From an uncultured beta proteobacterium (lineage in GTDB: Bacteria > Pseudomonadota > Gammaproteobacteria > Burkholderiales > Burkholderiaceae_E): DNA of 61,297 nucleotides. The stretch lies in assembly GCA_903934295.1 (NCBI GenBank), contig CAIZNI010000052.1, positions 1 through 61,297 on the forward strand, given 5' to 3'. Under the pieces are notes generated by a model. That model saw only the letters and a program-made list of their open reading frames with translations, made no database searches and was not told the origin of the DNA. A program made the position numbers and the translations under genes. Positions 1 to 61,297 of the stretch are shown here, piece by piece (position 1 is the first letter of the stretch; the number at the start of each line of letters is the position of its first letter).

Positions 1-1136
1 CGCGCCAGGCGGCGGCACGCGCGGCGCCGGCCGCCCCGGCGGCGACCCAGCCGGGGGGCGCACCCATCCTCGCCGCGCGCGCCTGGCTGCTGATCGACGT
101 CACCACCGGGCAGACGCTGGCCGCGTCGGAACCCGACCTGAAGGTCGATCCCGCCTCGCTCACCAAGCTGATGACCGCGCATCTGGTGTTCTCGGCGCTC
201 ACCGACAAGAAGCTCTCGGGCGATCAGCGCCCGCCGGTGTCGCAGACCGCCTGGAAAGCGATCGGCTCGCGCATGTTCGTCGACCCCGCCAACCCGGCGA
301 CGGTGAACGAACTGATGCAGGGCATGATCATCCAGTCGGGCAACGACGCGTCGGTCATCCTGGCCGAGGCGCTGGGGGGCACCGAGGCGGGCTTCGCCGA
401 GATGATGAACCGCGAGGCCAAGCGGCTGGGCATGGCCAACACCCAGTTCCGCAACGCCACCGGCCTGCCCGACCCCGGGCACTACTCCACCTCGCGCGAC
501 CTGGCGACCCTGGCGGTGCGCCTGATCAATGACCACCCGCAACTCTATGAGCTGTATTCGCGCAAGGAATACACCTACAACGGGATTCGCCAGCCCAACC
601 GCAACCGGTTGCTGTTCATCGACCCCAGCGTGGACGGCGTCAAAACTGGCCACACCGAGGCGGCGGGCTACTGCCTGATCGCATCGGCCCGGCGCGAGCA
701 GACCGGCACCGGTGTGCAGCGGCGCCTGCTCTCGGTGGTGGTGGGCACCGCGTCCGAGACGGCGCGCGCCGTCGAGAGCCAGAAGCTGCTCAACTGGGGC
801 TTCCAGGGCACCGAGGCGGTGAAGCTCTTCGCCAAGGACCAGCCCAGCGGCACCTACCGCGTCTGGAAGGGCACCGCCGACGAGGTCAAGGCCGGCTTCG
901 ACCGCGACATGCTGGTGGCGGTGCCGCGCGGCCAGGCCGCGGCGGTCAAGGCGGAAATCGAACGCGTGCAGCCGCTGGTGGCGCCGATCAGCCGCGGTCA
1001 GCGGATCGGCACCTTGAGGGTGCGACTGGGCGACCAGGTCCTGCTCGAGAGCCCGGTGCTCGCGCTGCAGGAGGTCGCTCAGGCGGGAATCTTCGGACGG
1101 GCCTGGGATACGATCCGACTCTGGATGGAGCGATGA
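1..1136 (+). CDS. dacC: D-alanyl-D-alanine carboxypeptidase (PBP5/6 family), 5' partial
   Basis: Periplasmic, membrane-anchored serine peptidase that trims the terminal D-Ala from peptidoglycan pentapeptides. The reading frame is open from base 3, so the start and signal peptide lie before the window. All three penicillin-binding motifs are visible: SxxK as SLTK (Ser codon at 156, Lys codon at 165), SxN as SGN near 342, and KTG near 640. The C-terminal beta-rich PBP5 domain follows, ending in a short amphipathic tail (IFGRAWDTIRLWMER) that would serve as the membrane anchor. The stop overlaps the next start in ATGA. DacA versus DacC cannot be decided from sequence alone. Confidence 0.95.
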   Translation, partial: RQAAARAAPAAPAATQPGGAPILAARAWLLIDVTTGQTLAASEPDLKVDPASLTKLMTAHLVFSALTDKKLSGDQRPPVSQTAWKAIGSRMFVDPANPATVNELMQGMIIQSGNDASVILAEALGGTEAGFAEMMNREAKRLGMANTQFRNATGLPDPGHYSTSRDLATLAVRLINDHPQLYELYSRKEYTYNGIRQPNRNRLLFIDPSVDGVKTGHTEAAGYCLIASARREQTGTGVQRRLLSVVVGTASETARAVESQKLLNWGFQGTEAVKLFAKDQPSGTYRVWKGTADEVKAGFDRDMLVAVPRGQAAAVKAEIERVQPLVAPISRGQRIGTLRVRLGDQVLLESPVLALQEVAQAGIFGRAWDTIRLWMER

Positions 1137-1987
1137 TGAGCGCAGATCAGACGGTATTTCTCAATGGTGAATTCCTGCCGATCGACCAGGCCCGCGTGCC
1201 GGTCCTCGATCGCGGTTTCATATTCGGCGACGGCATCTACGAGGTCGTGCCGGCCTACGGCGGGCGGCTGTTCCGCTGGCCGCAGCACCTGGCGCGCCTG
1301 CGCCGCAGCCTGGGCAAGATCCGCATCGACAACCCGCTCGATGACGCCGGCTGGACCCGGCTGGTCGAAGAACTGATCCGGCGTCACCCGTGGCGCGACC
1401 AGTTCATCTACCTCCAGGTCACCCGCGGCGTGGCGCGGCGTGATCACGCCTTCCCGAAGGACGCGACCCCGACGGTGTTCGCGATGGCCAGCGAACTGCA
1501 ACCGGTGCCGACGGCCCAACGCGAGCACGGCATCGCCGCGATCACCCTGCCCGACGAGCGCTGGCTGCACTGCGACATCAAGTCGATCTCGCTGCTGGGC
1601 AACGTGCTGGCCCGCCAGGCTGCCGTCGATGCCCAGGCGGTGGAGTGCGTGATGTTTCGCGACGGCTTCCTGACCGAGGGCTCGTCGTCCAATGTCTGGA
1701 TGGTGCGCCACGGCACGCTGTTCGGGCCGCCGCGCGATCACCTGATCCTCGAAGGCATCCGGGTCGGCCTGATGGATGAACTGTGTGCGAGCAGCGGGGT
1801 GCCGATGCAGACCCGACCGATCCTGCGCGAGGAGGTGCTGGCCGCCGACGAACTGCTGGTGAGCTCGGCGACCAAGGAAATCGTCCCGGTCACCCGGCTG
1901 GACGGCCAGCCGGTGGGCAAGGGTGTGCCGGGCCCTGTCTACCAGCGGCTGTTCGAGGCCTACCAGGCCGCCAAGCGGGCCGCCTGA
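1133..1987 (+). CDS. dat: D-amino acid aminotransferase (class IV PLP)
   Basis: Cytoplasmic fold-type IV PLP transaminase of 284 residues, the usual family length. The N-terminus has the class IV signature around residues 25-37 (LDRGFIFGDGIYEVV). The PLP lysine is in CDIKSISLLGN and the phosphate-binding TEGSSSNVW segment follows. A location between a D-Ala-D-Ala carboxypeptidase and ybeD is typical of D-alanine transaminases in betaproteobacteria and suggests recycling or supply of D-Ala and D-Glu for peptidoglycan. A branched-chain (IlvE-like) or aminodeoxychorismate lyase activity is less likely. The start overlaps the upstream stop by 4 bases; the stop overlaps the next start by 1 base. 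Confidence 0.9.
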   Translation: MMSADQTVFLNGEFLPIDQARVPVLDRGFIFGDGIYEVVPAYGGRLFRWPQHLARLRRSLGKIRIDNPLDDAGWTRLVEELIRRHPWRDQFIYLQVTRGVARRDHAFPKDATPTVFAMASELQPVPTAQREHGIAAITLPDERWLHCDIKSISLLGNVLARQAAVDAQAVECVMFRDGFLTEGSSSNVWMVRHGTLFGPPRDHLILEGIRVGLMDELCASSGVPMQTRPILREEVLAADELLVSSATKEIVPVTRLDGQPVGKGVPGPVYQRLFEAYQAAKRAA

Positions 1988-2304
1988 TGAGCAGCGAGCC
2001 CGCGCCGGGCGCCGATTCCACGGCGATCTCCGACACCTTCGACCGGATCGAGCAGCTGCTCGCCTTTCCGGCCGACTTTCCGCTGAAGGTGATGGGCGCC
2101 CGGGTCGACGGCTTCGCGCAGTCGATCGCCGAGCTCGCCTGTCACCATGTGCCCGGCTTCGATCCGGCCACCATCGAACTGCGCACCTCCTCCAAGGGCA
2201 CCTACCTGAGCCTGACGCTGCCGCTGCGGGTGAGTTCGCGCGCGCAGCTGGAAGCGCTGTACCGGGCGGTGGCGGGTCACCCCGGGGTCAAGGTGGTCCT
2301 GTAG
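1987..2304 (+). CDS. ybeD: YbeD/DUF493 family protein
   Basis: Small cytoplasmic protein of 105 residues with the DUF493 ferredoxin-like fold: FPADFPLKVMG near the start, then the KGTYLSLTLPLRV strand and a C-terminal HPGVKVVL strand. YbeD homologues usually sit between dacA/dat and lipB; here the order holds but two genes intervene before lipB. The biochemical role is not established; structural similarity to ACT-type regulatory domains has been noted for the family. The ATG shares its first base with the preceding TGA, indicating translational coupling. Confidence 0.9.
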   Translation: MSSEPAPGADSTAISDTFDRIEQLLAFPADFPLKVMGARVDGFAQSIAELACHHVPGFDPATIELRTSSKGTYLSLTLPLRVSSRAQLEALYRAVAGHPGVKVVL

Positions 2305-3257
2305 CCGCCGACCGCTCGCCGGCCGCCGCGCCGGGCCGGCCGACGGGCGCGGGACTGGGTCTGGCACTGGCGGCAGTCCTCGTCTGGGGGGCCCAGTTTC
2401 CGGTCGCCAAGGGTGCGCTCGCCGACATCGACGGCTACACGATCACCCTGCTGCGCTACGGCACCGCGGTGCTCGTCTTCCTGCCCCTGCTTGTCTGGCG
2501 CGAGGGTCGGGGGGCGCTGTCATTCGACGGCCACGGCTGGCGGGCCACGATCGCCGGCGTGGTCGGCATGGCCGGCTCGGCCCTGCTGGTCTTCGTCGGG
2601 CTGTCGATGACCCAGCCCGAGGTGGCGGTGATCATCATTTCACTGCAGCCGGCGATGACCGCGATCGTCCAGTGGCGGGTCCACGGGCAGCGCCCGTCAC
2701 GGTTCACCCTGGCGGCGATCGCGGCGGCCTTCGCCGGCGTGGTGCTGGTGGTGACCCGCGGCGGCGCCGCGCTGTCGGGCCTGGGGCCCGGCACCGGGGC
2801 ACGCGAACTGCTGGGCGACGCGATGGTGTTCGCCGGTGCGGCAGCGTGGGTGGCCTACACCACGCTCAGCCAGGGCTTTCGCGGCTGGAGCGCGCTGCGC
2901 CTGTCGACCCTGACCTGCGTCACCGCGCTGCCCCCGATCGGGCTGGCCTGGCTGGCAGCGTTCGCGCTCGACGCCGCGCCGCTGCAGTCCTGGGCCGCGA
3001 TCGGGCAGCACGGCTGGCGGATCGCCTATGTCTCGCTGGTCGGGGTGGTGGCCGGCATGTTCCTGTGGAATGCCGGCGTGCGCCGGCTCGGCGCGCTCGA
3101 TGCGGTGCTGGTGCTCAACCTCATGCCGGTGGTGACCTTCGCGATCCGCGCGCTGGAGGGGGCGCGCTTTCACCCGTTGCAACTCGCCGGCGCGGCGCTG
3201 GTGGTGGGCGCGCTGATCGCCAACAGCCTTCATGCCCGGCGCCGGCCGATGGCCTGA
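2301..3257 (+). CDS. EamA/DMT-family permease, start unclear
   Basis: Inner-membrane drug/metabolite transporter with two EamA repeats of about five transmembrane segments each. The first begins LGLALAAVLVWGAQFPVAK and the second around 2820 (GDAMVFAGAAAWVAYTT). The substrate is unknown. The frame clearly continues into the 3' end of ybeD, yet I find no ATG, GTG or TTG in frame between 1923 and about 2467. A start at 2467 would delete the first membrane helix. The coordinate given uses GTA at 2301, 4 bases after an AAGGTGG Shine-Dalgarno-like sequence; CTG codons near 2352 are alternatives. A base-call error is also possible. Confidence 0.8.
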   Translation, partial: VAADRSPAAAPGRPTGAGLGLALAAVLVWGAQFPVAKGALADIDGYTITLLRYGTAVLVFLPLLVWREGRGALSFDGHGWRATIAGVVGMAGSALLVFVGLSMTQPEVAVIIISLQPAMTAIVQWRVHGQRPSRFTLAAIAAAFAGVVLVVTRGGAALSGLGPGTGARELLGDAMVFAGAAAWVAYTTLSQGFRGWSALRLSTLTCVTALPPIGLAWLAAFALDAAPLQSWAAIGQHGWRIAYVSLVGVVAGMFLWNAGVRRLGALDAVLVLNLMPVVTFAIRALEGARFHPLQLAGAALVVGALIANSLHARRRPMA

Positions 3258-3355
3258 GCCGTCAGGCGACCCTTTCGCGCACGCGGTCCTGGCGCGCGGT
3301 TTTGGATAGACTGCTCGCTGCGCAATTCCCGCACCAACTCCATTCAAGGCAGACC

Positions 3356-3934
3356 ATGACCCTCCTGATCGCCGGACTGTTGCTCTTCCTGGGCGCCCAC
3401 TCGGTGCGCATTTTCGCCGACGACTGGCGCAGCGCGCGCCTCGCGCAATGGGGCGAGGGCGCCTGGAAGGGGTTGTATTCGCTGGCCTCGCTGGCCGGTC
3501 TGGGGCTGATCATCTGGGGCTATGGGCTGGCGCGCGCCACGCCGGTCGATCTCTGGCAGCCCCCGGTGTTCACCCGGCACCTGGCCTCGCTGCTCACCGT
3601 GCCGGCTTTCGTGCTGATGGCTGCCGTCTATGTGCCGGGCACCCGCCTGAAGGCGCGGCTGGGCCATCCGATGGTCCTGGCGGTCAAGCTCTGGGCGCTG
3701 GCGCACCTGCTGGCCAACGGGCGGCTCGCCGATGTGGTGCTGTTCGGCAGCTTCCTCGTCTGGGCGGCGTTCGATTTCCGCGCCGCGCGGGCGCGCGACC
3801 GGCGCGATGGCGTGATCCGGGTCAGCGGGCCGGCGAGCCGCGACGCGCTGGCCATCGCGATCGGCATCATCGCCTGGGCGGTGTTCGCGGTGGGGCTGCA
3901 CGGCTGGCTGATCGGCGTGCGGCCGTTCGGATGA
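3356..3934 (+). CDS. NnrU family integral membrane protein
   Basis: Protein of 192 residues with about five hydrophobic segments, beginning with [18 protein letters not shown], the family's conserved N-terminal helix with its His-Ser. NnrU proteins were named for a role in nitric-oxide/nitrite metabolism and resemble a cytochrome-associated membrane family. No denitrification gene is nearby, so that role is not supported here. The ATG at 3356 is about 100 bases after the EamA stop, and the stop overlaps lipB by 4 bases, so it is probably co-transcribed with lipB. Confidence 0.85.
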
Positions 3935-4569
3935 TCGAGCCCCGGCCCTGGCGGCGCGAGCCCCTGCTCGCCTCGCTGACGGCAATGCGCGACTTCACCG
4001 CGCAGCGCACGCCCGACACCGCCGACGAGATCTGGCTGGTCGAGCACGAACCGGTCTTCACCCAGGGGCTGGCCGGCAAGCCCGAGCACCTGCTCGCCAC
4101 CGGCGACATCCCGGTGGTGGCCACCGAGCGCGGCGGGCAGGTCACCTACCATGGGCCGGGCCAGGTGGTGGCCTATGTCCTGCTCGATCTGCGGCGCAGC
4201 GGGCTGGGCGTGCGCGACCTCGTCTGCCGGCTGGAGCAGGCGGTGATCGACCTGGCCGCCGGGGTCGGCGTCCAGGCGGTTCGCCGGCCCGGCGCGCCCG
4301 GCGTTCATGTGGCGGCGCAGACCCCGCGGGAGGGCGGCGCCAAGTTTGCCTCGGTCGGTCTGAAGGTCAGCCGCGGCTGCACGTTTCACGGCATCGCCCT
4401 CAATGTGGCGATGGATCTGGCGCCCTTTGGCCGGATCAATCCCTGCGGCTACCCCGGCCTGGCGGTCACCGACCTGAGCCGCGCCAGCGGGGTAGCCCAG
4501 TCGCCGGCCGAACTGGCCCGCGCCCTGGGCAGCCGCCTGGCCAAGACCCTGTCCGGGCCGCAGGGCTAG
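3931..4569 (+). CDS. lipB: Octanoyltransferase LipB
   Basis: Transfers octanoate from octanoyl-ACP to the lipoyl domains of 2-oxoacid dehydrogenases and GcvH, the first step of lipoate synthesis, in the cytoplasm. The 212-residue protein has the family block [11 protein letters not shown] (residues 68-78), the catalytic lysine in KFASVGLKV (Lys145) and the acyl-accepting cysteine in NPCGYPGL (Cys172). The ATG overlaps the NnrU stop by 4 bases. lipA follows after 44 bases. Confidence 0.95.
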
Positions 4570-4613
4570 AATCACGACGTGGCGCCGATTGGCGGCGCCG
4601 CCAGGAGTTGTCG

Positions 4614-5642
4614 ATGTCCCCGCCCGAATCCCCCGAAGCCGGCACACCCGCCGGCACGGCCTACGACCCCGCCGTCAAGCAGAAGGCCGCGGCCAAGACC
4701 TCGCGCATCCCGATCAAGGTGGTGCCGGCCGGTGAAGTCCTGAAGAAACCCGCCTGGATCCGGGTGAAGGCCGGCTCGAACAACACCCGCTTCCTGGAAA
4801 TCAAGGACATCCTGCGCCGCAACCGGCTGCACACCGTCTGCGAGGAGGCGAGTTGCCCGAACATCGGCGAATGCTTCGGCAAGGGCACCGCCACCTTCAT
4901 GATCATGGGCGACAAGTGCACCCGGCGCTGCCCGTTCTGCGACGTCGGCCACGGCCGGCCCGATCCGCTGGACGCCGACGAACCGGTCAACCTCGCCCGC
5001 ACCATCGCGCAGCTGCGCCTGTCATATGTGGTGATCACCAGCGTCGACCGCGACGACCTGCGCGACGGCGGCGCCCAGCACTTCGTCGACTGCATCCGCC
5101 AGGTGCGCGAGCACTCGCCCGCCACCCGCATCGAGGTGCTCACCCCCGATTTCCGCGGCCGCCTGGACCGCGCGCTGGCCATCCTCGAGGCCGCGCCACC
5201 CGATGTGATGAACCACAACCTGGAGACGGTTCCGCGGCTGTACCGCGAAGCGCGGCCCGGCTCCGACTACCAGCACTCGCTGGCGCTGCTCGCGCAGTTC
5301 CGCGAGCGGGTGCCCGGTGTGCCCACCAAGAGCGGCCTGATGGTCGGCCTGGGCGAGACCGACGACGAGATCCTCGAGACCATGCGCGACATGCGCCGCC
5401 ACCACATCGACATGCTCACGCTGGGCCAGTACCTGGCGCCCTCGAACGCCCACCTGCCGGTGCGCCGCTACGTCCATCCGGACACCTTCGCGATGTTCGA
5501 AGAGCAGGCCCGCGAGATGGGTTTCTCGCACGCCGCGGTCGGCCCGCTGGTGCGCTCGTCGTATCACGCCGACCAGCAGGCCTACGCCGCCGGCCTGCCC
5601 GCCCCGGCGGATGCCATGCCCGCCATCGGACAGACGTCATGA
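4614..5642 (+). CDS. lipA: Lipoyl synthase LipA
   Basis: Radical SAM enzyme that inserts two sulfurs into protein-bound octanoyl groups. The 342-residue protein has the auxiliary cluster cysteines 76, 81 and 87 ([12 protein letters not shown]), the radical SAM motif CTRRCPFC (Cys102, 106, 109) and the C-terminal RSSYHAD serine motif that ligates the auxiliary cluster. A TTG at 4608 is in frame but abuts the AGGAG ribosome site (4603-4607); ATG at 4614, 6 bases after it, is the better start. The stop overlaps hisC by 4 bases. Confidence 0.96.
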
Positions 5643-6712
5643 AGCTGCCCGCCCACCAGCGCTTCTGGAGCCCGGCGGTGCGCGGGCTGACGCCCTATGT
5701 GCCGGGCGAGCAGCCGACGATCGAGGGGCTGATCAAGCTGAACACCAATGAGCATCCAATGGGGCCTTCGCCAGCGGTGCTGGCGGCGATCCGGGCCGAA
5801 ACGGGCGACGCCCTGCGCCTGTACCCCGATCCCGACGCACGCGAACTCAAGCACGCGCTGGCCGAGCTGCACCGGCTGCAACCCGATCAGATCTTCGTGG
5901 GCAACGGCTCCGACGAAGTCCTCGCACACATCTTCCTGGGCCTGCTCGACCACGGCCGCCCGGTGCTCTTTCCCGACATCACCTACAGCTTCTATCCGGT
6001 CTACTGCGGGTTGTACGGCATCGACCATGCCCGCCCGCCGCTCGACGAGCAGTTCGCGGTACGGGTCGACGACTACCGGCGCGGCAACGGCGGCATCGTG
6101 CTGGCCAACCCCAACGCCCCGACCGGCCGGCTGCTGGCGCTGGCCGAGATCGAGCGGCTGCTCACCCTCAACCCCGATTCGGTGGTGGTGATCGACGAGG
6201 CCTATGTGGATTTCGGCGGCGAATCGGCCGTCGGGCTGATCGGCCAGTACCCGCAGCTGCTGGTGGTGCGGACGTTTTCAAAGTCGCGTTCGCTGGCCGG
6301 CTTGCGGGTCGGCTATGCGATGGGCGATCCGGGCCTGATCGAGGCCCTGGAGCGGGTGAAGAACAGCTTCAATTCCTATCCGCTGGATCGGCTGGCGATC
6401 GCCGCGGCGGTCGCCTCGGTACGCGATCCGGACTGGTTCGAACGCAGCTGCGCCCTGGTGATCCGCGAGCGCGAGGCAATGCGCGAGCGGCTGCAGGCGC
6501 GCGGGTTCGAGGTGCTGCCCTCATGCGCCAACTTCTTGCTTGCCCGGCACCCGCAGCACGAGGGCGCCGCGCTGCAGGCGGGCCTTCGTGAGCGGCGGAT
6601 TCTGGTGCGCCACTTCAAGGCGCCGCGCCTGGACCCGTTCCTGCGGATCTCGGTGGGCACCGAGGCGCAGGGACTGGCGCTGGACGACGCGCTGGCGCAG
6701 ATCCTGGCTTAG
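5639..6712 (+). CDS. hisC: Histidinol-phosphate aminotransferase HisC
   Basis: PLP-dependent fold-type I enzyme of histidine biosynthesis that converts imidazole acetol phosphate plus Glu to histidinol phosphate. In 357 residues it shows LNTNEHP near the N-terminus, the [10 protein letters not shown] block holding the PLP-pyridine aspartate (Asp186), and the Schiff-base lysine in [11 protein letters not shown] (Lys215). It is at the end of the lip operon, with its ATG overlapping the lipA stop. Related aromatic or other aminotransferases share these motifs, so the histidine assignment is probable rather than proven. Confidence 0.88.
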
Positions 6713-7695
6713 GCGGCGACCCGGGCGCGGGTCGCCTTCGCCAGCAGTTCCTGGCGGGCGGTCTCGTACTCGCGCTGCAGGCGCGCGACCAGATCGCCCG
6801 CGCCTTCGATGGCCTTGACCGCGCCGATGCCCTGGCCGCAACCCCAGATCTCTTTCCAGGCCTTCGGCTTCTCCCGGTCGGAGCCGAAGTTCATCTTGCT
6901 CGGATCGCTGACCGGCAGGTTGTCGGGATCCATGCCGGCCTTGATGACCGAGGGCTTCAGATAATTGCCGTGCACGCCGGTGAACAGGTTGGTGTAGAGG
7001 ATGTCCTCGGCCGCGCTGTCGACGATCATCTGCTTGTAGCCCTCGACCGCGTTGGCTTCGCGGGTGGCGATGAACGCCGAGCCGATGTAGGCCAGATCGG
7101 CGCCCATCGCCTGGGCCGCCAGCACTGCATGGCCGTTGGCGATCGAACCCGACAGCAGCACCGGGCCGTCGAACCACTCGCGGATTTCCTGGATCAGCGC
7201 AAACGGCGACAGCGTGCCGGCATGGCCGCCCGCGCCCGCCGCCACCGCGATCAGGCCGTCAGCGCCTTTTTCGATCGCCTTGTGGGCGTGCTTGTTGTTG
7301 ATGATGTCGTGCAGCACGATGCCACCATAGGAGTGCACCGTGTCGTTCAACTCGGGCCGCGCGCCCAGCGAGGTGATGACGATCGGCACCTTGTACTTCA
7401 CGCACATTTCCAGGTCGTGATCGAGCCGGTCGTTGCTCTTGTGGACGATCTGGTTGACCGCGAAGGGCGCCGACGGCGCATCCGGGTGCGCACGGTCGTA
7501 TTCGGCCAGCTCGGTGGTGATGCGGATCAGCCATTCCTCAAGCATCTCCTTGGGCCGGGCATTGAGGGCCGGGAACGACCCGACGATGCCGGCCTTGCAC
7601 TGGGCGATGACCAGATCGGGGTTGGAGATGATGAACAGCGGCGAGGCCACGACGGGCAGGCGCAGGCGGTCACGAAGGATGGGGGGCAGGCTCAT
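6709..7695 (-). CDS. Nitronate monooxygenase family flavoprotein (copy 1)
   Basis: FMN-dependent TIM-barrel protein of the NMO/2-nitropropane dioxygenase family, 328 residues. The N-terminal strand [14 protein letters not shown], the AGAGGHAG phosphate/flavin loop with the candidate catalytic His158, and the [14 protein letters not shown] block are all present. Class members oxidise alkyl nitronates, but many act as NADH:quinone reductases, so the substrate is not fixed. The stop is convergent with and overlaps hisC by 4 bases. It lies 93 bases downstream of the LysR-domain gene on the same strand and is probably in the riboswitch-led transcript. Confidence 0.88.
6715..6736 (+). terminator. 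GC-rich hairpin just after hisC
   Basis: A perfect 8-base inverted repeat, GGCGACCC and GGGTCGCC, with a 6-base loop starts 2 bases after the hisC stop. It has no U-run, so it may be only a weak terminator or mRNA 3' stabiliser. It also encodes the last residues of the convergent nitronate monooxygenase. Confidence 0.35.
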
Positions 7696-7788
7696 GGGTG
7701 GGCGATCGCAGTCGTTGCTGGGAATCCTCGAAGGTACGTGCAGGTCGGCGCCGCCGTCAAATGGAAGATGCCCGGGCTCCGGCTGCGG

Positions 7789-8106
7789 TCAGGCGGCTTC
7801 CCGGGTTGCGGAACAACGGCGGGCCAGGCGGTCGTCCAGATCCTCGAAGGTCGAGAACAGCACGCGGCAGGTCTCGTAGACCTCCTCGCCGGCGGCGGTC
7901 AGACGAAGGCCCCGGCCATCGCGCTCGAACAGGATCTGGCCCAGCGACTCGGAGAGCTTGCGGATGTGGATCGAGACAGTGGGCTGCGACTGGTGGAGCT
8001 GTTCAGCGGCGCGCGAGCAGCTGCCCAGGCGGGCGGTGGCTTCGAAGGCCACCAGTTGCGGCAAGGTGCCGTGACGCAGATATCGACGAAGACGAGCGCG
8101 TTCCAT
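7789..8106 (-). CDS. Stand-alone LysR-type DNA-binding domain
   Basis: A 105-residue protein containing only the winged helix-turn-helix of a LysR regulator: LPQLVAFEATARLGSCSRAAEQL, then QSQPTVSIHIRKLSESLG and the wing (LFERDGRGLRLTAAG). It ends at a TGA just after the linker-helix region, so the roughly 200-residue effector-binding domain is missing. Only 93 bases separate it from the nitronate monooxygenase, too few to hold that domain in another frame. It may be a truncated regulator, or a functional short DNA-binding protein that dimerises through its linker helix. The ATG follows an AAGGGGTG sequence and a yybP-ykoY riboswitch leader. Confidence 0.75.
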   Translation of the reverse strand: MERARLRRYLRHGTLPQLVAFEATARLGSCSRAAEQLHQSQPTVSIHIRKLSESLGQILFERDGRGLRLTAAGEEVYETCRVLFSTFEDLDDRLARRCSATREAA

Positions 8107-8133
8107 CCATCACCCCTTTGGTGGTGAAAGGCG

Positions 8134-8161
8134 AAAAACCGCTACGCTGTTGACGTGGCGG
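8134..8161 (-). terminator. Candidate intrinsic terminator in riboswitch leader
   Basis: On the minus strand CCGC and GCGG, extended by ACG and CGT across a one-base mismatch, form a hairpin followed at once by five T residues. It is about 55 bases downstream of the riboswitch core and 28 bases before the LysR-domain start. It could be an attenuator that serves as part of the expression platform. Confidence 0.4.
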
Positions 8162-8216
8162 ACCATGCCCCGAGGACCACCCTGCGCCGGACGGCTGTCG
8201 GGCGGAAGGAATCCGT

Positions 8217-8332
8217 GGCAAAGGTCTCGCTTGCAGGCTGCCCGTCGGCTGCTGCCACCTGGACCGGGAGACACCGCGGAAAGCGGCACCACCGTACTGA
8301 CGACCCAGATGAAAAAAGCTACTCCCCTTTGA
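8217..8332 (-). ncRNA. yybP-ykoY (Mn2+) riboswitch
   Basis: Read on the minus strand, this leader has the hallmark 5' sequence AAAGGGGAGTAGC (8330-8318), the middle element GTCGTCA (8304-8298) and the 3' element GCGAGACCTTTG (8230-8219). CAAAGG (8331-8326) pairs with CCTTTG (8224-8219) to close helix P1. These are the conserved elements of the manganese-sensing yybP-ykoY class, which turns on Mn2+ exporters and related genes. A sigma70-like promoter lies just upstream. Unusually the next gene downstream is the LysR-type domain, while the TerC gene, a common yybP-ykoY target, lies on the other side and on the other strand. Confidence 0.8.
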
Positions 8333-8349
8333 GGGGGGAAGCGCGCCAG

Positions 8350-8378
8350 TTTATGATCGGAGCGTTTCCTGAGGTCAA
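8350..8378 (-). promoter_or_regulatory. Sigma70-type promoter for the riboswitch transcript
   Basis: On the minus strand a -35 element TTGACC (8378-8373) is followed after exactly 17 bases by CATAAA (8355-8350) as -10. Transcription would start near 8343, about 10 bases before the riboswitch helix P1. Confidence 0.6.
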
Positions 8379-8433
8379 AGTAGCGCAGGCCCACCCGCTG
8401 CGCAAGACCTTGCGTCGGTCGACGCCGTGCGCG

Positions 8434-8475
8434 AACCCATTGCGAATCGCAATCCATTGCAATTCTTCATGGGTT
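8434..8475. promoter_or_regulatory. Nested inverted repeats upstream of terC
   Basis: AACCCAT (8434-8440) and ATGGGTT (8469-8475) flank two inner palindromes, ATTGCGAATCGCAAT (8439-8453) and ATTGCAAT (8456-8463). The AT-rich palindromes stand out from the GC-rich surroundings and could be a metalloregulator operator or a leader hairpin for the terC gene about 80 bases downstream. The regulator is unknown. The rest of the 8107-8557 interval holds the minus-strand riboswitch and its promoter and terminator; I see no further gene there. Confidence 0.4.
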
Positions 8476-8557
8476 CCTCTCTGGCGCGCCCCGACAATGA
8501 CCCATGAAACGGCGCGGGCATCCGCCCGATACCGGGTTTCTTCAAGGGTCTTTTCCG

Positions 8558-9823
8558 ATGGATATCCTCTCGACACAATTCCTTTCCGCGCTGCTGACGA
8601 TCGTGATCATCGATCTGGTGCTGGCGGGGGACAACGCGATCGTGATCGCATTGGCCGCCCGACGGCTGCCGCCCGATCTGCAACGCCGTGCGGTGATGTG
8701 GGGCTCGGTCGGCGCGGTGGTGGTGCGCAGCCTGATGACGGTGGCGGTGGTCTGGCTGCTCAAGATCCCCGGCCTTCTGCTGGCCGGCGGCGCCCTGCTG
8801 CTGTGGATCGCGCTGAAGCTGATGGCACCCGACGACGGACCCGACGAGGACGGCGTCGCCGGTTCCACGACCTTCCTGGGCGCGATGAAGACCATCGTGG
8901 TCGCCGACGCGGTGATGGGCGTGGACAACGTCCTGGCGGTGGCCGGTGCCGCCCACGGCAGCTACCTGCTGGTGGTGCTGGGGCTGCTGATCAGCGTGCC
9001 GATCGTGGTCTGGGGCAGCACGCTGCTGCTCAAGCTCACCGAGCGCTTTCCCATCATCGTGATGCTGGGCGCCGGCGTGCTGGCCTTCACCGGCGTGAAG
9101 ATGATGCTGTCCGAGCCCCTGATCAAACCCTGGCTGGCCGATGCGCCCTGGATTGCCCCGCTGGCGTGGCTGCTGGGGGTGGGCGGCGTGCTGCTCGCTG
9201 GCGGCGCTCGCCGTTCGTCGGCCACCATCGAGCGCGCACTGCAATCCCACGCCGAACGATTCGCCGCCGACACAGCTGATGGATCCACCACCCTGTCGCA
9301 ATCCCCAAAAGGCAACGAGATGACCCGAGTGCTGGTGCCGGTCGATGGATCGGAAAATTCAATGAAGGCCTTGCGCCATGTGCTCGCCAGCGCGGCAGGT
9401 CAGTCGCTCAAGGTGGTCGTGCTCAATGTTCAACCCGCGCTGACGCAACGCATCGGCCGCTTCGTGCCGGCCGCCAGGCGAGACGACTGGCGGCGCGAGC
9501 GCGCCGAAGCGGCAACCCGTCAGGCGCGCGCGGAACTCGATCGCCAGGGCGTGGCCTGGTCGATGCAGGTGGCCACCGGCCCACGCGCCGAAGCGATCAG
9601 CCAGGCGGCTACCGACAACCATTGCTCGCGAATCGTGCTGGGTACCGCCCGCAAGCACTCGCTTACCCGTCTGCTCGAGAACTCGGTGACCGCGCAACTG
9701 CTCGAGCACTCGCCGGTGCCGGTGGAAGTCCTGGTCGGCCCGCAAGCCTCGACCTGGGAGCGCTGGGGGCTGCCGGCCACGCTGGGCGCCGCGCTGGCCG
9801 CCGCGATCGCGGTGGCGGACTGA
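8558..9823 (+). CDS. TerC-family membrane protein fused to a universal stress domain
   Basis: A single 421-residue frame. Residues 1 to about 235 are a TerC/YjbE-type integral membrane domain with seven or so helices and the conserved acidic motifs AGDNAIVIAL and DAVMGVDNVLAV; relatives export Mn2+. From about residue 255 (MTRVLVPVDGSENS) a complete Usp domain follows, ending with a hydrophobic stretch. The Usp ATP loop GxxGx9GS is degenerate (LGTARKHSLTRLLENS lacks the second Gly), so it may not bind ATP. The ATG at 8558 follows AAGGG by 8 bases. An in-frame ATG at 9320 preceded by AAAAGG could also give a free Usp. The fusion is the unusual point. Confidence 0.88.
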   Translation: MDILSTQFLSALLTIVIIDLVLAGDNAIVIALAARRLPPDLQRRAVMWGSVGAVVVRSLMTVAVVWLLKIPGLLLAGGALLLWIALKLMAPDDGPDEDGVAGSTTFLGAMKTIVVADAVMGVDNVLAVAGAAHGSYLLVVLGLLISVPIVVWGSTLLLKLTERFPIIVMLGAGVLAFTGVKMMLSEPLIKPWLADAPWIAPLAWLLGVGGVLLAGGARRSSATIERALQSHAERFAADTADGSTTLSQSPKGNEMTRVLVPVDGSENSMKALRHVLASAAGQSLKVVVLNVQPALTQRIGRFVPAARRDDWRRERAEAATRQARAELDRQGVAWSMQVATGPRAEAISQAATDNHCSRIVLGTARKHSLTRLLENSVTAQLLEHSPVPVEVLVGPQASTWERWGLPATLGAALAAAIAVAD

Positions 9824-9848
9824 GGCGGACGCTAGTCCGGCGCCAGCC

Positions 9849-9880
9849 CTGACGCAGGCGCCATCGCTGACGCAGGCGCC
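9849..9880 (+). repeat. Short direct repeat after terC-usp
   Basis: CTGACGCAGGCGCC occurs at 9849-9862 and again at 9867-9880. It lies in the 273-base interval between the terC-usp stop and the convergent nitronate monooxygenase. No gene is visible in that interval. Confidence 0.6.
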
Positions 9881-10054
9881 GCCCCCGCGTCACCTGGGCG
9901 CACGGCCATCGCGTGCATCGGCACATCAGCGGGCATGGTGTGGCGTCTCGCTTGGCACGGTGGCGTCTTCTGGCCTGACTTCGAATGGATTCACATCCTT
10001 TCATGCGGTCGGGCTGCCGGCTCACCGGTGGCGAGGAATATTGACTCCCACAAT

Positions 10055-10079
10055 TTACCCCCTTCGTGCACAGGGGTAA
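10055..10079 (-). terminator. Candidate terminator hairpin for nitronate monooxygenase 2
   Basis: TTACCCC and GGGGTAA form a 7-base stem with an 11-base loop, 17 bases after the stop of the minus-strand nitronate monooxygenase. The trailing sequence is AT-rich (AATTG) but has no clear U-run, so the assignment is tentative. Confidence 0.35.
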
Positions 10080-10096
10080 GGGGACTCGCGCCAGTG

Positions 10097-11092
10097 TCAG
10101 GCGGTTCGCGCCGCCACCGCCCGGACCAGCCCGCCCGCCGCCTGCGCCGCGGCCCGGTACTCGGCGCGGGTACGGGCCACCAGCTCGGCCACGCCGATCA
10201 CGTCCCGAACCCCCGACACCGAATGGCCGGCGCTCCAGATGTCAGTCCAGCGGACCGCGCCGGTGCTGCCGCCCTTGCCGTAGAGCGCCTTGGCGCGCTC
10301 GGGCGCCAGGTCGTCGGGCAGGTTGGCCGGATCGAGGCCGGCCGCCCGGATCGAGGGACGCAGCATGTTGGTCTCCAGACCGGTAAAGGCCTTGGACAGC
10401 AGGACATCGTCCAGCCGGCTGTCGACCAGCATCTGCTTGTAGCCGTCGACCGCCATGCTCTCGTGGGTGGCGATGAACCGGGTGCCCATGTAGGCGGCGT
10501 CGCAGCCCAGCACCTGCGCGGCCAGCAGTGCCGCACCGTCGGACACGCCGCCCGCCAGCACCAGCGGACCGTCGAAGAACTGGCGCACCGCCCGCACGAA
10601 GGCGAAGCCGTTGGCCCAGCCGGTCTGCCCGCCCGCACCCGCGGTGAGCAGGATCAGCCCGTCGACGCCGGCGGCCACCGCCTTCTCGGCGTGGCGCACG
10701 GAGGCGACATCGCACAGCACCAGGCAGCCGATGTCGTGCAGCGGGGCCACCACCGGATCGGGCGGGCCGACGCTGGTGATCACCATCTCGACCCGGTGGC
10801 GCAGCAGCACCGCGAGTTCCTCCTGCAGCGACTCGCGACGCATGATCAGGTTCGGGCAAAAGGGCGCGTCAGTCGGTCCCAGGGCGGCTTCGATCCGGGT
10901 GATCCAGGCGTCAAATTCCTCGGGCGTTCGGCAGTTGGCGGTGGGAAACGAACCGATCACCCCGGCCCGGCAGGCGGCGATCACCAGCTCGGGGCCGGAA
11001 ACCCGGAACATCGGCGCGGCGATCAGCGGCAGGCTCAGGCGCGAGCCCAGGCGGGCCATCAGCCGGCCGGCGGGCTGGACATCATTGGTCAT
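10097..11092 (-). CDS. Nitronate monooxygenase family flavoprotein (copy 2)
   Basis: A 331-residue NMO-family FMN barrel paralogous to the protein at 6709-7695: SLPLIAAPMFRVSG at the N-terminus, the AGAGGQTG loop and GCDAAYMGTRFIATHES near the C-terminus. At the position of His158 in copy 1 this protein has Gln156, so the proposed catalytic base is absent and classical nitronate chemistry is doubtful. The start is ATG at 11092; longer upstream reading frame is antisense to benE and has no family similarity. It is divergent from benE with a 175-base gap. Confidence 0.82.
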   Translation of the reverse strand: MTNDVQPAGRLMARLGSRLSLPLIAAPMFRVSGPELVIAACRAGVIGSFPTANCRTPEEFDAWITRIEAALGPTDAPFCPNLIMRRESLQEELAVLLRHRVEMVITSVGPPDPVVAPLHDIGCLVLCDVASVRHAEKAVAAGVDGLILLTAGAGGQTGWANGFAFVRAVRQFFDGPLVLAGGVSDGAALLAAQVLGCDAAYMGTRFIATHESMAVDGYKQMLVDSRLDDVLLSKAFTGLETNMLRPSIRAAGLDPANLPDDLAPERAKALYGKGGSTGAVRWTDIWSAGHSVSGVRDVIGVAELVARTRAEYRAAAQAAGGLVRAVAARTA

Positions 11093-11267
11093 GGCAGACC
11101 CCTCTGTGGGAAAACCCCGATCTTGCCAGCCCTGACGCCCCCACGAGCCCGGCGACGGGCGAATGCGCGGCTTACCGGACGCGGCGTGGCGTTCGGGGAG
11201 CGACGTGGCCTCCCGGCCGCGGCACCGCCGATGGACGGCAGCCGGTCCGTCGGGGAGAATCGCCGCC

Positions 11268-12476
11268 ATGACCGAACCCTTCGCCCGCCCGCTGACCACA
11301 CCGTCCCGGGTCGCGCGAGACGTCGGCATCGTCCATCTGGCCAACGGGCTGATGGGCTTCATCTTCGCGGCCACCGGCCCGGTAGCGGTGGTGCTCTCGG
11401 TGGGCAGCCGTGGCGGGCTGTCGCAGGCCGAACTCGCCTCCTGGGTCTTCGGCGCCTTCTTCGTCAACGGCCTGCTCACGCTCCTGGCGTGCTGGCTGTA
11501 CCGCACCCCGCTCGCCTTCTTCTGGACGATACCGGGCACCGTGCTGGTCGGCCCGGCGCTGGGCCATCTGCGCTTTGACGAGGTGGTGGGCGCCTTCATC
11601 GCCACCGGCGTGCTGATGGTGGTGCTGGGCGCCTCGGGTTGGGTGCGGCGCGCGATGGGTGCGGTGCCGATGCCGATCGTGATGGCGATGGTGGCCGGGG
11701 TGTTCCTGCGCTTCGGCACCGACCTGATCCGGTCGGTTCACCAGGACGGCCCGATCGCGCTGCCAATGGTGGCGGCGTTTCTGGCGCTGTCGGCCTGGCC
11801 GGCGGCCGGCCGCCGGATGCCGCCGCTGATCGGCGCGCTGCTGGTGGGTGCACTCGCGGTGGCGGTGTCGGGCCGCTTCGACCCTGGTGCGATGGGGGCC
11901 ACGGTCCTCGCGCAGCCGGTGCTGCAGATGCCGGCCTGGTCGTGGCGGGCGATGGTGGAACTGGTGGTGCCGCTGGCGATCACCGTGCTGGTGGTGCAAA
12001 ACGGGCAGGGCGTGGCCGTCCTGAAAGCGGCCGGGCACGATCCGCCGGTCAACGCGGTGACGATGGCCTGCGGCGGGTGGTCGATCGCGGCCGCCTTCGT
12101 GGGCACGGTGTGCACCTGCCTGACCGGCCCGACCAATGCCATCCTGTCGTCGTCCGGGGAGCCGACGCGTCAGTACACCGCCGGCCTGGTGGTGGGCGCG
12201 CTGGCGATGGTGTTCGGGCTGTTCTCGCCGCTGTTCACCGGCGCAATGCTGGCCACCCCGCCCGCCTTCATCGCGACCCTCGCCGGGCTGGCGATGCTGC
12301 GGGTGCTGCAGACCGCGTTCGGCACCGCCTTCGAGGGCCGCTTCGCGCTGGGCGCGCTGGTCACTTTCCTGGTGACGGTGGCCGACATCGCGGTGCTCAG
12401 TGTCGGCGCCGCCTTCTGGGGCCTGCTGGCGGGTTTCGCGGTGTCGTGGCTGCTGGAGCGCCCCGCCCGCACCTGA
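11268..12476 (+). CDS. benE: BenE-family benzoate/H+ symporter
   Basis: Inner-membrane protein of 402 residues with about 12 hydrophobic segments, showing family blocks near residues 35-60 (GFIFAATGPVAVVLS), a mid-protein VVQNGQGVAVLKAAG and TCLTGPTNAILSSSG. BenE proteins import benzoate by proton symport, but no benzoate degradation genes are in this window, so another aromatic acid is possible. The ATG at 11268 is preferred over one 105 bases upstream because the intervening residues are basic and low-complexity, unlike the family N-terminus. Confidence 0.85.
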   Translation: MTEPFARPLTTPSRVARDVGIVHLANGLMGFIFAATGPVAVVLSVGSRGGLSQAELASWVFGAFFVNGLLTLLACWLYRTPLAFFWTIPGTVLVGPALGHLRFDEVVGAFIATGVLMVVLGASGWVRRAMGAVPMPIVMAMVAGVFLRFGTDLIRSVHQDGPIALPMVAAFLALSAWPAAGRRMPPLIGALLVGALAVAVSGRFDPGAMGATVLAQPVLQMPAWSWRAMVELVVPLAITVLVVQNGQGVAVLKAAGHDPPVNAVTMACGGWSIAAAFVGTVCTCLTGPTNAILSSSGEPTRQYTAGLVVGALAMVFGLFSPLFTGAMLATPPAFIATLAGLAMLRVLQTAFGTAFEGRFALGALVTFLVTVADIAVLSVGAAFWGLLAGFAVSWLLERPART

Positions 12477-12715
12477 AATGGCGCAGTGCGGTATAGTTCG
12501 GTCCGCGACGGTCAATAACCAGTCTTTTTCGTCGCAGTCACAGGCCCTCGCGTCCTGCGCCCCTCGCGGCGCTTCCTGACCAGCCCTCGACCCTCCCCTA
12601 GCTTCGTCGTCTGCCTGACTGGTGCCGCCGGACTTCACCGTCCACGCGCCGCTGAGGTCATTGTCGACCCACGGTCCCGATGCGGCCGGTCGACGCGCCA
12701 CCTCCCTGAGGCGAC
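12477..12715 (+). promoter_or_regulatory. Leader/promoter region of the RNA helicase gene
   Basis: A -10-like TATAGT (12492-12497) would start transcription near 12504, giving a leader of about 210 bases. GCGACG (12505-12510) and CGTCGC (12530-12535) could pair at the extreme 5' end around a T-rich stretch. Long structured leaders are common for cold-inducible DEAD-box helicases, but no clear -35 element is visible. No gene is seen in this interval. Confidence 0.35.
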
Positions 12716-14419
12716 ATGTCCTTTGCAACTCTCGGGCTCTGCGAGCCCCTCGTCCGCGCTGTCAACGAGTGCGGCTACACCGAACCCACCCCCATCCAGG
12801 TCCAGGCCATCCCGGCGGTCCTCAAGGGCGGCGACCTGCTGGCCGCGGCCCAGACCGGCACCGGCAAGACCGCCGGCTTCACCCTGCCGATCCTGCAGCG
12901 CCTGGAAATGACCCCGGCGGTCAAGCTGCCCAACGGCCGTCACCCGATCCGCGTGCTGGTGCTCACCCCGACCCGCGAACTGGCCGCGCAGATCCATGAA
13001 AGCGTGCGCGACTACGGTCGCCACCTCCACCACACCGCCGCCTGCGTGTTCGGCGGCGTGAACATCAATCCGCAGATCACCCAGCTGCGCGGACGCGTCG
13101 ACATCCTGGTGGCCACTCCCGGCCGCCTGCTCGACCACGTCGGCCAGCGCACCGTCGACCTGTCGCATGTGGAAATCCTGGTGCTCGACGAAGCCGACCG
13201 CATGCTCGACATGGGCTTCATCCACGACATCCGCAAGGTGCTCAAGCTGCTGCCGGCGCGCCGCCAGAACCTGCTGTTCTCGGCCACCTTCTCCGACGAG
13301 ATCCGCACGCTCACCCAGGGCCTGCTGAACAACCCGGCCACCGTCGAAGTCGCGCGCCGCAATGCGCCCGCCGAAGCGGTCGAGCAGACGGTGATCGAGG
13401 TCGAGAAAGGTGCCAAGCGGGCGGTGCTCTCGCACCTGATCCGCACCCGCCAGTGGTTCCAGGTGCTGGTGTTCACCCGCACCAAGCACGGCGCGAACCG
13501 GTTGGCCGAGCAGCTGGGCAAGGATGGCATCGAAGCGATGGCGATTCACGGCAACAAGAGCCAGAACGCCCGGACCCGCGCGCTGGCGCAGTTCAAGGAA
13601 GGCTCGCTGCAGGTGCTGGTCGCGACCGACATCGCCGCCCGCGGGCTGGACATCGAGGAACTGCCGCAGGTGGTGAACTACGAGCTGCCCAATGTGCCGG
13701 AAGACTATGTGCACCGGATCGGACGCACCGGCCGTGCCGGCGCGAGCGGACGGGCGCTGTCGCTGGTGGCCAGCGATGAGCGCAGCGAGCTGCACGACAT
13801 CGAGCGCCTGCTCAAGCGCCAGCTTTCGCGCGAAGTGATCGATGACTTCGACATCGGCGCGGCCAATGCCGCGGCCCGGGCCGCGGGACCGGAGCGAGAT
13901 GAGCGCGACGACCGCCCGCGTGGCGGTGGTCGCGGTCAGCGCGGCAGCCCGCGCTCGGGTCCCTCGCGGCCAGCCGGTGCGGGTGCCAGCCGCCCCTCGG
14001 GTGCGCCTGGCGCCGGCCATCGCGGTGCGAGCAGCACCAGCCGTCCGGCCGGCGCCAGCGCCGCATCGAGCGGCGGTGCGCGAGGCCCCGGCGGCAACCC
14101 GGGACGCGGCGCGGGCGACGGCAGCAGCCGTGGCACAGGCGGTCCCGGTGCGCGTTCGGGCGGCCCGGGCACGCGTTCGGGCAGCGGCGGCGGTCGCGGC
14201 CCGGGCGGCCGTTCGGACGCCGGCCGCGGTGCGGCAGGCGGTTATCGCAGCGACTCCGCTCCCCGCTCGGACGCGCCGCGCGCCGCCGAGCCGGTGCGCA
14301 GCGAATCGCCCGCCGCACCGCGGGCGGCCGATAACGGCGCGGGCGACAGCGCACGTCGACCCGCCACCGGCCTGGGCGCCGCCCTGATGTCGGTGATCAC
14401 CCGGCCCTTTTCACGCTGA
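12716..14419 (+). CDS. rhlE: DEAD-box ATP-dependent RNA helicase, RhlE type
   Basis: Cytoplasmic RNA remodelling enzyme of 567 residues. In order: Q motif ([11 protein letters not shown]), Walker A (AQTGTGKT, residues 45-52), [22 protein letters not shown], the helicase C block [13 protein letters not shown] and [10 protein letters not shown]. Residues from about 390 to the end form a low-complexity Arg/Gly/Ser/Ala-rich tail of about 175 residues, probably for RNA binding or condensate formation, which is longer than the core family needs. GAGG lies 5 bases before the ATG. Likely roles are ribosome assembly and mRNA decay, especially in the cold. Confidence 0.93.
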
Positions 14420-14515
14420 TCGTCCGGCGCCCGCGGCACCGCGCCGCCGGCGCCTCGCGCCGGATCGGTGATCCGGCGCGCCACGACGACTTTCTCCGGT
14501 GAGGACATCGAGCCC

Positions 14516-15436
14516 ATGGACCCGATCCTGGAAGACCTGAACAAGAAATACGTCGGCCGCACGCCGCACATGCGCGACATCGGCATCCGCATCACCGGCA
14601 CGGACCGGGCGCGCGGCACAATGGTGCTGCCGGCGCGCGCCGACTGGCTGGGCGATCCGGCGCGCGGGGTGCTGCACCCCGGGCCGATCACCGTGCTGGC
14701 CGATTCGGCCTGCGGGCTGGCGGTGGGCTCGGCGATCGAACGGCGCATTCCCTACGCCACGCTCGATCTGCGGATGGATTACCTGCGCCCGGCCAGCCTC
14801 GACCTCGATGTCCACTGCGAAGCCCACTGCTACCGGGTGACCCGCAGCGTGGCGTTCATCCGCGCCGAGGTCTGGCAGGCCGACCGCGACCAGCCGATCG
14901 CCTCCGCGCAAGCGTCGTTCATGCTGTCCACGCCACCCGGCACCCGGCCGTCGGCGCCCGGCGGCATTACCACCGCGCCGCCCCCGGAAACGCCCGCCAG
15001 CGCGGGTCCCGCCTGGCTGGCGCCGGCGACCAGCGACCCGGTCATGGCCGACCGGCCGGTGCCCTATCTGGACTATCTGGGCATCCGGGTGTCGCAGGCC
15101 GACGGCCAGCCGCTGTTTCGCATGCCCTACCAGGAAAAGCTGATCGGCAACCCGCGCCTGCCCGCGCTGCACGGCGGGGTGATCGCCGGGTTCTCGGAAA
15201 GCGCTGCGATCCTGCAACTGGTGCACACGCTGCGCGGCCAGAAGCTGCCCAAGAGCATCGATTTTTCGATTGATTACCTGCGCGCCGGCCGCCCCGAGGA
15301 GACCTTCGCCAGCTGCGAAGTGATTCGCCTCGGATCACGGGTGGCGATGGTGCAGGTGCGCTGCTGGCAGCGCAGTCCCGACTATCCGATCACCGTGTCG
15401 CGCGGGCATTTCCTGCTGGCCGAACCCGACGCCTGA
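14516..15436 (+). CDS. Tandem hotdog-fold thioesterase (PaaI-like)
   Basis: A 306-residue protein with two PaaI/4HBT-type hotdog domains, residues about 20-140 and 180-300, joined by a Pro/Ala-rich linker (about 141-175). Each half repeats the pattern LHPGPITVLADSA or LHGGVIAGFSESA followed by a YATLDLRMDYLRPA or SIDFSIDYLRAG strand. It would hydrolyse acyl-CoA thioesters; substrate unknown. The GGTGAGG at 14499 supports ATG 14516 over a GTG at 14468. It is transcribed in the same direction as rhlE but is functionally unrelated to it. Confidence 0.82.
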   Translation: MDPILEDLNKKYVGRTPHMRDIGIRITGTDRARGTMVLPARADWLGDPARGVLHPGPITVLADSACGLAVGSAIERRIPYATLDLRMDYLRPASLDLDVHCEAHCYRVTRSVAFIRAEVWQADRDQPIASAQASFMLSTPPGTRPSAPGGITTAPPPETPASAGPAWLAPATSDPVMADRPVPYLDYLGIRVSQADGQPLFRMPYQEKLIGNPRLPALHGGVIAGFSESAAILQLVHTLRGQKLPKSIDFSIDYLRAGRPEETFASCEVIRLGSRVAMVQVRCWQRSPDYPITVSRGHFLLAEPDA

Positions 15437-15448
15437 GGCGTCGGATCG

Positions 15449-15497
15449 GGCGCCCGGATTGGGCGCCCGGATCGCCAGGCGCCCGGGCACCCGCGCC
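15449..15497 (+). repeat. GGGCGCCCGGAT repeats between convergent genes
   Basis: GGGCGCCCGGAT occurs twice in tandem and a related GGCGCCCGGGC follows. The units are self-complementary (GGGCGCCC) and sit between the converging thioesterase and thiolase-like genes, so they may fold as a bidirectional transcription stop. Confidence 0.4.
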
Positions 15498-15501
15498 AGG
15501 C

Positions 15502-17040
15502 TTAGCCTGGCACGAACACATTGCGCCCGTCGACCTCGCTGACGGTGCCGGGTCGTCCGAGGCTGTCGCGGTTCTGCAGGTCCCACAGCGTGGCCGGATC
15601 GGCCGGCGTGTTGGACATGAAGCGCTCACCGGTGGCGACCAGCCGCCCGACCACCACCCCGAACTCGGGGCCCTTGCGGCCGTGCATCACGGTGTAGGTC
15701 TCGACCTTGGCTGCGCCGGACGGGGTGTTGGTGAAGGGCGCCTTGGGCAGGGCATCGAGCCGCGACTGCAATTGGGACGGGCTTTCGCGCGCCCAGCTGC
15801 CGGCCACCGGCGCGGTCGAGTAGACCCCGAACGAGTGCTTGGTGACGTAGTTGCCGTTGGCGGTCACCAGCCCGAAGCTGCCGGGCCGCGAGCGCACCCG
15901 GCGCAGCATCTCGACGATCGAATGGGTGACGTAGTTGTTGCCCGGCCCGCCGAAGAACGGCAGCCCCCCGGTGACGGTCAGTCCGCGCGGATCGTCCTCG
16001 GCCACCCCCAGCTCCTGGCAGCCGATCTGCACCGCCGACGAGAAGCAGCTGTACAGGTCCAGGAAGGTGAAGTCCTCGATGCGCCGCCCGGCCATGTCGA
16101 GCGCCTGCCGTGAGCCTTCGCGGATCGCGGGCGAGGAGTGCAGGTTGATGCGCTCGGACGCGTACCAATGGTCGTGGCCGTCGGCACAGCCATGCAGGAA
16201 TACCCAGCGGTTCTCGGGGATGCCCAGCGCGCGGGCCTGGCCGACCGAGGTGATGACCACCGCGGCGGCCTGGTCGATGTAGGCGTTGGAGTTCATGAAC
16301 CGTGGATACGGGAAGCCGATCCAGCGGTTCTCGTCGTCGACGGTGATCAGCCGCTCGGCGCTGAAACCCTCGCGCCGGGTGGCCAGCGGATTGGCCGCGG
16401 CGACCTTCGCGAACCCGGCCATCAGGGTGCCGATCGCCTTCATGTGCTCGTCGATGCCGCGGCCGCGCGCGCCGCGGATCGCGTTCTCGAACAGCGGATA
16501 CATGGTGATGGCGGCGCGCATGTTGTGGCGCTCCTCCTCGTCGCTCCAGCCGCGCCGCGGGTCACCGATCAGTTCGGGCTCGCCGCCCGGGTTCTCGTTC
16601 CACACATCGGTGATGCCCGCGCGCTCGGCCCCGTACTGGGTGCGCAGCGCCTCGCCGCCGCACAGCAGCGCGGCCCGCATCTCGCCGCGTGCGATCGACT
16701 CGGCGAACCGGTTGACCAGGTACTGCGGCATGTTGCCGCCGGCGTAGGAATAGATGAAACGCCCCGGGTTCAGGCCCAGCCGGCCGGCCACGCTGCGCGG
16801 CGGATTGGTCGAGGTGCCCAGCTTGGTGGCGAAGCGCCACGAGGTGTCGGCGAACGAGCGGATCATCGCCACCGTGTCGATCGCCGCGCCGATGCCGGAC
16901 GCGCCGGTGTCCTCGAGCGCCAGGCGGCTGGCCTGCGCGATCAGGTCGTAAGGCGAGCGGGCCTGCGACACCGGCGTGTCGAGGTCGGTGATGTCGCCAC
17001 AGCCGACGAGAATCGGCATCCGGTCATCGAGAGCTGCCAT
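15502..17040 (-). CDS. Thiolase-like protein lacking the canonical nucleophile
   Basis: A 512-residue protein of the acetyl-CoA acetyltransferase/SCP-x thiolase-like group. At the place where a thiolase has its acyl-accepting cysteine there is YAGGNMPQYLV (about residues 99-109) with no Cys. The second half keeps HGCADGHDHWY, LYSCFSSAVQIGCQEL and GGLPFFGGPGNNY, the degenerate forms seen in this subgroup. Thiolytic activity by the classical mechanism is therefore unlikely. Neighbours do not reveal a pathway. It diverges from the racemase-like gene with 109 bases between the starts. Confidence 0.82.
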   Translation of the reverse strand: MAALDDRMPILVGCGDITDLDTPVSQARSPYDLIAQASRLALEDTGASGIGAAIDTVAMIRSFADTSWRFATKLGTSTNPPRSVAGRLGLNPGRFIYSYAGGNMPQYLVNRFAESIARGEMRAALLCGGEALRTQYGAERAGITDVWNENPGGEPELIGDPRRGWSDEEERHNMRAAITMYPLFENAIRGARGRGIDEHMKAIGTLMAGFAKVAAANPLATRREGFSAERLITVDDENRWIGFPYPRFMNSNAYIDQAAAVVITSVGQARALGIPENRWVFLHGCADGHDHWYASERINLHSSPAIREGSRQALDMAGRRIEDFTFLDLYSCFSSAVQIGCQELGVAEDDPRGLTVTGGLPFFGGPGNNYVTHSIVEMLRRVRSRPGSFGLVTANGNYVTKHSFGVYSTAPVAGSWARESPSQLQSRLDALPKAPFTNTPSGAAKVETYTVMHGRKGPEFGVVVGRLVATGERFMSNTPADPATLWDLQNRDSLGRPGTVSEVDGRNVFVPG

Positions 17041-17149
17041 CTTCGTTCATCTCCTGAAGGGGTTGGAGAGATACGATACCCGCAGACGGGGCCGGCGGCG
17101 GGCCGCGCCTTGTCCATGTGCAATTATTGGATTTTTCCCGAGGCAAGCG

Positions 17150-17896
17150 ATGGCACGAGTCCTGCTGATCAACCCGAACACCACCGCCACCGTCACCGCG
17201 CGGCTGGCGCCGGTGCTGGCCGGCGAACTGGGTGGCGAACACGAACTCGCCTGCGCGACCGCCCGTTTCGGGGCCGACTACATCTCGTCGGAGGCCGCCT
17301 ACTGCATCGCCGGCCACGCGACGCTGGACGCCCTCGCCAGCGCCGGTGCCGGCGCCCGGGGCGTGCTGATCGGGTGCTTCGGCGATCCGGGCGTGTTCGC
17401 GCTGCGCGAGGTTTTCGACGGGCCGGTCATCGGACTGGCCGAGGCGGCGATGCGCGAAGCCGCGGCGCTGGGTCCGTTTGCGATCGTCACCGGCGGCGCG
17501 CGCTGGCAGCCGATGCTCGAGCGTCTGGCCCAGTCACTGGGGCTGGACTCGGCGCTGCAGCGCATCGAGCTCGTCGACCGGACCGGCGCCCAGCTGGCGG
17601 CCGATCCGGCAGCGGCCCTGCAGGTGCTGGGCGCGGCCTGCTCGGCCGCGGCACGGGGCACGGGGGTGCGATCGGTGATCCTGGGCGGCGCCGCGCTGGT
17701 CGGCATGGCCGAGGCGCTGCAGTCCCGGGTGGAACTGCCGCTGATCGACAACGTGCGCGCCGGCGGACGGATGATGCGCCGGGCGCTGGCCGACCGCGTG
17801 GCGCCGGGGCCGGGTGCCGACGGCGCCGGCTACAGCGGCGTGTCGGCCGAGCTGGCCCGACTGCTGTCGGGCCAGGGATCGATCACTTCAGGATGA
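17150..17896 (+). CDS. Asp/Glu/hydantoin racemase family protein, one catalytic Cys missing
   Basis: A 248-residue cytoplasmic protein with the N-terminal RVLLINPNTT signature of the hydantoin racemase family. The first catalytic cysteine is present in LIGCFGDPG (Cys76). At the second position, normally LGCAGM, this protein has ILGGAALVG with Gly180. Racemisation needs two opposed cysteines, so this may instead be a one-cysteine family member such as a decarboxylase or isomerase. A Cys at 164 lies nearby but not in the motif. Its 3' end overlaps the converging PstS-like gene by 14 bases. Confidence 0.8.
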   Translation: MARVLLINPNTTATVTARLAPVLAGELGGEHELACATARFGADYISSEAAYCIAGHATLDALASAGAGARGVLIGCFGDPGVFALREVFDGPVIGLAEAAMREAAALGPFAIVTGGARWQPMLERLAQSLGLDSALQRIELVDRTGAQLAADPAAALQVLGAACSAAARGTGVRSVILGGAALVGMAEALQSRVELPLIDNVRAGGRMMRRALADRVAPGPGADGAGYSGVSAELARLLSGQGSITSG

Positions 17897-18308
17897 CCTT
17901 CACCGTGTCGTCGACGCTGCCGGCCTTGATGTAGCCGATCGCGTTGCGGTTGGCGGCGACCGCCCTCTTCACCTCGGCATCACCGTCGATCACTTTCGGC
18001 GGCAGACCCTTGCCGGTGAAGATCAGCTGCGCCCAGGCGGCCTTCAGGTTGCTCACGCTGCGCCCGAGCACCTGGCTGCTGAAGTCGGCCCGCACCGGGC
18101 TGTCCTCGGCCTGATCGATCAGGGCGGCCGCCGGACCATCGGGCCAGCTTCGCGCTTCGCCGGTGTACAGGCGCGCAATGAAGGCCTTGTCGGGCGTGTT
18201 CGGATTGGCCTTGTTCACCACCACCACCACATCGGCGGCCTGAACCGGCGCGCCGGCCGCTCCGGCCAGCACGGCCAGCAGCAACAGCTTCAAAGAGTTT
18301 CGCTTCAT
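17883..18308 (-). CDS. Short PstS-like periplasmic binding protein
   Basis: A 141-residue exported protein with a clear signal peptide (KLLLLAVLAGAAGAPVQA, cleavage near residue 24). The mature part resembles the phosphate-ABC-transporter substrate-binding fold (VVNKANP, FIARLYTGEARSWPDG, VLGRSVSNLKAAWAQLIFTGKG, AIGYIKAGSVDD) but is about half the usual length. It is 16 bases downstream of a porin-like gene, and no permease or ATPase is adjacent. A sensory or scavenging role with the porin and chemoreceptor is inferred. Confidence 0.8.
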   Translation of the reverse strand: MKRNSLKLLLLAVLAGAAGAPVQAADVVVVVNKANPNTPDKAFIARLYTGEARSWPDGPAAALIDQAEDSPVRADFSSQVLGRSVSNLKAAWAQLIFTGKGLPPKVIDGDAEVKRAVAANRNAIGYIKAGSVDDTVKVILK

Positions 18309-18324
18309 GTCGGGACCCCGGCTG

Positions 18325-19386
18325 TCAGAAGATGAAGTTCACGCTGGCACCCAGCATCTGCCACTTTTCCTTGCCCTGGCCGGCCGCGGTCTCGTCGGTC
18401 AGCACGGCCATCCCGTAGCCCTTGTTGAAGTGGTGCTCCACTCGCAGCGACACCCCGCTGTTCAGCTTGTAGGTGACGCCCAGGCCGAGCGACTTCTGGT
18501 AAGTGGCGGGATCGGAAGCGCTGTAGCCGGGCGCCTGCAGCGAATCGTTGCGCACGAACGCCGACCAGGTGTCGCTGAAGTCATAGCCCGCCTGCACGTA
18601 GGACACCCGTGTCGTCTGGTCGGTGCCCAGGCCGCTGCGCCGGATCTGGCCGATCTCGCTCTTGAGCTCCCAGTGGTCACGGCGGTATTCGAGCGACAGC
18701 AGCGTCGATTTCTTGGCGACGTCGCCGGTGGCACCGTTTTCCTGCTGACGCTTGCTGGCGCCCGAGAGCATCACCCGCAGGCCCTCGATGGGGGTGCGGT
18801 ACTGGAGACGACCGCCGACCAGGCTCTTCTGCTTGCCCGACGCGGCGCTGGCGTGCTCGACGATCTGCCCGCCGTAGCCGTCGACGGTCAGGCGTCCGGC
18901 GCCCAACGACTTGCCATAGGACACACCGGCACCACCGTAGGCCTCGTCGACCAGGTCGGTCGCGGGCTGGTAGAGCATCGGCAGAACGCCCGAGCGCTGC
19001 AGAAAGCGCGCATCGATGATCTCGTTGTAGAAGCCGATCGGCAGGAGCACCTTGCCCAGACGCACATTGAGGTCGTCGTTGACCGCGTGATCGATGTAGA
19101 AATAATGCGCGGACATCGACTCGCCGTTGACCGAGGCGAGCTGCGCCCAGAGCTTGGTCCGTTCGGCGATGCCCGCGCTCAGCACCAGCGCCAGGATGTT
19201 GTCGCGAAACGAGCCGTCGCGATCGGCCGCCAGGAACTTGTTGGCGGTGGTCTTCAGGTACATCTGGTGACCGTAGCCGTGGATCTCGAGGCCACCGACC
19301 TCCAGTGCCTGCGCGGTACCGACGGTCAGCGTCGCGCCGATCGCGGCCAGCAGGGCGACCAGGCGTCGCGGGGTGTGTTTTTTCAT
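18325..19386 (-). CDS. Outer-membrane beta-barrel porin-like protein
   Basis: A 353-residue protein with a signal peptide (cleavage after AQA, near residue 27), alternating amphipathic strands and a C-terminal aromatic residue (VNFIF), the usual barrel insertion signal. The early segment GLEIHGYGHQMYLKTTANKF and a later RLGKVLLPIGFYNE resemble trimeric porin or OprO/P-type proteins. The transported solute is not known. It is between a chemoreceptor and a PstS-like gene, with gaps of 28 and 16 bases, so all three are probably one operon. Confidence 0.82.
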   Translation of the reverse strand: MKKHTPRRLVALLAAIGATLTVGTAQALEVGGLEIHGYGHQMYLKTTANKFLAADRDGSFRDNILALVLSAGIAERTKLWAQLASVNGESMSAHYFYIDHAVNDDLNVRLGKVLLPIGFYNEIIDARFLQRSGVLPMLYQPATDLVDEAYGGAGVSYGKSLGAGRLTVDGYGGQIVEHASAASGKQKSLVGGRLQYRTPIEGLRVMLSGASKRQQENGATGDVAKKSTLLSLEYRRDHWELKSEIGQIRRSGLGTDQTTRVSYVQAGYDFSDTWSAFVRNDSLQAPGYSASDPATYQKSLGLGVTYKLNSGVSLRVEHHFNKGYGMAVLTDETAAGQGKEKWQMLGASVNFIF

Positions 19387-19414
19387 GGCAGCTCCTTGGA
19401 ACTTCGTCGGTAAA

Positions 19415-20950
19415 TCAGTGGAGGGTCGGCGCGTGATCGCCGACCTTGAAGGAAGCGATCAGGTCGAGCAGGCCCATCGCCTGGGCCTCGAGCGCGCGGG
19501 TGGCGGCCGAGGCCTGCTCGGCCAGGGCGGCGTTCTGCTGGGTGGCCGAATCGAGGTGGCCGACCGCGGAATTGACCTGATCGATCCCGCTGTCCTGCTC
19601 GCGTGAGGCGGCCGAGATCCGGGCGATGAATTCGGTCACCTGGCGCGTGCCCTCGACGATCTCGGCCATCAGCGCGCCGGCATCGCGCACCTGGCTGGAA
19701 CCGCGATCGACCCGGTCGACCGAGTTGCGGATCAGCCCGGAGATCTCCTTGGTGGCCTCGGCGCTGCGCAGCGCGAGATTGCGCACCTCGGTGGCGACCA
19801 CCGCAAAGCCGCGGCCCTGCTCGCCGGCGCGAGCCGCCTCGACCGCCGCGTTCAGGGCCAGGATGTTGGTCTGGAAGGCGATGCCGTCGATCAGGCTGAT
19901 GATCTGCACGATGCTGCGGGCGCTGTCGTTGATCTCCTCCATCGTCTTGACGATGTCGCCGACCGCGGTGCCACCGCGGCGCGCCGCGCCCGAGGCTTCC
20001 TCGGCCAGCGCGGTGGCCTGGCGGGCGCTCTCGGCGTTTTGGCGGGTGCTCTCGGAGAGCTGCTTGATGCTGCCGGCCGTCTGCGCCAGGCTGCTGGCCT
20101 GCGCTTCGGTGCGGTTGGACAGGTCGTTGTTGCCTTCGGCCAGCTCGCGGGCGGCGCCGTTCACCCCACTGGCGGTGCTGCGGATGTCGGCAATGGTCTT
20201 CGAGAGCCGCTGCTGGAGCTGATCGGCCGCATAGAGCAGACTGGTGCGATCGCCGCGGGCCAGCGCGATGCGGGTGCTCAGGTCGCCGGTGGCCGCCCGA
20301 TGCATCACCTCGGTGGCATAGGCGGGGTCACCCCCGAGCTGTCGGTCGACACCCCGGATGATCAGCAGCGACACCGCCGCCAGCGCCAGCACCGTCAGCA
20401 CGGCACCGATCAGACCCGTCAGACGCCCCTGGTTGAGCGTCGACAGGGCCAGTTGCAGGCCGGCTTCGTTGCCGCTGGCCGCCGCTGTGTTGGCCGCCTC
20501 CAGCGTGGCCGACAGCGCCTTGAGCGCCTCCTGCATCCGCGGAATCACCACACCGAGGTCGCCCGGTCGGACCTGCAGCATGATCGCCGCCGCCTCGGTC
20601 GCGCTGCCGTAATAGGCCTCGAACTCGGTGCCGATCCGCTGCGCGACCTCCTGCTTGCCGGGCAGCCCCTTCAGATCGACCACCAGCTTGCGCATCTGCG
20701 CGGCCTGCTCGCCGACCGATTCGAGTGCCTGCTTGTCAGCCGCCGCGATCGCGCTCTTCAGGGTGTCCTGGATCAGCTTGAACTCGGCGATGGCCTGCTG
20801 CAGCTTCACGAAGACCTGGTAGTCGACCCGACCGACCTGGTCGATCGCGGCCTGGGTCCTGGCGGTGTTCAGGTAGCTCACGATCTGGCCGGCACCGAAG
20901 AGGATGAAGGCCAGGATCGGCAGCGACCATATTTTTTGTTTGAAGGTCAT
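19415..20950 (-). CDS. Methyl-accepting chemotaxis protein
   Basis: A 511-residue inner-membrane chemoreceptor. It starts with a membrane helix (residues 3-30), has a mostly helical periplasmic domain of about 150 residues of four-helix-bundle type, and a second membrane helix near 185-210 (LIGAVLTVLALAAVSLLII). The highly conserved signalling tip reads IDGIAFQTNILALNAAVEAA, followed by GRGFAVVATEVRNLA. No NWETF-type CheR-binding pentapeptide is at the C-terminus. ATG at 20950 is chosen because the membrane helix follows directly. It leads the porin/PstS-like run, suggesting it senses their ligand. Confidence 0.9.
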   Translation of the reverse strand: MTFKQKIWSLPILAFILFGAGQIVSYLNTARTQAAIDQVGRVDYQVFVKLQQAIAEFKLIQDTLKSAIAAADKQALESVGEQAAQMRKLVVDLKGLPGKQEVAQRIGTEFEAYYGSATEAAAIMLQVRPGDLGVVIPRMQEALKALSATLEAANTAAASGNEAGLQLALSTLNQGRLTGLIGAVLTVLALAAVSLLIIRGVDRQLGGDPAYATEVMHRAATGDLSTRIALARGDRTSLLYAADQLQQRLSKTIADIRSTASGVNGAARELAEGNNDLSNRTEAQASSLAQTAGSIKQLSESTRQNAESARQATALAEEASGAARRGGTAVGDIVKTMEEINDSARSIVQIISLIDGIAFQTNILALNAAVEAARAGEQGRGFAVVATEVRNLALRSAEATKEISGLIRNSVDRVDRGSSQVRDAGALMAEIVEGTRQVTEFIARISAASREQDSGIDQVNSAVGHLDSATQQNAALAEQASAATRALEAQAMGLLDLIASFKVGDHAPTLH

Positions 20951-21197
20951 AGCCCCGTCCGGTTGGCGGTCCGCACCGGCCAGAGTGCGAAAGGCACCGG
21001 CAGCGCTGGGATCGGGGTCGATGATTGGCGCCACCGCAGGGCGGCAAAGCCAAGGATTGGCGGGGTAAACCCGATTTTTTTCAGTCGGACGCGACCGGTC
21101 GCCGCTCGACGACCGCCGGTCGGTCAGCCGTCAGCGGTGACTAGAAATCCCTACGCGAGGCGCGCGGCGGGATTCGGCGCGCGGCGCAGCCCGTATT

Positions 21198-21246
21198 GGC
21201 TCGGATCAGCCCGGACCGGATCGGCTCAGATCGGCCCGGACCGGTT
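21198..21246. repeat. Degenerate 25-base tandem repeat
   Basis: GGCTCGGATCAGCCCGGACC (from 21198) is repeated with three changes as GGCTCAGATCGGCCCGGACC (from 21223), ending at the stop of the aminopeptidase gene. The rest of the 20951-21245 interval, which precedes the chemoreceptor start, shows no gene. Confidence 0.5.
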
Positions 21247-23069
21247 CAGAGCGGCACGGTGCGCGCCAGCAGCCAGGCCAGCGCGTCCCCCGTCAGCCGC
21301 GGCGCCAGCCGGCTGGCGACGGTGGCGTGATAGCGGTCGAGCCACTCGACCTCGTCGGTGCGCAGCAGGCTGCGCTCCAGGCAGCGCGTCTCGATCGGGC
21401 ACAGCGTGAGGGTCTCGAAGGCGAGCATCTCGCCGAACGGGTTGCCCTGCGGCCCGTCCTCGGGGGTGCGCGCCGCGATGTTGAGCACCAGGTTCTCGAT
21501 CCGGATGCCCCATTGGCCATCGCGATAGAGTCCCGGCTCGATCGAGGTGATCATGCCCGGCTGCATCGCCATCGCCGGCTCGGGGATCGCCTTGCTGATG
21601 CTCTGCGGTCCCTCATGGACATTCAGGAAATAGCCCACGCCGTGACCGGTGCCGTGGCCGAAATCCAGGCCCTGTTCCCACAGGGGCGCACGCGCGATCG
21701 CATCGAGCATCGGGCTCAGCGTGGCGCGCGGGAACACGGTGCGCGACAGCGCCATCATGGCCTTGAGCACCAGCGTGTAATCGCGCCGCATGGCTGCGCT
21801 CACCGTGCCCACCGGCCAGACCCGGGTGATGTCGGTGGTGCCGCCCAGGTACTGGCCGCCCGAGTCGATCAACAGCAGGCCGTCGCCCTCGATCAGCGCC
21901 TCGCTGCCGGGCATCGCGCGGTAGTGGGGCATCGCCCCGTTGGCGTTGAAGCCGGCGATCACCGGAAAGCTCAGGCCCACGAAGCCCGGCCGGCGCGCGC
22001 GTGCCGCCGAGAGCCGCTCGTCGATGGTGATCTCGGTGATGCGCTCGCCGGCGGCCAGCGCGCGCTCGAACCAGGCATAGAACTCGCACATCGCCACCCC
22101 GTCCTCGATCATCGCCTCGCGCACGAAGGCGGCTTCCTCGGGGGTCTTGCGGCTCTTGGCCAGCGTGCTCGGATTGATCGCCTCGATCACGGCGACCCCG
22201 GCGGGCACCTGCTCGCGCAGCCCGAGGGTGATGCGCCGCGGATCGACCAGCAGCACCGCCGCGGCGGGCAGCGCCGCCAGCGCGGCCGCCGCCTGCGCGT
22301 AATCGGCCAGCCGCAGACCGTCGGCAGTCAGCCGGGCCGCCAGCACGGCGTCGATCTTGCCGGCGCCGACGAACAGGGTGGCCTCGGCGGGCCCGATCAG
22401 CAGGTGGGCGAGAAAGACCGGGTTGTACTCGACATCGGCGCCCCGCAGGTTGGTAATCCAGGCGATGTCGTCGACGGTGCTGACCAGGTGATGGGAGGCG
22501 CCATGGACCGCCATCGCCTGGCGGACCGCGGCGAGCTTGTCGGTGCGGGCGAGCGGCGCCTGGGGGGCGAGGTGCTCGTAGACCGGCGCCAGCGGCAGCG
22601 CCGGGCGCTGCGGCCAGGCTTCGTCGAACACATCGAGATCGGTGCGCAAGACCTTGCCGGCGCGCCCGAGCGCGGCCCGCAGCTGCTGCGCGGCACCGAG
22701 CCCCAGCACCTGGCCGTCGACCGCCACCTGGCCGGCGGCCGGGGTGTGGGCGACCAGCCAGTCGATGTGATGCGCCGCCGCGCCGCTGTTGATGCGCACC
22801 AGCTCGATGCCGCTGCCCTCGAGCTCGGCCTGGGCCTGGACCCAGTAGCGGCTGTCGGCGAACAGCGCGGCGTGGTCGAGCGTGACGGCCAGCGTGCCCA
22901 TCGAGCCGGTGAACCCGCTCAGCCACTGGCGCGCCTGCCAGCGCCCGGGCAGGTATTCCGACAGGTGCGGATCGCTCGAGGGCACCAGCAGCCCATGCAG
23001 GCCGTGGCTGCGCAGCACCTCGCGAACGCGTTCCAGGCGGACTCGGATGGGGTTGGTGCGGGTGTCCAT
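21246..23069 (-). CDS. pepP: Xaa-Pro aminopeptidase (M24B, aminopeptidase P)
   Basis: Cytoplasmic metallopeptidase of 607 residues that removes an N-terminal residue preceding proline. It is the long form with two N-terminal creatinase-type domains before the pita-bread catalytic domain. The dinuclear metal ligands are visible in order: Asp in LLIDSGGQY, Asp in GGTTDITRVW, His in GTGHGVGYFLNVHEG, Glu in SIEPGLY and Glu in RIENLVLN. The ATG is 99 bases from the divergent rmuC start. Confidence 0.92.
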   Translation of the reverse strand: MDTRTNPIRVRLERVREVLRSHGLHGLLVPSSDPHLSEYLPGRWQARQWLSGFTGSMGTLAVTLDHAALFADSRYWVQAQAELEGSGIELVRINSGAAAHHIDWLVAHTPAAGQVAVDGQVLGLGAAQQLRAALGRAGKVLRTDLDVFDEAWPQRPALPLAPVYEHLAPQAPLARTDKLAAVRQAMAVHGASHHLVSTVDDIAWITNLRGADVEYNPVFLAHLLIGPAEATLFVGAGKIDAVLAARLTADGLRLADYAQAAAALAALPAAAVLLVDPRRITLGLREQVPAGVAVIEAINPSTLAKSRKTPEEAAFVREAMIEDGVAMCEFYAWFERALAAGERITEITIDERLSAARARRPGFVGLSFPVIAGFNANGAMPHYRAMPGSEALIEGDGLLLIDSGGQYLGGTTDITRVWPVGTVSAAMRRDYTLVLKAMMALSRTVFPRATLSPMLDAIARAPLWEQGLDFGHGTGHGVGYFLNVHEGPQSISKAIPEPAMAMQPGMITSIEPGLYRDGQWGIRIENLVLNIAARTPEDGPQGNPFGEMLAFETLTLCPIETRCLERSLLRTDEVEWLDRYHATVASRLAPRLTGDALAWLLARTVPL

Positions 23070-23168
23070 GGGTTAGGATTCCTGAGGTTGCCGGACGGCC
23101 AGGCGGACCGCGGCGATGACGATGATTCTAGCCCGCCCACTCATGCAAGCCCCCCGAGGAAGCCCCCG

Positions 23169-24590
23169 ATGCCACCACCCACCCTCCTGGCCGGCGCGAT
23201 CGCCTGCGTGCTGATCGGCGCGCTGGCCTGCTGGCTGGCGCTGCGCGGCCGCTATGCCGACCGCGACGCGCTCGACGCCAGCCGCGAAGAGGCCGCCCGC
23301 CTGCACGAGCGCGCGCTGCGCGTGCCGACGCTCGAGGCCCGGCTCGACGAACGCAGCGCCGAGGCGGCTGCGCTGCGGGTCGAGATCGAGGGCCTGCGCC
23401 AGCAGCTGCGCGCCGAGCAGGAAAAGGCGGCCGAGAAGCTCGATGTCCTCGCCGATGCCCGCGACGGGCTCACCGACCAGTTCCGGCTGCTCGCCGCCGA
23501 GATGCTCGAATCCAGCTCGAAACGCCTGCAGGAGCAAAGCCAGGCCGGGCTCACCAGCCTGCTCGACCCGCTGCGCCAGCGGATCGCCGACTTCCAGAAG
23601 AAGGTCGAGGATGTCTACATCGACGAGAGCAAGGAGCGCTCGGCGCTCAAGGCCCAGGTGGAAGGCCTGGTGCAGCTGAACCAGGTGCTCAGCCAGGACG
23701 CGCGCAACCTGACCTCGGCGCTGCGCGGCTCGGCCAAGAGCCAGGGCAACTGGGGCGAGCTGATCCTGGAGCGGGTGCTCGAGGCGTCGGGCCTGCGCCG
23801 CGGCGAGGAATACCTGGTGCAGGACTCGCAGACGAACGAGGCAGGCCAGCGCCAGCAGCCCGATGTGGTGATCAACCTGCCGCAGGGCCGCCGACTGGTG
23901 GTCGACGCCAAGGTGAGCCTGCTGGCCTATGAGCGCTTCGCCACCGCCGCTGCCGACGATGCGCCGGCGCGCGAGGCCGCGCTGCGCGATCACCTGGGCT
24001 CGGTGCGTGCGCACCTGCGGGGCCTGTCGGAGAAGCGCTACCAGAACCTGTACGGGCAGTCGCTGGACTTCGTGCTGATGTTCGTGCCGATCGAGCCCGC
24101 CTTCATGACCTCGGTCACCCACGACGCCGAGCTGTTCACCGATGCCTGGCAGCGCAACGTGCTGCTGGTGAGCCCGTCCACGCTGCTGTTCGTGGTGCGC
24201 ACCGTCGCCCATCTGTGGCGCCAGGAGGCCCAGACCCGCAACGCACAGGACATCGCGCGGCGCGGCGCCGAACTCTACGACCGGCTGACCGGTTTCGTGA
24301 ACGATCTGGAGCAGGTCGGCACCCGCCTGGACGCCGCCCGGGACTCCTTCGGGGACGCCCGACGCAAGCTGTCGACCGGCCGCGGCAACGTCATCCGCCA
24401 GGCCGAGATGCTGCGCGAGCTCGGGGTCAAGCCGACCCGGCAGTTGCCCCGCGGGCTGGTGGACGACGCCCGGGCCGACGACGCACCGGGCGACGGCGTG
24501 CGGGACGACAGCGCCCCGGGCGACGGCGTACCGGGTGAAGCCGCCCGAAAAGACGACGCACCCGCCGGCGACGAGCCGCCGCCGCCGTGA
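23169..24590 (+). CDS. rmuC: DNA recombination protein RmuC
   Basis: A 473-residue protein with one N-terminal membrane helix (residues 5-25), a long coiled coil (about 30-180) and the RmuC nuclease-like domain (about 185-410: NWGELILERVLEASGLRRGEEY, RLVVDAKVSLLAYERF, FVPIEPAFM). RmuC limits inversions at short inverted repeats and has been linked to degradation of stalled replication or crosslink intermediates. The last 50 residues are an acidic, repetitive DDAPGDG-type tail that is not part of the family. It ends 10 bases from the converging acyl-CoA dehydrogenase. Confidence 0.92.
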   Translation: MPPPTLLAGAIACVLIGALACWLALRGRYADRDALDASREEAARLHERALRVPTLEARLDERSAEAAALRVEIEGLRQQLRAEQEKAAEKLDVLADARDGLTDQFRLLAAEMLESSSKRLQEQSQAGLTSLLDPLRQRIADFQKKVEDVYIDESKERSALKAQVEGLVQLNQVLSQDARNLTSALRGSAKSQGNWGELILERVLEASGLRRGEEYLVQDSQTNEAGQRQQPDVVINLPQGRRLVVDAKVSLLAYERFATAAADDAPAREAALRDHLGSVRAHLRGLSEKRYQNLYGQSLDFVLMFVPIEPAFMTSVTHDAELFTDAWQRNVLLVSPSTLLFVVRTVAHLWRQEAQTRNAQDIARRGAELYDRLTGFVNDLEQVGTRLDAARDSFGDARRKLSTGRGNVIRQAEMLRELGVKPTRQLPRGLVDDARADDAPGDGVRDDSAPGDGVPGEAARKDDAPAGDEPPPP

Positions 24591-24600
24591 ACCGCGCGGT

Positions 24601-25893
24601 TCAGATCGCGTGGTCGATGTTCTCGAGCGCCGCCCGGAACTTCTCGATCGCCTGCTCGCGCCGCGTCGGCAGGTGATAGGCGGGGAACAGCGTCTCGCTG
24701 GGCTGGTAGTCGCGCAGCATCTGCTTGGCCAGCGTCGCCTTGTGGACCTCGACCGGACCGTCGGCCAGACCGACGTGGAACGACTGCATCACCAGGTGGG
24801 CAAACGGCATCTCTTCCGAAATGCCCAGCGAGCCGTGCAGCAGCAGCGCGCGCGAGGCGATGTCGTGCAGCACCTTGGGCATCGCCGACTTGACCGCCGC
24901 GATGTCCTTGCGCACCTTCTTGTAGTCCTTGTGCTTGTCGATCAGCCAGGCGGTGCGCAGCACCAGCAGACGGAACTGCTCGAGCTCGATCCAGGAATCG
25001 GCCAGCTTCTCCTGCACCATCTGCTTGTCGGCCAGCCGCTCGCCCTGGGTGCGCCGCGAGATCACCCGCTCGCACATCATGTCGAGCGCCCGGCGTGCCT
25101 CGCCGATGGTGCGCATCGCGTGGTGGATCCGCCCGCCGCCCAGACGCACCTGGGCCACCACGAAGGCATCGCCGCGTCCGCCCAGCATGTGGTCGGCCGG
25201 CACCCGCACGCCGTCGAAATTCAGATACCCGTGGGTGGCGACCTTCTCGGTCGGGAAGCCCGAGTCGCGGATGATCTCCAGGCCCGGCGTGCTGGTGGGC
25301 ACGATGAACATCGACATCGTCTTGTAGGGCGAGGCGTCGGGATCGGTCACCGCCATCACGATCAGGAACTCGGCGAAGCGGGCATGCGAGGCGAACCACT
25401 TCTGGCCGCTGATGACCCAGTCGTCACCGTCACGCACCGCGCGGGTGGTGAACACCTTCGGGTCGGCGCCGCCCTGCGGCTCGGTCATCGCGAAGCAGGA
25501 CACGATCTCGTTGTCGAGCAGGGGCTGCAGCCAGCGACGCTTCTGCTCGGGCGTGCCGTAGTGGGCGAGGATCTCGGCGTTGCCGCTGTCGGGCGCCTGA
25601 CAGCCGAAGACGGTGGGGCCGTACTGCGAGCGGCCCAGCAGCTCGTTGAGCAGCGCCAGCTTGACCTGGCCGTAGCCCTGCCCGCCCAGTTCAGGCCCGA
25701 GGTGGCAGGCCCACAGCTTGCGCGCCCGCACCTGCCCCTGCAGCGGGCGCACCAGCGCGTTGCGGCGCGGATCGCGCACATTGCACGGGTGACCCAGCAC
25801 CAGATCGAGCGGCTCGACCTCGTCGCGCACGAAGCGCTGCACCCAGTCGAGTTGTTCCTGATAAGCGTCGTCGGTCGAAAAGTCCCAGGTCAT
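24601..25893 (-). CDS. Acyl-CoA dehydrogenase
   Basis: A 430-residue FAD enzyme catalysing alpha,beta-dehydrogenation of an acyl-CoA. The FAD-binding segment CFAMTEPQGGADPKVF, the WVISGQKWFASHA strand and the C-terminal four-helix domain (GRIHHAMRTIGEARRALDMM, LLHGSLGISEEMPF) are clear. It resembles the ACAD10/11-type branch more than short-chain enzymes. Substrate unknown. Electron-transfer flavoprotein genes are not in the window. It appears monocistronic. Confidence 0.92.
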   Translation of the reverse strand: MTWDFSTDDAYQEQLDWVQRFVRDEVEPLDLVLGHPCNVRDPRRNALVRPLQGQVRARKLWACHLGPELGGQGYGQVKLALLNELLGRSQYGPTVFGCQAPDSGNAEILAHYGTPEQKRRWLQPLLDNEIVSCFAMTEPQGGADPKVFTTRAVRDGDDWVISGQKWFASHARFAEFLIVMAVTDPDASPYKTMSMFIVPTSTPGLEIIRDSGFPTEKVATHGYLNFDGVRVPADHMLGGRGDAFVVAQVRLGGGRIHHAMRTIGEARRALDMMCERVISRRTQGERLADKQMVQEKLADSWIELEQFRLLVLRTAWLIDKHKDYKKVRKDIAAVKSAMPKVLHDIASRALLLHGSLGISEEMPFAHLVMQSFHVGLADGPVEVHKATLAKQMLRDYQPSETLFPAYHLPTRREQAIEKFRAALENIDHAI

Positions 25894-26065
25894 GCGGGTC
25901 TCCTTGCGGGTTGATTGAATCGGCTGCCCGCCAGTGTGCCCTGCCTGCCCGCGCGCGCCGCCGACGCGATCTTCAATGCGGAACGACCGTGCGGAACGAC
26001 CGCGCGCAACGACAGCGCCCCGCGTCAGCGCGTCAGCGCATCAGCGCGAGCAGCTCCGGCCCGCG
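25894..26065. repeat. GC-rich repetitive intergenic stretch
   Basis: The interval between the acyl-CoA dehydrogenase start and the Mrr-like stop is rich in short GCGTCAGC/GCATCAGC units, most densely at 26025-26090 and running into the end of the Mrr-like gene. No gene or clear terminator is visible. The first 20 bases include the upstream region of the dehydrogenase gene. Confidence 0.4.
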
Positions 26066-26635
26066 CTAGCGCATCAGCCCGAGCAGGTCCGGCCCGCCGG
26101 CCAGCCGGATCAGGTGCCGCGCGGCGTAGGCTCGCGCCTGTGCGGTCACCTCGCCGGTGACCAGGTAGACCGCGTCGTGCACATCGCGGCGCTCACGCAC
26201 CGCCTGCAGCGCCTGCAGGGGTTCCGCCCCGGAGCGCGCCGCCTTCCAGCGCCGCGCGCAGACCACGCCGGTTCGCCCGGCGCGCTCGATCAGGAAATCG
26301 GCCGCCTCGCCCTCGAGCACGGTGACGGTGAAGCCCTGGCGCCGATAGCCGGCGACCAGCGCCTGCGAGAACGCCTCCCAGGACATCGCGCGCGCCGCCG
26401 CCACGGTGGCGTCGATCCGCGCGGCGCTGGGCGTGCGCAGTTGGCGGGCGGCGGCGATTCCCGCGATGACCACGAAGGGCAGCGGCATGAAGATCGCGTA
26501 GTACCAGGGGATGAACAGGCGCGACACCGCGAACAGGCCACCGGCCACCAGCATGCTCACCCACCAGGGTGAGCGCAGCAGGATCGCGAACAGCGAATTC
26601 GGCGACATCTGCCAGGACGGCAGGCGAAAGGCCAT
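26066..26635 (-). CDS. Membrane-anchored Mrr/restriction-endonuclease-like protein
   Basis: A 189-residue protein with two N-terminal membrane helices (about residues 22-62) and a C-terminal domain resembling Mrr_cat: MSWEAFSQALVAGYRRQGFTV, then EGEAADFLIERAGRTGVVCARRWK. Active Mrr domains have D...QxK at the last motif; here the Asp is kept (ADFLIE) but QCK is replaced by CAR, so nuclease activity is uncertain. No methyltransferase or other restriction gene is nearby. It may be a housekeeping membrane protein that retains the fold. Confidence 0.65.
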   Translation of the reverse strand: MAFRLPSWQMSPNSLFAILLRSPWWVSMLVAGGLFAVSRLFIPWYYAIFMPLPFVVIAGIAAARQLRTPSAARIDATVAAARAMSWEAFSQALVAGYRRQGFTVTVLEGEAADFLIERAGRTGVVCARRWKAARSGAEPLQALQAVRERRDVHDAVYLVTGEVTAQARAYAARHLIRLAGGPDLLGLMR

Positions 26636-26828
26636 CAGAGGTCACCCGCGATCGGCAGGTGAGCGGCGGCGGTGCGCCTGGTGGCGGCGGTTCTGGTCAA
26701 GGTGAGGCTCCCGGGTTTTGGACTGCGGACCCGATCTTGCCAGTTTCGGGGGCACCCTTCTCGGATACGATGCCTTCCGGCAGGCGGGCTCGGTCCGCCG
26801 CGTTGAATATCCAATGAGGAGACACGAC

Positions 26829-27599
26829 ATGGACGTCAGGGGCAAGGTAGCGGTCATCACCGGCGGGGCGAGCGGCATCGGCCGGGCCACCGCGCTGAAG
26901 TTTCACGCCGAGGGCGCCGCCGGGGTGGTGGTGGCCGACATGAACGAGGCCGGTCTGAAGCCGGTCGCCGAGGCGGTCAATGGCCTGGCGGTGCGCTGCG
27001 ACGTCAGCCGGGAAGCCGACATCCAGGCCCTGGTGGCGGCCGCCGAGAAACGCTACGGCCGTGTCGACATCTTTTTCTCGAACGCCGGCATCGGAAACAG
27101 TCGTGGCGCAGAACCCGACGATGAAATGTGGGACAAGATGTGGAAGATCCACCTCATGGCCCATGTCTGGGCGGCGCGCGCGGTGGTCGAGCCGATGATC
27201 GAACGCGGCGGCGGCTATTTCATCATCACCGCCTCGGCGGCCGGGCTGCTGAACATCGTCGAATCGGCCGCCTACGCGGTCACCAAGCACGCCGCGGTGG
27301 CGTTTGCCGAGTGGCTGTCGATCGCCTACGGCCGGCGCGGGCTGGGCGTCTCCTGCCTGTGTCCGCAGGCGGTGCGCACCGGGATGGTTCCGGGCGACGG
27401 CGGCTCGGCCGGCGGCGACGGCATCCTGAGCGCCGAGGTGGTGGCCGACGAGATCGTCAAGGTGATGAGCGAGGAAAAATTCCTGGTGCTGCCGCACCCC
27501 GAGGTCCTGCAGTACCTGCGCGGCAAGACCAACGACTATGACCGCTGGCTGGGCGGCATGCAGAAACTGTTCCTGAAGGCGCAGTCCCGACCGGGCTGA
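26829..27599 (+). CDS. Short-chain dehydrogenase/reductase
   Basis: A 256-residue classical SDR. The NAD(P)-binding TGGASGIG is at residues 11-18, NAG in FFSNAGIG, catalytic Ser in TASAAGLL and YxxxK in YAVTKHA. The GAGGAG ribosome site just before the ATG at 26829 fixes the start. It is followed 58 bases later by a flavin monooxygenase, so an alcohol-to-ketone step feeding a Baeyer-Villiger oxidation is plausible. Substrate unknown. Confidence 0.9.
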   Translation: MDVRGKVAVITGGASGIGRATALKFHAEGAAGVVVADMNEAGLKPVAEAVNGLAVRCDVSREADIQALVAAAEKRYGRVDIFFSNAGIGNSRGAEPDDEMWDKMWKIHLMAHVWAARAVVEPMIERGGGYFIITASAAGLLNIVESAAYAVTKHAAVAFAEWLSIAYGRRGLGVSCLCPQAVRTGMVPGDGGSAGGDGILSAEVVADEIVKVMSEEKFLVLPHPEVLQYLRGKTNDYDRWLGGMQKLFLKAQSRPG

Positions 27600-27657
27600 A
27601 TCGCCACCGGCGACCGGGCCCGCCAGCGGCCCGGATGATTCAAGAGGAAAACGAGCG

Positions 27658-29181
27658 ATGACCACGACATTGACACCCCCTGAGGCGGCCACGCGCGCCG
27701 CGCGCCCGGCTGCCGCGGCGACCGAACACTTCGATGTCCTGATCGTGGGCGCCGGCATCTCCGGGATCGGTGGCGCCTACCACCTGACCCAGCAGTGTCC
27801 CGGCACCCGCTTCGTCGTCCTCGAGAGCCAGGAAACCTTTGGCGGCACCTGGACCACCCACCGCTATCCCGGCATCCGCTCCGACAGCGACCTGTTCACC
27901 TTCGGCTACCGGTTCAAGCCCTGGATGGGCGCGCCGATCGCCACCGCCGCCGAGATCCGCAGCTACATGGCCGAGGTGATCGACGAGAACCGGCTCGCCA
28001 GCCACATCCGCTATCGCCATCAGATCGCCAGCGCCAGCTGGTCGAGCGCCGAGCGCCGCTGGACGGTCGAGGCGGTGCGCGGAGACACCGGCGAGACGGT
28101 GCGCTTCACCACCGGCTTCCTGTGGATGTGCCAGGGCTATTACCGGCACGCCGGCGGCTACACGCCCGACTGGCCCGGCATGGACCGCTTCCAGGGCAAG
28201 ATCATCCATCCCCAGAGCTGGCCGCAGGACCTGGACTATGCCGGCAAGCGGGTGGTGGTGATCGGCTCGGGCGCCACCGCCGCCACCCTGGTGCCGGCGA
28301 TCGCCGACGACTGCGCGCACGTCACGATGCTGCAGCGCTCGCCGACCTTCTTCGCCACCGGGCGCAACGCCAACGCGCTGGCCGACACGCTGCGCGAGCT
28401 CGACATCGACAAGACCTGGATCCACGAGATCGTGCGCCGCAAGATCCTGTTCGATCAGGCCACCATCTCGCGCCGCTCGTTCTCCGAACCCGAGGTGCTC
28501 AAGCAGGAGCTCCTGTCTGGCGTGCGCGCCTACCTGGGCCCGGATTTCGACATCGAGAAACACTTCACGCCGCGCTACCGCCCCTGGCGCCAGCGGATCG
28601 CCTTCATCCCCGACGGCGACCTGTTCAAGGCGGTGCGCGCCGGCAAGGCCTCGATCGAGACCGACGAGATCGAGTGCTTCAATGAGACCGGCCTGCTGCT
28701 GAAGTCGGGCAAGCAGCTGGACGCCGACATCATCGTCACCGCCACCGGCTTTCACCTGAACGTGCTGGGCGACATCGCGTTCAGCGTCGACGGCAAGCCG
28801 CTGGACTTCGCCAGCACGGTGGCGTACCGCGGCACGATGTTCACCGGCGTGCCGAACATGGCCTGGGTGTTCGGCTACTTCCGCGCCAGCTGGACGCTGC
28901 GCGCCGACCTGATCGCCGACTTCGTGTGCCGGCTGCTCAAGCACATGAAGGCCAAGGGCGTGAGCACCGTCACGCCGGCGCTGCGCCCGCAGGATCAGGA
29001 CATGAAGCGCTCACCGTGGGTCGATCCCGAGAACTTCAACCCGGGCTACCTGATGCGCGGGCTGCACCTGCTGCCCCAGCAGGGCGACACGATCCCCTGG
29101 CTGCACAGCCAGGACTACTGGACCGAGAAGGACGAGCTGCCGGTGGCCGACCTGGACGACGGCGCCCTGCAGTTCAAGTGA
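27658..29181 (+). CDS. Flavin-containing (Baeyer-Villiger-type) monooxygenase
   Basis: A 507-residue FAD/NADPH enzyme with two Rossmann motifs, GAGISG (residues 31-36) and GSGATA (203-208). Between them is FQGKIIHPQSW (178-188), which matches the type I Baeyer-Villiger fingerprint FxGxxxHxxxW. These enzymes convert ketones to esters or lactones with O2. An upstream SDR on the same strand could provide the ketone. AGAGGAAAAC before the ATG supports the start. N-hydroxylating relatives are an alternative function. Confidence 0.9.
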   Translation: MTTTLTPPEAATRAARPAAAATEHFDVLIVGAGISGIGGAYHLTQQCPGTRFVVLESQETFGGTWTTHRYPGIRSDSDLFTFGYRFKPWMGAPIATAAEIRSYMAEVIDENRLASHIRYRHQIASASWSSAERRWTVEAVRGDTGETVRFTTGFLWMCQGYYRHAGGYTPDWPGMDRFQGKIIHPQSWPQDLDYAGKRVVVIGSGATAATLVPAIADDCAHVTMLQRSPTFFATGRNANALADTLRELDIDKTWIHEIVRRKILFDQATISRRSFSEPEVLKQELLSGVRAYLGPDFDIEKHFTPRYRPWRQRIAFIPDGDLFKAVRAGKASIETDEIECFNETGLLLKSGKQLDADIIVTATGFHLNVLGDIAFSVDGKPLDFASTVAYRGTMFTGVPNMAWVFGYFRASWTLRADLIADFVCRLLKHMKAKGVSTVTPALRPQDQDMKRSPWVDPENFNPGYLMRGLHLLPQQGDTIPWLHSQDYWTEKDELPVADLDDGALQFK

Positions 29182-29208
29182 TCCGCGGGCGGGCGCGGTG
29201 GTGTCCGA

Positions 29209-30093
29209 TCACCAGGGATAGAACGGCGGCATGTCGGCCGACGCCCGCGCCTTGAACTGCGGCGGGCGCTTCTCCAGAAACGCCTGCACGCCTTCGTGGC
29301 CGTCGTCGCGACTGGTGTAGAACATCGCGAGCGAATCGATGCGGTGAGCCTCCAGCGGCGAGGCCGCCGCGCTGTTGCGCATCATCATCTGGCGCATCAG
29401 CGCGACCGACACCGGCGAGCGCTCGTGGATGTAACTGGCGGCCAGGCGCTGCGCCACCGCAAGCAGTTCGGCACCCGGATGCACCGCCATCACCAGACCG
29501 GCTTCCTGCACCTCGGCCGCGCTCAGGATGCGCGCCGAATACACCCAGTCGAGCGCCCGCGAGACGCCCACCAGGCGCGGCAGAAACCAGGACGAGCAGG
29601 CCTCGGGAACGATGCCCAGCTTGCCAAACACGAACCCGATCCGGGCGTTGTCGGCGGCCAGACGCACATCCATCGCGAGCGTCATGGTGGCGCCGATGCC
29701 CACCGCCGCGCCATTGATCGCGCCGATCACCGGCTTGCGGCAGGCGTAGATGGCGAGCGTGACGCGCCCGCCGGTGTCGCGCACGCCGTCGACGATCACC
29801 GGGTCCTCGAGCCGCTCGTGCATGTCCTGCAGGGTGGGCTGCAGCGACTCGTCCAGGCCGAACACATTGCCCTCGCGCGAGAGGTCCATGCCGGCGCAAA
29901 AGGCCCGGCCGGCCCCGGTGACCACGATCGCGCCCACCGCATCATCCTGGTTGACCCGGGTGAAGCAGTCGATGAGCTCGTTGGCCATCTCGACGGTGAA
30001 GGCGTTGAGCTTGTCGGGCCGATTCAGGGTGAGGGTCATGACCCGGTCGGTGACCGAGACCGACAGGGTGTTGTAGGGGTAGGCGACTGACAT
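29209..30093 (-). CDS. Enoyl-CoA hydratase/isomerase family protein
   Basis: A 294-residue crotonase-fold protein. It shows LTLNRPDKLNAF, the CoA-binding oxyanion segment GRAFCAGMDLS and INGAAVGIGATMTLAMD. The LGIVPEACSSWFLPRLVG region carries a glutamate at one usual catalytic position. The second acidic residue at the other position is not obvious, so isomerase or another crotonase chemistry is possible. It is the last gene of the minus-strand sulfatase run, 66 bases after the sulfatase stop. Confidence 0.88.
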   Translation of the reverse strand: MSVAYPYNTLSVSVTDRVMTLTLNRPDKLNAFTVEMANELIDCFTRVNQDDAVGAIVVTGAGRAFCAGMDLSREGNVFGLDESLQPTLQDMHERLEDPVIVDGVRDTGGRVTLAIYACRKPVIGAINGAAVGIGATMTLAMDVRLAADNARIGFVFGKLGIVPEACSSWFLPRLVGVSRALDWVYSARILSAAEVQEAGLVMAVHPGAELLAVAQRLAASYIHERSPVSVALMRQMMMRNSAAASPLEAHRIDSLAMFYTSRDDGHEGVQAFLEKRPPQFKARASADMPPFYPW

Positions 30094-30159
30094 GTCCGGG
30101 CTCCAGAAGGGTGCGATGCGCGAGAGCCCCTATTTTGTCATCGAACGAGGCCGCCCTCG

Positions 30160-32481
30160 TCAGGGCGCGGGGCTTGCTGCCGCAGCCGCCCGCAGCTTCG
30201 CCTGATAGACCGCCTCGCTGGGCTCGATCAGGCTGTCGGGCGCGATGGCCCCCGGCTCGATGCGGACCCGCTCGATCCGGCCGCCGTATTCGAACGCGCC
30301 CCGGTGTTCATAGCGCTCGCTGACCGCCAGCCGGCGCGACAGGCCGATGCTCATGCCACTGGTCGGGATGCGCACCAGCGTCGGGGAGAGATCGACGCCC
30401 TCGATCTGCACCACGCCGTTCAACGACACCGTCGCATTCCCCTTGCGCGCGCCGGTGGCGCGGTAGTCGAAGGTGAAGGTCTGGGCGCCGGCCGACAGCG
30501 CGATCGGGGTCAGCGTCCTGGGGTTGTGCCACTGCTGGTAGATGCAGTGCAGCGCGCCGTCTTCCACGAACAGCACCAGCCCGCAGAACCGGTCGCCGAG
30601 CGCAAAGACGATGCCTTCCTGGCCCGGCTGCCAGTCGAAGTGCGCGCTGAGCACATAGCTGCGGTCGGCCACCAGCGGCGACACCACGACCGAGGGAATC
30701 GACTGGCCCTGGGGGTAGAAATCGCGCGGCACGAGCACCCGATCGAGTTCGTAGGGCGGCATCTGGTTGTTGCGGCGCTCGTCGCGCACATCGAGCGGAT
30801 AGACGTAGTTGGCGCCCGCCTCGGCATCGAAGGCCTCGATCAGCCGCGCGACGACCTCGGGGTGGGTGGCCGCCAGATCGGTGATCTCGGCCGGATCCTG
30901 CGCCAGATCGAACAGCATCCAGTTGTGCTTGTCGATCGCCTTGTCGGGCGACTGCAGCGAGACGATCTTCCAGGTGCCGCTGATGTAGGCGCGATTGCCC
31001 TGCAGCTCGTAGTACTGGCGATCGCGCCGGGCGGGCGCGTCGGCGTCGTTGAACAGCGCGGCGAAACTGCGGCCGTCGAGCGCTCGCGTGCGGCAGCCCT
31101 TGAAGTCGGCCGGCAGGGATGCGCCGGTCACGTCGAGCAGCGTGGGCAGGATGTCGGTGACGTGCACCCATTGCCGGCGCAGCGCGCCGCGGTCGGCGAT
31201 GCCGGCGGGCCAGTGCACCACCAGCGGCACCCGGATGCCGCCGGCCATCGGCGTGCGCTTGAAGAAGCGGTAAGGCGTGTTGCTGACCTGCGTCCAGCCG
31301 GTCGGGTAGCAGATGTAGGTGTCTTCCGCACCGACCTTGTCTTCCTTGAGCAGACGCTGGTTGAGCGCCATGTCCTCCACCGCGCCCACCCGCCGGCCCA
31401 CCAGGTTCATCACGCCGGCAGGCCCGGCGACCGCGTTGGCGCCGTTGTCGGAGGTGAGCAGGATGAGGGTGTTGTCCAGCTGCCCGGTCGCGCGCAGGCA
31501 GGCCACCAGCCGGCCGATGTTCTGATCCGCGTTGTCGATGAGCGCGCCGTAGATTTCCATGTAGCGGGCGAACAGGGCCTGGTCGTCCGCGCTCAGGTCG
31601 GCCCAGGCCGGCACACCCGGGTTGCGCGGCGCGAAGCCCACGTTGGCTTCGGTCAGGCCGGCACTGCGCTGGCGCTCGAAACGCTGGCGGCGCAACGCAT
31701 CCCAGCCCGCGTTGTAGCGACCCTTGTAGCGCGCGAGGTCCTGGGGCTTGGCGTGCAAGGGCCCGTGCGGGGTCTGGTACGCGAGGTACAGGTGGAAGGG
31801 CTTGTCGGGGGCGCAGGTCCGGTGCTGGGAGATCCAGTCGATCGCCCGGCTGGTGTAATCATCGGGCGCGAAGTAGCCGGGCGGGTAGCGCAGAACATTG
31901 GCGGGCTGATTGCCCTCCATCATGCTGTCCGGCTGGAAATAGCTGGTTTCCGGGGCCATGAAACCGTAGAACTGATCAAAGCCGCGCTGGACGGGCCAGG
32001 AGCTGGTGTCACCGCCCGGAAGGTTGTTGCGGTCGAAGGTGTTGTGCCACTTGCCGGCCGCCATCGTGGCGTAGCCGCGCAGGCGCAGCAGTTCGGCACT
32101 GGTCGGCGCATTGAGCGCGATCTCGCCCTTGTAGCCCGGGTAGCCGGGGTCGTTGTGCGAGAGCCATCCGCAACCCACGCTGTGCGGGTTCTTGCCGGTG
32201 AGCAGCGCCGCGCGCGCCGGGGTGCACATCGGCACCGTGGTGTATTGGGTGAATCGCAGGCCGTTGGCCGCCAGCGCGTCGATGTTGGGCGTGTCGATCT
32301 CGCCGCCGAAGCAGCCCAGATCCGAATAGCCCATGTCGTCCATCAGGATCACGATCACATTGGGGCTGCCGGGCGCGGCGCGCGGCGGCGTCACCCAGTG
32401 CGGGATCGACTCGGCCAGCGTTTGGCCCATGTGGCCCTGGAAGGCGGTGCCAGGGCTGCTGGCGGCGGGGTGATCAGACAT
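30160..32481 (-). CDS. Type I sulfatase (arylsulfatase-like)
   Basis: A 773-residue sulfatase that would hydrolyse sulfate esters. The formylglycine motif CxPxR is present as CTPAR (Cys86-Arg90), with metal-binding DD at residues 48-49 and GKWHN further on. After the sulfatase domain (to about 560) an extra beta-rich C-terminal region of about 200 residues follows, as in AtsA-like enzymes. No signal peptide is evident, suggesting cytoplasmic action. A formylglycine-generating enzyme would have to be encoded elsewhere. It is between the Bug receptor and the crotonase in a same-strand run. Confidence 0.92.
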   Translation of the reverse strand: MSDHPAASSPGTAFQGHMGQTLAESIPHWVTPPRAAPGSPNVIVILMDDMGYSDLGCFGGEIDTPNIDALAANGLRFTQYTTVPMCTPARAALLTGKNPHSVGCGWLSHNDPGYPGYKGEIALNAPTSAELLRLRGYATMAAGKWHNTFDRNNLPGGDTSSWPVQRGFDQFYGFMAPETSYFQPDSMMEGNQPANVLRYPPGYFAPDDYTSRAIDWISQHRTCAPDKPFHLYLAYQTPHGPLHAKPQDLARYKGRYNAGWDALRRQRFERQRSAGLTEANVGFAPRNPGVPAWADLSADDQALFARYMEIYGALIDNADQNIGRLVACLRATGQLDNTLILLTSDNGANAVAGPAGVMNLVGRRVGAVEDMALNQRLLKEDKVGAEDTYICYPTGWTQVSNTPYRFFKRTPMAGGIRVPLVVHWPAGIADRGALRRQWVHVTDILPTLLDVTGASLPADFKGCRTRALDGRSFAALFNDADAPARRDRQYYELQGNRAYISGTWKIVSLQSPDKAIDKHNWMLFDLAQDPAEITDLAATHPEVVARLIEAFDAEAGANYVYPLDVRDERRNNQMPPYELDRVLVPRDFYPQGQSIPSVVVSPLVADRSYVLSAHFDWQPGQEGIVFALGDRFCGLVLFVEDGALHCIYQQWHNPRTLTPIALSAGAQTFTFDYRATGARKGNATVSLNGVVQIEGVDLSPTLVRIPTSGMSIGLSRRLAVSERYEHRGAFEYGGRIERVRIEPGAIAPDSLIEPSEAVYQAKLRAAAAASPAP

Positions 32482-32525
32482 GTCGGCGATTCCGTATCAG
32501 GTCGAGGCGCTGGGTGCGCGGCGTG

Positions 32526-33503
32526 CTATTCCGCCTTGAGGTTGGCCGACTTCACGAGCGCCTGCCAGGTGTCGAATTCCCGATTGAGCGCGGCGGTGAA
32601 CTCGGCAGGCGTGGCGGCGGCGGCGGCCGACATCCCGCTTTGCGACAGCTTGGCGCGCACCTCGTCACGGGCAAGCGCCTGGACGATCGCGGTGCGCAGG
32701 CGCTGCAAGGCGGCGGGCGGGGTGCCGCGCGGCGCCAGGATGCCCAGCCACTGGTCGGCCTCGAACGCCGGCAGGCCGGACTCCACCAGCGTGGGCACCT
32801 CGGGCGCCGCGGCAAAGCGCTGCACGCTCGTCACCGCGAGCGCACGGACGCGATCGCCCTTGAGCTGGGGCAAGGCGACCGCGGCGTTGGCAAACAGCAG
32901 GTCGACCTCCCCGGCCATCAGATCGGTCATCGCCTGGGGTGCGCCCTTGTACGGCACATGCAGCATGTCCACCCGGGCCAGCGACTTGAACAGTTCGCCG
33001 TACAGGTGGGCCGGGCTGCCCGGACCCGCCGAGGCATAGGTCAGTTTGCCCGGTTTGGCGCGCGCCAGCGCGATCAGCTCGGCGACCGTCTTCACACCCA
33101 GCGCGTTGCGCGCCACCAGCACCGAGGGCGCGTAGGCCACCGGGGCGACCGGGACAAATTCGTTGGCAATGCTGAACCCGGGTGTGCGCTTGAGCGCCGC
33201 ATTCATGTTCAGGGCCGAGGTGGTCAGCACCAGTGTGTAGCCATCGGGCGGCGCCTTGGCGACCGCGTCGGCGCCGATCGCGCCACCGGCGCCCGGCCGG
33301 TTCTCGACCACGAAGGGCTGGCCCAGGCTGGACTGCAGGCTGGTCCCCACCAGTCGGGCCGCGATGTCAACGAGCCCGCCCGCCGGCCAGGGCACGATCA
33401 GGCGCACCGGCTTGTCGGGGTATTCCTGTGCGTGCGCGGGCGCGAAGGCGGCCGCCGCGAGCAGGGTCAGTGCGCAGAGAGACGAGCGGATGAGGTGTTT
33501 CAT
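32526..33503 (-). CDS. Bug/TctC-family periplasmic solute receptor
   Basis: A 325-residue exported protein with a signal peptide (cleavage after AHA, near residue 25). The family N-terminus EYPDKPVRLIVPWPAGG is present, followed by VVENRPGAGG and DGYTLVLTTS. These receptors bind small carboxylates for tripartite tricarboxylate transporters, but membrane components TctA/B are absent here, as is common in Burkholderiales. Its position beside a sulfatase and DUF3604 gene suggests it captures the pathway's substrate or a breakdown product. Confidence 0.93.
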   Translation of the reverse strand: MKHLIRSSLCALTLLAAAAFAPAHAQEYPDKPVRLIVPWPAGGLVDIAARLVGTSLQSSLGQPFVVENRPGAGGAIGADAVAKAPPDGYTLVLTTSALNMNAALKRTPGFSIANEFVPVAPVAYAPSVLVARNALGVKTVAELIALARAKPGKLTYASAGPGSPAHLYGELFKSLARVDMLHVPYKGAPQAMTDLMAGEVDLLFANAAVALPQLKGDRVRALAVTSVQRFAAAPEVPTLVESGLPAFEADQWLGILAPRGTPPAALQRLRTAIVQALARDEVRAKLSQSGMSAAAAATPAEFTAALNREFDTWQALVKSANLKAE

Positions 33504-33572
33504 GACGGGGGCTCCTGGGTGAAACGACAGACGGCGCCGAGGCTACGCCTGCCAATGGCGATCGACAAACGT

Positions 33573-35816
33573 TCAGCGGATCACATAGATCGGGCTCGAC
33601 CAGATCAGATGGCCGTCTTCCTGGGTGACGCAGACATAGAGCGCATTGTCTTGCGGCGCCTGCAGCTCGATGCGACGCGAGAGTTGCGCCTGCTGATGGG
33701 GGTTTTCATCGGGCAGCCGGAACACGCGGATCTGGCGCTTGATGCCACCGGCCTCGAACACCTGATCCTCGCGGCCGATGTCGGCGATGTCGATCTCGCA
33801 TTGGACCAGCGGCGTGTCGATGCGCAGGACGCCGGCGTGCGGATCGGCGAGCCAGGCATCGAAGCCGCCGAACCCGCCGGTGGTGAGCGCGCTCCATTGC
33901 AGCGCGGTCGGGTCGGTCTGGACGATCTGCTTGTCGAGGTTCCACTGGTTGATCGGCACGATGCGCTCGAACCGGTTGCCCGTCAGGCGGCAGCCCCCGT
34001 CCCAGACGGTCTGGCGACCCCGGCCGCGATACTCGGACCCTTCCCAGATCACCCGGATGCGGCGCCCGAGTTCGCCTGCGGTGTACGGCCGCCAGGTCTC
34101 CAGAACCGCCAGCCGGTTGCGGATTTCGATGCGCTCGATGGGCGCCGACGCCACCACGTTCACCCGCAGTTCGAGCGCCGCGTCGCCGCACTGGACGATG
34201 TCGCCCATGATGGCCGATCGCACCGGGACGGTCTCGCCCGGCCCCAGATGCGGGTCGGTCTCGTGGCGCTGTGCCTCGGTGTCGAAATGCGCCTGCACAT
34301 CGAGCAGCATCCGGCAACCGGTGGTCGCGTAATGGTGCCGCTTGCGCAGGGCCTCGAAGATCGCCTCGCGGCTCAGGTCGCGCGCCAGCAGGCATGAGAG
34401 CCCGCCGTAGGCGCCGAACAGCGACGCGCCCGGATGGCTCGCGCCGTGGCGGCCCTTGTGGCCGTCCGAATTGGCGAGAATCCCGATGCGGTAGCCCTGC
34501 TCCATGGCGTCGTGCACCAGCCACTCGAAAGTGCCCCAGTCGGAATGGACTTCCACCGATCGCTCGATGCGCAAGTCGTGCGCCATCTTGATGTCCGCAT
34601 ACCGTCCGCCGATGTGCGCAAAGACCACGCAGTCCTCTTGCTTGAGCGCATCGAACAGGTCCCGGGCGCTGTTCGCATCGGTGGCGACATCGGACAGGTC
34701 ATCGAGCAGCGCATGCGAGGACCGGTGAATCGTGCGCCCCTCGTGCATGAACATGACGTTGCGATCGCCGCCCAGGCCGGTGTTGCCGGACCACTCGTAG
34801 CCGGGATAGATCACGAAGCGGCCGTCCTGGTTGAACTCGGCCGTCAGGCGGTTCAGTTGTTCCCAGAAGGGCGTGGTGATCTGGAAGTCATTGCCCTGGT
34901 GGCTCATCACGTCCAGGAACGCCCGGTCGCGGGCGAATTCGATCAGTTCGCGCGCGGAATTGGTCCCGATGGTTTCTTCCGACTGCCCGTGCAGGTCGGC
35001 CCAGTAGTGCAGCAGCGGCGCATCCGCGGCGATCCGCAGCGGGTTGCTGATGCAAAGGCGCGCGCCCGACGCATCGAAGACCTCGATCCTCACCTCGCCC
35101 GCTTCGCTGACCGACAGGTTCTCGAGGCGGCAGGCATGCTCGCCGCGGCGCAGGGTCAGGGTGGCGGGCAAACCCGCGACGGGCCGATTCGATCGCAGCG
35201 TGAAGACGCCCTCGACCTGATCGCTGGGATTGCCCCATTTGTCCTCACCCTTGAAGCCCAGACGAAACGGCTGACCCACCCGGCGCAGGGTCGGGACGAT
35301 CGCCTTCCACAGCACCGGCGGCCCGGCGACCACCGCGATGAAGGGCTGCACCGGCAACTCGGTGTAGTGGTAGGTCGCAAACGGATCGGCGAGCACCCGG
35401 AATTCGAAGGTCGGCTCGCAGAAGGTCTGCACCCGCATGCCGGGCGACCCCCGGGAGCGGTCGCCGAACCGGATGGTGATGGTGTCGCCCTCGCGCAGGA
35501 ACCCGCGGATCACCCGGATGAACAGGGTCTTGTCCCACGGCCGGATGTTGCGCTTGCCGTCGTACTGCACCTCGAGCACCGCGCCATTGGACGCCTCGAC
35601 GGTGGTGTAGTTCGGCGCGGCGGGATCGCTCCATTGCGGCCGTCCCATGTCGCTGGCAAAGCGGTGCACCACCTTGAGCGAGCCGGTGTCGTCGATCCCG
35701 AAGTAGCCGGCGGTGTAGACCAGCGTGAACGACTGGAAGGACCCCGCCTCGAAGCCGCCGGCGGGCAGGAGGATGGCGCTGCCCATGCGTTCGGGCAGGT
35801 AGTGGGCGTGTTGCAT
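33573..35816 (-). CDS. DUF3604 PHP-like metal-dependent protein
   Basis: A 747-residue protein of the DUF3604 family. An N-terminal beta-rich region (about 1-270) precedes a PHP-like metal-binding domain with HYWADLHGQSEE, VMSHQGND, YPGYEWSG, VFAHIGGRY and ILANSDGHKGRHG, whose His and Asp residues are likely ligands for two or three metals. A further beta-rich C-terminal part follows. There is no signal peptide. The reaction is unknown; PHP domains are typically phosphoesterases. Location within the sulfatase operon suggests a hydrolytic or lyase step on the same substrate. Confidence 0.85.
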   Translation of the reverse strand: MQHAHYLPERMGSAILLPAGGFEAGSFQSFTLVYTAGYFGIDDTGSLKVVHRFASDMGRPQWSDPAAPNYTTVEASNGAVLEVQYDGKRNIRPWDKTLFIRVIRGFLREGDTITIRFGDRSRGSPGMRVQTFCEPTFEFRVLADPFATYHYTELPVQPFIAVVAGPPVLWKAIVPTLRRVGQPFRLGFKGEDKWGNPSDQVEGVFTLRSNRPVAGLPATLTLRRGEHACRLENLSVSEAGEVRIEVFDASGARLCISNPLRIAADAPLLHYWADLHGQSEETIGTNSARELIEFARDRAFLDVMSHQGNDFQITTPFWEQLNRLTAEFNQDGRFVIYPGYEWSGNTGLGGDRNVMFMHEGRTIHRSSHALLDDLSDVATDANSARDLFDALKQEDCVVFAHIGGRYADIKMAHDLRIERSVEVHSDWGTFEWLVHDAMEQGYRIGILANSDGHKGRHGASHPGASLFGAYGGLSCLLARDLSREAIFEALRKRHHYATTGCRMLLDVQAHFDTEAQRHETDPHLGPGETVPVRSAIMGDIVQCGDAALELRVNVVASAPIERIEIRNRLAVLETWRPYTAGELGRRIRVIWEGSEYRGRGRQTVWDGGCRLTGNRFERIVPINQWNLDKQIVQTDPTALQWSALTTGGFGGFDAWLADPHAGVLRIDTPLVQCEIDIADIGREDQVFEAGGIKRQIRVFRLPDENPHQQAQLSRRIELQAPQDNALYVCVTQEDGHLIWSSPIYVIR

Positions 35817-35888
35817 GGTGTTTCTCCGTTATTCGACGCGGCGGTGCCGGCGGGGCGCGGGCCGCGACAGGGGCGAACGCCTCATCGG

Positions 35889-36683
35889 CTAATCCGCACG
35901 GCGCGCGAGCGCGTCGGCCACATCGACCCGACTGCTGACCTTGAACGCGTATTCGTAGGCATCGGCGTGGGCGCAATACAGCGCGTACTCGACCGGGGTG
36001 CCGTCGGCGGTGTAGGACACCCGTTGCAGCGCGATGATTGGGGTCGACGGCGGCATCCGGAGCAGCTTGCGCATCTCCGCCGTCGAGGCCTGCGCCCGGA
36101 TCGAGATGTCGGCGTGATCGACCGGGCGCTGCAGGTGGGTTTCCAGGATCTGGTACGAAGTGTGGCTGGCCGCCAGTTCGCGCGTGACGGTGCCGGCGCT
36201 GGGCGCCAGATAGACCCAGGCGACCGCGAACGGCTCGCCCTGCCGGCGATAGAGCCGCTTCCAGGTGACCAGGGCCTGACCGCCGGAGCGCAAGCGGGCA
36301 GCCACGTCGGCCTGCGGCACGCGGGTCGCGAACTCCAGCAGCTCGATCTCGGGATTCACACCCCGGGCGACGAGCTCGTCATAGAAACCGCGCACATCGA
36401 CCAGCGCATGCCGCACCGGCGGGGCCGTCACATAGGTGCCCTTGCCCTGTCGCCTGACCAGCAAGCCTTCGCTGACCAGCTGCATCACCGCCTGGCGCGC
36501 GGTGATGCGCGACACCCCATGCAGCGCCATCAGCGCGGGCTCGGTCGGAATCCGATCGCCCTGCAGGTAAGTGCCGGCGACGATGGCGTCGCGCAACTGC
36601 TGCGCCAGTTGCCGGTGCAGGGCAACCGGGCTGCCCCGATCCAGCACGGCCGCGGCCGTCCCCGGCGGGCGTGCCGTGCTCAT
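35889..36683 (-). CDS. GntR-family regulator with UTRA domain (HutC subfamily)
   Basis: A 264-residue DNA-binding regulator. Residues about 18-85 are the GntR winged helix (LHRQLAQQLRDAIVAG, PTEPALMALHGVSRITARQAV, GKGTYV). Residues 100-255 are a UTRA ligand-binding domain. Start ATG at 36683 was chosen because residues before it lack family similarity. It is between the HIBDH and DUF3604 genes on the same strand and most likely represses this operon. The palindrome cluster at 39101-39126 is its probable operator. Confidence 0.9.
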   Translation of the reverse strand: MSTARPPGTAAAVLDRGSPVALHRQLAQQLRDAIVAGTYLQGDRIPTEPALMALHGVSRITARQAVMQLVSEGLLVRRQGKGTYVTAPPVRHALVDVRGFYDELVARGVNPEIELLEFATRVPQADVAARLRSGGQALVTWKRLYRRQGEPFAVAWVYLAPSAGTVTRELAASHTSYQILETHLQRPVDHADISIRAQASTAEMRKLLRMPPSTPIIALQRVSYTADGTPVEYALYCAHADAYEYAFKVSSRVDVADALARRAD

Positions 36684-36720
36684 GCGCAGGCCCGCTGATC
36701 CTGCCGGCGCCGGTTCGCCG

Positions 36721-37635
36721 TCATTCGTCCAGCAGCTCCGGGTTGTTGACCAGCGCGAGGGCCCCGAAATCCCGCTCGCCATGGCCCGCCTGCGCCGCGG
36801 CCAGGTAGTACTCGAGCACCGTGCGCGCGGTGCGGCTCGGCGTGCCCAGCGCGTCGGCCATCGCGATCACCAGCTGGTAGTCCTTCAACGCGGCCGACAG
36901 CCGGAAGTAGGGGCTGAAGTCGCCCTTGAACGCCTTGGCGACGAAGACATTCTGCAGCGGCCAGCTGTTGGCGGCGGTCTGCGGCAAGGCCTCGCAGAAG
37001 ATGTCCAGATCGGCACCCGCCTGCTTGGCCATGGCATAGGCCTCGGAGATCAGCGCGCCGTACCCGCACGAGAGCAGGTTGTTGGCGAGCTTGATTGCCT
37101 GGCCGGCACCGATCGGCCCGCAGTAGTCGATCTTGCTGCCGATCATCGAGAGCAACCAGCGCAGCCGCTCGCAGGTGTCGCGATCGCCGGCGGCAAACAG
37201 CTGCAGGTCGCCCGCGGCGGCGGCCGTCGGCCCCTTGCCGACCGGGCAATCGACGAAATGGATGGCCCGCGCGCTCAGCGCAGCCGCGATCTCGCGCACC
37301 GCGTCGATGCCATCGGTCGACAGGCCGATCACGGTGGACCCGGGGGCGAGCCCGTCGACCAGACCGTCCGCCCCCAGCACCACCTGCCGGGAGATGGCCG
37401 GCGTGGGCAAAGAGGTGAGCACGATGTCGCAGACCTCGGCCAGTGCCCGAGGCGATGCCATGCGCGTCGCGCCGGCCGCGAGCAGGGGCGCCAGCGCGCG
37501 CTCGTCGGGATCGCAGACGGCGAGCTGCCCGTGTTTTTTCAGGAGGTTCATCGCCATCCCGCCGCCCATCAGACCCAGTCCGATGAAGCCGATTCGACGG
37601 CCCGACCGGGTCGCCGCTTGCTGGTCGTTGCTCAT
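36721..37635 (-). CDS. 3-hydroxyisobutyrate dehydrogenase-type NAD(P) oxidoreductase
   Basis: A 304-residue beta-hydroxyacid dehydrogenase. The Rossmann GLGLMG is at residues 19-24 and the catalytic lysine in GQAIKLANN is Lys182. The substrate-binding block reads DCPVGKGP rather than the usual DAPVSGG, so the substrate probably differs from 3-hydroxyisobutyrate. The ATG overlaps the aldehyde dehydrogenase stop by 4 bases, suggesting the two act in sequence on an alcohol/aldehyde pair. Confidence 0.9.
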   Translation of the reverse strand: MSNDQQAATRSGRRIGFIGLGLMGGGMAMNLLKKHGQLAVCDPDERALAPLLAAGATRMASPRALAEVCDIVLTSLPTPAISRQVVLGADGLVDGLAPGSTVIGLSTDGIDAVREIAAALSARAIHFVDCPVGKGPTAAAAGDLQLFAAGDRDTCERLRWLLSMIGSKIDYCGPIGAGQAIKLANNLLSCGYGALISEAYAMAKQAGADLDIFCEALPQTAANSWPLQNVFVAKAFKGDFSPYFRLSAALKDYQLVIAMADALGTPSRTARTVLEYYLAAAQAGHGERDFGALALVNNPELLDE

Positions 37636-39053
37636 TGGGGTTCATCCCGCCAGTGCACGGACTTCTGCAGCGTCAGTTCGTGCAGAAACTCCATGCCATA
37701 CCCGTGGCCCAGGCCACTCGCGTTGAAGGGCTCCGACGTCGCCCCGGGCGCCTTGCCCCGCATGGTGTTGATCTTCACCATGCCGGCGCGCAGCGAGTGA
37801 ACCGCCTTGAGCGCGCGCGGCGCCGAGGTGGTGCACACGATCGCCGCCAGGCCGAAGCGAGAATCATTGGCCATCGCGATCGCCTGCTCGAAATCATCGA
37901 AGGGCAGGCACGGCGCGATCGGACCGAAGGTCTCCTCGACCATCAGCGCCGCCGCCGGCGCGACATGGGTCAGCACGGTCGGCGGGTAGAAGAAGCCCTT
38001 TCCGTCCAGGCGCGCCCCGCCGGTGCAGAGCGTCGCCCCTTGCCCGACCGCCTCGTCGACCTGGCGCGACACCCGGTCGAGCTGCAGCCGATCGACCAGC
38101 GGACCCATCTGAATCCCGGCCTCCAGGCCGTTGCCGATCCGGATCGCGCGGGAAGCGGCGACCAGCGCATCGACGAACGCGTCGAAGATCGGGCGCGCCA
38201 CATAAAGACGCTCGGTCGATGTGCAGATCTGGCCGGCGTTGAAGAAGGTCGACTCCGCCGCGAGCCGGGCCGCGGCCTGGACATCGACGGTTTCATCGAC
38301 GATCAGCGCATCCTTGCCGCCCAGCTCCAGAATGGCTTTCTTGAGCGACTGTCCGCAGATCGCGCCCAGGCGTCGGCCGGTCTGCTCGCTGCCGACGAAC
38401 ACCAGCAGGTCGACCTGCGGATGCCGCACCAGCGGATCGCCCACCCCCTCGCCGTCGCCCAGCAGCACATTGACCACCCCGGGCGGCAAATGATCGAAGA
38501 CGCGTTCGGCGATGAAGCGCGAAGTCAGGGGCGTCTTTTCGGACGGCTTCCAGACGACGGTGTTGCCGACCAGCAGATTCGGCACGACGTTTTCCAGGCC
38601 GACGGCGATCGGAAAATTCCAGGGCATGACACAGGCGGCCACACCCCGCGCGACGCGGTGCTGGAAGTTGAGTTCGCGCGCCGGCGCCATCTGCTGGCCG
38701 CTGCGCACATGCACCACCAGTTCGGCGAAAGCGCGCGCGGTGTCGATGGCCGCGCCGATCTCGGCGGTGGCCTGCGCCAGGGGCTTGCCCATCTCGCGGG
38801 TGAGCAGGATCGCGGCGTTTTCCCGGATGGCGACCAGCTTGTCGACCGCCACCCGCACCGCATTGCGCCGCTCGACGGGGGAGCGGGCCGACCAGGCCGC
38901 AAAGGCGCCGCGGGCGGCCGCGACCGCCGCCTCGGCGTCGGCGGCGCAGCCGCGCGGGATGCTGTCGAGGGGCTCCTCGGTCGCCGGGTTCAGGATGACG
39001 ATCTCGCCACCGCCGCCGGGTACCGGGCGATTGCCGATCCAGTTGCTTTGCAC
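37632..39053 (-). CDS. NAD(P)-dependent aldehyde dehydrogenase (succinate-semialdehyde type)
   Basis: A 473-residue ALDH. Key residues are Asn146 in PWNFP, the general base Glu243 in LELGGKD and the nucleophile Cys277 in FNAGQICTSTERL. Overall it resembles the succinate-semialdehyde/GabD group. It is the first gene of the seven-gene minus-strand catabolic run; the promoter/operator region lies just upstream at 39054-39135. Substrate not known. Confidence 0.93.
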   Translation of the reverse strand: MQSNWIGNRPVPGGGGEIVILNPATEEPLDSIPRGCAADAEAAVAAARGAFAAWSARSPVERRNAVRVAVDKLVAIRENAAILLTREMGKPLAQATAEIGAAIDTARAFAELVVHVRSGQQMAPARELNFQHRVARGVAACVMPWNFPIAVGLENVVPNLLVGNTVVWKPSEKTPLTSRFIAERVFDHLPPGVVNVLLGDGEGVGDPLVRHPQVDLLVFVGSEQTGRRLGAICGQSLKKAILELGGKDALIVDETVDVQAAARLAAESTFFNAGQICTSTERLYVARPIFDAFVDALVAASRAIRIGNGLEAGIQMGPLVDRLQLDRVSRQVDEAVGQGATLCTGGARLDGKGFFYPPTVLTHVAPAAALMVEETFGPIAPCLPFDDFEQAIAMANDSRFGLAAIVCTTSAPRALKAVHSLRAGMVKINTMRGKAPGATSEPFNASGLGHGYGMEFLHELTLQKSVHWRDEPQ

Positions 39054-39100
39054 GGGCAGGCCTTTTCGATGAATGCAGTCTGCACGAAGTACAGAGCCAG

Positions 39101-39126
39101 TAGAACGTTATAGAACGTTACGTAAC
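39101..39126. promoter_or_regulatory. Palindrome cluster, probable GntR operator
   Basis: TAGAACGTTA occurs twice in tandem (39101-39110 and 39111-39120), each with an AACGTT palindrome. A perfect 10-base palindrome GTTACGTAAC (39117-39126) overlaps the end. This AT-rich patch lies 48 bases upstream of the aldehyde dehydrogenase start in the divergent intergenic region. It fits an operator for the GntR/UTRA regulator of the operon. The remaining intergenic bases to 39300 show no gene. Confidence 0.55.
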
Positions 39127-39300
39127 AATCGGGCCACCGTCAACACCTGGCCGGGTTTCGAGACGGCGGCGCAGGCGATGCGCTTTCCCGGCGCCGACGC
39201 CGGCGCTGGGTGAGCACACACTCGCCGGGCGCCGGGCGATACTGGCGGGGCTCACCGCGCCGGGCGAACCGGCGCCCTGCCCCTTCGACGAGGACCCACC

Positions 39301-40062
39301 ATGCCCGCGCTTCACCCCCTGTGCTGTGGCCGCCTGAGCTTCGATCGCAGCGTCTTCTTTCCCGACGCCTCGCCCGGCACCCTCACCACCGTGCCGGTGC
39401 CCGGCTTCCTGGTCATCCATCCCAAGGGCAAGCTGCTGTTCGACACCGGGGTGGCCTGCGAGGCGGCCGCCGACCCGGCCGGCGTGCTGGGCCGGCGCCT
39501 GGCGAGCACCTTCCGGCTGACGGGCGCATCCGACGAGACCGCACCGGGGCAACTCGCGCACCTGGGCCTCACGCCCGCCGACATCACCCATGTGGCGAAC
39601 TCGCACCTGCACTTCGACCACTGCGGCTGCAACCCGCTCTTCACGCGCTCGGCCTTCCTGATCCAGCGCGCCGAAATGCAGGCCGCCCAGGCGCCCGACA
39701 GCCGCTACGACCCGCGCCTGTGGCAGCACCCGCTCGACTACCGGCTGATCGACGGCGAACACGACGTGTTCGGTGACGGCACCGTGGTGCTCATGCCCAC
39801 GCCGGGCCACACCCCCGGCCATCAGTCGCTGGTGGTGCAGGTGTCGCGCGATTCCCGCTACGTGCTGAGCGCCGACGCCTGCTATTCGGGCGAGCACATG
39901 GCGCGCGAGCTGCTGCCCTCGGTGGTCTGGGACGGCGGACAGATGCTCGACTCGATGCGCCGCCTGCGCGCCCTGGGCGAGCAGTCCGGCACGAGGCTGC
40001 TCTACGGGCACGACCCGGTGCAGTGGGCGGCGCTGGGCGCCGCGCGCCAGTCGCTGAACTGA
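39301..40062 (+). CDS. Metallo-beta-lactamase fold hydrolase, lactonase-like
   Basis: A 253-residue protein with the dinuclear zinc motif HLHFDH (His102, His104, Asp106, His107), a further His170 in PTPGHTPGH, Asp192 in LSADACY and His237 in LYGHDP. The arrangement matches the N-acyl homoserine lactonase (AttM/AiiA-like) branch, which opens lactone rings. No LuxI/R genes are seen, so quorum quenching is only one possibility; hydrolysis of a catabolic lactone is another. An ene-reductase follows 19 bases downstream. Confidence 0.85.
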   Translation: MPALHPLCCGRLSFDRSVFFPDASPGTLTTVPVPGFLVIHPKGKLLFDTGVACEAAADPAGVLGRRLASTFRLTGASDETAPGQLAHLGLTPADITHVANSHLHFDHCGCNPLFTRSAFLIQRAEMQAAQAPDSRYDPRLWQHPLDYRLIDGEHDVFGDGTVVLMPTPGHTPGHQSLVVQVSRDSRYVLSADACYSGEHMARELLPSVVWDGGQMLDSMRRLRALGEQSGTRLLYGHDPVQWAALGAARQSLN

Positions 40063-40081
40063 ATCCACCCGGAGCGAACCG

Positions 40082-41242
40082 ATGGCCACGACCCGACTCT
40101 TCTCCCCGCTGCAACTGCGCGAGGTGGTGTTTCGCAACCGCATCATGGCCGCGCCGATGTGGCAGTACGCCGGGCGCGACTGGCGGCCCACCGACTGGCA
40201 CCTGATGAACCTGGGCCGGCTGGCCGACGGTGGCTCGGGCGTGGTGTTCCAGGAGGGGACCACCGTCGAGCGGCGCGCCTGCGGCACGGTCGGCGACCTG
40301 GGCATCTGGGACGACGCGGCGGTGCCGCACCTGCGCCGTCTGGTGGACATGATGCAGTCCTGCGGCGCGGTGCCGGGCATCCAGCTGATGCACGCCGGGC
40401 GCAAGGCCCGCCAGAAGCCGCCCGACGAGGGCCGGGGCGCGCTCGAGCGCAGCCCCGCGATCGCCGACTGGGATGCCTGGGACGTCATCGCCCCGAGCGC
40501 GATCGCGTTGGCCGGCGACGGCGCGGCCGCACCGCGCGAGATGACGCTCACCGACATCCAGGCGGTGATCGATGCCTTTGTGGCGGGCGCCCGGCGGGCC
40601 GCGCAGGCCGGCTACCAGGTGCTCGACCTGCACGCCGCGCATGGCTACCTGCTGCACACCTTCCTGTCGCCGCTGTCGAATCGACGCAGCGACGCCTACG
40701 GCGGCAGCCTGGCCAACCGGATGCGCCTGGTGCTGGAGATCGTCGAGGGCATCCGCGGCGTCTGGTCCGCCGCCCATCCACTGTTCGTGCGCCTGTCGTG
40801 CATCGACGGCACGGCGGGGGGCTGGGAGATGGCCGACAGCGTGACGCTGGTGCGCGAACTGCAGCGGCTGGGCGTCGATCTGATCGACTGCTCGGCCGGG
40901 GGCATCGCCGGCTCGCCGCTGCCGGCGGGCCAGAGCGCGCGCTACGGCTACCAGGTCGAGCTCGCCGCCACGATCCGGCGCGAAACCGGCGTACCGACCT
41001 CAGCCGTCGGCCTGATCGTGCACGCGGCCCATGCCGAGCGAATTCTTCAGGAGGGCGCCTGCGACCTGGTCGCGCTGGCCCGCGAACTCATCCACAACCC
41101 GAACTGGCCACTGGACGCCGCCCTGAAACTGGACGACGACACCGGTTACCGGGTGATGCGCACCCGCGGCAGCTTTTGGCTGGAGCGGCGCGCCGCCACG
41201 GTGCCCGGGCTGCGCCCCTCGACCGTGGGGGACGGGGCCTAG
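40082..41242 (+). CDS. NADH:flavin oxidoreductase (old yellow enzyme family)
   Basis: A 386-residue FMN TIM barrel of the YqjM/NamA type. Present are APMWQY near residue 24, the substrate-binding HAAHGYLLHTFLSPLSN with two histidines, RRSDAYGGSLANR and the C-terminal VALARELIHNPNWP. In YqjM-like enzymes a redox-tuning cysteine follows APM; here it is Trp27. Flavin redox properties may therefore differ. It would reduce activated C=C bonds and is probably co-transcribed with the lactonase-like gene. Confidence 0.9.
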   Translation: MATTRLFSPLQLREVVFRNRIMAAPMWQYAGRDWRPTDWHLMNLGRLADGGSGVVFQEGTTVERRACGTVGDLGIWDDAAVPHLRRLVDMMQSCGAVPGIQLMHAGRKARQKPPDEGRGALERSPAIADWDAWDVIAPSAIALAGDGAAAPREMTLTDIQAVIDAFVAGARRAAQAGYQVLDLHAAHGYLLHTFLSPLSNRRSDAYGGSLANRMRLVLEIVEGIRGVWSAAHPLFVRLSCIDGTAGGWEMADSVTLVRELQRLGVDLIDCSAGGIAGSPLPAGQSARYGYQVELAATIRRETGVPTSAVGLIVHAAHAERILQEGACDLVALARELIHNPNWPLDAALKLDDDTGYRVMRTRGSFWLERRAATVPGLRPSTVGDGA

Positions 41243-41353
41243 CCGCGACCGCGGGGCTTTGTCGGAGCCGCGAGGCGTCGGGCGATCACTCGCGACGCCT
41301 AGCGGCCGCGCAGGGCGTGGCCAGTCTTCGCCGGCGACGCCCTCCCGGTCGGC

Positions 41354-42355
41354 TTACTTGCCGCCGCGCGCCTTGAACTCGGCCTTGCCCTTCTGGATGG
41401 CGGCCCAGAGTTCGGCGGCCTGGCCACCGGTCTCCTTGACCATCTGCTCCTGGTTGGGCAGCACCAGCTTGATGAACTCGGCGCGCTGGGCGGTGGTCAG
41501 CTCATGCACCACGCCGCCCTTGGCCTTGAACTCGTCCATCTTGGGCTTGATGCTGGCATCGACCTCGCGACGCATGCGCGGGGCATCCGGCACCGCGCTC
41601 TGCACGGCGGTCTTCTGCTCGGGGGTCAGGCTGTCCCAGATCTTCTTGTTGATGATGAACGCCGACGGATGGTGCAGGTGCCGCGTGGTCACGTAGTGCG
41701 GCGCGCTCTGCGCGGCCGGCGTGGTCACGTAATACGGGAAGGGCAGGTCGGCGGATTCGACCAGGCCGCTCTGGAGCGCCGGGAAGAGCTCCGACAGCGG
41801 CATCTGCACGCCGTTCACGCCCATCGACTGCCAGAAGATCTTCGAGGACAGCGCCGGGCCCACGCGCGTCTTCATGCCCTTGAAATCGGCCGGGGTCAGG
41901 CAGGGCTTCTTGCAGACCACGTCGTTCCAGCCCACCTCGCTCACGCCGAGCAGGATCACGCCCTTGGCCTCGTAGATCTTCTTGAGCACCGGCAAGGCGT
42001 AGTTGTCGGTGACGTAGTCGCGCTCGGCGTCACCGGACCAGAGGTAGGGCGTGGTCATGATGCCCGCCTCGGGAACGGCGGGCGCGAAGCCAGCCATCGA
42101 GATGCCGGCGACCTCGATGCGGCCGCGCAGGATCTGCTGGGCGATCTCCTGTTCGCTGCCGATGAACAGGCGCTCGGCCTTGATCGCGCCCTTGGTGTTG
42201 GTGCCGATCTTGGCGACGACTTCCTCGACGAATCCAAGGAGGGGGGAACCGGGTTGCGCCGCCGACGCGACCTTCCAGGCCTGCTGGGCTTGCGCGGGCG
42301 ATTGCGCGAGCGCGAACAGCGCGCCCACCGCGATGACGAGAGAAGCGAGTTTCAT
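41354..42355 (-). CDS. TRAP transporter solute receptor, DctP type
   Basis: A 333-residue periplasmic binding protein with a signal peptide (cleavage after AQA, near residue 23). DctP-family signals include GTNTKGAIKAERLFIGSEQEIAQQ, the carboxylate-binding arginine region MKTRVGPALSSKIF and LFPALQSGLVESAD. The DctQ and DctM membrane subunits are not in the window. It is downstream of a HisD-like dehydrogenase with a gap of 108 bases. Pairing of a TRAP receptor with an HpsN-like enzyme recalls sulfonate (DHPS) uptake systems, but that is inference. Confidence 0.88.
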   Translation of the reverse strand: MKLASLVIAVGALFALAQSPAQAQQAWKVASAAQPGSPLLGFVEEVVAKIGTNTKGAIKAERLFIGSEQEIAQQILRGRIEVAGISMAGFAPAVPEAGIMTTPYLWSGDAERDYVTDNYALPVLKKIYEAKGVILLGVSEVGWNDVVCKKPCLTPADFKGMKTRVGPALSSKIFWQSMGVNGVQMPLSELFPALQSGLVESADLPFPYYVTTPAAQSAPHYVTTRHLHHPSAFIINKKIWDSLTPEQKTAVQSAVPDAPRMRREVDASIKPKMDEFKAKGGVVHELTTAQRAEFIKLVLPNQEQMVKETGGQAAELWAAIQKGKAEFKARGGK

Positions 42356-42463
42356 GAAGAGTCTCCGGTTGATGGTTGTCCGCGGGCCCTGGTACCGGGC
42401 GCCTGCGGTCGTGACGATACACACATTCGAAAGACGTTTGAACCGAAGGGAAAGCCAAACGCC

Positions 42464-43792
42464 TCAGGGCAGCGGTTGCGGCTGCACCGGCTCGTACCAG
42501 GGCAGCTCGGGGCGCTGGCCGTAGCGGCGAACCCGCAGATTGGCCTGCTCGCCGTGCCCGGCGAAGTTTTCCATGTGGCAAAGCCGCGAACAGACCTCGC
42601 CGATCTGCGCCGAGGCGGCATCGGTGGTCACGCGCTGGAAAGTGCAGGTCTTCAGGAACTTGCCGACCCACAGCCCGCCGGTGTAGCGGGCGTTGCGCCG
42701 GGTGGGCAGCGTGTGGTTGGTGCCGATCACCTTGTCGCCGAAGCTGACGTTGGTGCGCGGCCCCAGGAACAGCGCGCCGTAGTTCGTCAGGTGCGCGAGG
42801 AACCAGTCGGGGTCGCGGGTCAGGACCTGCACATGCTCGAAGGCGAGTTCGTCGGCCTTGGCGAGCAGCTCGTCGCGGGTGTCGCAGACGATGACCTCGC
42901 CGTGCTGCGCCCAGGCGACGCGGGCGATGCCGGCGGTGGGCAGGATGCCGAGCTGGCGCTCGACCTCGTCGATCGTCGCCTGTGCCAGGGCCGCACTGTC
43001 GGTGAGCAGGATCGCGGGCGACGTGGGCCCGTGCTCGGCCTGGCCGAGCAGGTCGATCGCACACATCTGCGCGTCGGCCGAATCGTCGGCGATGACCAGT
43101 GTCTCGGTCGGGCCGGCGAAGAGGTCGATGCCCACCCGGCCGAACAGCTGGCGCTTGGCCTCGGCCACGAACATGTTGCCCGGTCCCACCAGCATGTCGA
43201 CCGGCGCCACCGAGGCGGTGCCGATCGCCATCGCCGCCACCGCCTGCACGCCCCCGAGGGCCAGGATCTCGTCGGCGCCGGCGAAATGCATCGCGGCGAC
43301 GATCGCCGGGTGCGGCTCGCCCTGAAAGGGCGGCGCGGTCGACACGATGCGGCGCACTCCGGCGACCTTGGCGGTCAGCACGCTCATGTGCGCCGAGGCG
43401 ATCATCGGGTACTTGCCCCCGGGCACATAGCAGCCGACCGCGGCCACCGGGATGTGGCGATGGCCGAGCACGACGCCAGGCAGGGTCTCGACCTCGACAT
43501 CGTGCATCGAGGCGCGCTGGATCTGCGCGAACTGGCGGATCTGGCGCTGGGCGAAGTGGATGTCCTCGATCTCGCGCGGCGACAGGCGAGCGATCGCGCG
43601 CTCGATCTGGGCGGCGGTGAGCCGGAACTGCGCCGGATCCCAGTCGTCGAAGCGGCGCGAGAACTCGCGAACCGCCTCGTCGCCGCGCTGTTCGATGGCG
43701 GCGATGATCGATTCGACGGTCGCGCGGACCTTCGCATCGGCTTCGGAGGCGGACGCGGCGTCCTGCCCGCGCTTGAGGTATCGGATGGTCAT
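42464..43792 (-). CDS. HisD-like dehydrogenase (HpsN-type candidate)
   Basis: A 442-residue member of the histidinol dehydrogenase family. Zinc ligands and catalytic residues are conserved: Gln251 and His254 (GQAEHGPTS), Glu319-His320 ([11 protein letters not shown]), Asp353 ([14 protein letters not shown]) and His413 ([10 protein letters not shown]). It sits with a thiolase and a TRAP receptor, not with his genes. HisD paralogues in such settings include sulfopropanediol 3-dehydrogenase (HpsN), which oxidises 2,3-dihydroxypropane-1-sulfonate. The exact alcohol substrate cannot be read from the sequence. It starts 10 bases after the thiolase stop. Confidence 0.88.
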
Positions 43793-43802
43793 GACGGCTG
43801 CC

Positions 43803-45002
43803 TCAGGCGCGCTCGAACACCGCGGCGATGCCCTGCCCGCCGCCCACGCACATGGTCTCCAGGCCGTAGCGCACCTGGCGACGCTGCATCTCGTGCAGCA
43901 GCGTGGTCATGATGCGCGCGCCGGTCGCGCCCACCGGGTGGCCCAGCGAGATGCCCGAACCGTTGACGTTCAGGCGCTCGGGGTCGTTCCAGTCCCAGCC
44001 CTTGAGCACCGACAGCGCCTGGCAGGCGAAGGCCTCGTTGAGTTCGACCAGCCCCATGTCGTCGAACGACAGGCCGGTCTTGCCGAACAGCTTGCGCACC
44101 GCCGGCACCGGGCCGATGCCCATGATGCCGGGCTCGCAGCCGGCCGCCGCCCAGCCGCCGACGAAGGCGATCGGCGTCAGGCCCAGCGCTTCGAGCCGGT
44201 CCTCGGCCACCACCAGGCACGCGGCGGCGGCATCGTTTTGCTGACTGGCATTGCCCGCCGTGACGGTGCCGCCCTTCATGACCGGGCGCAGCGCGGCCAG
44301 CGACGCGAGCGTGGTGTCGGCGCGGATGCCCTCGTCGCTGGCGAACAGGACCGGATCGCCCTTGCGCTGCGGCACCGCCACCGGCACCACCTCACCGGCG
44401 AAGCGGCCGGCGGCCCAGGCCGCGGCCGCGCGCTGGTGGCTGCGCAGCGAGAACGCGTCGGCCTCTTCACGGCTGATGGCGTAGTCGCGCGCCAGATTCT
44501 CGGCGGTCTCGATCATGCCGGAGATGCGGCCGAACCGGGACTCGGGCTGCGAGCGCTCGCGGCCGCGGTCGAGCCGGTCATGCAGCGTGACCGAGCCGGC
44601 CCGCGAACCCCAGCGCATGCTGGTGGTGTAGTACTCGATGTTGCTCATGCTCTCGACGCCGCCGGCCATCACCACATCGGCTGCGCCGCTCTGGATCATC
44701 ATCGCCGCGGTGACCACCGCCTGCAGGCCGCCGCCGCAGCGGCGATCGAGCTGCATGCCGGGGACCTCGACCGGCAGCCCCGCCTGCAGGGCCACCCAGC
44801 GGCCCACACAGGGCGTCTCGCCATTGGCGTACGACTGGGCGAAGACCACGTCCTCGATCAGCGCCGGATCGATGCCGGTGCGCGCCAGCACCGCGCGGGC
44901 CACGGTAGCGCCCAGTTCCTCGACCGGCACGCCGCGCAGGCCGCCACCGAAAGCCCCGATGCCGGTGCGCAAAGGCGCGACGATGGCTGCTCTTCTGATC
45001 AT
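43803..45002 (-). CDS. Acetyl-CoA C-acyltransferase (thiolase)
   Basis: A 399-residue thiolase with an intact catalytic set: nucleophile Cys in [12 protein letters not shown], the NEAF motif, His in [15 protein letters not shown] and the second Cys in [10 protein letters not shown]. It would cleave 3-ketoacyl-CoA or make acetoacetyl-CoA. It is closely spaced with the HisD-like gene downstream and 37 bases after the anti-sigma gene upstream. An acetoacetyl-CoA synthetase at 50187-52253 could supply its substrate. Confidence 0.94.
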
Positions 45003-45039
45003 GTTCTGTCTCCTGGAAAGGGGGGACCGTGCGGACCGG

Positions 45040-45756
45040 TCACTTCCACAACTTGCCGCACAGCCCGCGATAGACGTAGGGCAATGCCGGGGCCGTCGGG
45101 GCGCTGCCCGCGGGCTCGACCGACACCGCCAGCTCGACCGCCGGGAAGAACACCTTCTCGGCGGTGTCCGCGATGCTCATGCTGACGAACTTGCCCTCGG
45201 GAATGAAGCCCAGGGGCGCCGCCTGTCCGTCCTTGTCGATCCGCCACAGGTGCAGGCCATGGCCGGCCGGCAGCGTCACCGGACTGATCTGCTTGATGTC
45301 GACGGTGCGGCCGTGGCGCAGGCTGGAGACGATCAGGCCCGGCTTGCCCTGCGCATTGGCCAGCACGCCGACATAGCTCTGGGGCAACTGCGCGGTGCTG
45401 ACCGGCGTGGTCTGGGCGCGCCAGATGACGGGCGCGACACCACCGATGAACAGGCCCATGGCCAGCGCGCCGACCGGCAGCGGCGCCAGCCAGCGCTTCC
45501 ACCAGGGCAGCGGTGCCGGGGGCGCGGTGCCGGTGCGCGCTTCGATGGCGGCCCACAGGTCGGGGCTGGGCTCGACCGGCGGCAAGGTGGTGAGCAGCGG
45601 CGAGAGGCGGTCGGTCCAGTCCTGGACCGCCTGGCGCATCGCGGCGTCGCCGGCCATCACGGACTCGAACCGGCGCCGGGCGCCGCCCTGCAGCGTGCCC
45701 AGCACATAGCTGGAAGCCAGCTGGTCGACCAGCTCGGGGTGGCGATACCAGTTCAT
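45040..45756 (-). CDS. rskA: Anti-sigma factor, RskA/ChrR-like
   Basis: A 238-residue single-pass membrane protein. Residues 1-65 form a cytoplasmic sigma-binding helical domain starting HPELVDQLASSYVLGTLQG. One membrane helix lies at about 92-112, and the periplasmic C-terminal part has the RskA fold, including GHGLHLWRIDKDGQAAPLG. Its ATG overlaps the sigma factor's stop by 4 bases, the usual pairing. It would hold the sigma factor inactive until an envelope signal triggers release. Confidence 0.9.
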   Translation of the reverse strand: MNWYRHPELVDQLASSYVLGTLQGGARRRFESVMAGDAAMRQAVQDWTDRLSPLLTTLPPVEPSPDLWAAIEARTGTAPPAPLPWWKRWLAPLPVGALAMGLFIGGVAPVIWRAQTTPVSTAQLPQSYVGVLANAQGKPGLIVSSLRHGRTVDIKQISPVTLPAGHGLHLWRIDKDGQAAPLGFIPEGKFVSMSIADTAEKVFFPAVELAVSVEPAGSAPTAPALPYVYRGLCGKLWK

Positions 45757-46322
45757 GCCACGCCCTCCATGCAGCCCTTCAGGCGCAGCAGGCTGCGCCG
45801 GGTCCAGGCCTTGATGGTGCCCAGCGGGCGGCTCATGCGGGCGGCGATCTCGAGGTGGGTGAGCCCCTCGAAGAACGCCAGCATCACCGCCAGGCGGGGA
45901 TCGGCTTCCAGTGCGTTCAGGCAGTTCCCGAGTTGCTGTCCCTCCTGGTGCGCCAGCAGGTTGTCCATGACCGACGCCGATTCGTCGACGGCATCATGAA
46001 CCCGCTCCTCACCGTCGGCATCGACCCAGTGCAGCGGTGTCTCGGGGCGCTTGCGGCGCGCGGCGTCGATCGCCCGGTTGCGGGTGACCACGCACAACCA
46101 GGCCAGCGTGAGGGCCTGGCCCGGTTCACGCCGGGCCGACTGGTTCCAGACGGTGAGGAACACCTCCTGGAGGACATCCTCGGCCTGCGCGCGATCGTCG
46201 AGCACCCGAGAGGCGACGGCGAGCAAGCGGCCGGCAACGCGGTGGTAGAGGGCTTTCAGCGCCGCCGCATCGCGCAGCGCGACGCGGGCCAGCAGATTTT
46301 CTATCTGCTCTCGATCGTCCAT
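45753..46322 (-). CDS. sigK: ECF RNA polymerase sigma factor, SigK type
   Basis: A 189-residue sigma70-family factor. Region 2 includes AEDVLQEVFLTVWNQS and the DNA-melting stretch TLAWLCVVTRNRAIDAARRK. Region 4 includes GLTHLEIAARMSRPLGTIKAWTRRSLLRLK. It pairs with the RskA-like anti-sigma immediately downstream. Exported proteins encoded just upstream on the same strand are candidate regulon members. The start at 46322 follows the DUF4384 lipoprotein stop by 31 bases. Confidence 0.93.
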   Translation of the reverse strand: MDDREQIENLLARVALRDAAALKALYHRVAGRLLAVASRVLDDRAQAEDVLQEVFLTVWNQSARREPGQALTLAWLCVVTRNRAIDAARRKRPETPLHWVDADGEERVHDAVDESASVMDNLLAHQEGQQLGNCLNALEADPRLAVMLAFFEGLTHLEIAARMSRPLGTIKAWTRRSLLRLKGCMEGVA

Positions 46323-46353
46323 AGCCGGGCTCCCATGGGTTCGCGCCAGCTTA

Positions 46354-48021
46354 TCACCGCCGGGCGGCGGGACTGTGTCGGATCATCTGCACCGGGACGC
46401 CGGCCGCCAGGGAGAACTGATCGCGGATCGCATCGAAGTTGGGCAGGCGGATGTCCTCGAAATCACCCCAGCGCAAGGGCGGCGGCAGGTCGCCGTAGAC
46501 CTCGCGCGGCGCATGCAGGCAGGCGTATTGCACCGCCGGGTTGATCACGAAGGCCGCGCGGCCCGGCAGCACGACCGGTCGGCCCGGCTCGAGCCGGGGG
46601 TCGCGGGTGAACCGGTTGGGGAAGACGCGCTGGATGCGGGTCGTGACCGGATCCTGCGCGTAGCAATAGACATAGCCGGGGCGGGCGACGTCGATGACGA
46701 GCCGGGCCGGCGACGGGCGCGGTGTGCCCGCGCCGGCGGACGGCGTCTCCAGGGTCAGGGCGAGCGCCGGCGGCAGCGGCGCTGCGGCGGACGCGGACGC
46801 GGCGGTGGCAGCGGCGGTGACGGTCGTCTCGGCGGTGGCAGATGCCCCAGCGGTAGCGCTTGCCCCAGCGCTGGCGGGCGCTGCGCCGGCACTGCCGGGC
46901 GCCCCGCCCGCGGCGACTGCCCCCAGCGCGCCCGACGCGCCGGCGGTGCCGCGCGGCGGCGGCGCGAGCGGACCGCGGGGCACGTTCGCCGTCACGAAGC
47001 GCTTGAAGAAATCGAGGTCGAGCGGGCCGGCCGCCGGCAAGCCCATGGCGCGCCGGTAGAGCTGCACCGCGCCCTCGAACCGGGCGTCGGCCGCGCCGTC
47101 GATCGGGCCGTCGTAGTAGCGGCGCTCGCGCAGGCGCTCCTTGAAGAACTGGATGCGCTCCTCCTCGGCCATGCTGAAGAACCAGTCGTCCATCTCGCGC
47201 TGCACTTCGGGATCGCTGTCGGGCGTGCCGACACACTGCCAGTAGGGCGCGCGGATCAGCTTGCCCACCAGCTCGACCGACGACAGCTCGATCATGTTGC
47301 GCGCCGCCTGGGCCGGGCCGTCGGCCCGCGAGGCAGCAAACGAAAACACCAGTCCGATCGCCGGATTGACCAGCCGCGCCTGACCGTCGCCGGCACTGGC
47401 GTCGCGACTGGACAGCACGGTGGTGTTCTTGGACGAAACGCCAGGCAGCAGCGTCATCGTGGCGGTGTCGACCACCGCCGCGTCGAGCCCGAGCACCGAG
47501 AACCGGGTGTCGGAGCCGAAACGCACCCCGAACGACTGCGCAATCGACGCCCCCACCGAACCGCCCGATTTGCTCACCGAGTCGTCGAACTGGCTGATGG
47601 TGCCGCGGATGTTGTACTGCGGCAGCACCGCGAAGGCACTGGTCTTCTGGGCGAGCTGCAGGATCTGGGTGAGGTTCTGCTGGTCACCGCCGAAGACGGT
47701 GAGCCGCACGCCGCGGGAGCGCCGGCTCATGTCCGACACCGCCGAGGTCAGCATGTCGCGCGCCGAGATCGGCAGGCGCTGGGTGGCGTCGCGAAACTCC
47801 TCCATCATCAGACTGACGTCGCGGGTGCCCAGGCTGAACATCAGGTCATCCATGCAGCGCAGCGCCGGGGTGAAATTGGTGATGCTGCGCTGTGTTCGAT
47901 CAGCCGGATTCACGCTGGTCCGCACATCGTTCAGGGCGGTGGGACCGGGGGTGCCGGCACAGCCCGTCAGCGCCCCCAGACCGAGGGTCAGCAGCACAGC
48001 GGACAGGGTCTTGGGGCGCAT
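46354..48021 (-). CDS. Lipoprotein with DUF4384 domain
   Basis: A 555-residue lipoprotein with lipobox LTGC (Cys21). Residues about 35-270 resemble a CsgG/curli-secretion-like or TPR-free OMP-associated domain. About 295-345 has a peptidoglycan-binding-like repeat (RRYYDGPIDGAADARFEGAVQLYRRAMGL uses this pattern). An Ala/Gly-rich linker (about 355-425) leads to a C-terminal DUF4384 domain (RPGYVYCYAQDPVTTRIQRVFPN is its start). It probably acts at the outer membrane; function unknown. It precedes the sigK/rskA pair in the same direction. Confidence 0.78.
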   Translation of the reverse strand: MRPKTLSAVLLTLGLGALTGCAGTPGPTALNDVRTSVNPADRTQRSITNFTPALRCMDDLMFSLGTRDVSLMMEEFRDATQRLPISARDMLTSAVSDMSRRSRGVRLTVFGGDQQNLTQILQLAQKTSAFAVLPQYNIRGTISQFDDSVSKSGGSVGASIAQSFGVRFGSDTRFSVLGLDAAVVDTATMTLLPGVSSKNTTVLSSRDASAGDGQARLVNPAIGLVFSFAASRADGPAQAARNMIELSSVELVGKLIRAPYWQCVGTPDSDPEVQREMDDWFFSMAEEERIQFFKERLRERRYYDGPIDGAADARFEGAVQLYRRAMGLPAAGPLDLDFFKRFVTANVPRGPLAPPPRGTAGASGALGAVAAGGAPGSAGAAPASAGASATAGASATAETTVTAAATAASASAAAPLPPALALTLETPSAGAGTPRPSPARLVIDVARPGYVYCYAQDPVTTRIQRVFPNRFTRDPRLEPGRPVVLPGRAAFVINPAVQYACLHAPREVYGDLPPPLRWGDFEDIRLPNFDAIRDQFSLAAGVPVQMIRHSPAARR

Positions 48022-48064
48022 CGGGAATCTCCAGTGAAAGCGCTGTCGCAGGGGTGGCCGGTCT

Positions 48065-48784
48065 TCAGCGACGGCTGACCGGGAAGGCGAACTCGCGGAA
48101 TTTATCAGGCCCCGTGTTCACATCCAGAATCCACTTGCCCTTCTGGGTCTGGTAAACCACATTCGTGATGCCCGCGGGCTTGGTCGAACCGACGCCGTTG
48201 ATGCCGATGCACTTGTCGGTCCTGCCGCCGTTGTCGTCCTGACGCAGGGTCCAGCCGAAGTCGCAGTCCGCCGCAGCCCTGGCCACCTTCTCGCAGCGGA
48301 TGCCGCGACCGCCGGACACGCTGTCACCGTCGGCAAATGCGCTCGGGCAGCTGACACCCCGCGCCGGGTCGTCCAACGGATTGAACAGCGCGCCCTCGGG
48401 GAACACATAGACCGTGGTGTTCTTCACGAAGACATCGCGTCCGCCTGGCGTGTCCTCACGCACCCATCCGCTGGGCGAATCGCCGGGCAGCAGGAGCGCC
48501 ACCGGCGCGCCGGCGTTGGCCTTGTTCAGCGCGTCGGTGCACATGTCCGGGCCGGGCCGGATCACCTGCTGCAGACCGGAGAAGCCGGCATGCAGGCAAT
48601 GCGCTTCGCGCTCCACGCGCTGGGGCTTGCTGCACTTGAGCACGCGGCGGTCACTGCTTTGCTCGGCAGTGGTGTTGGCGGGGCAGGTCACGCCGTTTTC
48701 CTCGGCGGCCATGGCGGGGGTGGCGATCCAGAAGGCGACGCCGAGGGCAGCAACGCCGCGGATGATGTTCAGGGTATGGGTCAT
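48065..48784 (-). CDS. Exported cysteine-rich protein of unknown function
   Basis: A 239-residue protein with a signal peptide (cleavage after AMA, near residue 27). The mature part has about ten cysteines, spaced as expected for disulfides in the periplasm, and ends in a conserved-looking WILDVNTGPDKFREF segment. I do not recognise a family. It lies between the DUF4384 lipoprotein and a YxxxD-repeat protein, all on the same strand as sigK/rskA, so it may be part of that stress regulon. Confidence 0.7.
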   Translation of the reverse strand: MTHTLNIIRGVAALGVAFWIATPAMAAEENGVTCPANTTAEQSSDRRVLKCSKPQRVEREAHCLHAGFSGLQQVIRPGPDMCTDALNKANAGAPVALLLPGDSPSGWVREDTPGGRDVFVKNTTVYVFPEGALFNPLDDPARGVSCPSAFADGDSVSGGRGIRCEKVARAAADCDFGWTLRQDDNGGRTDKCIGINGVGSTKPAGITNVVYQTQKGKWILDVNTGPDKFREFAFPVSRR

Positions 48785-48875
48785 GTCGTTCTCCGATTAA
48801 AAAAAATGTAGGGGTCAGGAAAAAAGGGGTGAAGTGGTCGAGATGAAGCGCGGCGCAGGAAGGGTCGACGCGCGC

Positions 48876-49292
48876 TCAGTACCGGGGAGCGCTGGCCGGG
48901 GCGGACGCGGGGGCCGCTGCGCCGGTTGCGCCCGCCGCGCGGACCACATGCCAGACGCCGCCGCTGCCGTCGCCCTTGCGGTCGCCCGCCTTCTGGTCAC
49001 CGGCGAAGTAGTAGAGGGGCTTGCCGTTGACCGCCCACTGCCGCGCGCCGTTGGCCTCGATCAGGCCGAACTCGCCCTGGGGCACGGCACCCGGGCGGGC
49101 GACAAAGGCGGGCCACGCGACGAGGCAGCTGCCGGCGCAGCGGCTGATGCCGGCCTCGTCCTTGTCGAAGGTGTAGACGGTTCGGCCGGCCGCATCGGCC
49201 AGGACGCCCTCGCGGGCAACGGGCTGGGCCTGCGCGGCCAGGGCCGCCAGTCCGATCAGGGCGGCGACGGTCAATCGGGTCTTGTGTGTCAT
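48876..49292 (-). CDS. Secreted Yx(FWY)xxD-repeat protein (COG4315)
   Basis: A 138-residue exported protein with a signal peptide (cleavage after AQA, near residue 22) and two short repeats typical of COG4315: TVYTFDKDEAG and PLYYFAGDQKAGD. A disulfide-prone CAGSC sits between them. The C-terminal 15 residues are Ala/Ser/Pro-rich. These proteins often accompany SigK/RskA-type sigma systems. The start at 49292 follows a GGAGGACC ribosome site; the longer frame upstream has no signal peptide. Confidence 0.85.
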   Translation of the reverse strand: MTHKTRLTVAALIGLAALAAQAQPVAREGVLADAAGRTVYTFDKDEAGISRCAGSCLVAWPAFVARPGAVPQGEFGLIEANGARQWAVNGKPLYYFAGDQKAGDRKGDGSGGVWHVVRAAGATGAAAPASAPASAPRY

Positions 49293-49529
49293 CAGGTCCT
49301 CCGGAACGGGTTGTTGAAGGGGATGGGTCAGGGGGTGGGTCAGGGGCGTTGTTGTTCGCCCTGCCTTCAGAACGGCGGCCGGATGCGCCTGGATGCAGTG
49401 GACGCAATATTTATTTTTCGAGGCGATGCAGCGCCGGCCGCGACCTCGCCGGACGTTGACGTTGCCGCGACCGGCGGGGTGTGCGCGCGCGTAAAGTGAA
49501 CTGCAAAGGCGATCACTGCCGGCATCGCC

Positions 49530-50114
49530 ATGAACCCACGGGGCAACCGCATGAACCGATCGCCAGCCGACCGCCACAGTGGCGCCAACGACCCTCAGCC
49601 GGCAGCGCCCCTGCGGGCCGACCACCTGCGGTTTCACCGGGCGCACGCCCATCTCGCGCCGGTGTTTGGAACCGATGCGTTCGCGCTCAAGGCCGAAGCC
49701 TTCGCCCGCTTCTTCGGCACGCCGGTCTTCCTGACCGCGCAGACGGCGGTGGTCGTGATCTGGATCGCGCTGAACGTCTCAGGCGTGACGGGCTTCGACG
49801 CCTATCCGTTCATCCTGCTCAACCTGGCCTTCAGCCTGCAGGCGGCCTACGCGGCGCCGCTGATCCTGCTGGCGCAGACGCGCCAGGCGGCGCGCGACAA
49901 GGCCCACGCCGACGCCGACGCGCAGCACCGCGAAGCGCTGGCAGTGGCCAGCGGGCAGCGCCAGGCAATCGCCGAGCAGCAGGCCGCGCAGCTGATGGAA
50001 CTGCTGGTGCAGAACACCCGCCTGACCGAGATCACCAAGGCCCTGAGCGAGCGCATCGAGGGGCTCACGCTCGAATTGCACGAGCGGGTGCTGAGCCGCG
50101 ACAGCGGCCGCTGA
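49530..50114 (+). CDS. DUF1003 family membrane protein
   Basis: A 194-residue protein with two membrane helices near the middle (about residues 70-110) around the family motif FDAYPFILLNLAFSLQAAYAAPLIL, followed by a charged coiled-coil C-terminus. The family is predicted to be in the inner membrane; its function is unknown. ATG codons at 49530 and 49551 are both possible. It is divergent from the COG4315 gene; the 237 bases between them contain an AT-rich stretch (around 49408-49420) that may be a promoter, and no gene. Confidence 0.82.
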   Translation: MNPRGNRMNRSPADRHSGANDPQPAAPLRADHLRFHRAHAHLAPVFGTDAFALKAEAFARFFGTPVFLTAQTAVVVIWIALNVSGVTGFDAYPFILLNLAFSLQAAYAAPLILLAQTRQAARDKAHADADAQHREALAVASGQRQAIAEQQAAQLMELLVQNTRLTEITKALSERIEGLTLELHERVLSRDSGR

Positions 50115-50186
50115 AAGAAGGGGCGACGGGGCAAGGACGAGAACGCCGGCGCGCGCGCCCCGGCGCGGTATCCGACGAACCCCGGT

Positions 50187-52253
50187 TCAGCCCGCGCCGG
50201 CCCGCTGCGCGCCGAAGGCCACGAACCAGTCGATGCTGCCGGGATTGCCCATCGAGTCGCGATTCACCGACTTCTCGATCGGCTGACCCAGCAGGATGCG
50301 CTTGACCGGCACCTCCATCTTCTTGCCGGAGATGGTGCGCGGCACTTCCGGAATCTCGATCACGTCGTTGGGGACGTGACGCGCCGACAGGCGGGTGCGG
50401 ATCGCCTCCAGCAGCGCCGCCTTCAGGGCCGCCGGCACGCCGGCACCCGGTTCGCGCAGCACCACGAAGAGCGCCATGTAGGACTCCCGGCCGAGGTACT
50501 CCAGGTCGATTACCAGCGAGTCGATCACCGCGTCGAACTCTTCGACCACGCGATAGAGCTCGCTCGTGCCCATCCGGATGCCGTGCCGGTTGATGGTGGA
50601 GTCGGAGCGACCGTAGATGACGCCGGTGACCGACTCGGGACGCTCGATCAGCTTGAGCCAGTCGCCGTGACGCCAGACATTGGGCGGACCGGGGAAGGTG
50701 TCGAAGTAGCTCTCGAAATAGCGCCGCCCGTCGGGGTCGTTCCAGAAGAAAAGCGGCATCGAGGGCAGCGGGGTGACGCAGACCAGTTCGCCCACCGCGT
50801 CGAGCAGCGGCTGGCCATCGTCGCCGAAAGCATGCAGGCCGATGCCCAGGCCGCGGCACTGCATCTCACCGGCGCGCACCGGCAGCGTCGGGCAGGCGGT
50901 GAGGAAGGCCGAGCCCGGGTCGGTACCGCCCGAGATCGAGGCCAGCAGCAGGTCCTCGCCGACCTCGCGATAGACCCAGTGATAGGCCTCCTCGGTCAGC
51001 GGCGAACCGGTCGAGCCGACGGTGCGGATGCTCGACAGATCGAACTGGCGGCGCGGCGAGACACCGTTCTTCATGTTCAGCCCGATGAAGGCCGGGCTCA
51101 CGCCGAAGAAGGTCATCCGCTCGCGTTCAGCCAGACGCCACAGCGTGGAGAGGTCGGGGTAGCCGGGATTGCCGTCGAACTGGATCGCGGTGCAGCCCAG
51201 CATCAGGGTGGACACCCACAGGTTCCACATGATCCAGTTAGTCGAGGAGAACCAGAAGAAGCGGTCGTCCTCGCCGATGTCCAGGTGGCAGACGCCGGCG
51301 CGCAGCGCCTCGATGGTGGTGCCGCCGTGACCGTGCACGATCGGCTTGGGCATGCCGGTGGTGCCCGAGGAATAGACGATCCACAGCGGATGATCGAAGG
51401 GCACCGGCGTGAAGCGCGGCGCGGCCACCGGCGCGAGCGCCTGCGCGAAGCCGATGACCGGCACCCGCCGCCCCGGTTGGCCGTCGGGCTCGATGGTGGC
51501 CAGCGTGGCGGCGCCGTCCAGATAGGACACCAGCAGCACCGTGCGCACCGACGGCAGTTCGGCGACCAGCTCGCGCAGGCTCGCCAGCCGGCTGAAATCC
51601 TTGCCGCCGTAGCGGTAACCATCGACCGCGATCAGCACCGACGGCTCGATCTGGCGGAACCGGTCGAGCACGCTCACCGGCCCCATGTCGGGCGAACTGC
51701 TCGACCAGATCGCGCCCAGGCTGGTGACCGCCAGCAGCGAGACGACCGCCTCGGGAATGTTGGGCAGATAGCCCACCACCCGGTCACCCTGCGAGACGCC
51801 GAGCGTGGCGAGCGTCGCGGTCAGCGCACCGGTGTCGGCGGCCAGCTTCGCCCAGGTGATCTCGGTGCGCGGGCGCAACTCCGACTGGAAGACCAGCGCC
51901 AGGCGGGTCGCCGCATCGGGGCGATTGGCGTGCGCGAGCATGTGCTCGGCGTAGTTCAGGGTGGCGCCGGGAAACCAGCGCGCGTGCGGCATCTCGCGCT
52001 CGGCCAGCACCTGACGGTAGGGGCTGTGCGACTTGACGCCGCAGAAGTCCCAGATGCTCGCCCAGAAGCCCTCGAGGTCGTCGACCGACCATTGCCACAG
52101 CGCCTCGTAGTGGTCGAAATGCAGACCCCGCTCGCTGGCCAGCCAGCGCTGGTAGCGGGTGATGCCGGCCTTGGCGATGCGCTCGGGGCCCGGGCGCCAG
52201 AGGGGCTCGGGATGAACGACGGGGGCGGGGGCGGCGGTGGTGGGGGCGTTCAT
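50187..52253 (-). CDS. aacS: Acetoacetyl-CoA synthetase
   Basis: Adenylate-forming ligase of 688 residues that activates acetoacetate with ATP and CoA. The AMP-binding P-loop is YSSGTTGMPKP, with FFWFSSTNWIMWN and DSTINRHGIRMGTSELYRV as further family blocks and a C-terminal ISGKKMEVPVK that contains the adenylation lysine. It would link acetoacetate use to the thiolases in this window. The stop is convergent with the DUF1003 gene and the start is 12 bases after the ldcA stop. Confidence 0.93.
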   Translation of the reverse strand: MNAPTTAAPAPVVHPEPLWRPGPERIAKAGITRYQRWLASERGLHFDHYEALWQWSVDDLEGFWASIWDFCGVKSHSPYRQVLAEREMPHARWFPGATLNYAEHMLAHANRPDAATRLALVFQSELRPRTEITWAKLAADTGALTATLATLGVSQGDRVVGYLPNIPEAVVSLLAVTSLGAIWSSSSPDMGPVSVLDRFRQIEPSVLIAVDGYRYGGKDFSRLASLRELVAELPSVRTVLLVSYLDGAATLATIEPDGQPGRRVPVIGFAQALAPVAAPRFTPVPFDHPLWIVYSSGTTGMPKPIVHGHGGTTIEALRAGVCHLDIGEDDRFFWFSSTNWIMWNLWVSTLMLGCTAIQFDGNPGYPDLSTLWRLAERERMTFFGVSPAFIGLNMKNGVSPRRQFDLSSIRTVGSTGSPLTEEAYHWVYREVGEDLLLASISGGTDPGSAFLTACPTLPVRAGEMQCRGLGIGLHAFGDDGQPLLDAVGELVCVTPLPSMPLFFWNDPDGRRYFESYFDTFPGPPNVWRHGDWLKLIERPESVTGVIYGRSDSTINRHGIRMGTSELYRVVEEFDAVIDSLVIDLEYLGRESYMALFVVLREPGAGVPAALKAALLEAIRTRLSARHVPNDVIEIPEVPRTISGKKMEVPVKRILLGQPIEKSVNRDSMGNPGSIDWFVAFGAQRAGAG

Positions 52254-52265
52254 CGCGGTGTCGTC

Positions 52266-53279
52266 TCAGTGCTCGTGAAGGACCAGGTAGGCGGTGCGGC
52301 CCTCGGTGGCCAGGCCCACCCGCGCGCCGTGCGGCAAGGTGAGCTTGGGGCTGTCGTGACCGACCGGCAGGCCGGTGAGGATGGGGGTTCGGGTCAGGCC
52401 GCGCAGCCGCCGGATCACCACCGGCATGTCGAAGCCGGCATCGCGATCGACCAGCCGGTAGCGGTTCACATAGCCGATCAGCACCGCCGCCTGCGCATCG
52501 AGCACGCCGGCCTGCAGGAGCTGGCCGAGCATCCGCTCGATGCGGTACGGATGCTCGCCGACATCCTCCAGGAACAGGATGCCGCCGCGCACCTGGGGGA
52601 ACCACGGCGTGCCCAGCAGGCTGCACAGCACCGTCAGGTTGCCACCCCACAGCGTGCCGCGAACCTCGAGCCCCGCCGGGCCGCCGGCGGCCCGAAAGCC
52701 GAGCATCTCCAGACGACCGGCCAGCGCGTCATGCAGGGTGTCGACGGTGATGTCGTCGGGCGGCACGCCCGGCTCGGTGGCGAAATCATCGAGCAGCGCC
52801 GGCCCGCTCCAGGTCACCGCGTCGGCCTGGGCCAGCATCGCGAGCTGGAAGGCGGTGAAATCCGAGTAGCCGATCCACTGCTTGCCGGCGCGCGCCAGCG
52901 CCGGGAAGTCGAGCATCGGCAGCAGCCGGTTCAGGCCGTAGCCGCCGCGGGTGATCATCACCGCCGGCGCGGGCTGCGCGGCGGCCCGCCCGAACGCGGC
53001 GGCGCGTTGCGCGTCGGTCCCGGCGAAGCGCTGATGGGTGCGCAGCGCGCCCGGGTCGAGCACCGGGTCGAACCCGGCGGCGCGCAGGTTCTCCAGACTG
53101 CGCGCCAGCGGCGCGTCGGCGGGCACCGCGCTGGAGGGCGAGATCAGGTAGAGCGGGAGCGGCGCGGCATCGAACGTGGACACCGGCGCGGTGTCGGGCG
53201 CGGACACCGGCGCGGTGTCGAACTCGGACACCGGCGCGGTGTCGGACGCGGGCGCGGTTTTGGCGGGCGGGCGAGGCAT
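52266..53279 (-). CDS. ldcA: LD-carboxypeptidase (S66, LdcA/MccF family)
   Basis: A 337-residue serine peptidase that removes D-Ala from murein tetrapeptides during peptidoglycan recycling. The triad is visible: Ser in GYSDFTAF, Glu in LFLEDVGEHPYR and His in GLPVGHDSPK. The first 40 residues are unusual: three 8-residue DTAPVSxx repeats encoded by 24-base DNA repeats, ahead of the normal LYLISPSS start. These may be an added low-complexity extension, or the true start may be later. It is co-directional with aacS. Confidence 0.88.
   Translation of the reverse strand: MPRPPAKTAPASDTAPVSEFDTAPVSAPDTAPVSTFDAAPLPLYLISPSSAVPADAPLARSLENLRAAGFDPVLDPGALRTHQRFAGTDAQRAAAFGRAAAQPAPAVMITRGGYGLNRLLPMLDFPALARAGKQWIGYSDFTAFQLAMLAQADAVTWSGPALLDDFATEPGVPPDDITVDTLHDALAGRLEMLGFRAAGGPAGLEVRGTLWGGNLTVLCSLLGTPWFPQVRGGILFLEDVGEHPYRIERMLGQLLQAGVLDAQAAVLIGYVNRYRLVDRDAGFDMPVVIRRLRGLTRTPILTGLPVGHDSPKLTLPHGARVGLATEGRTAYLVLHEH
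53178..53249. repeat. Three 24-base tandem repeats in ldcA 5' end
   Basis: GGACACCGGCGCGGTGTCG plus five variable bases occurs at 53178, 53202 and 53226. Each unit contains the inverted repeat GACACCG/CGGTGTC. The period is a multiple of three, so copy-number change would add or remove eight residues without frameshift. Confidence 0.85.
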
Positions 53280-53358
53280 GGCGCGAGTCTGCCACAGCGC
53301 CCGACAGCGGCGCGCGCGCCGATGCGATACTGCGGCTCCCTGATACGAGGAGCGAGAC

Positions 53359-54045
53359 ATGAGCCGAATCGGCGACAGCCTGGCGGGCAAACGAGTGCTG
53401 ATCACCCTGGCCGACGCGTTCATGGGACCGGTGCTGTGCGAGACCTTCGCCGCGCACGGCGCGGTGGTCATCGCCGACACCCGGACCATGGACGGCGGTG
53501 CGGCCGGCGAGGCGGCGGTGCTGGCCGCCGGCCGGGTCGATGTGGTGATCGCCAACCTGGGCGTGCCCGCGCCCTCCACCCCCGCAGCCAAGGTCACCGA
53601 CGCGGAATTCCGGCAGGTGTTTGCCCACATCGTCGACCCCCTGCCCGGGCTGTGCCGGGGCGCGCTGCCGCAGATGCTCGAACGGCGCGCCGGCAAGATC
53701 GTGGTGATGGGCAGCGCCACCGCGCTGCGCGGCCAGAAGCGCACCTCGACCTATGCGGCCGCGCGCGGCGCCCAGGCCTCGTATGTGCGCGCCGTCGGGG
53801 TCGAGGTGGCACCGAGCAATGTCCAGGTGAACCTGATCGCGCAGAATTTCGTCGAGAACCCGATGTACTACGGTCCGGAGGTCCAGGCGCTGCCGGCGTT
53901 TCAGGAGCGCCTGCGCCGCGAAGTGCCGGCAAGCCGCCTGGGCACCCCCGAGGAAGACGCGCTGTTCGCGGTGTTCCTCGCCTCGTCCGAGGTCAACTTC
54001 TTCGCCGGCCAGGCGATTTCCTTCTCCGGCGGCTGGGCGCCCTGA
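53359..54045 (+). CDS. Divergent SDR-family protein, degenerate catalytic motifs
   Basis: A 228-residue protein with an overall SDR layout (VIANLGVP, KIVVMGSATAL, TYAAARGA, NVQVNLIAQNFVENP, FSGGWAP). The glycine-rich nucleotide motif TGxxxGxG is replaced by TLADAFMG, and YxxxK by YAAAR, so the catalytic Lys is Arg. It may be a non-catalytic or altered-specificity SDR. It starts 79 bases from the divergent ldcA and is followed 26 bases later by the carboxymuconolactone-decarboxylase-like gene. Confidence 0.8.
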   Translation: MSRIGDSLAGKRVLITLADAFMGPVLCETFAAHGAVVIADTRTMDGGAAGEAAVLAAGRVDVVIANLGVPAPSTPAAKVTDAEFRQVFAHIVDPLPGLCRGALPQMLERRAGKIVVMGSATALRGQKRTSTYAAARGAQASYVRAVGVEVAPSNVQVNLIAQNFVENPMYYGPEVQALPAFQERLRREVPASRLGTPEEDALFAVFLASSEVNFFAGQAISFSGGWAP

Positions 54046-54071
54046 CACCGCCCCCGCAGAAAGACGATCCG

Positions 54072-54602
54072 ATGTCCCGAATCCCCTATGTCGATGCCGA
54101 CATCCGCGAGCCCGCCGAGATCGTCGACGCGGTCAGGGCGCGGCGCGGTGGCACCCTGCTCAACCTCGACCGGATGCTGCTGAACAGCCCGCCGCTGGCC
54201 GCCGGCTGGAACACCTTCCTGGGCGCGGTGCGAACCGGTCTGCTGGTCGACCCGAAGCTGCGCGAACTGGCGATGTGCGTGGTGGCGGTGCTCAACGGCG
54301 CCGACTATGAATTCGGCCAGCACGCGCCGCTTTATCAGAAGGCGGGCGCGAGCGCGGAACAGGTGCAGGCGCTGCACGATCCGCAGGCCGCGCGCGACGA
54401 TGCGGCGCTGTTCGATCCCGTCCAGCGGGCCGCGATCGCCCTGACGATCGAGATGACCCGCGCGGTGCAGGTGAGCGACGCGACCTTCGCCGAGATGCGC
54501 CGGCATCTGGGGCCGCGCGAGACGGTGGAACTGGTCGGGGTGATCGCGGCCTACAACATGGTCTCGCGATTTCTGGTGGCCACCGGGGTGGAGCCGGAGT
54601 AG
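54072..54602 (+). CDS. Carboxymuconolactone decarboxylase/AhpD-like protein
   Basis: A 176-residue, mostly helical protein of the CMD/AhpD superfamily with the central LRELAMCVVAVLNGADYEFGQHAPLYQKAG helix pair. The CxxC found in AhpD peroxidases is absent, with Glu and His retained instead, so the peroxidase role is unlikely. It probably forms an operon with the upstream degenerate SDR. The stop converges with dolP after 12 bases. Confidence 0.87.
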   Translation: MSRIPYVDADIREPAEIVDAVRARRGGTLLNLDRMLLNSPPLAAGWNTFLGAVRTGLLVDPKLRELAMCVVAVLNGADYEFGQHAPLYQKAGASAEQVQALHDPQAARDDAALFDPVQRAAIALTIEMTRAVQVSDATFAEMRRHLGPRETVELVGVIAAYNMVSRFLVATGVEPE

Positions 54603-54614
54603 GTCGCCCCGGGC

Positions 54615-55229
54615 TCAGCTGCCGGTGTACTCGAAGGCAGTGACCACTCGCGTGACGCCCGATACCCGGCTGGCGGCCTGGGCGGCGCGATCGCCCTCGG
54701 CGCGCGTCACCAGCCCCATCAGGTAGACCACGCCGGACTCGCTGACCACCTTGATGGTCTGCGACTCGACCCCGGCCGCCTGGATCAGGGCGGCCTTCAC
54801 CCGAGTGCTCAGCGCGAGGTCGCCGGCGGCCATGCCCAGACCGCCAGCCGGGGCCAACTGCAGCTCGTTGACCACGTCACGCACATTGGGCAGCCCCCGG
54901 ACCAGCTTCTCGACCTTGGCGCGGGTGTCCTGGTCGGGCACCTGGCCGGTCAGGAGCACCTTGCGGTTGTAACTGGTCATCGAGACGCCGCCGGTATTGC
55001 CGATGGTGTCGCGGATCTGGGTCAGACCCTTGAGTTCGAGGGTCTGGTCTTCGGTCTGGGCGCCCAGGGTGCGGCGATCGACTGCGGCCATCGCGCCGAC
55101 CGCCGCGCCGGTGACGACCATCGGCACGCAGGCGGTGAGCCAGACACTGGCACCGACGGCGGCGGCGAGCAGGGCGACACGGACGGCCGAAAGACCGGGG
55201 CGGTGGCCGGGTTGGGTCTGGTGGGTCAT
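54615..55229 (-). CDS. dolP: Outer-membrane lipoprotein DolP (YraP), two BON domains
   Basis: A 204-residue lipoprotein with lipobox LTAC near residue 34, then two BON phospholipid-binding domains (about 60-125 and 130-204; GVVYLMGLVTRAEGDRAA in the second). DolP supports outer-membrane integrity at division sites and the BAM complex in E. coli. It sits last in the conserved yraN-diaA-dolP order and is 88 bases downstream of diaA. ATG at 55229 is preferred because a signal sequence follows directly. Confidence 0.93.
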   Translation of the reverse strand: MTHQTQPGHRPGLSAVRVALLAAAVGASVWLTACVPMVVTGAAVGAMAAVDRRTLGAQTEDQTLELKGLTQIRDTIGNTGGVSMTSYNRKVLLTGQVPDQDTRAKVEKLVRGLPNVRDVVNELQLAPAGGLGMAAGDLALSTRVKAALIQAAGVESQTIKVVSESGVVYLMGLVTRAEGDRAAQAASRVSGVTRVVTAFEYTGS

Positions 55230-55317
55230 GTGGTTTCTCCGGTGAAGGTTCGATTCGCGGCGGGCATGCCAGCGCACAACGGCGCCGAGGCAGCAGGTCG
55301 GTCGGGCGGCAGCCCGG

Positions 55318-55911
55318 TCAACCGGCGTCGCCCAGCAGCGCAGCGTCGATGCCGTCGCACAGACAGTGAAGGATCAGCAGATGGACTTCCTGGATGCGCA
55401 TGGTGCGGTCGTGCGGCACGCACAGGTGGGCGTCGCCCTCGCCCAGCAACTCGCCGATGCGCCCGCCCCCCTTGCCGGTCAGCGCGATCACCGGCATCGA
55501 CCGCTGGCGCGCCGCCAGGACCGCGGCGACCACATTGGGCGAACTGCCGCTGGTGGAGATGGCCACCAGCACGTCACCGGCCTGGCCCAGCGCCCGAACC
55601 TGGCGGGCGAAGACCTCTTCGAACCGGTAGTCGTTGCCGACCGCGGTCAGGATCGAGGAATCGGTGGTGAGCGCGATGGCCGCCAGTTCGGGGCGCTCGC
55701 GTTCGAAGCGGCCCACCAGCTCAGCGGCCAGGTGCTGGGCATCCGCGGCCGACCCGCCGTTGCCGCAGGCCATGATCTTGCGGTCGGCGGCCAGCGCGGC
55801 GACCGCCAGTTCGACGGCCTGGGCGATCGGCCCGGCGAGGGTTTCCACACAGGCCAGCTTGAGCTGGGCGCTGTCTTCGAAATGGCGGGAGATTCGCGCG
55901 ATCAGGCTCAT
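55318..55911 (-). CDS. diaA: SIS-domain protein DiaA/GmhA-like
   Basis: A 197-residue phosphosugar-isomerase-fold protein with ACGNGGSAADAQHLAAELVGRF, AISTSGSSPNVVAA and the C-terminal EVHLLILHCLCDGID. In E. coli the gene beside yraN is diaA, which binds DnaA and times replication initiation. Sequence alone does not separate this from phosphoheptose isomerase GmhA; the location favours DiaA. Confidence 0.88.
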   Translation of the reverse strand: MSLIARISRHFEDSAQLKLACVETLAGPIAQAVELAVAALAADRKIMACGNGGSAADAQHLAAELVGRFERERPELAAIALTTDSSILTAVGNDYRFEEVFARQVRALGQAGDVLVAISTSGSSPNVVAAVLAARQRSMPVIALTGKGGGRIGELLGEGDAHLCVPHDRTMRIQEVHLLILHCLCDGIDAALLGDAG

Positions 55912-55936
55912 AGGGTTCAGATTATAGCGACCGGCC

Positions 55937-56311
55937 TCAGAATGCACCCCGCAGCCATTGCAGGTGCTCGCCATCGATGGCGACGACATCGAACCGCACC
56001 GGGGGCCAGGCCTGTGCGCCGAGGCGGTGCAGCAGCCAGACCTGGGCGGCGGCACGCACCCGGGCCTGCTTGGCGGCGGTTATGCTGGCGGCCGCTCCGC
56101 CGTAGCGCGGGCTGGTGCGCTGGCGCACCTCGATGAACACGCACTGGTCACCGTCGGCCATGATGAGATCGATCTCGCCCGGACGCAGGCGCACGTTGGC
56201 GGCAACCGGGCGCAGGCCCTGCGAGCACAGATAATCGAGGGCCCGGGCTTCGGCCAGGCTGCCGGCGCGCTGCGTCGGCGAAACTGCAACATAGGTGGAA
56301 GGTTTGGCCAT
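55937..56311 (-). CDS. yraN: YraN/UPF0102 nuclease-like protein
   Basis: A 124-residue protein of the Holliday-junction-resolvase-like UPF0102 family. It shows GSLAEARALDYL, RLRPGEIDLIM and FIEVRQRTSPRYGG, with the PD-(D/E)XK-like residues Glu, Asp and ExR (Arg in place of the catalytic Lys in EVK; the family usually has EVR/EVK). The ATG at 56311 shares CATG with the divergent rsmI start; a GTG 27 bases upstream (56338) is an alternative. It begins the yraN-diaA-dolP operon. Confidence 0.9.
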   Translation of the reverse strand: MAKPSTYVAVSPTQRAGSLAEARALDYLCSQGLRPVAANVRLRPGEIDLIMADGDQCVFIEVRQRTSPRYGGAAASITAAKQARVRAAAQVWLLHRLGAQAWPPVRFDVVAIDGEHLQWLRGAF

Positions 56312-57245
56312 GGCGCCCGGATTGTATGTAGTGGCCACCCCGATCGGTCATCTGGCCGATCTAAGCCCGAGGGCTGCCCAGACCCTGCGCGAGGTCGATG
56401 TGGTGGCCGCCGAGGACACACGGGTGAGCCGCGTGCTGCTGCAGCACGCCGGCTCGTCGGCGCGGCTGATCAGCGCGCGCGCCCACAACGAGCAGGCGGC
56501 GGCGCGTCAGATCCTGGCGCTGCTCGCGCAGGGGAAATCGGTGGCCCTGGTGAGCGACGCAGGGACGCCGGCGATCAGCGATCCCGGCGCGCAGGTGGTG
56601 GCGGCCGTTCGCGCAGCCGGCTTCGCGGTGGTGCCGATCCCCGGGCCCAGCGCGCTGGCGACCCTGCTGTCGGCGGCCGGCCTGCGGGAGGGGCCGGTCC
56701 TGTTCGAGGGCTTCCTGCCGGCGCGGGCACGGGCGCGCCGCGAGCGGCTGGCGGTGCTGGCGCAGGCGGCCCATCTCGCCGGCAGCGCACTGGTCTTCTA
56801 CGAGGCGCCGCACCGCATCGACGAGTGCCTGGCCGACATCGCCAGCACCTTCGGACCCGAGCGGCCGCTGGTCATCGGTCGCGAACTGACCAAGCTGTTC
56901 GAGGAGATCGCGGTGATGTCGGCCGGTCAGGCGCTCGAGTGGCTGGGGGCGCGCCCGGAGCGCCGACGCGGCGAGTTCGTGATCGCGGTTGAGCGCGAAC
57001 CCGCGCCGGAATCGCCCGGGCAGGCACCGGCAGGCGCGGCGCCCGTGGCGATCGACCCGGCTGCCCGGCGGCTGCTCGAGCGGCTGCTGACCGAGCTGGC
57101 ACCGTCGCGCGCAGCCCGGCTGGCGCACGAGCTGTCGGGTGCGCCGCGCGACGCCCTGTACGCGCTGGCGATGAGCCTGCGGGGACAGACGCCGAGCGAT
57201 CCTGCGGCGACCGAGAGGGAAGAAGGGGCCGAAGGCCCGGGGTAG
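56310..57245 (+). CDS. rsmI: 16S rRNA 2'-O-methyltransferase RsmI
   Basis: SAM-dependent enzyme that methylates the ribose of C1402 in 16S rRNA. The 311-residue protein shows LYVVATPIGHLADLSPRA at its start, VAAEDTRVSR, LVSDAGTPAISDPG and FYEAPHRI, all RsmI hallmarks. The C-terminal third is Ala/Pro-rich with a small accessory domain. GGTGGAAGG 7 bases upstream supports ATG at 56310, whose CATG overlaps the yraN start on the other strand. Confidence 0.95.
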   Translation: MAPGLYVVATPIGHLADLSPRAAQTLREVDVVAAEDTRVSRVLLQHAGSSARLISARAHNEQAAARQILALLAQGKSVALVSDAGTPAISDPGAQVVAAVRAAGFAVVPIPGPSALATLLSAAGLREGPVLFEGFLPARARARRERLAVLAQAAHLAGSALVFYEAPHRIDECLADIASTFGPERPLVIGRELTKLFEEIAVMSAGQALEWLGARPERRRGEFVIAVEREPAPESPGQAPAGAAPVAIDPAARRLLERLLTELAPSRAARLAHELSGAPRDALYALAMSLRGQTPSDPAATEREEGAEGPG

Positions 57246-57334
57246 CGGGCTGACAGCGTGCGGGCTGACAGCGTGCGGCCGGGAAGCGAGCGCCCTGAAG
57301 AAGGCGCCAGCCACGCAGGTCGGAACTGCGCCGG

Positions 57335-58564
57335 TCAGCGCTCGGTCGCCACCGGCACCGGACGCAGACCGGTTGCCACCCGCACCCGCTCGGCATCGGC
57401 CAGCGCCTCGTCGCGCTGCGAATAGGGCCCGGCCAGCACCCGGAACAGCGCGCCGGCCGACTGAACCTGCAGGCGCTCAGGCGGCACACCGAGGGCCAGC
57501 GCGGCCCGCAGGCGCGCGGCCTGGGCATTGTCGGACTGCCCGAAGGCGCCGATCTGCAGGAACAGCGGGGCCCCCGCCGGCGCCGCGGCCGTGGACGCTG
57601 CACCCGTCGTCACCCCCGTCACCGTGCCCGCCGCCGTGCCCGCCGCGGTACCCGCCGCCGTACCCGTCATCGCACCCACCGCCGCACCCGTCATCACGCC
57701 GGCCGGCGCCACGATCGCCACCGGCATGATCACCGTCTCCAGGTCCAGCCGCTCGGCCACCGGCTTGCCGACCACCGGGGCCACCGGGTCCAACGGCGCC
57801 ACCGCCGCCCGCGCAGCCCCTCTGTCGGACGCGCCCGGCGTCGGCGCAGCGAAGGCCAGAGGATCGGTGATCAGCTCGACGTCGACCTCGCCGCTGCCCG
57901 CCTGCACATAGCCCAGCTTGGCCGCCGCGGTCCAGGACAGGTCGATGACCCGGCCATTCAGGAAAGGCCCCCGGTCATTGACCCGGACCACCACGCTGCG
58001 ACCGCTGCTCACCCGGGTGACCCGCACATAGCTGGGAATCGGCAGCGTCGGGTGGGCGGCGCTCATCGCGTACATGTCGTAGACCTCGCCGCTGGCGGTG
58101 CGCTGCCCGTGATAACGGCGCCCGTACCACGAGGCGATGCCGCGCTCGCGCCAGGGGTCGAGCCGGGTCATCGGCACGTACTGGCGCTCGAAGACGACAT
58201 ACGGCCGGTTGGCGCGCGCCAGCAGCGGCTCGGCGCGCGGTGTCGCGTCGGCGATCGACTCCGGATCGGGCCCCGGACGCTCGCCGGGGCCGTCGTCGAG
58301 GTAGTAGCCGCCGCGGCGCGCCGCCGCCGTGCCAGCGCTGGCCGGCGCATCGCGGCCCGGGACGTCCCGGGCGCCGGGCCGCGCCGCGCTGCCCGGCGGC
58401 TCGGCACCGCGCCCCGAGGGCGGGGTCGCGCAGGCCGACAACGCCAGGATCACGGCAGCCAGTGCGATCGGACCGGCCGTCCTGGCCACGCCCCCGGGCG
58501 TCCTGGCCATGCCCCCGGCCGTCCCGGCCACGTCCCCGTTCGGCCGGCGGCGCTGCGCCGTCAT
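57335..58564 (-). CDS. rlpA: RlpA-like septal lytic transglycosylase lipoprotein with SPOR
   Basis: A 409-residue lipoprotein with lipobox LSAC near residue 45. A DPBB domain (about 140-230: GIASWYGRRYHGQRTASGE, VRVNDRGPFL, VIDLSWTAAAKLG) cleaves glycan strands lacking stem peptides. A repetitive Ala/Gly/Thr linker (about 285-325) leads to a C-terminal SPOR domain (QIGAFGQSDNAQAARL, VLAGPYSQRDEA) that targets the septum. The start overlaps the BtuF-like stop by 4 bases. The first 40 residues are arginine- and Gly-rich repeats, so the true start may be later (for example 58510). Confidence 0.9.
   Translation of the reverse strand: MTAQRRRPNGDVAGTAGGMARTPGGVARTAGPIALAAVILALSACATPPSGRGAEPPGSAARPGARDVPGRDAPASAGTAAARRGGYYLDDGPGERPGPDPESIADATPRAEPLLARANRPYVVFERQYVPMTRLDPWRERGIASWYGRRYHGQRTASGEVYDMYAMSAAHPTLPIPSYVRVTRVSSGRSVVVRVNDRGPFLNGRVIDLSWTAAAKLGYVQAGSGEVDVELITDPLAFAAPTPGASDRGAARAAVAPLDPVAPVVGKPVAERLDLETVIMPVAIVAPAGVMTGAAVGAMTGTAAGTAAGTAAGTVTGVTTGAASTAAAPAGAPLFLQIGAFGQSDNAQAARLRAALALGVPPERLQVQSAGALFRVLAGPYSQRDEALADAERVRVATGLRPVPVATER
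57597..57695. repeat. Imperfect 15-base repeats in rlpA linker
   Basis: CCCGCCGCCGTGCCC-type units recur several times and encode the AGT-rich linker between the DPBB and SPOR domains of RlpA. Length variation here would alter the tether in frame. Confidence 0.6.
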
Positions 58565-59406
58565 GACGCGCTCACCGGCGCGCCACCCTCGGCCTCGAAG
58601 CGGTCGCGCCAGGCGCGCAGATAGCGCAGCCCCTCGATCGCGCGCACGCCGTACCAGGACGTCATCTCGCCGTCGACCAGACGAACCGGCCGGCCGCCGA
58701 TCGGCGCCGCGGCAGCGAGCTGCGCGACGTGACGATCCTGAAAACGATAGGGCTCGCTGGACAACAGGACCGCCTCGAAGCGGCTTGCGTCGAAGTGCTC
58801 GAAATCGACCACCGGATAGCGCCGCCCGTCATCGGGCGCGACCGCCGCCAGACGCACCTGGGCGAGCATGCGGGCGATGTAGGTCTGCTCGCCGACCGTC
58901 ATCCACGGATCCTTCCAGATCAGGTAGAGGACCCGCTGCCAGGGCCAGTCGCGCCCGGCGCAGGCGGCCAGCTCGGCGCTCAGGGCCGCCGCCAGCGAAC
59001 GCGCCGGCGCCTCGCGATGGAAGATCGCGCCCAGCAGCGCGTAGAGCGTCAGGTTGTCCTCGACCTCGACCGGATGGGTCACGATGATGTTCGGCACGAA
59101 GCGCTCGAGGGCCTCGAACATCGGCCGCTCGTTTTCATCGATGTTCACCAGCACATGGGTCGGCGCCAGCGCCCGCAGGGCGTCCAGGTCGACGTCCTTG
59201 GTCCCGCCCAGCTTGGGCACCGCGCGCACCGCCGGTTCCGGGTGGATGCAGAACCCGGTCCGCCCGACCAGCTGATCGCCCAGATCGAGCGCAAACAGCA
59301 GTTCGGTGAGCGAGGGCACCAGCGAGACGATGCGCGCCGGGCCGACCGCCGGTGCATGCACCCGACCCAGGGCATCGCGCAGCGGCGTCAGGGCGTCGGC
59401 GGTCAT
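58561..59406 (-). CDS. Helical-backbone metal-receptor protein (BtuF/FepB superfamily)
   Basis: A 281-residue protein with the substrate-binding fold of cobalamin/siderophore receptors: RIVSLVPSLTELLFALDLGDQLVGRT, PKLGGTKDVDLDALRALAPTHVL and GEMTSWYGVRAIEGLRYL. There is no signal peptide from the chosen ATG, and upstream sequence codes low-complexity residues, so it may be cytoplasmic, or the window strand hides a different start. No BtuC/D genes are adjacent. The substrate is unknown; vitamin B12 is the usual family ligand. Confidence 0.83.
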   Translation of the reverse strand: MTADALTPLRDALGRVHAPAVGPARIVSLVPSLTELLFALDLGDQLVGRTGFCIHPEPAVRAVPKLGGTKDVDLDALRALAPTHVLVNIDENERPMFEALERFVPNIIVTHPVEVEDNLTLYALLGAIFHREAPARSLAAALSAELAACAGRDWPWQRVLYLIWKDPWMTVGEQTYIARMLAQVRLAAVAPDDGRRYPVVDFEHFDASRFEAVLLSSEPYRFQDRHVAQLAAAAPIGGRPVRLVDGEMTSWYGVRAIEGLRYLRAWRDRFEAEGGAPVSAS

Positions 59407-59431
59407 GGCGCCAGGCAACCGGTGCGCGCCG

Positions 59432-60211
59432 TCATGGCGGGGGCGCCGCGTCGCGGCGCTTGCGCGGCGCGCGCGCGAAGGCCCGATCGAAGAGCGCATC
59501 GGGCAGGACCCGGAGCACCCGCGCGACCCAGCCCATCTGCCAGGGCAGCACCGTCCAGGCGCGTCCCGCCGCGATCGCATCGACCGCGCCGGCGGCAAAG
59601 ACATCGGCGTCGGTGAGGAAGGGCATCCGGTAGCGGTTGGCGGCGGTCATCGGGGTCCGGATGAATCCGGGTGCGAGGGTGATCACCCGCACGCCGCTGC
59701 CGCGCAGCTCGACCCGCAGACTTTCCAGGTAGGCGATCGCGCCCGCCTTCGAGGCGCTGTAGCCGCCGGCCCCGGGGAGCCCGCGCACACCGGCCACGCT
59801 GGCAATGCCCACCAGCCGTCCGGCGCCCGCCTGGCGCATCGCCGGCAGGAACGGGCCGAAGGTGTCGAACAGACCGACCACGTTGGTGCGCAGAATGCGC
59901 TCGAAGACCTCGGCGTCGGCCGGCTCGGCGGTGTCGGTGCCGGCGCTGATGCCGGCATTGGCGATGACCACGTCGGGCACACCGGCGTGTTCGATGAAGC
60001 GGCGCGCCGCCTCGCGCAACTCGCCCCGGTCGGCGACATCGGCCACCAGGCAGTGCACCGGCCCGCCCAGCGATCGCGCCACCTCGGTCAGCGCCGCCTC
60101 GCGGCGCGCCACCAGTCCGAGCACCGCGTCGGGGTCACGGCGCCGGTACTCGCGCGCCAGCGCCTCGCCGATGCCGCTGGAGGCGCCGGTGATGAAAACA
60201 CGCAGGCTCAC
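59432..60211 (-). CDS. Short-chain dehydrogenase/reductase
   Basis: A 259-residue SDR with intact TGASSGIG (residues 8-15), NAG in VIANAGIS, Ser in GIASVAGVRG and YxxxK in YSASKAGA. Most similar to the family often found directly downstream of dsbA in betaproteobacteria. Substrate unknown. Gaps to neighbours are about 21-25 bases, consistent with an operon running SPOR-dsbA-SDR-BtuF-like-rlpA. Confidence 0.9.
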   Translation of the reverse strand: MSLRVFITGASSGIGEALAREYRRRDPDAVLGLVARREAALTEVARSLGGPVHCLVADVADRGELREAARRFIEHAGVPDVVIANAGISAGTDTAEPADAEVFERILRTNVVGLFDTFGPFLPAMRQAGAGRLVGIASVAGVRGLPGAGGYSASKAGAIAYLESLRVELRGSGVRVITLAPGFIRTPMTAANRYRMPFLTDADVFAAGAVDAIAAGRAWTVLPWQMGWVARVLRVLPDALFDRAFARAPRKRRDAAPPP

Positions 60212-60232
60212 CGCGCGACCGCCGGCCGGGGA

Positions 60233-60952
60233 TTACTTGCGGGCCTTGCGTTCGAGCTCGAGCAGCTGGTCGACCACCTGCAGCACCTGGGTGTTGCCGC
60301 GTGCCATCGAGGGCGAGGTGAGGTACTTGCCATTGACACCCAGCGCGGGCACGCCGTCCAGGCTCCAGGCGGACGCCTGCTGCGAGGCCTTGCGCATCCG
60401 GGTGCGCACCGCGAAGGATTCATAGGTGTCCAGGAAGGCCTTGCGGTCCACGCCGTGGCGCCCGAGCAGGTCGGCCATGCGCTCGGGCTTGTCCAGCGGC
60501 TGCTGATCGACGTGAATGGCACTGAAGACCTTGTCGTCGAGCGCCGGCGTCTTGCCCATCGCCTCGAGCGTGTAGAAAAGCTGCTGGTGCGCCGCCCAGG
60601 CGGGACCCAGCGCCACATGGACCTTGCGGAAGCCGACATCGGCGGGCAGCTTCCTGACCCAGTCGCGGATCGCCGGCTCCAGCGACAGGCAGTGCGGGCA
60701 ACCGTACCAGAAGAACTCGAGCACCTCGAGGCGGGTTCCGGTGTCGGTCGGCTGGACCGGCTGGATCACCCGGTATTCGGCGCCCTCGCGGGGGCCGCCC
60801 TGGGCGAAGGCCGGCGCGAACGCGAGCCAGGTCGCGCCGGCGGCGGCGGTCTTCAGGAAACGGCGGGTATCCGGACGGGACAACGGGTCGGACAACGGGT
60901 CGGACAAGGGGTCGGACAAGGGGTGGGACAAGGGACGGGTCAGGTCAGTCAT
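60233..60952 (-). CDS. dsbA: Thiol:disulfide interchange protein DsbA
   Basis: A 239-residue periplasmic oxidoreductase that introduces disulfides. The thioredoxin-fold active site is CPHC (Cys85-Cys88), with a cis-Pro in GVPALGVNG. The N-terminus is odd: about 20 residues of repeated SDPL precede RRFLKTAAAGATWLAF, a signal segment with a twin-arginine-like start. The repeats come from 12-base tandem DNA repeats. A later start after the repeats would give a conventional signal peptide. Confidence 0.93.
   Translation of the reverse strand: MTDLTRPLSHPLSDPLSDPLSDPLSRPDTRRFLKTAAAGATWLAFAPAFAQGGPREGAEYRVIQPVQPTDTGTRLEVLEFFWYGCPHCLSLEPAIRDWVRKLPADVGFRKVHVALGPAWAAHQQLFYTLEAMGKTPALDDKVFSAIHVDQQPLDKPERMADLLGRHGVDRKAFLDTYESFAVRTRMRKASQQASAWSLDGVPALGVNGKYLTSPSMARGNTQVLQVVDQLLELERKARK
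60878..60937. repeat. Five 12-base tandem repeats at the dsbA 5' end
   Basis: GGACAACGGGTC or close variants (GGACAAGGGGTC, GGACAAGGGGTG, GGACAAGGGACG) occur five times in a row. They encode the SDPL/SHPL/TRPL residues near the DsbA start. The unit is four codons, so slippage would keep frame. Confidence 0.9.
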
Positions 60953-60966
60953 GGTGTCGAACTCCT

Positions 60967-61297
60967 TCAGCGCTGGCGGACCACCGCCGCCTCGATGCCG
61001 TTCTCAGCCAGCCGGGAACGGATCTGGTTGACGTCATCGACCTTCGGATAAGGGCCCACGCGCACGCGGTAGAGGGTCTGGCCGTTGACATCGGCACTGA
61101 CCACCCGCGCCTCGTAGCCCAGCAGGGCAAGCTTGCCGCGCATGTTCTCGGCATCGTCCAGGGTGCGAAAGGCACCGGCCTGCAGCAGGAAAGCCATGCG
61201 CTCCTCGCGGGGCGCGTCACCCGCCTTGCCGTCGGCCGGCCGGGCATCGGTCGCTCGCGGCTCGGCGGCGGGTGGCACCGCCCCCGCTCCCGCCGCC
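60967..61297 (-). CDS. SPOR-domain protein (FtsN-like), 5' partial
   Basis: The C-terminal part of a protein that continues beyond the window. A SPOR domain covers the last 75 or so residues (FLLQAGAFRTLDDAENMRGKLALLG, YRVRVGPYPKVDDVNQI, RLAENGIEAAVV). A Pro/Ala-rich linker precedes it. SPOR domains bind denuded glycan at the division septum. A SPOR gene immediately upstream of dsbA is the usual betaproteobacterial order, where it typically follows argS. Confidence 0.92.
   Translation of the reverse strand, partial: AAGAGAVPPAAEPRATDARPADGKAGDAPREERMAFLLQAGAFRTLDDAENMRGKLALLGYEARVVSADVNGQTLYRVRVGPYPKVDDVNQIRSRLAENGIEAAVVRQR

Follow-up and report, generated by a model that had tools for sequence, protein, structure and literature searches.

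The Mn2+ riboswitches known from published work regulate transporter genes in cis (PMC8546581, PMC13274385, PMC11087558). One of these reports describes Mn2+ induction for the yybP-ykoY riboswitch of B. pertussis BP3410 (PMC8546581), and another sets out a mechanism for the Lactococcus yybP-ykoY element, in which the 3' strand of P1.1 enters a terminator without Mn2+, and Mn2+ closes P1.1 and thereby prevents the terminator (PMC11087558). For LysR-type regulators, PMC5002191 gives T-n11-A as the family motif and describes a divergent gene architecture. The locus described here combines these elements: a yybP-ykoY-type riboswitch faces a lysR gene, which is itself divergent from a terC gene.

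The window is the whole stretch of DNA that was analysed, a contig of 61,297 nucleotides from an uncultured beta proteobacterium. A sequence-only reading had placed a yybP-ykoY aptamer with a paired P1 helix on its minus strand, and we located the aptamer there (8213–8337, facing lysR). Inspection of the minus strand identifies the conserved blocks AAAGGGGAGTAGC (8330–8318), GTCGTCA (8304–8298) and GCGAGACCTTTG (8230–8219), together with P1, formed by pairing of CAAAGG with CCTTTG. The letters that define the class are present, namely the loops GGGGAGUAGC and GUCRUCA, the closing GCRAGACC and the P1 pairing. An alignment of 34 elements, the window's included, gives a consensus fold of 29 predicted pairs, and for 21 of these at least one sequence has changed on both sides with pairing kept. 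The secondary structure of the class is present in the window element, and the covariation backs the class fold. Judged by sequence and covariation, the window element is a genuine yybP-ykoY-type riboswitch and would be expected to bind Mn2+. In many aptamers P1 is directly preceded by an initial CCCY (window 8337–8326, minus strand; columns 2–14 of alignment A3). This CCCY could pair with the conserved GGGG and thereby compete with P1, and the CCCY/GGGG region of the window resembles a terminator (GGGGAGTAGCTTTTTT). The terminator-like site at 8342–8321 (minus strand) was not counted, as it includes the aptamer's own P1 5' strand.

A sigma70 promoter had also been proposed for the lysR transcript. 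Its elements are present on the minus strand (8350–8378), with TTGACC (8378–8373) matching five of the six consensus letters and, after 17 bases, CATAAA (8355–8350) matching four. Because a promoter scan, whose rule wants T at the last −10 position, did not list this pair, it remains a candidate. The same scan's plus-strand TTGAGG/TATGAT (8329–8357) was not used, being absent by eye from the sister locus.

To place the element within its class, we relied on covariance models. Pattern searches over 61 genomes returned nine elements besides the window's. Model R1 was built from the 34 aligned elements, window included, and model R2 from 29 elements, with the window, the sister genome G002, G003, G008 and the second copy in the window's own genome excluded. 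R2 recovered the window element at 8213–8337 (minus strand) with 80.1 bits (E = 1.8e-21; next best match 12.5 bits), and it scored the E. coli alx and mntP leaders at 59.8 and 46.0 bits, respectively, so that a single model covers the window and both of these, relating it to proven members. Across the window's own genome, R2 matched this element and one on contig C29, and the third match had 13.8 bits. By eye, the terC leader seemed to hold a half-motif on the plus strand (about 8370–8420); it was rejected, there being no plus-strand match to R1 (E ≤ 1) or R2 (E ≤ 10).

As the sequence-only reading had suggested, we also applied RF00080 (Rfam 15) to both strands, here over 8050–8620. The strand came out as that reading implied, with one minus-strand match and none on the plus strand; the match had 16.6 bits (E = 0.019), below the gathering score of 45. 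There was no match in the window at the gathering score, nor in its own genome at E ≤ 0.001. The low score in the window says little either way, because RF00080 fails its own positive controls: in the E. coli K-12 stretches examined (L211, 1870–2005; L212, 1960–2078), mntP reached 41.6 bits, under the gathering score, and alx was not listed at E up to 0.1. A whole-genome family search with RF00080 does give a match in E. coli. Among 20 related loci with an element by R1, none matched at the gathering score and seven were reported at E ≤ 0.1. Given the sub-gathering mntP score and the unlisted alx, Rfam-based annotation probably misses proteobacterial yybP-ykoY members; betaproteobacterial members escape the current RF00080 model, as does E. 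coli alx in the stretch tested.

The gene on the opposite strand was likewise as described. terC (8558–9823, plus strand), the proposed target, encodes a TerC domain (PF03741, 162 bits) fused to a Usp domain (PF00582, 81 bits), and its TerC is by score a member of TIGR03717, R_switched_YjbE (215.7 bits; curated cut-off 134.8). TerC is linked to Mn2+ in PMC13274385. Neither R1 nor R2 found a riboswitch in the window's terC leader.

This absence, together with the prevalence of TerC as a target, bears on a suggestion of the sequence-only reading, that either the riboswitch controls an unusual regulon or an inversion or gene loss has parted it from its target. We tallied the ORFs that follow riboswitch matches in an order-wide census. 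Of 128 placements, three yielded no ORF, and a further eight ORFs were excluded ahead of the Pfam tally (six with a short lysR skipped by the picker, two cut or misread), which leaves 117. TerC accounts for 75 of these, followed by LysR HTH (13), GDT1 (10), outer-membrane efflux OEP (6) and CitMHS (4), with a P-type ATPase, an Na/Ca exchanger and an ion channel found once each; seven further LysR placements lie outside this tally. LysR is the only transcription-factor family among the 117. Loci L135, L148 and L176 were seen by eye to hold other Mn-type riboswitch targets from the set CitMHS, ion channel, Na/Ca exchanger and P-type ATPase. The second Mn-type riboswitch of the window's own genome (L014, 7723–7847, contig C29) precedes an outer-membrane/membrane-fusion/RND operon of CzcCBA-like type. 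The outer-membrane and membrane-fusion genes of this operon were matched in seven loci (L180 in G002, L012, L015, L172, L173, L189 and L190); at the same mre/rod-linked site, L013 has terC instead, and in L174, L178, L179 and L185 an outer-membrane protein follows terC.

Gene order among relatives decides between the two suggestions. Starting from an alignment of six LysRs, a search yielded 80 loci, and R1 was run on 61 of them; the 19 left out (Thioalkalivibrio and kin) had no riboswitch in a pattern scan over all 80. In 39 of the 61 loci, the 500 bases upstream of lysR contain a riboswitch that faces it. Of these elements 21 trained R1 and match by construction, and the other 18, outside its training, score 46.5–91.8 bits. 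A divergent TerC domain is found within 2.6 kb in 33 of the 39 and in none of the remaining six (L023, L038, L043, L046, L049, L052), and a second riboswitch, facing terC, is present in 11 of the 39. Three further loci have less than 250 bases of upstream DNA, and no lysR-facing riboswitch was found in the last 19: two Nitrosomonas, one unplaced proteobacterium, 14 gammaproteobacterial records and, although they belong to the same LysR clade, L021 and L039. In the census, a riboswitch match occurs in 91 of 399 genomes and faces this LysR in 19 (families f1, f6, f10, f16, f22 and f46; a weak match in G293, 30.4 bits, was left out). For 13 of the 19, a TerC was found across from lysR at a distance of up to 1.5 kb; for six (L101, L102, L103, L107, L109, L119) none was found that near, although an Alx-like ORF running divergently can be made out by eye in L119.

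As read from this gene order, the riboswitch-lysR/terC arrangement is a conserved module and no accident. An inversion or loss, in which a riboswitch that once belonged to terC was turned round and a LysR remnant left behind, would fit the rank of TerC as the commonest target in the order and the window's terC leader, in which none was detected. It is contradicted by the 39 loci with a lysR-facing riboswitch, 11 of which have a terC-facing one as well, by the identical gene order of the sister genome G002, and by the full-length LysR that follows the riboswitch in many relatives; we regard it as extremely improbable. The unusual regulon is the better of the two suggestions, and the window's lineage may once have had a second, terC-facing riboswitch and lost it.

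The first gene behind the riboswitch (lysR, 7789–8106, minus strand) encodes a 105-residue LysR-type DNA-binding domain with a linker region. Pfam identifies the N-terminal winged HTH (HTH_1, PF00126, 76.7 bits) and nothing else; the C-terminal ligand-binding domain (LysR_substrate) is absent from the 105 residues. The LysR of the sister genome G002 likewise consists of HTH and linker. The lone DNA-binding domain that the sequence-only reading had seen is accordingly what Pfam finds, and the window LysR is an HTH-only derivative of its LysR clade, not a complete family member. No NCBIfam family stood above its cut-off among the best 25, and among proteins of solved structure the closest in sequence is a Rubisco operon regulator (5y2v). 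Between the window and G002, dN/dS is 0.13 over 105 codons. Values of 0.13–0.29 were obtained for 10 of 15 HTH-only pairs, which overlap and are not independent, and on these we rejected the possibility that lysR is a pseudogene. The remaining five pairs gave 0.34 (L072/L101), 0.45 (L114/L121), 0.52 (L053/L057), 0.55 (L051/L057) and, for the nearly identical L072/L074, 1.08. By these codon comparisons, the HTH-only lysR gene is under purifying selection.

HTH-only LysRs and the riboswitch occur together. All 12 HTH-only loci among the 61 that have enough upstream DNA, found via the LysR protein, carry the riboswitch. Seven more HTH-only lysR genes with a riboswitch (the window, L018, L101, L109, L111, L114, L121) were all found through the riboswitch. 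A tree was built from 98 columns of 76 HTH domains, 21 of them short and 55 full, with L032 (cut by a contig end), L128 (broken LysR frame) and 19 near-copies excluded; many of its forks are open, and the program gave a long-branch warning. Since this tree needs three changes of state, at least two of them forced by starred branches, the ligand-binding domain has probably been lost more than once. One HTH-only group (L051, L053, L057, L072, L074, L101, L109) shares a conserved EVSSGA-like C-terminal tail.

A nitronate monooxygenase-type gene (6709–7695, minus strand; Pfam NMO) lies downstream of lysR, again as the sequence-only reading had it, which raises the question of whether the riboswitch mainly controls this or other genes after lysR, with the LysR fragment incidental. 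The gene begins 93 bases after lysR on the same strand, and in G002 too it follows lysR. Beyond this pair the association disappears: the gene was matched in 1 of the 80 related-LysR loci (L020, which is G002) and in 1 of 9 (again G002), other lineages have different genes after lysR, and the HTH ORF itself is under purifying selection. We therefore consider control of the downstream genes very unlikely, and the monooxygenase is probably a passenger. Another gene of nitronate monooxygenase type is found immediately past terC (10,097–11,035, minus strand), so that paralogues flank the lysR-terC pair in both the window and G002. In four family-f22 genomes (L101, L109, L114, L121), the ORF after the HTH-only lysR resembles, by eye, a GlcG/DUF336-type protein rather than a nitronate monooxygenase.

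How the riboswitch would act on lysR was examined in the leader. In the predicted fold of the window, the P1 3' strand GAGACCTTTGCC pairs with GGGCATGGTC (8170–8161) in a candidate switching (anti-P1) hairpin (8161–8228, minus strand), and such a hairpin is also predicted, with its own 3' arm, in the sister locus. In both genomes the P1 complement is further off, within a longer hairpin, and no U-run directly follows it. The window's anti-P1 arm is bulged and imperfect, and is followed by a short hairpin, GCGG and U5; its best duplex is equalled by 15% of shuffles. The Shine-Dalgarno region of lysR (CAAAGGGGTG, 8111–8120, minus strand) also complements the P1 3' strand over six bases (CAAAGG/CCTTTG), a run length that is not unusual. 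Among 45 lysR leaders (L032, whose LysR is cut by a contig end, left out), the P1 3' strand serves in 10 as the 5' arm of a hairpin with a U-run behind it (shuffle mean 0.16, maximum 2), and has complements of at least 9 bases in 16 (shuffles 2.2, maximum 6). The arrangement of P1 and terminator in these relatives matches the Lactococcus mechanism as given in PMC11087558. ON-type terminators are kept in the HTH-only relatives L023, L024, L029 and L072. Because the window's anti-P1 platform is not decisive, we take its switch sign from relatives and from the riboswitch class, by analogy with which it would be an ON switch.

Between the divergent lysR and terC genes lie two T-N11-A boxes. The distal box, ATTGCGAATCGCAAT (8439–8453), is a perfect palindrome, and this palindrome (ATTGCGNNNCGCAAT) occurs in the 4.6-Mb own genome as a single copy, at that site. 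The proximal box, ATTGCAATTCTTCAT (8456–8470), is the window's best-scoring site (22 bits by leave-one-out), and 37 bases after its start stands a candidate terC −10 box, GACAAT (8493–8498, plus strand), in a candidate promoter with a poor −35. The exact palindrome is found in 7 of 41 lysR regions, and ATTGC-N5-GCAAT with at most one mismatch in 17 (shuffle mean 1.2, maximum 4). As the strict palindrome search was too narrow, a motif was learnt without a palindrome constraint; it reads ATTGCGAATCTTCAT, with a log-likelihood of 292 against 76–95 in 20 shuffled sets. Leave-one-out scores are at least 14 in 32 of the 41 lysR regions and below 14 in nine, where the regions are related by descent and leave-one-out keeps near relatives in. 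Because of this shared descent the shuffle controls overstate the significance of the operator, and the terC-riboswitch loci without lysR are the better control: upstream of all 31 YjbE-type terC riboswitches with no lysR nearby (28 hand-picked from the 31 eligible, the other three scored later), the motif scores 10.6 or less. Spacing to the terC promoter is conserved as well. Of the 39 regions with a site, 26 have a −10-like hexamer 36–39 bases after the proximal box, with the HTH-only regions contributing 8 of their 15 and the rest 18 of their 24; no later 7-base window has the hexamer in more than 6 of the 39. At the 36–39 spacing it was not found in 13 of the 39, 7 of the 15 HTH-only regions among them. 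The layout of boxes and promoter is like that of the divergent LysR-type systems described in PMC5002191. In these alignments the conserved operator goes with the presence of lysR and with the position of the terC promoter, as it would if LysR binds there.

The sign of such a regulator deserves attention. In LysR-type regulators, oligomer contacts and activation normally depend on the ligand-binding domain, and an HTH-only LysR might instead repress or compete. One could suppose that the riboswitch controls lysR but that the short LysR acts at the terC promoter by repression, or by competing with a full-length LysR, so that Mn2+ lowers terC, or else that the window riboswitch has become an OFF switch. 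The missing effector domain of the window LysR speaks for this, as does the unsettled sign of the window itself, with its imperfect anti-P1 arm, short hairpin, GCGG and U5. Yet the operator adjoins the −35 position, a usual place for LysR-type activators, which favours activation; the operator spacing is shared by 18 of the 24 regions of full-length type and by 8 of the 15 HTH-only ones; ON-type terminators occur in the four HTH-only relatives named above; and an Mn2+-induced repressor of an Mn2+ exporter would be perverse. We judge repression, competition or an OFF switch to be unlikely.

We favour, with reasonable confidence, a relay in which Mn2+ acts through the riboswitch on the HTH-only LysR, and LysR in turn activates terC; the Mn2+ response, operator binding and activation are the predicted steps. 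The features that underlie it in sequence are the aptamer, the conserved layout, the operator, selection on the HTH-only gene and the ON-type terminators of some relatives. The lysR transcript would open with the yybP-ykoY Mn2+ riboswitch. At low Mn2+ the P1 3' strand would pair with its downstream complement, keeping lysR expression low; at high Mn2+ the aptamer would hold P1 closed, and lysR would be expressed. The small LysR, a DNA-binding domain and linker, would then bind the two boxes at 8439–8470, upstream of the terC −10 box, and activate the divergent terC-Usp gene, whose product would remove or handle excess Mn2+. Because the window's lineage has no terC-facing riboswitch, LysR is the sole visible Mn2+ link to the window's terC, and the link between riboswitch and terC probably runs through the LysR protein and the intergenic operator. 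In the 11 of 39 relatives with a second riboswitch in the terC leader, the circuit would form a feed-forward loop.

A broader proposal, to which we give an even chance, is that sensing has been transferred from protein to RNA: riboswitch-bearing LysRs would have shed the ligand-binding domain at least twice, leaving a bare activator set only by its riboswitch-controlled amount, and a metal-gated feed-forward loop where terC also has a riboswitch. If so, HTH-only LysRs would be natural allosteric regulators without an allosteric domain, their sensing moved into their own mRNA, and would give a clean system for studying shifts between protein and RNA sensing. With a riboswitch on a transcription factor, a single RNA sensor would be able to reach a second promoter in trans, and its place on lysR would explain how terC is tied to Mn2+ although it has no riboswitch itself.

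The literature searched contains no report that brings yybP-ykoY, LysR and TerC together; an earlier mention is possible, for example in Dambach et al. 2015, which lies beyond that search. Passages from two of the papers that name both yybP-ykoY and LysR draw no link between them, titles and abstract openings on related subjects carry nothing on the riboswitch-lysR/terC layout, and a Cupriavidus genome paper mentions LysR, riboswitch, manganese and TerC.

Comparison with described systems shows what the locus shares and where it departs. E. coli alx and mntP, B. pertussis BP3410 and L. lactis yybP have the same conserved loops, P1 switch helix and fold as the window, but their riboswitches lead into transporter genes, whereas the window's leads into a transcription-factor gene. 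By score the window TerC belongs with the YjbE-type TerC proteins of TIGR03717; it differs in having no riboswitch of its own, in the switch on the neighbouring regulator and in the Usp fusion. The metR-metE and ilvY-ilvC pairs resemble the window in their divergent regulator and target and in a shared region with tandem inverted-repeat boxes. In those pairs, however, the effector acts on the regulator protein, while the window's regulator has no ligand-binding domain and its mRNA carries a metal riboswitch. Control of a transcription factor by a riboswitch is exemplified by tfoX, which is controlled by a c-di-GMP riboswitch, and there, as would be the case in the window, the amount of a DNA-binding protein depends on an RNA sensor. 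The window differs from tfoX in its metal ligand, its LysR family, its divergent exporter-type target and its lost sensor domain, and, among its relatives, in a target that sometimes has a second copy of the riboswitch.
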